This document shows, in pieces, positions 1 through 14,816 of a stretch of 14,816 nt of DNA. Both the position numbers and the translations under genes were made by a program. A model generated the notes under the pieces. It was not told the origin of the DNA. It worked only from the letters and a program-made list of their open reading frames with translations, and ran no database searches. How positions within the stretch are numbered: position 1 is the first letter of the stretch; every line of letters starts with the position of its first letter. Source of the stretch: a bacterium (lineage in GTDB: Bacteria; CAIJMQ01; JAADFP01); NCBI GenBank assembly GCA_027021085.1, contig JALUVB010000106.1, positions 1 through 14,816 of the forward strand, read 5' to 3'.

Positions 1-66
1 AAGCAGGCAGGGTTGCGCAGGGACGAGAATTAAGAGAGCGGTAATGAGAAAAGGAGGGGTAAGAAT
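1..66 (+). other. Window edge: possible tail of an upstream gene and leader of the first CDS
   Basis: Two forward frames are open from the window edge: one stops at TAA 31-33 and another at TAA 42-44. Either could be the last codons of an upstream gene of the same operon, but too little is visible to decide or to name it. A strong ribosome site (AAGGAGGGG, 51-59) precedes the ATG at 67. No promoter is evident here, so the operon promoter, and any CsoR operator, probably lies upstream of the window. Confidence 0.25.
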
Positions 67-750
67 ATGCATGGAGAGGGAGTAAGCAGTTACGCTTACA
101 ATAACTGGGGAACGGTGCTTTTTAGTGTTTCCTTCTTTATTTTGTTTGCCCTGGGTTTTTTAAGGCCGAGGAAGAAGGTGGAATGGCGTTCCATGGGCGT
201 ATTTTTCTCCTTCCTGGCGGTGCTCTTTATGGAAATGTACGGTTTTCCCCTTACCATATTTTTGCTGGTTTCTTTGCTGGGCAAGAGCTATCCGGTGCTG
301 GATCCATTTTCCCATGCCAGCGGGCACCTGATTCTGGTATTCCTGGGGCTTGCCCACTCTGCGCTGGCCATGGTGATACTCCATTTTATCAGCAATGGAT
401 TCATATTTTTTGGGCTTTACCTGATGTACAGGGGATGGAAACTTATCTACCAGGCAGGGGGCAAAGAACTGGTGAAAGACGGGATATATGCCCATCTGCG
501 CCATCCCCAGTACGATGGCATATTTTTAATCACCGTTGGTTTTCTTATCCAGTGGCCCTCTTTGACTACTTTGCTCATGTGGCCTATACTTATATTTGCC
601 TACTACAAGTTGGCCATGAGAGAAGAAAGGGAACTGGAAAAGCAGTTCGGGGAGGAATTTTTGCAGTATAAGAAAAGTGTCCCTGCGTTTATCCCCCGAT
701 TAAGGCTGGAGGCAGGAAAAGATTTATCCTGCCCGGTAAAAAAGGAATAG
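67..750 (+). CDS. Isoprenylcysteine carboxyl methyltransferase (ICMT/PEMT)-family membrane protein
   Basis: A 227-residue polytopic membrane protein. Hydrophobic segments lie at about 15-32, 43-70, 88-120 and 150-183. The C-terminal half carries the ICMT/PEMT signature: GIYAHLRHPQYDG (139-151), which binds S-adenosylmethionine in this superfamily, then REERELEKQFGEEF (185-198) and the closing YKKSVPAFIPR (201-211). The N-terminal part (DWRS/EWRS-like segment, MEMYGFPLTI at 56-64, SHASGH at 82-87) matches the version often found in copper and other metal-resistance islands. That resemblance is recalled from family knowledge and was not searched. The substrate is unknown; bacterial homologues need not methylate prenylcysteine. 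The start at 67 is supported by AAGGAGGGG at 51-59. Eight bases separate the gene from the next one, so an operon is likely. The methyltransferase fold is well supported, the function is not. Confidence 0.85.
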   Translation: MHGEGVSSYAYNNWGTVLFSVSFFILFALGFLRPRKKVEWRSMGVFFSFLAVLFMEMYGFPLTIFLLVSLLGKSYPVLDPFSHASGHLILVFLGLAHSALAMVILHFISNGFIFFGLYLMYRGWKLIYQAGGKELVKDGIYAHLRHPQYDGIFLITVGFLIQWPSLTTLLMWPILIFAYYKLAMREERELEKQFGEEFLQYKKSVPAFIPRLRLEAGKDLSCPVKKE

Positions 751-758
751 GGCTTATT

Positions 759-1469
759 ATGCAGCAATACGTGTGGCTCATCTGGTCATTGTTGCTCCTG
801 GTTATCTGGTGCTTCTTTTTTATCTTTAAAAAGAATCTGCGTAAAGAGATGATCTGGGCAAGTGTATGGACGGCACCACTTGGGCTTACTGAGCCGCTCT
901 TCGTTCCCGGGTACTGGAATCCGCCTTCCCTTTTCAACCTGGCAGAAAAAACGGGATTTGATATAGAGAGTATAATCTTTTCCTTTGCTATCGGGGGGTT
1001 AGTGGCCATTATTTATGAGGTGTTTTTTAAGACAAGGCATATTAAAATGGATATAGAGGAACATTACCACAGGCGGCACCGGTTTCATGCCCTGGCTGTA
1101 AGTTCACCCCTGCTTATCTTTGTGGCCCTGGCGGTTTGGACAGATTGGAACCACATATACTGTGCTATTGTTGCAATGTTTTTAGGCGGTATTGCCGCAA
1201 TCATATGCAGGCCTGACCTCAAGAAAAAGGTCTGGGTAGGCGGCTTATTGTTTCTGGGCTTCTACTTTGTATTTTTCGTTACCCTGGTGGCCGTTTTCCC
1301 GAATTATGTAAGAGATGTGTGGAATTTTTCCCAGATATCCGGGGTATTGATTCTGGGAGTGCCCCTGGAGGAGCTTTTGTTTGCCTTTTCCCTGGGTATG
1401 CTGTGGTCGAGTCTTTACGAACATATACACTGGTATAAGTTGGCAGGTGTTCACCGGGCAGGTGCTTAG
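759..1469 (+). CDS. Lycopene cyclase domain-containing membrane protein
   Basis: A 236-residue protein with about seven hydrophobic segments (5-23, 31-48, 70-90, 111-127, 131-150, 158-180, 193-222). It shows the two internal half-repeats of the lycopene cyclase domain family: a GYWNPPSLF segment (51-59) with DIESIIFSFAIGG (68-80), and later VPLEELLFAFSLG (201-213), whose PxEE core is conserved in heterodimeric and fused carotenoid cyclases. No phytoene synthase, desaturase or other carotenoid gene is visible, so lycopene cyclase activity should not be assumed. Many bacteria carry this domain without a carotenoid cluster. It lies between the ICMT-type methyltransferase and the potassium channel. 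The ATG at 759 has an AGGAATAGGG-like ribosome site overlapping the end of the preceding gene. Confidence 0.8.
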   Translation: MQQYVWLIWSLLLLVIWCFFFIFKKNLRKEMIWASVWTAPLGLTEPLFVPGYWNPPSLFNLAEKTGFDIESIIFSFAIGGLVAIIYEVFFKTRHIKMDIEEHYHRRHRFHALAVSSPLLIFVALAVWTDWNHIYCAIVAMFLGGIAAIICRPDLKKKVWVGGLLFLGFYFVFFVTLVAVFPNYVRDVWNFSQISGVLILGVPLEELLFAFSLGMLWSSLYEHIHWYKLAGVHRAGA

Positions 1470-1474
1470 AGAAA

Positions 1475-2218
1475 ATGGATAAAGAGACGCAAGATATCTG
1501 GGTCCGCTTGAAACTGAGCGTGGCGGTGCTCATCCTGGTGGTGATAGCAGGAACGTTCGGCTTTCGCTTTTTTGAGAAGGGAAATGTTCCTACGCTGTTA
1601 GATTCATTTTTTTTCACCCTGGTTACTATTACCACGATTGGCTACGGTAATATTACTCCCCAGACCCTGGCTGGAAAGATTCTGGATATTATAGTAATTT
1701 TACTGGGGGTGGGGACAGTTCTGGTTACTTTCCAGACTATTTTTGAGGTTATCGTGAGAAAGAGAATAAAGGAGGTGTTGAGATTGCCTGCAGGAGCAAT
1801 GGATAAGAAAAATCATTTTATTGTCTGTGGATACGGTAAAGTGGGAAGGGCCCTGGTTAAGAGATTGGTGCAGGAAAGTGCACAATTTGTAGTAATAGAG
1901 AACGATTCCGAAAAGGTAAAAGAGATGGTTCAGGCTGGTATTCCCGTGGTGGAGGGGGATGCGCGGCAGGATGAAGTGCTGGAAAGGGCCGGGATTAAAA
2001 AGGCCAGGTATCTTCTGGCCTCCCTGGATGATTCGTATAATGTTTTCATTGCCTTAACGGCCAAGATGCTTAATCCGGATTTAAAGGTTATTTGCAAAAC
2101 GGAGGATGTAATGAACGAAGCCAAGTTGAAGAAAGCAGGAGCTGACGAGGTGGTTCTCTGCCACGACATGGGAGCCCAGATGATGCTGGAGCGAACCGGA
2201 GAGGAGAAAGATGATTAA
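1475..2218 (+). CDS. Two-TM potassium channel with RCK/TrkA-N domain (MthK-like)
   Basis: A 247-residue membrane channel. The layout is an inner helix at about 13-32, a pore helix, the selectivity filter TTIGYGN (53-59), a second helix at about 66-93, then an RCK (TrkA-N) Rossmann domain. That domain opens at HFIVCGYGKVGRALVKRL (114-131) with a typical GxGxxG turn, and has an acidic end to the second strand (VVIEND) and EGDARQDEVL. This is the MthK/Kch plan: potassium selectivity with cytoplasmic ligand or nucleotide gating. At 247 residues it ends after RCK-N and has no TrkA-C domain, so it is shorter than MthK (336). The ATG at 1475 lies 5 bases after the preceding stop, and the last 8 bases overlap the next gene (ATGATTAA), indicating translational coupling. 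An internal Met109 sits where MthK has its Met107 internal start. Confidence 0.9.
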   Translation: MDKETQDIWVRLKLSVAVLILVVIAGTFGFRFFEKGNVPTLLDSFFFTLVTITTIGYGNITPQTLAGKILDIIVILLGVGTVLVTFQTIFEVIVRKRIKEVLRLPAGAMDKKNHFIVCGYGKVGRALVKRLVQESAQFVVIENDSEKVKEMVQAGIPVVEGDARQDEVLERAGIKKARYLLASLDDSYNVFIALTAKMLNPDLKVICKTEDVMNEAKLKKAGADEVVLCHDMGAQMMLERTGEEKDD

Positions 2219-3275
2219 AGACCCTGTCTGCGGAATGGAAATTGAGGAAGAGGAGTTTACTATTGAATTTGAGGGGAAGAAATACTATTTTTGTTCGGCA
2301 GGTTGTAAGAATAAGTTTAAGAATTCTCCCCGGAAGTTTTCCCGGGAGTATATTCATGACCTGGTTATCATTGGCGGTGGCCCGGCCGGGGTTACTGCGG
2401 CTGTATATGCTTCCGTGTTGAAGATAGATACCATGGTGGTAACCATGGATATAGGCGGTCAGGCGGTGGATAGTTCAAAAATCAAGAATTATATGGGGTT
2501 TGACTTTATCACGGGGAAAGAACTTACCAACAAGTTTAAAAACCAGTTTCTGCATCAACATTACCTGGACCACATGATAGATGAGGTGGTTAAAATTAAT
2601 CGAAGAGGAAAAGGGTTTGAGGTATTGACTAAGTCAGGGAAAACGATTCGTACTCGTTCTGTCATTATCGCCACGGGGATGAAACGGAGGAGGTTGGGGG
2701 TCCCCGGGGAGGAACGTTTGCTCCGAAAAGGTGTATCCTACAGTTCGGTCCAGGATACGGCTCTATTCAAGGGTATGGATGTGGTGGTTATCGGGGGAGG
2801 TAACTCTGGCATCCAGACTGCCAACGATTTGAAGAAGCTGGGCTGCAGGGTAACTTTAGTCTCGCAGGGAAAGCTTATAGGCGATGATGCTGATATTGAG
2901 AAACTGAAAAAAAGTGAAAGAGTGAATATACTGGAGGGATACGATGTGGAGGAAATCAGGGGTAAGGATAAAGTGGAAAGTGTGCTGGTGCAGTCGCGGG
3001 ATAACCTGATAAGGAAGGAGATTCCCTGTGGAGGTGTCTTTATCCAGATAGGGCTTTTGCCGAATACGGAGTTCTGTCGTGGGCTGGTTAAATTGAATGA
3101 AAAAGGGGAAATAGTAATAAATCCTGATTGTTCCACTAACGTGGAAGGAATATTTGCCTGTGGGGATGTAACTAACGCTTTTGGCAAGAGGATAGTTATT
3201 GCTTCCGGGGAAGGGGCCAAGGCTGCCCTGAGAGCTAAAAAGTATCTTCTGGAGAAAAAGGAAATGCTGGAATGA
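2211..3275 (+). CDS. YHS domain fused to thioredoxin-reductase-like flavoprotein lacking CxxC
   Basis: A 354-residue fusion. Residues 1-43 form a YHS domain with DPVCGM (4-9) and YYFCSAGC (25-32), so Cys7, Cys28 and Cys32 are candidate ligands for copper or another soft metal. Residues 48-354 are a thioredoxin-reductase-like flavoprotein: FAD site GGGPAG (55-60), GGQ (82-84), IATG (153-156), NAD(P)H site GGGNSG (195-200) and the C-terminal FAD motif CGD of FACGDVTNAFG. Where thioredoxin reductase reads SACATCDG, this protein reads SYSSVQDT (176-183). Both redox cysteines are therefore gone, while Asp182 remains at the catalytic-acid position. It cannot act as a canonical thioredoxin reductase. 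Options are a ferredoxin-NADP reductase-like enzyme or direct electron transfer to a metal or thiol held by the YHS domain; both are inference. The start has GGAG upstream and overlaps the channel gene by 8 bases. Confidence 0.88.
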   Translation: MIKDPVCGMEIEEEEFTIEFEGKKYYFCSAGCKNKFKNSPRKFSREYIHDLVIIGGGPAGVTAAVYASVLKIDTMVVTMDIGGQAVDSSKIKNYMGFDFITGKELTNKFKNQFLHQHYLDHMIDEVVKINRRGKGFEVLTKSGKTIRTRSVIIATGMKRRRLGVPGEERLLRKGVSYSSVQDTALFKGMDVVVIGGGNSGIQTANDLKKLGCRVTLVSQGKLIGDDADIEKLKKSERVNILEGYDVEEIRGKDKVESVLVQSRDNLIRKEIPCGGVFIQIGLLPNTEFCRGLVKLNEKGEIVINPDCSTNVEGIFACGDVTNAFGKRIVIASGEGAKAALRAKKYLLEKKEMLE

Positions 3276-3340
3276 AAAGGAAATAGGAGATTTTTATAGT
3301 TGTAGTATTAAGTGAGGTTTAGTTAAAAAGGAGAGAAATA

Positions 3341-3625
3341 ATGGACCATAAGATTACTCATTCAGAAAGTCTGGTGGATTTGAAAAGAATCGAGGGGCAG
3401 ATTCGGGGAATTCAGAAAATGATTGAGGAGAGGAAATACTGTGTGGATATTGTAATCCAGATTTATGCCGCTATCAATGCGCTCCGTCGGGTATCAGAAA
3501 AAATCTTTTCCAAGCATATTGAACACTGCGTAGTGGAATCTTTGCAGGGAAAATCCGATGAGGAAAAGAGGCAAAAGATAGACGAAGTAATGGATATTAT
3601 CAGGAGGATTCACAAGTTAAGATAA
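3341..3625 (+). CDS. CsoR/RcnR-family metal-sensing transcriptional repressor
   Basis: A 94-residue all-helical protein of the CsoR/RcnR/FrmR (DUF156) family. The conserved LKRIEGQIRGIQKMIEE helix spans 14-30. Sensor residues Cys34, His59 and Cys63 match the C-H-C Cu(I) site of CsoR, and Tyr33 precedes the first Cys as in Mycobacterium CsoR. The N-terminal His3 and His7 leave an InrS-like H-C-H-C nickel site possible. Formaldehyde-type FrmR and persulfide-type CstR are less likely because His59 and Cys63 are both present. In the family, the apo-tetramer binds operator DNA and metal releases it. The ATG at 3341 has AAGGAGAG 8-15 bases upstream. The gene closes the plus-strand set after a 65-base gap, so it probably represses this operon through a promoter outside the window. 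Confidence 0.93.
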   Translation: MDHKITHSESLVDLKRIEGQIRGIQKMIEERKYCVDIVIQIYAAINALRRVSEKIFSKHIEHCVVESLQGKSDEEKRQKIDEVMDIIRRIHKLR

Positions 3626-3689
3626 CCTGCCTCTAGTAATTAGCTTTGTTTTCCTGCGCAGGGTATAAAAGAGCGGTGTCCGGATGTTC

Positions 3690-3707
3690 ACACCCTCTAA
3701 CGGGTGT
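3690..3707 (+). terminator. Possible weak terminator hairpin after the csoR-like gene
   Basis: Six-base stem ACACCC / GGGTGT with a six-base loop (TCTAAC), followed by TTCCTT rather than a clean T run. It lies in the 119-base space between the convergent csoR-like and MGMT genes, where a terminator is expected. The T tract is poor, so the hairpin is only a candidate. Confidence 0.35.
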
Positions 3708-3744
3708 TCCTTGCATAAAGTATAGGGAGAATCGCCTGATTGCT

Positions 3745-4230
3745 TTATTCCCTTCTTCCCCGGCAACATTTGCCTGACTCCAGCGCCAGGAGTCTTTTCT
3801 TCCACCCTTCCCCCCAGGAAAATCCGCCTATTTCCCCGTTGCTTTTTACTACCCTGTGGCAGGGAATGATAAGAGGAACCCTGTTTTTGCCCAGAACATG
3901 CCCTACCCAGCGCCATTTACCGGGGAATCCGCTTCTTTCAGCCACCTGCCGGTAACTTTCCGTCTTGCCGTAGGGAATGTTTCTTACTGTTTCAAGCACT
4001 TTTCTTTCTCCCGGGGAATATCCTTCCCAATCTACTGTAATATCCTGGAAATCCTCTTGCTGAATACCTTCCAAGTAGAGTTTGACTCTCTCTGGTATAG
4101 ATGTAAAGTAAGGAGTGGCTTTACTTATCTTTTTTACCCTTCTCAAAGAATATACTCCCCGGGAAGTTAAAATTAACTCAAAGAAACCCCAGGCAGTGGA
4201 GAATATTACAATGCACTTTTGCCGTGCCAT
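3745..4230 (-). CDS. ogt: Methylated-DNA--[protein]-cysteine S-methyltransferase (Ogt/MGMT)
   Basis: A 161-residue suicide repair protein that moves the methyl group from O6-methylguanine (and O4-methylthymine) in DNA to its own cysteine. The active-site motif IIPCHRVV (121-128) places the acceptor at Cys124. Upstream are the DNA-binding helix-turn-helix region with IPYGKTESYRQVAE (85-98, Tyr93 conserved) and the arginine finger at Arg107 in RWVG, where most homologues read RAVG. The N-terminal strand region (residues 5-30) is typical of the Ogt class. There is no Ada metal or AraC domain, so this is the stand-alone enzyme. No good ribosome site precedes the ATG at 4230. The gene is 95 bases downstream of the O-antigen-ligase-like gene on the same strand and convergent with the csoR-like gene. 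No functional link to the neighbours is evident. Confidence 0.93.
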   Translation of the reverse strand: MARQKCIVIFSTAWGFFELILTSRGVYSLRRVKKISKATPYFTSIPERVKLYLEGIQQEDFQDITVDWEGYSPGERKVLETVRNIPYGKTESYRQVAERSGFPGKWRWVGHVLGKNRVPLIIPCHRVVKSNGEIGGFSWGEGWKKRLLALESGKCCRGRRE

Positions 4231-4291
4231 ATCTAAAACCTTAAATTTCCTGCATCTCGGATGTGCCCCGGTAAATACCCTTAGGGCTCAA

Positions 4292-4311
4292 CCCCGGATA
4301 AAATACCGGGG
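4292..4311 (-). other. Hairpin between the O-antigen-ligase-like gene and the MGMT gene
   Basis: A perfect six-base stem CCCCGG / CCGGGG around the loop ATAAAATA, 14 bases downstream of the ligase-like stop codon. On the minus strand no T tract follows it, so it may slow or partly terminate transcription, or act as a 3' stability element. It is not a clear intrinsic terminator. Confidence 0.35.
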
Positions 4312-4325
4312 AAGCAATTCTCTGC

Positions 4326-5870
4326 TCATTTCCCATCCCTGTTCCCTGTTAATTCCCGCAGGATTTCCCGGAGTTTGGGGTGTCTCAGGCCCAGTAAGTA
4401 GGCTTTTTTTGCCAGCCGTAAGGCTTCTTCCTTTTTCCCCTCTTCCTGCTTCAATATTGAGAGGGAGTAATAAAGGAATGGATTTCCGGGGTTATAGCGC
4501 TGGCTTCTCTGTAATTCTCTCTCCCCTGCGTTTTTCTTGCCCTCTTCCAGGTAAAAGATTCCCTTGCGAAAATGGTATTCTCCTATAAGAATCCTGCCCA
4601 GGGAGAAAAGAGAGAAGAGCAGTAGAGGTAAAAGTATGATGAGTGATAATTTGCTTAACAGGGTGGAGTGCCAGCTAAAACTGCTTTTCCCTCTCCTGCG
4701 GAGACGGGAAGGTTCTGGCACGGCGGGAAGGTTTGCCACTGTATCTCTTCCCGGCAGGTAAAGAAGCAATGGAATGAGAAACAGCAGAGTTACTGAAGGC
4801 ATGTACAGGGGGAAACTTACTATGCTTAGCATTAACCAGGTAATCAGAGAGAAGGCTATGAATCTCTCCGGCGATTTCTTTATTCTGAAAAAGCGCCTGG
4901 CTATAAAAACGAAGGGCGAGTAGAAGAGCAGAAAGCCTATAATCCCTGTCTCAGATAGTATTTGCAGAAAATCATTGTGCAGGTATTTTTCCATAAAAAA
5001 AGGAGGCAGGAAGGGGAAATGCCTTCTTAAGGGGGCTTGAAAAACAGAGTAGTTCTTCAACACTCCCCCCAGCCCTGTTCCGATAACAGGATGGGAGAGA
5101 AACATCCTGCTGCCTACTTCCCAGTTAAACAATCTCCAGTAAAATGAATGCGGGGGAAGAAACCTGAAAGCAAAATACAGAGAGAGCAGAAGGATAATTA
5201 ATCCCGGAAATATAATGTATCTTTTCCCCGGATAATAAATAAAGCTCCAGACAAGGGAACTGGCTATAAGTGAAATATAGGCACCCTCTGAACGGGAGAG
5301 CAAAAGGGCAAGCAGGATAAGGGCAGGGAAAACCAGTTGCCATTTTTTCTTTAACAGGGAGAGAGAAAGGGGGAAAAGCACGGCCATGTAGGCGCCTAAT
5401 TTATTGGGATTTCCCAGTGTGCCGAAGGTTTCCTGGGGGAAATTATATTTCCATTGCCCGGGAAATCCCAGAAGTTTTTCATAGAGAGCAGCCAGGGACA
5501 CGAATACTCCGATAAAAACAATGTATGTAATTATTCTCTCATGGTTATACTCCGGCAGCAGAAGGAGAGAGACAGAGAGTATGAGATAGAAAAATGGCAG
5601 CCATCCTTCAGGATGAAAACTCAAAGGTAATCCCCGCAGGGCAGAAAACAGGAAATAAATAATAGAGAGGATAAAAAGAGACAGGAGAGGTAAGCCCGGG
5701 ATTCTGAGTTTTCTTTCTCTCAAGATTGCCAGGATGGTAAAGAATGCTACCATAAGGATGCCGGCCTCTGAAAGAATGGATTTAAGAATTTCCGGTCTGA
5801 TAAAAGGGAAAAGATAAACTGGCAAGAGAAGCAGGAAAAAGAGAGGAGAGAAAATTTTTCTGGAGTCCAT
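4326..5870 (-). CDS. O-antigen ligase family (Wzy_C) membrane protein with C-terminal TPR region
   Basis: About 514 residues, with roughly ten to twelve membrane segments between residue 8 and 415. The Wzy_C signature follows a long extracytoplasmic loop: WRLFNWEVGSRMFLSHPVIG, then TGLGGVLKNYS, a loop ending EKYLHND, and ILSETGIIG. These Arg and His residues match those conserved in WaaL/Wzy/PglL ligases and polymerases that act on undecaprenyl-linked glycans in the periplasm. The last 80-90 residues (from about GEYHFRKGIFYLEEG) form a soluble TPR-like helical tail. The acceptor could be lipid A core, another glycan or a protein, and sequence alone cannot separate these. I prefer ATG 5870; a GTG at 5873 would add one residue. 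No glycosyltransferase or other surface-polysaccharide gene is nearby, so it seems an orphan. Its 3' neighbour on the same strand is the MGMT gene. Confidence 0.85.
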   Translation of the reverse strand: MDSRKIFSPLFFLLLLPVYLFPFIRPEILKSILSEAGILMVAFFTILAILRERKLRIPGLPLLSLFILSIIYFLFSALRGLPLSFHPEGWLPFFYLILSVSLLLLPEYNHERIITYIVFIGVFVSLAALYEKLLGFPGQWKYNFPQETFGTLGNPNKLGAYMAVLFPLSLSLLKKKWQLVFPALILLALLLSRSEGAYISLIASSLVWSFIYYPGKRYIIFPGLIILLLSLYFAFRFLPPHSFYWRLFNWEVGSRMFLSHPVIGTGLGGVLKNYSVFQAPLRRHFPFLPPFFMEKYLHNDFLQILSETGIIGFLLFYSPFVFIARRFFRIKKSPERFIAFSLITWLMLSIVSFPLYMPSVTLLFLIPLLLYLPGRDTVANLPAVPEPSRLRRRGKSSFSWHSTLLSKLSLIILLPLLLFSLFSLGRILIGEYHFRKGIFYLEEGKKNAGERELQRSQRYNPGNPFLYYSLSILKQEEGKKEEALRLAKKAYLLGLRHPKLREILRELTGNRDGK

Positions 5871-6026
5871 CACATATTAAGAATGCCTGTCCTTCCTTCC
5901 CGTCTCATACCCGGGAAAAGACACCCCTGGTGCAGGAAAGTAATTTCAACCAATGTCTCATTGTACCTGTGAAGGGGAATGTTTGCAATATCGCGGCCAG
6001 GCGGGTAAGAAACCAGCATGCCAGGC

Positions 6027-6135
6027 TACTAACTTACTATTCACTGTTCACTGCTTACTGTTCACTATCCTCCCAGTCTATAGTCTAAAGTCTATAGTCT
6101 AAGGTCTATCCTGCTTCCCTCACTACTTGCTACTG
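6027..6135. repeat. Degenerate short-motif repeat cluster, copy 1
   Basis: A gene-free stretch built of three short families: TTCACTGTTCACT-like units (6036-6070), AGTCTATAGTCTAA-like units (6074-6109), and CCCTCACTACTTGCTACT-like units (6117-6135). The 32 bases 6039-6070 recur at 14765-14796 with one mismatch, and the AGTCTA units recur at 14391-14398 and 14485-14646. No constant spacer structure is present, so it is not a CRISPR array, and no gene lies in it. The rest of the 5871-6212 gap shows nothing recognisable apart from the terminator at 6163-6195. Confidence 0.8.
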
Positions 6136-6162
6136 AAAATCCTTGCTCTCCTGAAAAAAAGA

Positions 6163-6195
6163 AGGGGGATGGGTTAAATGTAAGCCCATCCCTCT
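6163..6195 (-). terminator. Intrinsic terminator after the Met-rich exported protein gene
   Basis: Eight-base GC-rich core stem GGGATGGG (6166-6173) / CCCATCCC (6185-6192), extendable to about 11 pairs. On the minus strand it is followed by CTTCTTTTTTT. It lies 17 bases after the Met-rich protein's stop codon and should end the ECF sigma operon. The opposite side is also T-rich, so some plus-strand termination is possible. Confidence 0.85.
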
Positions 6196-6212
6196 CTTTT
6201 CTTTAAGATCTG

Positions 6213-6557
6213 CTACTCTTTGTCCTTGTTCATCATGCCACCGCCCATCATCCCACCACCCATCATGCCTTTTCCCTGCATGGGGCAATCCATATTCATT
6301 TTTTTTCCGTGCATGCCGGCTGAGGCGATATGTTTAAGAACTTTCTGGTACCAGGAGGAGCGTTCTTTAATTGCTTTGACTACCTCGGGTTTATCTGAAG
6401 TAATTGTAACCTGCAGCCCATTGTCAATATTTTTTACGGTAACTTCAACATCTTCCAGTTTGGAAGGAGTCGAGGCATCGTGGGCATAGAGTACACCCGC
6501 TGTCAGCAAACCTGCCAGCATTGCAAAGCCAAAACTGAACAGAATAAATCTTTTCAT
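6213..6557 (-). CDS. Small exported Met-rich protein, unknown function
   Basis: A 114-residue protein with a clear signal peptide (MKRF, then a hydrophobic stretch 4-22 and likely cleavage after LYA at 23-25). The mature part has a strand-rich segment EVTVKNIDNGLQVTITSD (38-55), a helix with SSWYQKVLKHIA, then KKMNMDCPMQGKGMM and a tail of three GMM/GGGMM units before KDKE. Met, His (26, 76, 83) and Cys91 give it the look of a periplasmic Cu(I)/Ag(I)-binding protein, which is inference. I do not recognise a named family. The ATG at 6557 has a strong GAGGAGGTG ribosome site. It lies 61 bases after the DUF5667 gene and just before a terminator, so it is probably the last gene of the ECF sigma operon. 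The GGGMM units also form an imperfect DNA tandem repeat (6229-6268). Confidence 0.75.
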   Translation of the reverse strand: MKRFILFSFGFAMLAGLLTAGVLYAHDASTPSKLEDVEVTVKNIDNGLQVTITSDKPEVVKAIKERSSWYQKVLKHIASAGMHGKKMNMDCPMQGKGMMGGGMMGGGMMNKDKE

Positions 6558-6618
6558 TTTTTCACCTCCTCTCTAATACTAAAGACGGAGAAACAGGTAG
6601 AAAAGTTACGCATAATAT

Positions 6619-7407
6619 TTATTTCTTTCTGCAGTCAGAAGATTCCATATGCTTATACATTTTCCCCATCATCATTTTCATCTGCTCCATTTGTTTATTG
6701 CACATCTGGATGGCTTCTGCAAGGTATTTCTTCTGGGAAGGGGGAACACTCTCCTGCAGGTTCTCCAGTGTATCTTTCTGGTAAGTATGCAGGTTCTCCA
6801 GCCGGGAAAGATAGGCGGTTTTCTCATTTTTTGGCAATCTGGAAACATTATCCAGTGCTTTGCTGGCTTCCTCAAGCATTGCCTGGAGAAGGCGTGGATC
6901 AAGGGCTCCTTTTTTGTTAAAGAGGCTTAGCAATTCTTGCATTCTTTCTTCCGAGTAGATAATCCTGAGTTCTACCCTGCCCTGAGGATTGACCGTCAGA
7001 AAGAATTTTACCTTTTCTGTAATGGATTTCAGGGGATAAAGAATATCTCCGGGCACAGTATTGGCAGAGAGGTTAATTGTTCCCCAGGAAATCAGGGTGA
7101 GTAGCAAGGCGAAAGCAAGCGCCCTGGTCCAGAGGGGAAAGGGCAGGGCGAACCAGCCGCTTATGCTTGCTCTGCGCTTTTGGTTTTTCTGCTCCTGGAG
7201 CTTCTCTCCTATCTTAACCAGGCATGTGGCAATTTCCCTTTTGGAAGGCTTGGGGAAGGGTGTATCCTTTATTCGCTTTGCCAGGAGAAGTATTTCCCTC
7301 AATTCGTTGTCGTATGCGGGATACTCTTGCAATATTTTAGCTAAATCATCTCCCCTTTTTATCCTTTCCAGGCAGATATCCAGTATATCCTCAAATGAAT
7401 TCTTCAT
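6619..7407 (-). CDS. DUF5667 membrane protein, probable anti-sigma factor, Met-rich tail
   Basis: A 262-residue protein. An N-terminal cytoplasmic region (1-80; FEDILDICLERIKRGDDLAKILQEYP) resembles the short helical regions of these sigma-linked proteins. A single membrane helix spans about 92-113. Then comes the DUF5667 core: SANTVPGDILYPLKSITEKVKF (114-135), followed by FFLTVNPQGRVELR and the EERMQELL helix. The outer half is all helical and ends in a Met-rich stretch (Met235, 240, 243, 245-247, 250, 254). The start codon overlaps the sigma factor stop (ATGA), which is typical of sigma/anti-sigma pairs. The inferred role is to hold the ECF sigma factor and sense an envelope signal, perhaps a soft metal given the Met-rich end and the Met-rich neighbour. 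That role is not shown by the sequence. The domain is well supported; anti-sigma function is moderately supported. Confidence 0.82.
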   Translation of the reverse strand: MKNSFEDILDICLERIKRGDDLAKILQEYPAYDNELREILLLAKRIKDTPFPKPSKREIATCLVKIGEKLQEQKNQKRRASISGWFALPFPLWTRALAFALLLTLISWGTINLSANTVPGDILYPLKSITEKVKFFLTVNPQGRVELRIIYSEERMQELLSLFNKKGALDPRLLQAMLEEASKALDNVSRLPKNEKTAYLSRLENLHTYQKDTLENLQESVPPSQKKYLAEAIQMCNKQMEQMKMMMGKMYKHMESSDCRKK

Positions 7408-7982
7408 TTCTGTATCCCCTCCTCCCTCTTTAAAATCTCCTTGAGCGAGACAAAAGCACGGAATTGGAGGGCTTTTATTGCTCCTACCGACTTATGCAGA
7501 ATTTGTGCAGTCTCTTCTGCCGAGTACCCCTGCAGGAATTTAAGGATAATCACTTCTCTCTGCTCCGGGGTGATTAGCTCAAGTATTTTCTTAATTTCAT
7601 CGGGAGATAAGTTGGCAGTATCCTCTCTTTTAGGGTCTGGTATAGATTCTATGTTCATTGTCTCCAGGGAGATTTCCCTGCGTGTCTTTTTCTTTCGGTA
7701 GTAATCCGTGAGCAGATTGCGGGCTATGCGATAGAGCCAGGCAGGGAAATAGCCCTTCTGTTTTTTTATGGCTCCTATCATCCTCACGAATACCTCGCTG
7801 GTTAAATCTTCAGCATCTTCCCGGCTGGACGTACGGTAGTAGAAGTAGCGGAAGATGGCCGGGTAATATTCCTCTGCCAGGGTAGCCAGTGCCGTTTCGT
7901 CGAAATTTCTTGCTTTTTCAAGTATCTTTTCCAAGTCATCCAATCCTTCAGGCCTCTCTCTCATAATATACAGACGAAGCAT
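7404..7982 (-). CDS. ECF-type RNA polymerase sigma-70 factor
   Basis: A 192-residue sigma factor of the extracytoplasmic-function class. Region 2 spans about 32-98 and includes the -10 binding segment DAEDLTSEVFVRMI (56-69) and FPAWLYRIARNLLTDYYR (79-96). Region 4 spans about 132-186, with LTPEQREVIILKFLQGYSAEE and the helix-turn-helix AQILHKSVGAIKALQFRAF. No anti-sigma or extra C-terminal domain is fused. It is first in a minus-strand operon with the DUF5667 protein (4-base overlap) and the exported Met-rich protein. The ATG at 7982 has GGAG two bases upstream, which is a short spacing. Residue 7 is also Met but has no ribosome site. Its promoter must lie in the roughly 48 bases between 7983 and the upstream terminator; I found no convincing promoter there. 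Confidence 0.93.
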   Translation of the reverse strand: MLRLYIMRERPEGLDDLEKILEKARNFDETALATLAEEYYPAIFRYFYYRTSSREDAEDLTSEVFVRMIGAIKKQKGYFPAWLYRIARNLLTDYYRKKKTRREISLETMNIESIPDPKREDTANLSPDEIKKILELITPEQREVIILKFLQGYSAEETAQILHKSVGAIKALQFRAFVSLKEILKREEGIQK

Positions 7983-8030
7983 TACTCCGTTTGGTTACGG
8001 TGCTCCGCACTTTCCTGTCATTTTGTTTTT

Positions 8031-8064
8031 AATAAGAAAATCTCCCGGCATAAAAAACGGGAGA
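8031..8064 (-). terminator. Intrinsic terminator after pdxJ
   Basis: Seven-base stem TCTCCCG (8041-8047) / CGGGAGA (8058-8064) with a ten-base loop. On the minus strand it is followed by TTTTCTTATT. It sits 28 bases past the pdxJ stop and separates the pdxJ operon from the ECF sigma operon that follows on the same strand. Confidence 0.88.
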
Positions 8065-8092
8065 AACACGGGGCAGCAAAAAGGATAGATGA

Positions 8093-8815
8093 TTACGTAT
8101 GTGCAGGATTCATTAGCTGGAGCATTTCTTTTACCGCGCGTTCCAGCCCGACAAAAACTGCGCGTGCTATTATGGAATGTCCGATATTCAGCTCTTCCAC
8201 GTGGGGCAACTGGGCAATAGGCTGAACGTTCCGGTAGTTTAATCCATGGCCGGCGTGCACCTTTAATCCTAACCGGTGGGCAAGCACACTCATCTCTCGC
8301 AACTTTTCCTTTTCTTCTTCCCTGTTTTTCCCTTCTGCATTTGCATATCTTCCCGTGTGCAGTTCGATGCTATCTACTTCCAGCTCTTTAGAAGTTTCTA
8401 TATGAGAGGAGATGGGGTCAATAAACAATGATACTTTGATACCTTTGTCTTTTAGCCGGGGAATCACCTCCTGGAGTTTACTCTTTACCTTTAGCACGTC
8501 TAATCCTCCTTCGGTGGTAACCTCTTCTCTCCGCTCCGGCACCAGGGTCACCTGGGCGGGTTTAATATGCAGCGCAAAATCGATTATCTCTTCCGAGAGA
8601 GCCATTTCCAGGTTAAACTTGCTGTGGATTACTTCCTTGATTAACCGGATATCTCTTTCTTTGGCATGCCTTCGGTCCTCTCTGAGATGGGCAACTATGC
8701 TGGAAGCACCTGCCAGTTCGCATATCACAGCTGCCTGCACCGGGTCCGGATAGTCTATCTTCCGTGCCTCCCGCAGGGTGGCCACGTGGTCGACATTTAC
8801 ACCTAAAGAAAGCAT
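8093..8815 (-). CDS. pdxJ: Pyridoxine 5'-phosphate synthase PdxJ
   Basis: A 240-residue TIM-barrel enzyme of normal family length. It condenses 1-deoxy-D-xylulose 5-phosphate with 3-amino-2-oxopropyl phosphate to make pyridoxine 5'-phosphate, the last ring-forming step of the DXP-dependent vitamin B6 pathway in the cytoplasm. Signatures are NVDHVATLREAR (7-18), VAHLREDRRH (41-50), FNLEM (67-71), TLVPERREEVTTEGG (90-104) and VHAGHGLNY (186-194). By comparison with the E. coli enzyme, His43, Glu70 and His190 are the expected acid/base residues, and all are present. The ATG at 8815 has AAAGGAG just upstream. Only one base separates it from the protease gene stop, so it is cotranscribed with it. 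A clear terminator follows. pdxA and the other B6 genes are not in the window. Confidence 0.97.
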   Translation of the reverse strand: MLSLGVNVDHVATLREARKIDYPDPVQAAVICELAGASSIVAHLREDRRHAKERDIRLIKEVIHSKFNLEMALSEEIIDFALHIKPAQVTLVPERREEVTTEGGLDVLKVKSKLQEVIPRLKDKGIKVSLFIDPISSHIETSKELEVDSIELHTGRYANAEGKNREEEKEKLREMSVLAHRLGLKVHAGHGLNYRNVQPIAQLPHVEELNIGHSIIARAVFVGLERAVKEMLQLMNPAHT

Positions 8816-8816
8816 T

Positions 8817-9668
8817 TTACTCCTTTGTCCAGGATTTCGGTTTCCCCTGTGGTTTATAAGGCAGGGGAATATATTCCACGGATGGATGGCGACGAACCGG
8901 CTGGGGGTATAAGTCCATCAGTTTGTATATTTCTTCCGGCATCTGGTCATTAACTATCAACCCAAAGCTGGTTGCTTCCTCAAAGGTAATGGGATGGTCA
9001 TGTGTCCACTTTCCGGAAGAAAGCATTTTTGCCAGGTCTTTCGCTTTATTTTCCGGGAACCTGTCCCTAAGGATATCAAAGAGGGCTGACTCAACCTGGG
9101 TTAATGCCTTGGTGGCAATATCTGCCAGGATGAGCGTGCGGTCGTCAATCTTGTTTTTGTCCTTTTGCTTTATTGCCTGCAGTATGGAAACGGCAGGATA
9201 TTCGCCCAACTGGGGATCCACCGGTCCCAGCACTGCCTGTCTATCCATTACTATCTCATCTGCTGCCAGGGCAATGAATGTTCCCCCGGACATGGCATAA
9301 TGAGGGACAAACACTGTTACTTTACCGGGATGCTTTTTCAGGGCAAAGGCAATCTGGAGGGAAGCTAACACCAGGCCTCCGGGGGTATGAAGTATAAAAT
9401 CAATGGGCATTTCCGGGGGGGTAAGTCGTATGGCTCTTAATATTTGTTCCGAATCATTGATGTCTATGTACTTTAAGATGGGAAATCCGAGCAGGCTCAT
9501 GGTTTCCTGCCGGTGGATAAGGGTTATCACCCGGGAACCTCTTTTCTTCTCCAGCAGGGTGATTAACCTGACTCTTGCTGCCTCAAGCAGTCTCTGCTGC
9601 AGTAGGGGCTGTAAAGCTGAGAATATAAAGAATAACCAGAGGATATCAATAAGATTGAACTTAGGCAT
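8817..9668 (-). CDS. SDH-family Clp-fold membrane serine protease
   Basis: About 283 residues from ATG 9668. An N-terminal membrane anchor (LIDILWLFFIFSALQPLL, 6-23) leads into a helix and then a ClpP/crotonase-type fold. The catalytic triad of the SDH family (Ser-Asp-His) is visible: Ser127 in HYAMSGGTFIALAADEI, Asp151 in GPVDPQLGEYPA, and His223 or His225 in WTHDHPITFEEA. HTPGG (94-98) forms the oxyanion-side loop. The family is related to SppA-type signal peptide peptidases and is widespread in archaea and many bacteria; its substrates are poorly known. An upstream TTG (9707) in frame would add 13 residues before the anchor, but ATG 9668 is preferred because it puts the anchor at the N-terminus. 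The ATG overlaps the end of the eRF1-like gene by 8 bases (ATGCCTAA), so translation is probably coupled. pdxJ follows after one base. Confidence 0.9.
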   Translation of the reverse strand: MPKFNLIDILWLFFIFSALQPLLQQRLLEAARVRLITLLEKKRGSRVITLIHRQETMSLLGFPILKYIDINDSEQILRAIRLTPPEMPIDFILHTPGGLVLASLQIAFALKKHPGKVTVFVPHYAMSGGTFIALAADEIVMDRQAVLGPVDPQLGEYPAVSILQAIKQKDKNKIDDRTLILADIATKALTQVESALFDILRDRFPENKAKDLAKMLSSGKWTHDHPITFEEATSFGLIVNDQMPEEIYKLMDLYPQPVRRHPSVEYIPLPYKPQGKPKSWTKE

Positions 9669-10800
9669 GATGGGGAGGACGAAACCGCAGCAGGCCGGTA
9701 ATCCCAAAGTCTTTTAATAACCCTTTGCTCCCGTACTCTACCTGGGCATCCTGCAATATGGCAGTTTCCACTGCTTCCTCGACTATATCGAGCTTCTTTT
9801 CCATTTTCTTTTTGCAATGAGGACAATCTCCCTCCTTGAGAGATAGGTAGCCACAGGAAGGGCACTTGTAACCTTCTTCCCGGTATTCTTCTGCTACCAG
9901 GAGAACCTGGATGGCGGCGAAGTTCAGAGCATTGAGAACAGAAGGTAGCCCCACAGAGACCAATCCTTCCTTTGTCTTTTCCTCCAGGATTCTTTTCAGT
10001 ATTTTCCCCACCCTTTCCTCTTTCTCCTTTCTTTCTGCTTTCTTCCCCAGTCTCAGGATTTCCTGTATATCTGCCTTGTAGTCCACAGGTAATGTCCCTA
10101 TTATTTTTTCCTTGAGAGAGGTGTGCAGAAAAGGAAGGAAAGCAGAAACATTTTCCTCTGTGCCTCCCAGGAGTAAGAAGTCAAAATGGTTCTCCCTTAG
10201 GAGAGCAAGCAAGGTATCAGCCACTTCGCGGAAGTGGCGGGTGATTGATTCTTCAATGTGATGGTGAATTTTCTCTCCGTAGCCTTTCCAGCCGGAAGTT
10301 TTCACCTGGTGCAGAGTGTTTCCCTCTATTTCCCTGATTTCTTCTATTTCTCCCAGGAATAATTCCAGGATTCTTGCCTTTCTCTGGTCTATCAGAACAA
10401 TGCAAAACCTGCGGTACCTGTCCAGTATGGCGAAAAGAGGTTTGACGTAGGGATGGGATTCGATTACCAGTGCGTCTGGCACAGGTTCCGGGAGCTGGAA
10501 TACTTCCCATAATTGCGCATCGAGCGAGGTAAACAAGGCCAGCCCATTTTTATCGTTACGTCTGAATTCAAATCTCAAGTAATCCTGGATTCTTCTCAAT
10601 GAATCATCTACGCTGCTTTTTTCTTCGTTTTTGGCCCTGATAGTTTTGGCCATGTCCTTGAAAATTTTGATATGCACTCCCCGGGCGATTTTTTCTCTTG
10701 AGGTGTCCAGGTATAGACTTATAATCGGCGACCTGCTCTTGAAACCTATAAGCCTCTGGAGAGCTGGATAGGTTATATATAGCATGTAATATTTTACCAT
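9661..10800 (-). CDS. Bacterial archaeo-eukaryotic release factor (eRF1)-like protein, GGQ absent
   Basis: A 379-residue protein matching eRF1/aRF1 domains 2 and 3. The domain-2 start FCIVLIDQRKARILELFLG (132-150) is followed by the loop TSGWKGYGEK (168-177) and the long helix HHHIEESITRHFREVAD (179-195). Domain 3 contains GLVSVGLPSVLNAL (279-292) and a four-cysteine zinc ribbon (Cys313, Cys316, Cys326, Cys329), as in archaeal aRF1. The GGQ tripeptide that triggers peptidyl-tRNA hydrolysis is not present; the loop reads GWKGYG with no Gln. The N-terminal 120 residues may stand in for domain 1 but lack a recognisable stop-codon-reading motif. These bacterial relatives (baeRF, close to Vms1/ANKZF1) are thought to act at stalled or hibernating ribosomes, so that role is inference here. 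The ATG at 10800 has GGGG two bases upstream. It starts the minus-strand unit with the protease and pdxJ. Confidence 0.82.
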   Translation of the reverse strand: MVKYYMLYITYPALQRLIGFKSRSPIISLYLDTSREKIARGVHIKIFKDMAKTIRAKNEEKSSVDDSLRRIQDYLRFEFRRNDKNGLALFTSLDAQLWEVFQLPEPVPDALVIESHPYVKPLFAILDRYRRFCIVLIDQRKARILELFLGEIEEIREIEGNTLHQVKTSGWKGYGEKIHHHIEESITRHFREVADTLLALLRENHFDFLLLGGTEENVSAFLPFLHTSLKEKIIGTLPVDYKADIQEILRLGKKAERKEKEERVGKILKRILEEKTKEGLVSVGLPSVLNALNFAAIQVLLVAEEYREEGYKCPSCGYLSLKEGDCPHCKKKMEKKLDIVEEAVETAILQDAQVEYGSKGLLKDFGITGLLRFRPPHHA

Positions 10801-10819
10801 ATCCCCGCTACATGTTAAA

Positions 10820-11407
10820 ATGCAAATGATGGAGACAGGGGAAGAGGGAGTAGAGTATTTTCTTTCTCTCTCAAGAAGGCTGGAAAAGGAAAGAAAGATT
10901 ACTGAGGCGATTGAAGTTACTTTCCAGGCTTTAAAACTTTATCCCCGTAGCAGCAAAATTCTTGCTAACCTGGGACATCTTTATCTAAGAATCGGGAAGT
11001 ACAAGAAAGCCATAAAGTTCTTAAAGAAAGCTATTGCTTTAGAGCCCGGGTCATTTTTAGCCTATAACAACCTGGGAAATATACTCAGCGATTTACATTT
11101 ATTCCGGGCAGCGCAGGAAGCTTATAAAAAGGCAATTGAGTTAAAGCCAGATTTTGAAACTGCCTACAATAACCTGGGGACTCTCTTCTATTCCCAGGAT
11201 GATTTTGTGAATGCCAAAAAGTGCTACGAAAAAGCCCTGGGAGTAAATCCTCAAAATCATCTTACCCGTTATAACCTGGGAACAGTTTTTTACCGTATGG
11301 GGGAGGTGCAGAAGGCCATAAAAGAATGGGAGGAATCCCTGCGAATAGAGCCTAACCAGGGAATGGTGGAGGAACTGCTGAAAGAGGCAAAGGAAGAAGA
11401 GGGGTAA
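10820..11407 (+). CDS. TPR-repeat protein
   Basis: A 195-residue soluble protein made almost wholly of about five tetratricopeptide repeats (approximately 11-43, 45-77, 79-111, 113-145, 147-179), with consensus positions such as LGHLYLRIGKYKKAIKFL and AYNNLGNILSDLHLFRAA. It has no signal peptide or membrane segment. It probably serves as a protein-interaction scaffold, and the partner is not identifiable. The start is uncertain: ATGs at 10820, 10826 and 10829 are in frame and none has a ribosome site. Only 19 bases separate the 10820 start from the divergent eRF1-like gene, so its promoter lies inside that gene's coding region. It is followed by a hairpin and then the separately promoted secretin gene, which also ends in a TPR-like tail. 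Confidence 0.85.
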   Translation: MQMMETGEEGVEYFLSLSRRLEKERKITEAIEVTFQALKLYPRSSKILANLGHLYLRIGKYKKAIKFLKKAIALEPGSFLAYNNLGNILSDLHLFRAAQEAYKKAIELKPDFETAYNNLGTLFYSQDDFVNAKKCYEKALGVNPQNHLTRYNLGTVFYRMGEVQKAIKEWEESLRIEPNQGMVEELLKEAKEEEG

Positions 11408-11409
11408 GA

Positions 11410-11444
11410 GATTAATCTCCCTGGGTGTTTTCCCTGGGTTAATC
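11410..11444 (+). terminator. Hairpin downstream of the TPR gene, probable terminator
   Basis: A compound stem: GATTAA / TTAATC outer arms (11410-11415, 11439-11444), a TCT bulge, CCC/GGG, a T-T mismatch, then GGG/CCC around the loop TGTTTT. It begins three bases after the TPR stop. No T run follows (CAGGAAGG), so intrinsic termination would be weak. Confidence 0.5.
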
Positions 11445-11587
11445 AGGAAGGCATCTTGCAACCTAAAAGCCTCTTAGGGATGGGATGCGTGCACCGGCTG
11501 CTATTATCGCGGTATTCTCCTGGCTGTAAGTAATACCTTATCCTCTTTGCTTTTACCCTGTGTTTGTGGTAAAGTCACGGCGAATCT

Positions 11588-11617
11588 TTGAAAATTATGC
11601 TGTTTCAATGATATAAT
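11588..11617 (+). promoter_or_regulatory. Sigma70-type promoter for the secretin operon
   Basis: The -35 element TTGAAA (11588-11593), an 18-base spacer and a perfect -10 element TATAAT (11612-11617) precede the secretin ATG at 11641 by 23 bases. A strong ribosome site (AAGGGGG, 11628-11634) lies between. The expected transcript start is near 11624, giving a very short leader. Confidence 0.85.
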
Positions 11618-11640
11618 ACACCTGCAAAAGGGGGTAGGAT

Positions 11641-13272
11641 ATGAAGAGAAAAATAAAATTTATATTCTTCTTGTTTGTCTTTGCTTTTTATTCCTTAGCA
11701 TTATTTTCTCAGGAAGAGAAAATCTCTCTGGATCTTAAGGGGGCTGACTTGCGGGACGTCTTGAGAATGTTTTCCAACCAGTACAATATGAATATTATCG
11801 CAGGAAACCAGGTGCAGGGAAAGGTAACGGTAAGTTTCCATGACGTGGCTCCAGAGAAAGCACTGAGAGTGATACTAAATGTGAATGGCTTTGATTATGT
11901 AGAAGAGGGGAATATAATCAGGGTGATATCCATGCCCAAGAGCGCGGAAAAAGAGAAGGTTATTGATTCTTCTTTTAACCCTCAGCAATTAGTAAGCAAG
12001 GTTATTACATTACAGAGCATTGATGCCTCTTCTGCCCTTCCCCATATCCAGAAACTTCTTTCCGAACATGGAAATGCAGAACTCTTTACCAACAAAGGGG
12101 TGGAATATTCAGATAAAATCCTGGTGAAAGATATGCCTGGAAATCTGAAACGGATAGAAAGCCTGGTAGCTCAGATTGACCGTCCTTTACCCCAGGTTTT
12201 AATAGAAGCAAAGTTTGTAAATGCCCAGGTAGATGTACACAAGGAATTAGGCTTTACCTGGGATTGGTGGAAAAATTTAAACGAGTTTGACAATGCTTTC
12301 ATTGGTATCACCAGTAGCGGGTTAAGGGGGACGCCGGAAGCAGCTGATATCTTTAATGTGAACATTCAGGGTAATCCTGTAAGCAATGACCACTACCTGG
12401 CGGTTACCCTACAGGCAATGGAGAAAGAGGGGAAAATAGACTTGCTCTCCGCTCCTCGTGTTACCACCTCCAGCGGAAATAAAGCAGAAGTTAACGAAAT
12501 GGTGGAGATTCCCTACATTGAAGTGACCGTTGAGGAAACAGGCGAAGGGGATACAGCCAAGACTACCAGGAAAGAAGAAGTGAAATTTAAAGAGGCCGGA
12601 GTCAAGCTGGAAGTAACCCCCATAGTCAAGCCTGACGGCTCTATTGATATTATTCTGCATCCCAAAGTTACAGAGGTCGTGGACTACTTTGAATACCAGC
12701 CGGAAGAAGGCATTACCACCACTATTCCGATTATGCATACCCGCGAGACCACCACCCGTGTCTCGGTAAAAAATGGCACCACTATCGTAATTGCCGGGCT
12801 CATGCAAAACTGGATGAGGTATGACCTGAAAAAAGTACCTTTTCTGGGAGATATCCCCCTTATGGGCGCGCTATTCCGTCATAAAGTAAGAAGAAAGCAA
12901 AAGGGTGACTTGGTGGTGTTTGTTACCCCCCGCATCATCACCCCTAAAAATTCTTCTCGCCTCAGCCGCCAGCAGATGAAAGTGGTGAGGGAGAAACAGA
13001 TACTTATCCTGGAAGATACCATCGCCGAAGGTAAGAAGTACCTTGAGGCAGGGTACCTGAAAGAGGCAGAGGATAAATTCAAGAAAGCTCTGCAATATGC
13101 TCCCCCGGAAAAGAGAAAAGAGATAAAAGAATTGTTGGAGAAAGTAGCAGAGAAAAAGGGGAGAAAAATTTCAGAAACAGAAGAGGGAGCTCCCCGGAAA
13201 AAAAGAATAAGCAATAGAGGGCTAATTTTTGAGAAAGAAAAGGTAAAAGAGTTTCTAGAAAAGAACAAGTAA
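11641..13272 (+). CDS. Type II/IV secretin (GspD/PilQ-like) with C-terminal TPR-like tail
   Basis: A 543-residue outer-membrane pore subunit. Order: signal peptide (1-23); N0/STN domain (about 27-97, ISLDLKGADLRDVLRMFS); one N1/secretin_N domain (about 118-181, ending ESLVAQIDRP); the secretin core (about 184-434), which ends in VPFLGDIPLMGALFRHK (399-415) and DLVVFVTPRI (423-432). The pore part contains the usual gate-region SAPRVTTSSGNKAE. There is no AMIN domain, unlike typical proteobacterial PilQ. After the core is a lysine-rich region, about 110 residues long, that opens with one TPR-like pair, ILEDTIAEGKKYLEAGYLKEA (456 onwards), and ends in a charged helix. Secretins serve type II secretion, type III secretion, type IV pili or filamentous phage. 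No pilin, ATPase, PilMNOP or gsp gene is visible, so the system cannot be assigned. It has its own promoter and is probably cotranscribed with the FmdB-like gene 34 bases on. Confidence 0.92.
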   Translation: MKRKIKFIFFLFVFAFYSLALFSQEEKISLDLKGADLRDVLRMFSNQYNMNIIAGNQVQGKVTVSFHDVAPEKALRVILNVNGFDYVEEGNIIRVISMPKSAEKEKVIDSSFNPQQLVSKVITLQSIDASSALPHIQKLLSEHGNAELFTNKGVEYSDKILVKDMPGNLKRIESLVAQIDRPLPQVLIEAKFVNAQVDVHKELGFTWDWWKNLNEFDNAFIGITSSGLRGTPEAADIFNVNIQGNPVSNDHYLAVTLQAMEKEGKIDLLSAPRVTTSSGNKAEVNEMVEIPYIEVTVEETGEGDTAKTTRKEEVKFKEAGVKLEVTPIVKPDGSIDIILHPKVTEVVDYFEYQPEEGITTTIPIMHTRETTTRVSVKNGTTIVIAGLMQNWMRYDLKKVPFLGDIPLMGALFRHKVRRKQKGDLVVFVTPRIITPKNSSRLSRQQMKVVREKQILILEDTIAEGKKYLEAGYLKEAEDKFKKALQYAPPEKRKEIKELLEKVAEKKGRKISETEEGAPRKKRISNRGLIFEKEKVKEFLEKNK

Positions 13273-13306
13273 TCAGAAATCAAATATTTCAATAAGGAGA
13301 GACAAA

Positions 13307-13549
13307 ATGCCTACCTACGAGTATGTTTGCGAGAGTTGCGAATACGCGTTTGAGAAGTTTCAGGGAATAAATGAAGAACCTGTAAAAGAATGCCCTCGTT
13401 GCGGTGGGAAGGTGAGAAAGTTAATCAGCGGAGGAGCGGGGCTGATATTCAAAGGCAGCGGGTTTTATGTTAACGATTATAAAAAAAAAGAAGGTAAAAA
13501 GGAAAAGAGTACATCTGCTCCCAAAAAAGAAGAAGATAAAAATGGATAG
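13307..13549 (+). CDS. FmdB-family zinc ribbon protein
   Basis: An 80-residue protein with the FmdB/CxxC_CXXC_SSSS signature: MPTYEYVCESCEYAFEKFQ at the N-terminus, with Cys8, Cys11, Cys29 and Cys32 as the zinc ligands, then GGKVRKLISGG and IFKGSGFYVNDY. A lysine/glutamate-rich disordered tail (58-80) follows. Named after a putative regulator in the formamidase locus, the family is widespread and its role is poorly known. The ATG at 13307 has AAGGAGAG upstream. Its stop overlaps the next gene's start by 8 bases (ATGGATAG), so the two are translationally coupled, and it follows the secretin by 34 bases. It does not look truncated. Confidence 0.93.
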   Translation: MPTYEYVCESCEYAFEKFQGINEEPVKECPRCGGKVRKLISGGAGLIFKGSGFYVNDYKKKEGKKEKSTSAPKKEEDKNG

Positions 13550-14297
13550 GAAAGTAGGTTTACAGCTTTATACCCTGCGCGACTACCTTAAAACACCGGA
13601 AGATATTGCCCGCACCCTCCACAAAGTGAGTGAAATTGGATACCGGGTGGTGCAAATCTCTGGATTAGGTCCTATTGAACCACAGGCATTAAAAGATATT
13701 CTGGATAGGGAGAACCTACAGGGTACTTCTACCCATGTGGGGTATCAGAGCCTTCTGGAAGATATAGATAAAGTTATTGAAAAACACAAAATATTAGATG
13801 CCTCTATTGCCGTATGCCCCGGCCTTCCCGAAGACCTGCATAACAGGGAAGGATACAAAAAAGTGGCAAGAGAACTAAATCGTGCTGCTGAGATTTTACA
13901 AAAAGAAGGAATCAGGCTTGCTTATCATAACCATGGCACGGAGTTTGAGAAGCACGAGGATAAGCTGGGAATGGAAATTCTATTCGGCGAATCCGAACAC
14001 CTCCTGGCAGAATTAGATACTTACTGGGTACAGTACGGCGGAGGTGACCCTGCCTACTGGTGTGAAAAATTACAGGATAGGTTGGTTCTTCTTCACCTCA
14101 AGGATATGGGGATAAAGGATAACCAGCAGATTATGCTTCCCGTAGGGGAAGGAAACCTTAACTGGGAAAGGATATTTGAGGCAATTGAGGGCTCACCCTG
14201 TGAATTTCTCCTGGTGGAACAGGATACATGCCAGATTGATCCTTTTGAGAGCGTGAAAACAAGCTTGGAGAATTTGAGGCAGATGGGCCTGAGATAA
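13542..14297 (+). CDS. Sugar phosphate isomerase/epimerase-like TIM barrel (xylose isomerase-like)
   Basis: A 251-residue protein of the AP_endonuc_2/xylose-isomerase-like TIM barrel family. It opens with VGLQLYTLRD (5-14). The metal-binding residues expected for the family are visible: the HNHGTEFE segment (129-136, Glu134), Asp159 in LAELDTYWVQYGGG, His185 in LLHLKDM, and Glu226 in LLVEQD. VGEGNLNW (201-208) is also typical. Members isomerise or epimerise sugars or inositol derivatives, or act as dehydratases; the substrate cannot be read from sequence. The start at 13542 is chosen because it begins at MDRKVGLQLY. An upstream in-frame start at 13467 would add a basic, low-complexity stretch that is only the other frame of the FmdB tail. 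It is translationally coupled to the FmdB gene and is the last gene in the window. Confidence 0.92.
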   Translation: MDRKVGLQLYTLRDYLKTPEDIARTLHKVSEIGYRVVQISGLGPIEPQALKDILDRENLQGTSTHVGYQSLLEDIDKVIEKHKILDASIAVCPGLPEDLHNREGYKKVARELNRAAEILQKEGIRLAYHNHGTEFEKHEDKLGMEILFGESEHLLAELDTYWVQYGGGDPAYWCEKLQDRLVLLHLKDMGIKDNQQIMLPVGEGNLNWERIFEAIEGSPCEFLLVEQDTCQIDPFESVKTSLENLRQMGLR

Positions 14298-14337
14298 TTG
14301 GCTTCTTTCTCTGTCTTTTCCGTTTACTTCCCGGGCT

Positions 14338-14381
14338 AACCGGTGACCGGTAGCCGGTTCCCTCCGAACCACATGAGGTTC
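14338..14381. repeat. Small inverted repeats after the isomerase gene
   Basis: Two short palindromic elements sit side by side: AACCGG (14338-14343) / CCGGTT (14354-14359), with an extra ACCGGT in the loop, and GAACC (14366-14370) / GGTTC (14377-14381). Neither is followed by a T tract. They begin the gene-free, hairpin-rich tail of the window (14298-14816). Confidence 0.55.
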
Positions 14382-14390
14382 AGGGTAAAA

Positions 14391-14490
14391 TAGTCTATGG
14401 TCCAAGAGTTGTGAGTCATCCCCGATGTCCATCGGGGTGAGTTCCCTGTCCCGGCGCATGTCGGGGCACCTGTGCCACCATGTTAGACTA
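14391..14490. repeat. Hairpin-rich element bounded by inverted AGTCTA arms
   Basis: The outer arms are TAGTCTATGGT (14391-14401) and ACCAT-GTT-AGACTA (14477-14490), complementary apart from a three-base insertion. Inside are two perfect hairpins, CCCCGATG/CATCGGGG (14420-14437, two-base loop) and GGCAC/GTGCC (14465-14476), plus a CCCG/CGGG pair. It has no open reading frame worth calling. It could be a small non-autonomous repeat element or a structured RNA; the sequence alone does not tell. Confidence 0.55.
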
Positions 14491-14646
14491 TAGACATCAG
14501 ACTTCAGAGATTAGACGGTAAAGACACATGATACGGGGGACCGACTCACTATTTACTGTGCACTGTTTACTATTTACTATCTTCCCTCACTACTAACTAC
14601 TGCTCACTATACTTCCAGTCTACAGTCTAAGGTCTATAGTCTAAAT
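14485..14646. repeat. Degenerate short-motif repeat cluster, copy 2
   Basis: It contains AGACTATAGAC-type units on one strand (14485-14516), CACTATTTACTGTGCACTG-type units (14549-14580), CCCTCACTACTAACTACT (14584-14601), and AGTCTACAGTCTAAGG / TCTATAGTCTAA (14618-14645). The unit types and their order match the cluster at 6027-6135, but with both orientations of AGTCTA present. There is no coding potential and no constant spacer. Confidence 0.75.
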
Positions 14647-14647
14647 T

Positions 14648-14708
14648 CTGGATACCTGCTTGCGCAGGTATGACAGGCGGGCTGGTTGCTTGTCATTCTT
14701 GCAAATCC
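14648..14708. repeat. REP-like palindromic element, paired with a partial inverted copy
   Basis: CTGGATACCTGC then TTGCGCAGGTATGACA (14648-14675) forms an eight-base stem (ATACCTGC/GCAGGTAT, loop TTGC) ending in TGACA. About 15 bases later TGTCATTCTTGCAAATCC (14691-14708) reads as a decayed copy in the opposite orientation. The CTGGAT...GCAGG...ATGACA layout is that of intergenic REP elements common in many bacteria, which are often mobilised by RAYT transposases. No RAYT gene is in the window. Confidence 0.7.
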
Positions 14709-14729
14709 TAACCTCCCTTAGAACCTCTC

Positions 14730-14816
14730 CCAGGATACCAGGATTACCAAGATACTAACCCACCATTCACTGTTCACTACTTACTGTTCACTATCCATCC
14801 CCTCGCTACTAACTAC
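14730..14816. repeat. Degenerate short-motif repeat cluster, copy 3, running off the window
   Basis: The stretch starts with three imperfect units (CAGGATAC, CAGGATTAC, CAAGATAC, about 14731-14756). It then carries TTCACTGTTCACT-type units (14765-14796, one mismatch from 6039-6070) and TCGCTACTAACTAC at the window end. The cluster appears to continue beyond 14816. Confidence 0.75.

Follow-up and report, generated by a model that had tools for sequence, protein, structure and literature searches.

A conserved family of YHS-flavoprotein fusions that lack the thioredoxin reductase CxxC, with a probable part in copper handling

The fused gene and its surroundings

The window, by which we mean the whole stretch of 14,816 nucleotides analysed here, carries on its forward strand an operon in which a YHS metal-binding domain is fused to a flavoprotein of the thioredoxin reductase/AhpF type, and the fused gene is followed by that of a copper-sensing repressor. 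The features on which the argument rests are these.

67..750, forward strand: PEMT/ICMT-type membrane methyltransferase
759..1469, forward strand: lycopene-cyclase-domain membrane protein of the same operon, conserved in the sister locus L013
1475..2218, forward strand: two-TM ion channel plus TrkA-N (RCK) potassium-channel gene, its order kept in L013
2211..3275, forward strand: fused YHS - thioredoxin-reductase/AhpF-like flavoprotein gene (354 aa, from translation)
2214..2339, forward strand: YHS metal-binding domain (residues 2-43), with candidate ligands D4, C7, C28 and C32, each present in 41/41 aligned fused sequences
2355..3272, forward strand: FAD/NAD(P)H-binding core (residues 49-354), nearest to AhpF and thioredoxin reductases
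2553..2573, forward strand: HxHYxxH motif (H115-x-H117-Y118-x-x-H121), family-specific, a candidate second metal site
2742..2753, forward strand: S178-S179-V180-Q181 at the CATC position, Q181 standing for the second Cys
3189..3191, forward strand: R327, Arg in fused proteins and Gln in unfused relatives
3341..3625, forward strand: CsoR-family copper-sensing repressor (PF02583, 91.9 bits), 65 bp downstream of the fused gene

The potassium-channel gene and the fused gene overlap by 8 bp, and the order methyltransferase, lycopene-cyclase-domain protein, K+ channel/TrkA-N, fused gene and CsoR is common to the window and a sister genome (L013). The start of this operon, including its own promoter, probably lies on the neighbouring contig C105, which, judging by synteny with the sister species, probably abuts the window start; a promoter scan stayed at chance level, and neither Rfam families nor tRNA genes were found in the window. 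A row of genes on C105 (genome G000, locus L017, 142-1943) encodes small YHS proteins, four in number, together with one secreted protein rich in Met and one small protein rich in Cys. The window likewise encodes, at 6213-6557 on the reverse strand, a small secreted Met-rich protein (GMMGGGMMGGGMM, MDCPM), a possible copper binder that resembles Met-rich proteins near P1B genes in loci L047, L048, L051 and L058.

In the fused protein, the YHS part matches PF04945 at 53.4 bits, above the cut-off of 30.3, and contains the aspartate and three cysteines expected of such a domain, while Pyr_redox_2 matches residues 50-331 at 145 bits (both Pfam). A short linker joins it to the flavoprotein core, in which the low-Mr thioredoxin-reductase/AhpF fold is complete, with GGGPAG at 55-60, GGGNSG at 195-200 and CGD at 317-319. 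With both Pfam domains in one 354-aa frame, the fusion that had been proposed from the letters of the window is real, and translation of 2211-3275 confirms the details then listed, namely Cys7, Cys28, Cys32, the FAD and NAD(P)H sites and SSVQ at 178-181. The loop reads Y177-S178-S179-V180-Q181-D182, and the sequence-only reading was right to regard it as replaced rather than deleted, Asp182 being kept here and in 39/41 of the fused family.

The nearest solved relative is AhpF (4o5q/1fl2; best PDB match, with a core identity of 37-38% and E 1.8e-56), the CPHC of which aligns opposite SSVQ. AhpF and thioredoxin reductases are also the top structural matches (VIA Z 36) of a predicted model of the fused protein (pLDDT 86.8, pTM 0.80), in which the YHS part is among the weaker regions (pLDDT blocks 71-81) and is attached at the start of FAD-domain strand 1. 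AhpF shares the fold and the NADH-type NAD site and is likewise extended N-terminally, from the same point, by a further domain; that domain, however, consists of tandem thioredoxin domains and AhpF has the CxxC, whereas the fused protein has a YHS domain, no tandem thioredoxin-like domain and no CxxC, and scores 271.8 bits against the AhpF model TIGR03140, below its equivalog cut-off of 502.9. The low-Mr thioredoxin reductase TrxB resembles the fused protein in fold, core length and the motifs for FAD and NAD, but fused members have neither CATC nor HRR and have Arg in place of TrxB's Gln at 327, and the TRX_reduct model TIGR01292 gives 269.2 bits, short of its equivalog cut-off of 343.45.

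Conservation of the fusion and of its altered loop

At least 44 fused relatives were found, with nearly all frames intact: five, at 43-50% identity, in a broad genome sample and at least 39 (L039-L077), at 41-94% identity, in a scan of genome contigs. They span at least ten phyla, with members in Nitrospirota, Myxococcota, Bacteroidota, Omnitrophota and Spirochaetota as well as in Caldisericota, Calditrichota, Stahliibacteriota, Acidobacteriota and Deferribacterota. The protein of the sister genome (G001) is 94% identical to that of the window and has an identical SSVQ loop. None of the 41 aligned fused sequences has a CxxC, and no fused member with a legible loop has one either; the family consensus is GNIQ, most commonly within Y-G-N-I-Q-D. 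Every unfused relative compared keeps the CxxC, mostly as CATC, including a paralogue that is encoded in the same genome as the window, on contig C256.

This comparison of the 176-183 loop across homologues is the one that the sequence-only reading had called for, and the observation named beforehand as telling against it, a homologous fusion with an intact CxxC, was encountered neither among the contig-scan matches listed nor in about 430 sampled genomes, the last two samples of relatives mostly overlapping the first. Among the best 20 plasmid matches, none spanned YHS and core. An error of sequencing or assembly, or a gene in decay, might be suspected given that the window comes from a draft genome of 307 contigs; we reject this with near certainty, because the sister species shares the gene, its loop and the gene order, and because the gene recurs in at least 44 relatives, nearly always in an intact frame.

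A tree of the flavoprotein core, computed after removal of the loop columns, places all 41 fused sequences on one side of a single branch with support of 100; the window's protein belongs there to a subclade of six, together with Omnitrophota and a Bacteroidales MAG. Since the fused sequences form one clade, the gain of the YHS domain and the loss of the CxxC fall together on the tree as sampled here. The YHS-flavoprotein fusion without CxxC is a conserved family, present in ten or more bacterial phyla.

Other residues also set the clade apart. D87, M95, D98, Y118, H121, M157, R159, R172, Q181, Q202, S308, R327 and I330 are nearly fixed in fused proteins and different in unfused ones, with Y118, H121, M157 and Q202 invariant across the clade. 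At position 181, fused proteins have Gln (37) or His (4), against Cys in 19/19 unfused relatives; residue 327 is Arg in all fused members in which the region is present, against Gln in 19/19. Y118 and H121 occur in 41/41 fused sequences and are absent from unfused ones, H117 occurs in 32/41 and H115 in 22/41, and the HxHYxxH motif with at least two His is found in 37/41 fused proteins and is essentially absent from unfused ones. The last YHS cysteine (C32) and the FAD motif are 22 residues apart in 37/40 fused proteins, which amounts to a short, fixed linker. The HRR motif, long established in thioredoxin reductases and AhpF as telling NADPH from NADH use, occurs in no fused member, and because of this absence NADH, rather than NADPH, is the likely cofactor of the family.

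Copper genes around the fused loci and the role of CsoR

Neighbouring genes were counted around 44 fused loci (519 kb) and around 22 loci of the nearest unfused CATC relatives (266 kb) as controls. A P1B-ATPase lies near 25/44 fused loci versus 1/22 controls (Fisher p=3.1e-5), and any of P1B, CsoR, CusA or multicopper oxidase near 31/44 versus 1/22 (p=1.9e-7), values to be read in the knowledge that the fused loci are partly non-independent, that some contigs are short and that the controls are unmatched by genome. Thirteen of the 44 fused loci have no copper marker, several of them on short contigs. In nine loci (L040, L042, L050, L062, L067, L069, L141, L143 and L148) the P1B gene abuts the fused gene, at 40 bp or less and on the same strand. 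The MxxSS signature of Cu+ pumps is found in 16 of the neighbouring P1B ATPases and the CPH signature in four, and all six neighbouring ATPases tested score above the TIGR01511 copper cut-off (NCBIfam). YHS domains also occur frequently as stand-alone proteins and as parts of P1B ATPases, whether close by or at other places in the genome, and in L045 the gene for a YHS-histidine kinase lies directly upstream of the fused gene and overlaps it. No conserved gene for a redox partner or acceptor recurs among the neighbours of the fused loci, ferredoxin and flavodoxin included; no mer genes were recognised among their annotated neighbours; and the window itself contains no P1B gene, the ATPases of this genome being on other contigs. 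The P1B-ATPase counts bear out the metal-handling setting that had been suggested for the gene and identify the metal as copper, and we consider it very likely that the fused family is linked to copper.

Some further observations concern these neighbourhoods. The PEMT/ICMT-type methyltransferase is found near 7/44 fused genes and 0/22 controls. In several loci a second FAD-dependent oxidoreductase (NAD_binding_8) adjoins the fused gene or lies close to it (L143:9101-10222 and L148:5814-6941, both on the reverse strand, L074:9519-10646 and L073:10001-11269). The genome's second copper pump appears to be a CPH-type, CopB-like P1B ATPase with a His/Met-rich N-terminus (L149:3082-5211, G000 contig C95). 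The C256 gene (L014:815-2130), the closest CATC paralogue of the fused protein, is located beside genes that read as desulfoferrodoxin-like and rubrerythrin-like, which suggests a part in oxygen or peroxide defence.

The product of 3341-3625, matched by PF02583, has the Cys-His-Cys copper ligands of a CsoR: its Cys34, His58 and Cys62, lying in YC and HxxxC, align with the residues that bind Cu(I) in Geobacillus CsoR (4m1p). The ligand positions were also drawn from PMC3902906, where S. lividans CsoR operators are described as TAC-X9-GTA. No other CsoR is encoded in the genome. The matching sequence TACCCC-N3-GGGGTA occurs in only two perfect copies in 1.93 Mb, both on contig C298 (L150:5779-5793 and L150:7767-7783), one lying about 34 bp upstream of CopA and the other about 42 bp upstream of a DsbD-like/HMA (CopZ-like)/thioredoxin-like cluster. 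Since this sole CsoR finds perfect operators only on C298, and none stands out in the window, where six matches at up to 3 mismatches are at chance level, it probably governs the CopA locus in trans. Of the earlier suggestion that the fused gene is under CsoR control, it thus holds that the next gene encodes a copper-type CsoR, the only one in the genome, but the operators themselves point to the CopA locus.

A possible copper mechanism and its alternatives

Our tentative reading is that the fused protein is an NADH-dependent copper-handling flavoprotein whose most likely task is to reduce copper, or to load it, for export through P1B pumps, and in which a core of the AhpF/thioredoxin-reductase type would have been redirected from disulfide reduction to metal work. 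We infer that such a protein would use NADH, bind copper, reduce it and hand it over. NADH would reduce the FAD, as the intact motifs and the lack of HRR suggest. With the CxxC gone, the usual electron route to a disulfide is closed, and electrons would instead leave the flavin singly and go to copper bound at D4, C7, C28 and C32 of the YHS domain, a step that would form the crux of the mechanism; the HxHYxxH site might hold further copper. The product would be YHS-bound Cu(I), which could then pass to a P1B copper ATPase, or be held in readiness for it, whether that ATPase is encoded alongside or elsewhere.

This is consistent with the loss of the CxxC in one clade that at the same time keeps its YHS ligands invariant and has gained His, Met and Arg residues, and with the co-localisation of P1B and other copper markers and a copper-type CsoR next door. 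IruO, a CxxC-less protein of the TrxR-like type, sends electrons to iron substrates (PMC10294844), and CcoG and the A. fulgidus CopZ with its FeS domain are cupric reductases that convert Cu(II) to Cu(I) (PMC7558416), the same job as is proposed here, though performed there with iron-sulfur clusters and here by a soluble NADH flavoprotein. On the other hand, the short fixed linker at FAD strand 1 may keep the YHS domain well away from the flavin in the same subunit, and both the 13 loci without copper marker and the window's want of a P1B gene speak against this reading. Moreover, cytosolic copper is usually Cu(I) already, so it is not evident why a cupric reductase would be required. Somewhat more tentatively still, the family might represent widespread soluble NADH-dependent copper reductases or Cu(I)-loading enzymes, not described before, that serve copper pumps of the P1B-1 and P1B-3 types in bacteria, most of them uncultured, from at least ten phyla.

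The main rival, which we regard as conceivable if doubtful, is a copper-regulated reductase in which the YHS domain would act as an on/off copper sensor and the acceptor would be a quinone, an oxygen species, ferredoxin/flavodoxin or some other partner. To our knowledge, the only YHS-enzyme fusion that has been tested is the adenylyl cyclase of M. phlei. Its YHS domain is an allosteric copper sensor on which micromolar Cu2+ acts specifically and in which, as in the fused protein, there is a set of Asp and three Cys, proposed there for copper (PMC4626032); the enzyme is a different one, however, and its YHS domain is C-terminal. The YHS-histidine kinase of L045 and the short, fixed linker would likewise suit a sensor, but no conserved acceptor-protein gene recurs among the neighbours, and the gained His and Met positions would be superfluous for pure sensing. 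It is also conceivable, though unlikely, that the enzyme serves Cu(I)/thiol maintenance, keeping reduced the thiols of its own YHS domain or those of neighbouring YHS/HMA domains in P1B ATPases and chaperones. The frequency of stand-alone YHS proteins and YHS-bearing P1B ATPases would agree with this; the flavin-side dithiol of the fold is, however, absent from all fused members, and direct flavin-to-disulfide transfer would require the YHS CxxxC to reach the flavin.

The core without CxxC is a trait that the fused protein shares with the TrxR-like FNRs, IruO/FNR1 among them (PMC10294844), such that ferredoxin or flavodoxin could be its partner. We hold this to be improbable: in PDB sequence matches AhpF/TrxR reach 194 bits versus about 96 bits or less for solved FNRs, which have no YHS domain and differ in loop and neighbours, and neither a ferredoxin nor a flavodoxin gene recurs nearby. 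Finally, a metal-binding domain placed N-terminally on an NAD(P)H flavoprotein recalls the working of MerA with its NmerA, and stand-alone TRASH domains are known from archaeal mer operons (PMC3466566); a MerA-like reductase of mercury or another metal, with YHS in NmerA's place, is nevertheless highly improbable, as MerA belongs to another subfamily, the fused protein has no catalytic cysteine pair, nor any Cys in the flavin-side loop, and reaches 69.4 bits against TIGR02053 (cut-off 454.45), and its context is one of copper, with Cu-type ATPases dominating and no mer genes recognised among the annotated neighbours.

Returning to the copper-handling flavoprotein that we favour, its parts, the YHS domain and the AhpF/TrxR fold, are known, and what is new is their combination, the linked motif loss and the consistent copper setting; no description of a YHS domain joined to a CxxC-less flavoprotein was found in the open literature searched. 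Taken together, we argue that the fused family is probably an uncharacterised NADH-driven copper-handling enzyme, the linkage to copper being well supported and the chemistry being what we infer. How copper is reduced for P1B export in bacteria is poorly understood, and here the members of an entire clade carry a copper domain in exchange for the dithiol of thioredoxin reductase, with copper pumps encoded beside them. If copper is indeed reduced or loaded by these proteins, they would offer a simple, expressible enzyme with which to test how NADH drives copper handling, and a natural example of a disulfide reductase that became a metal enzyme.
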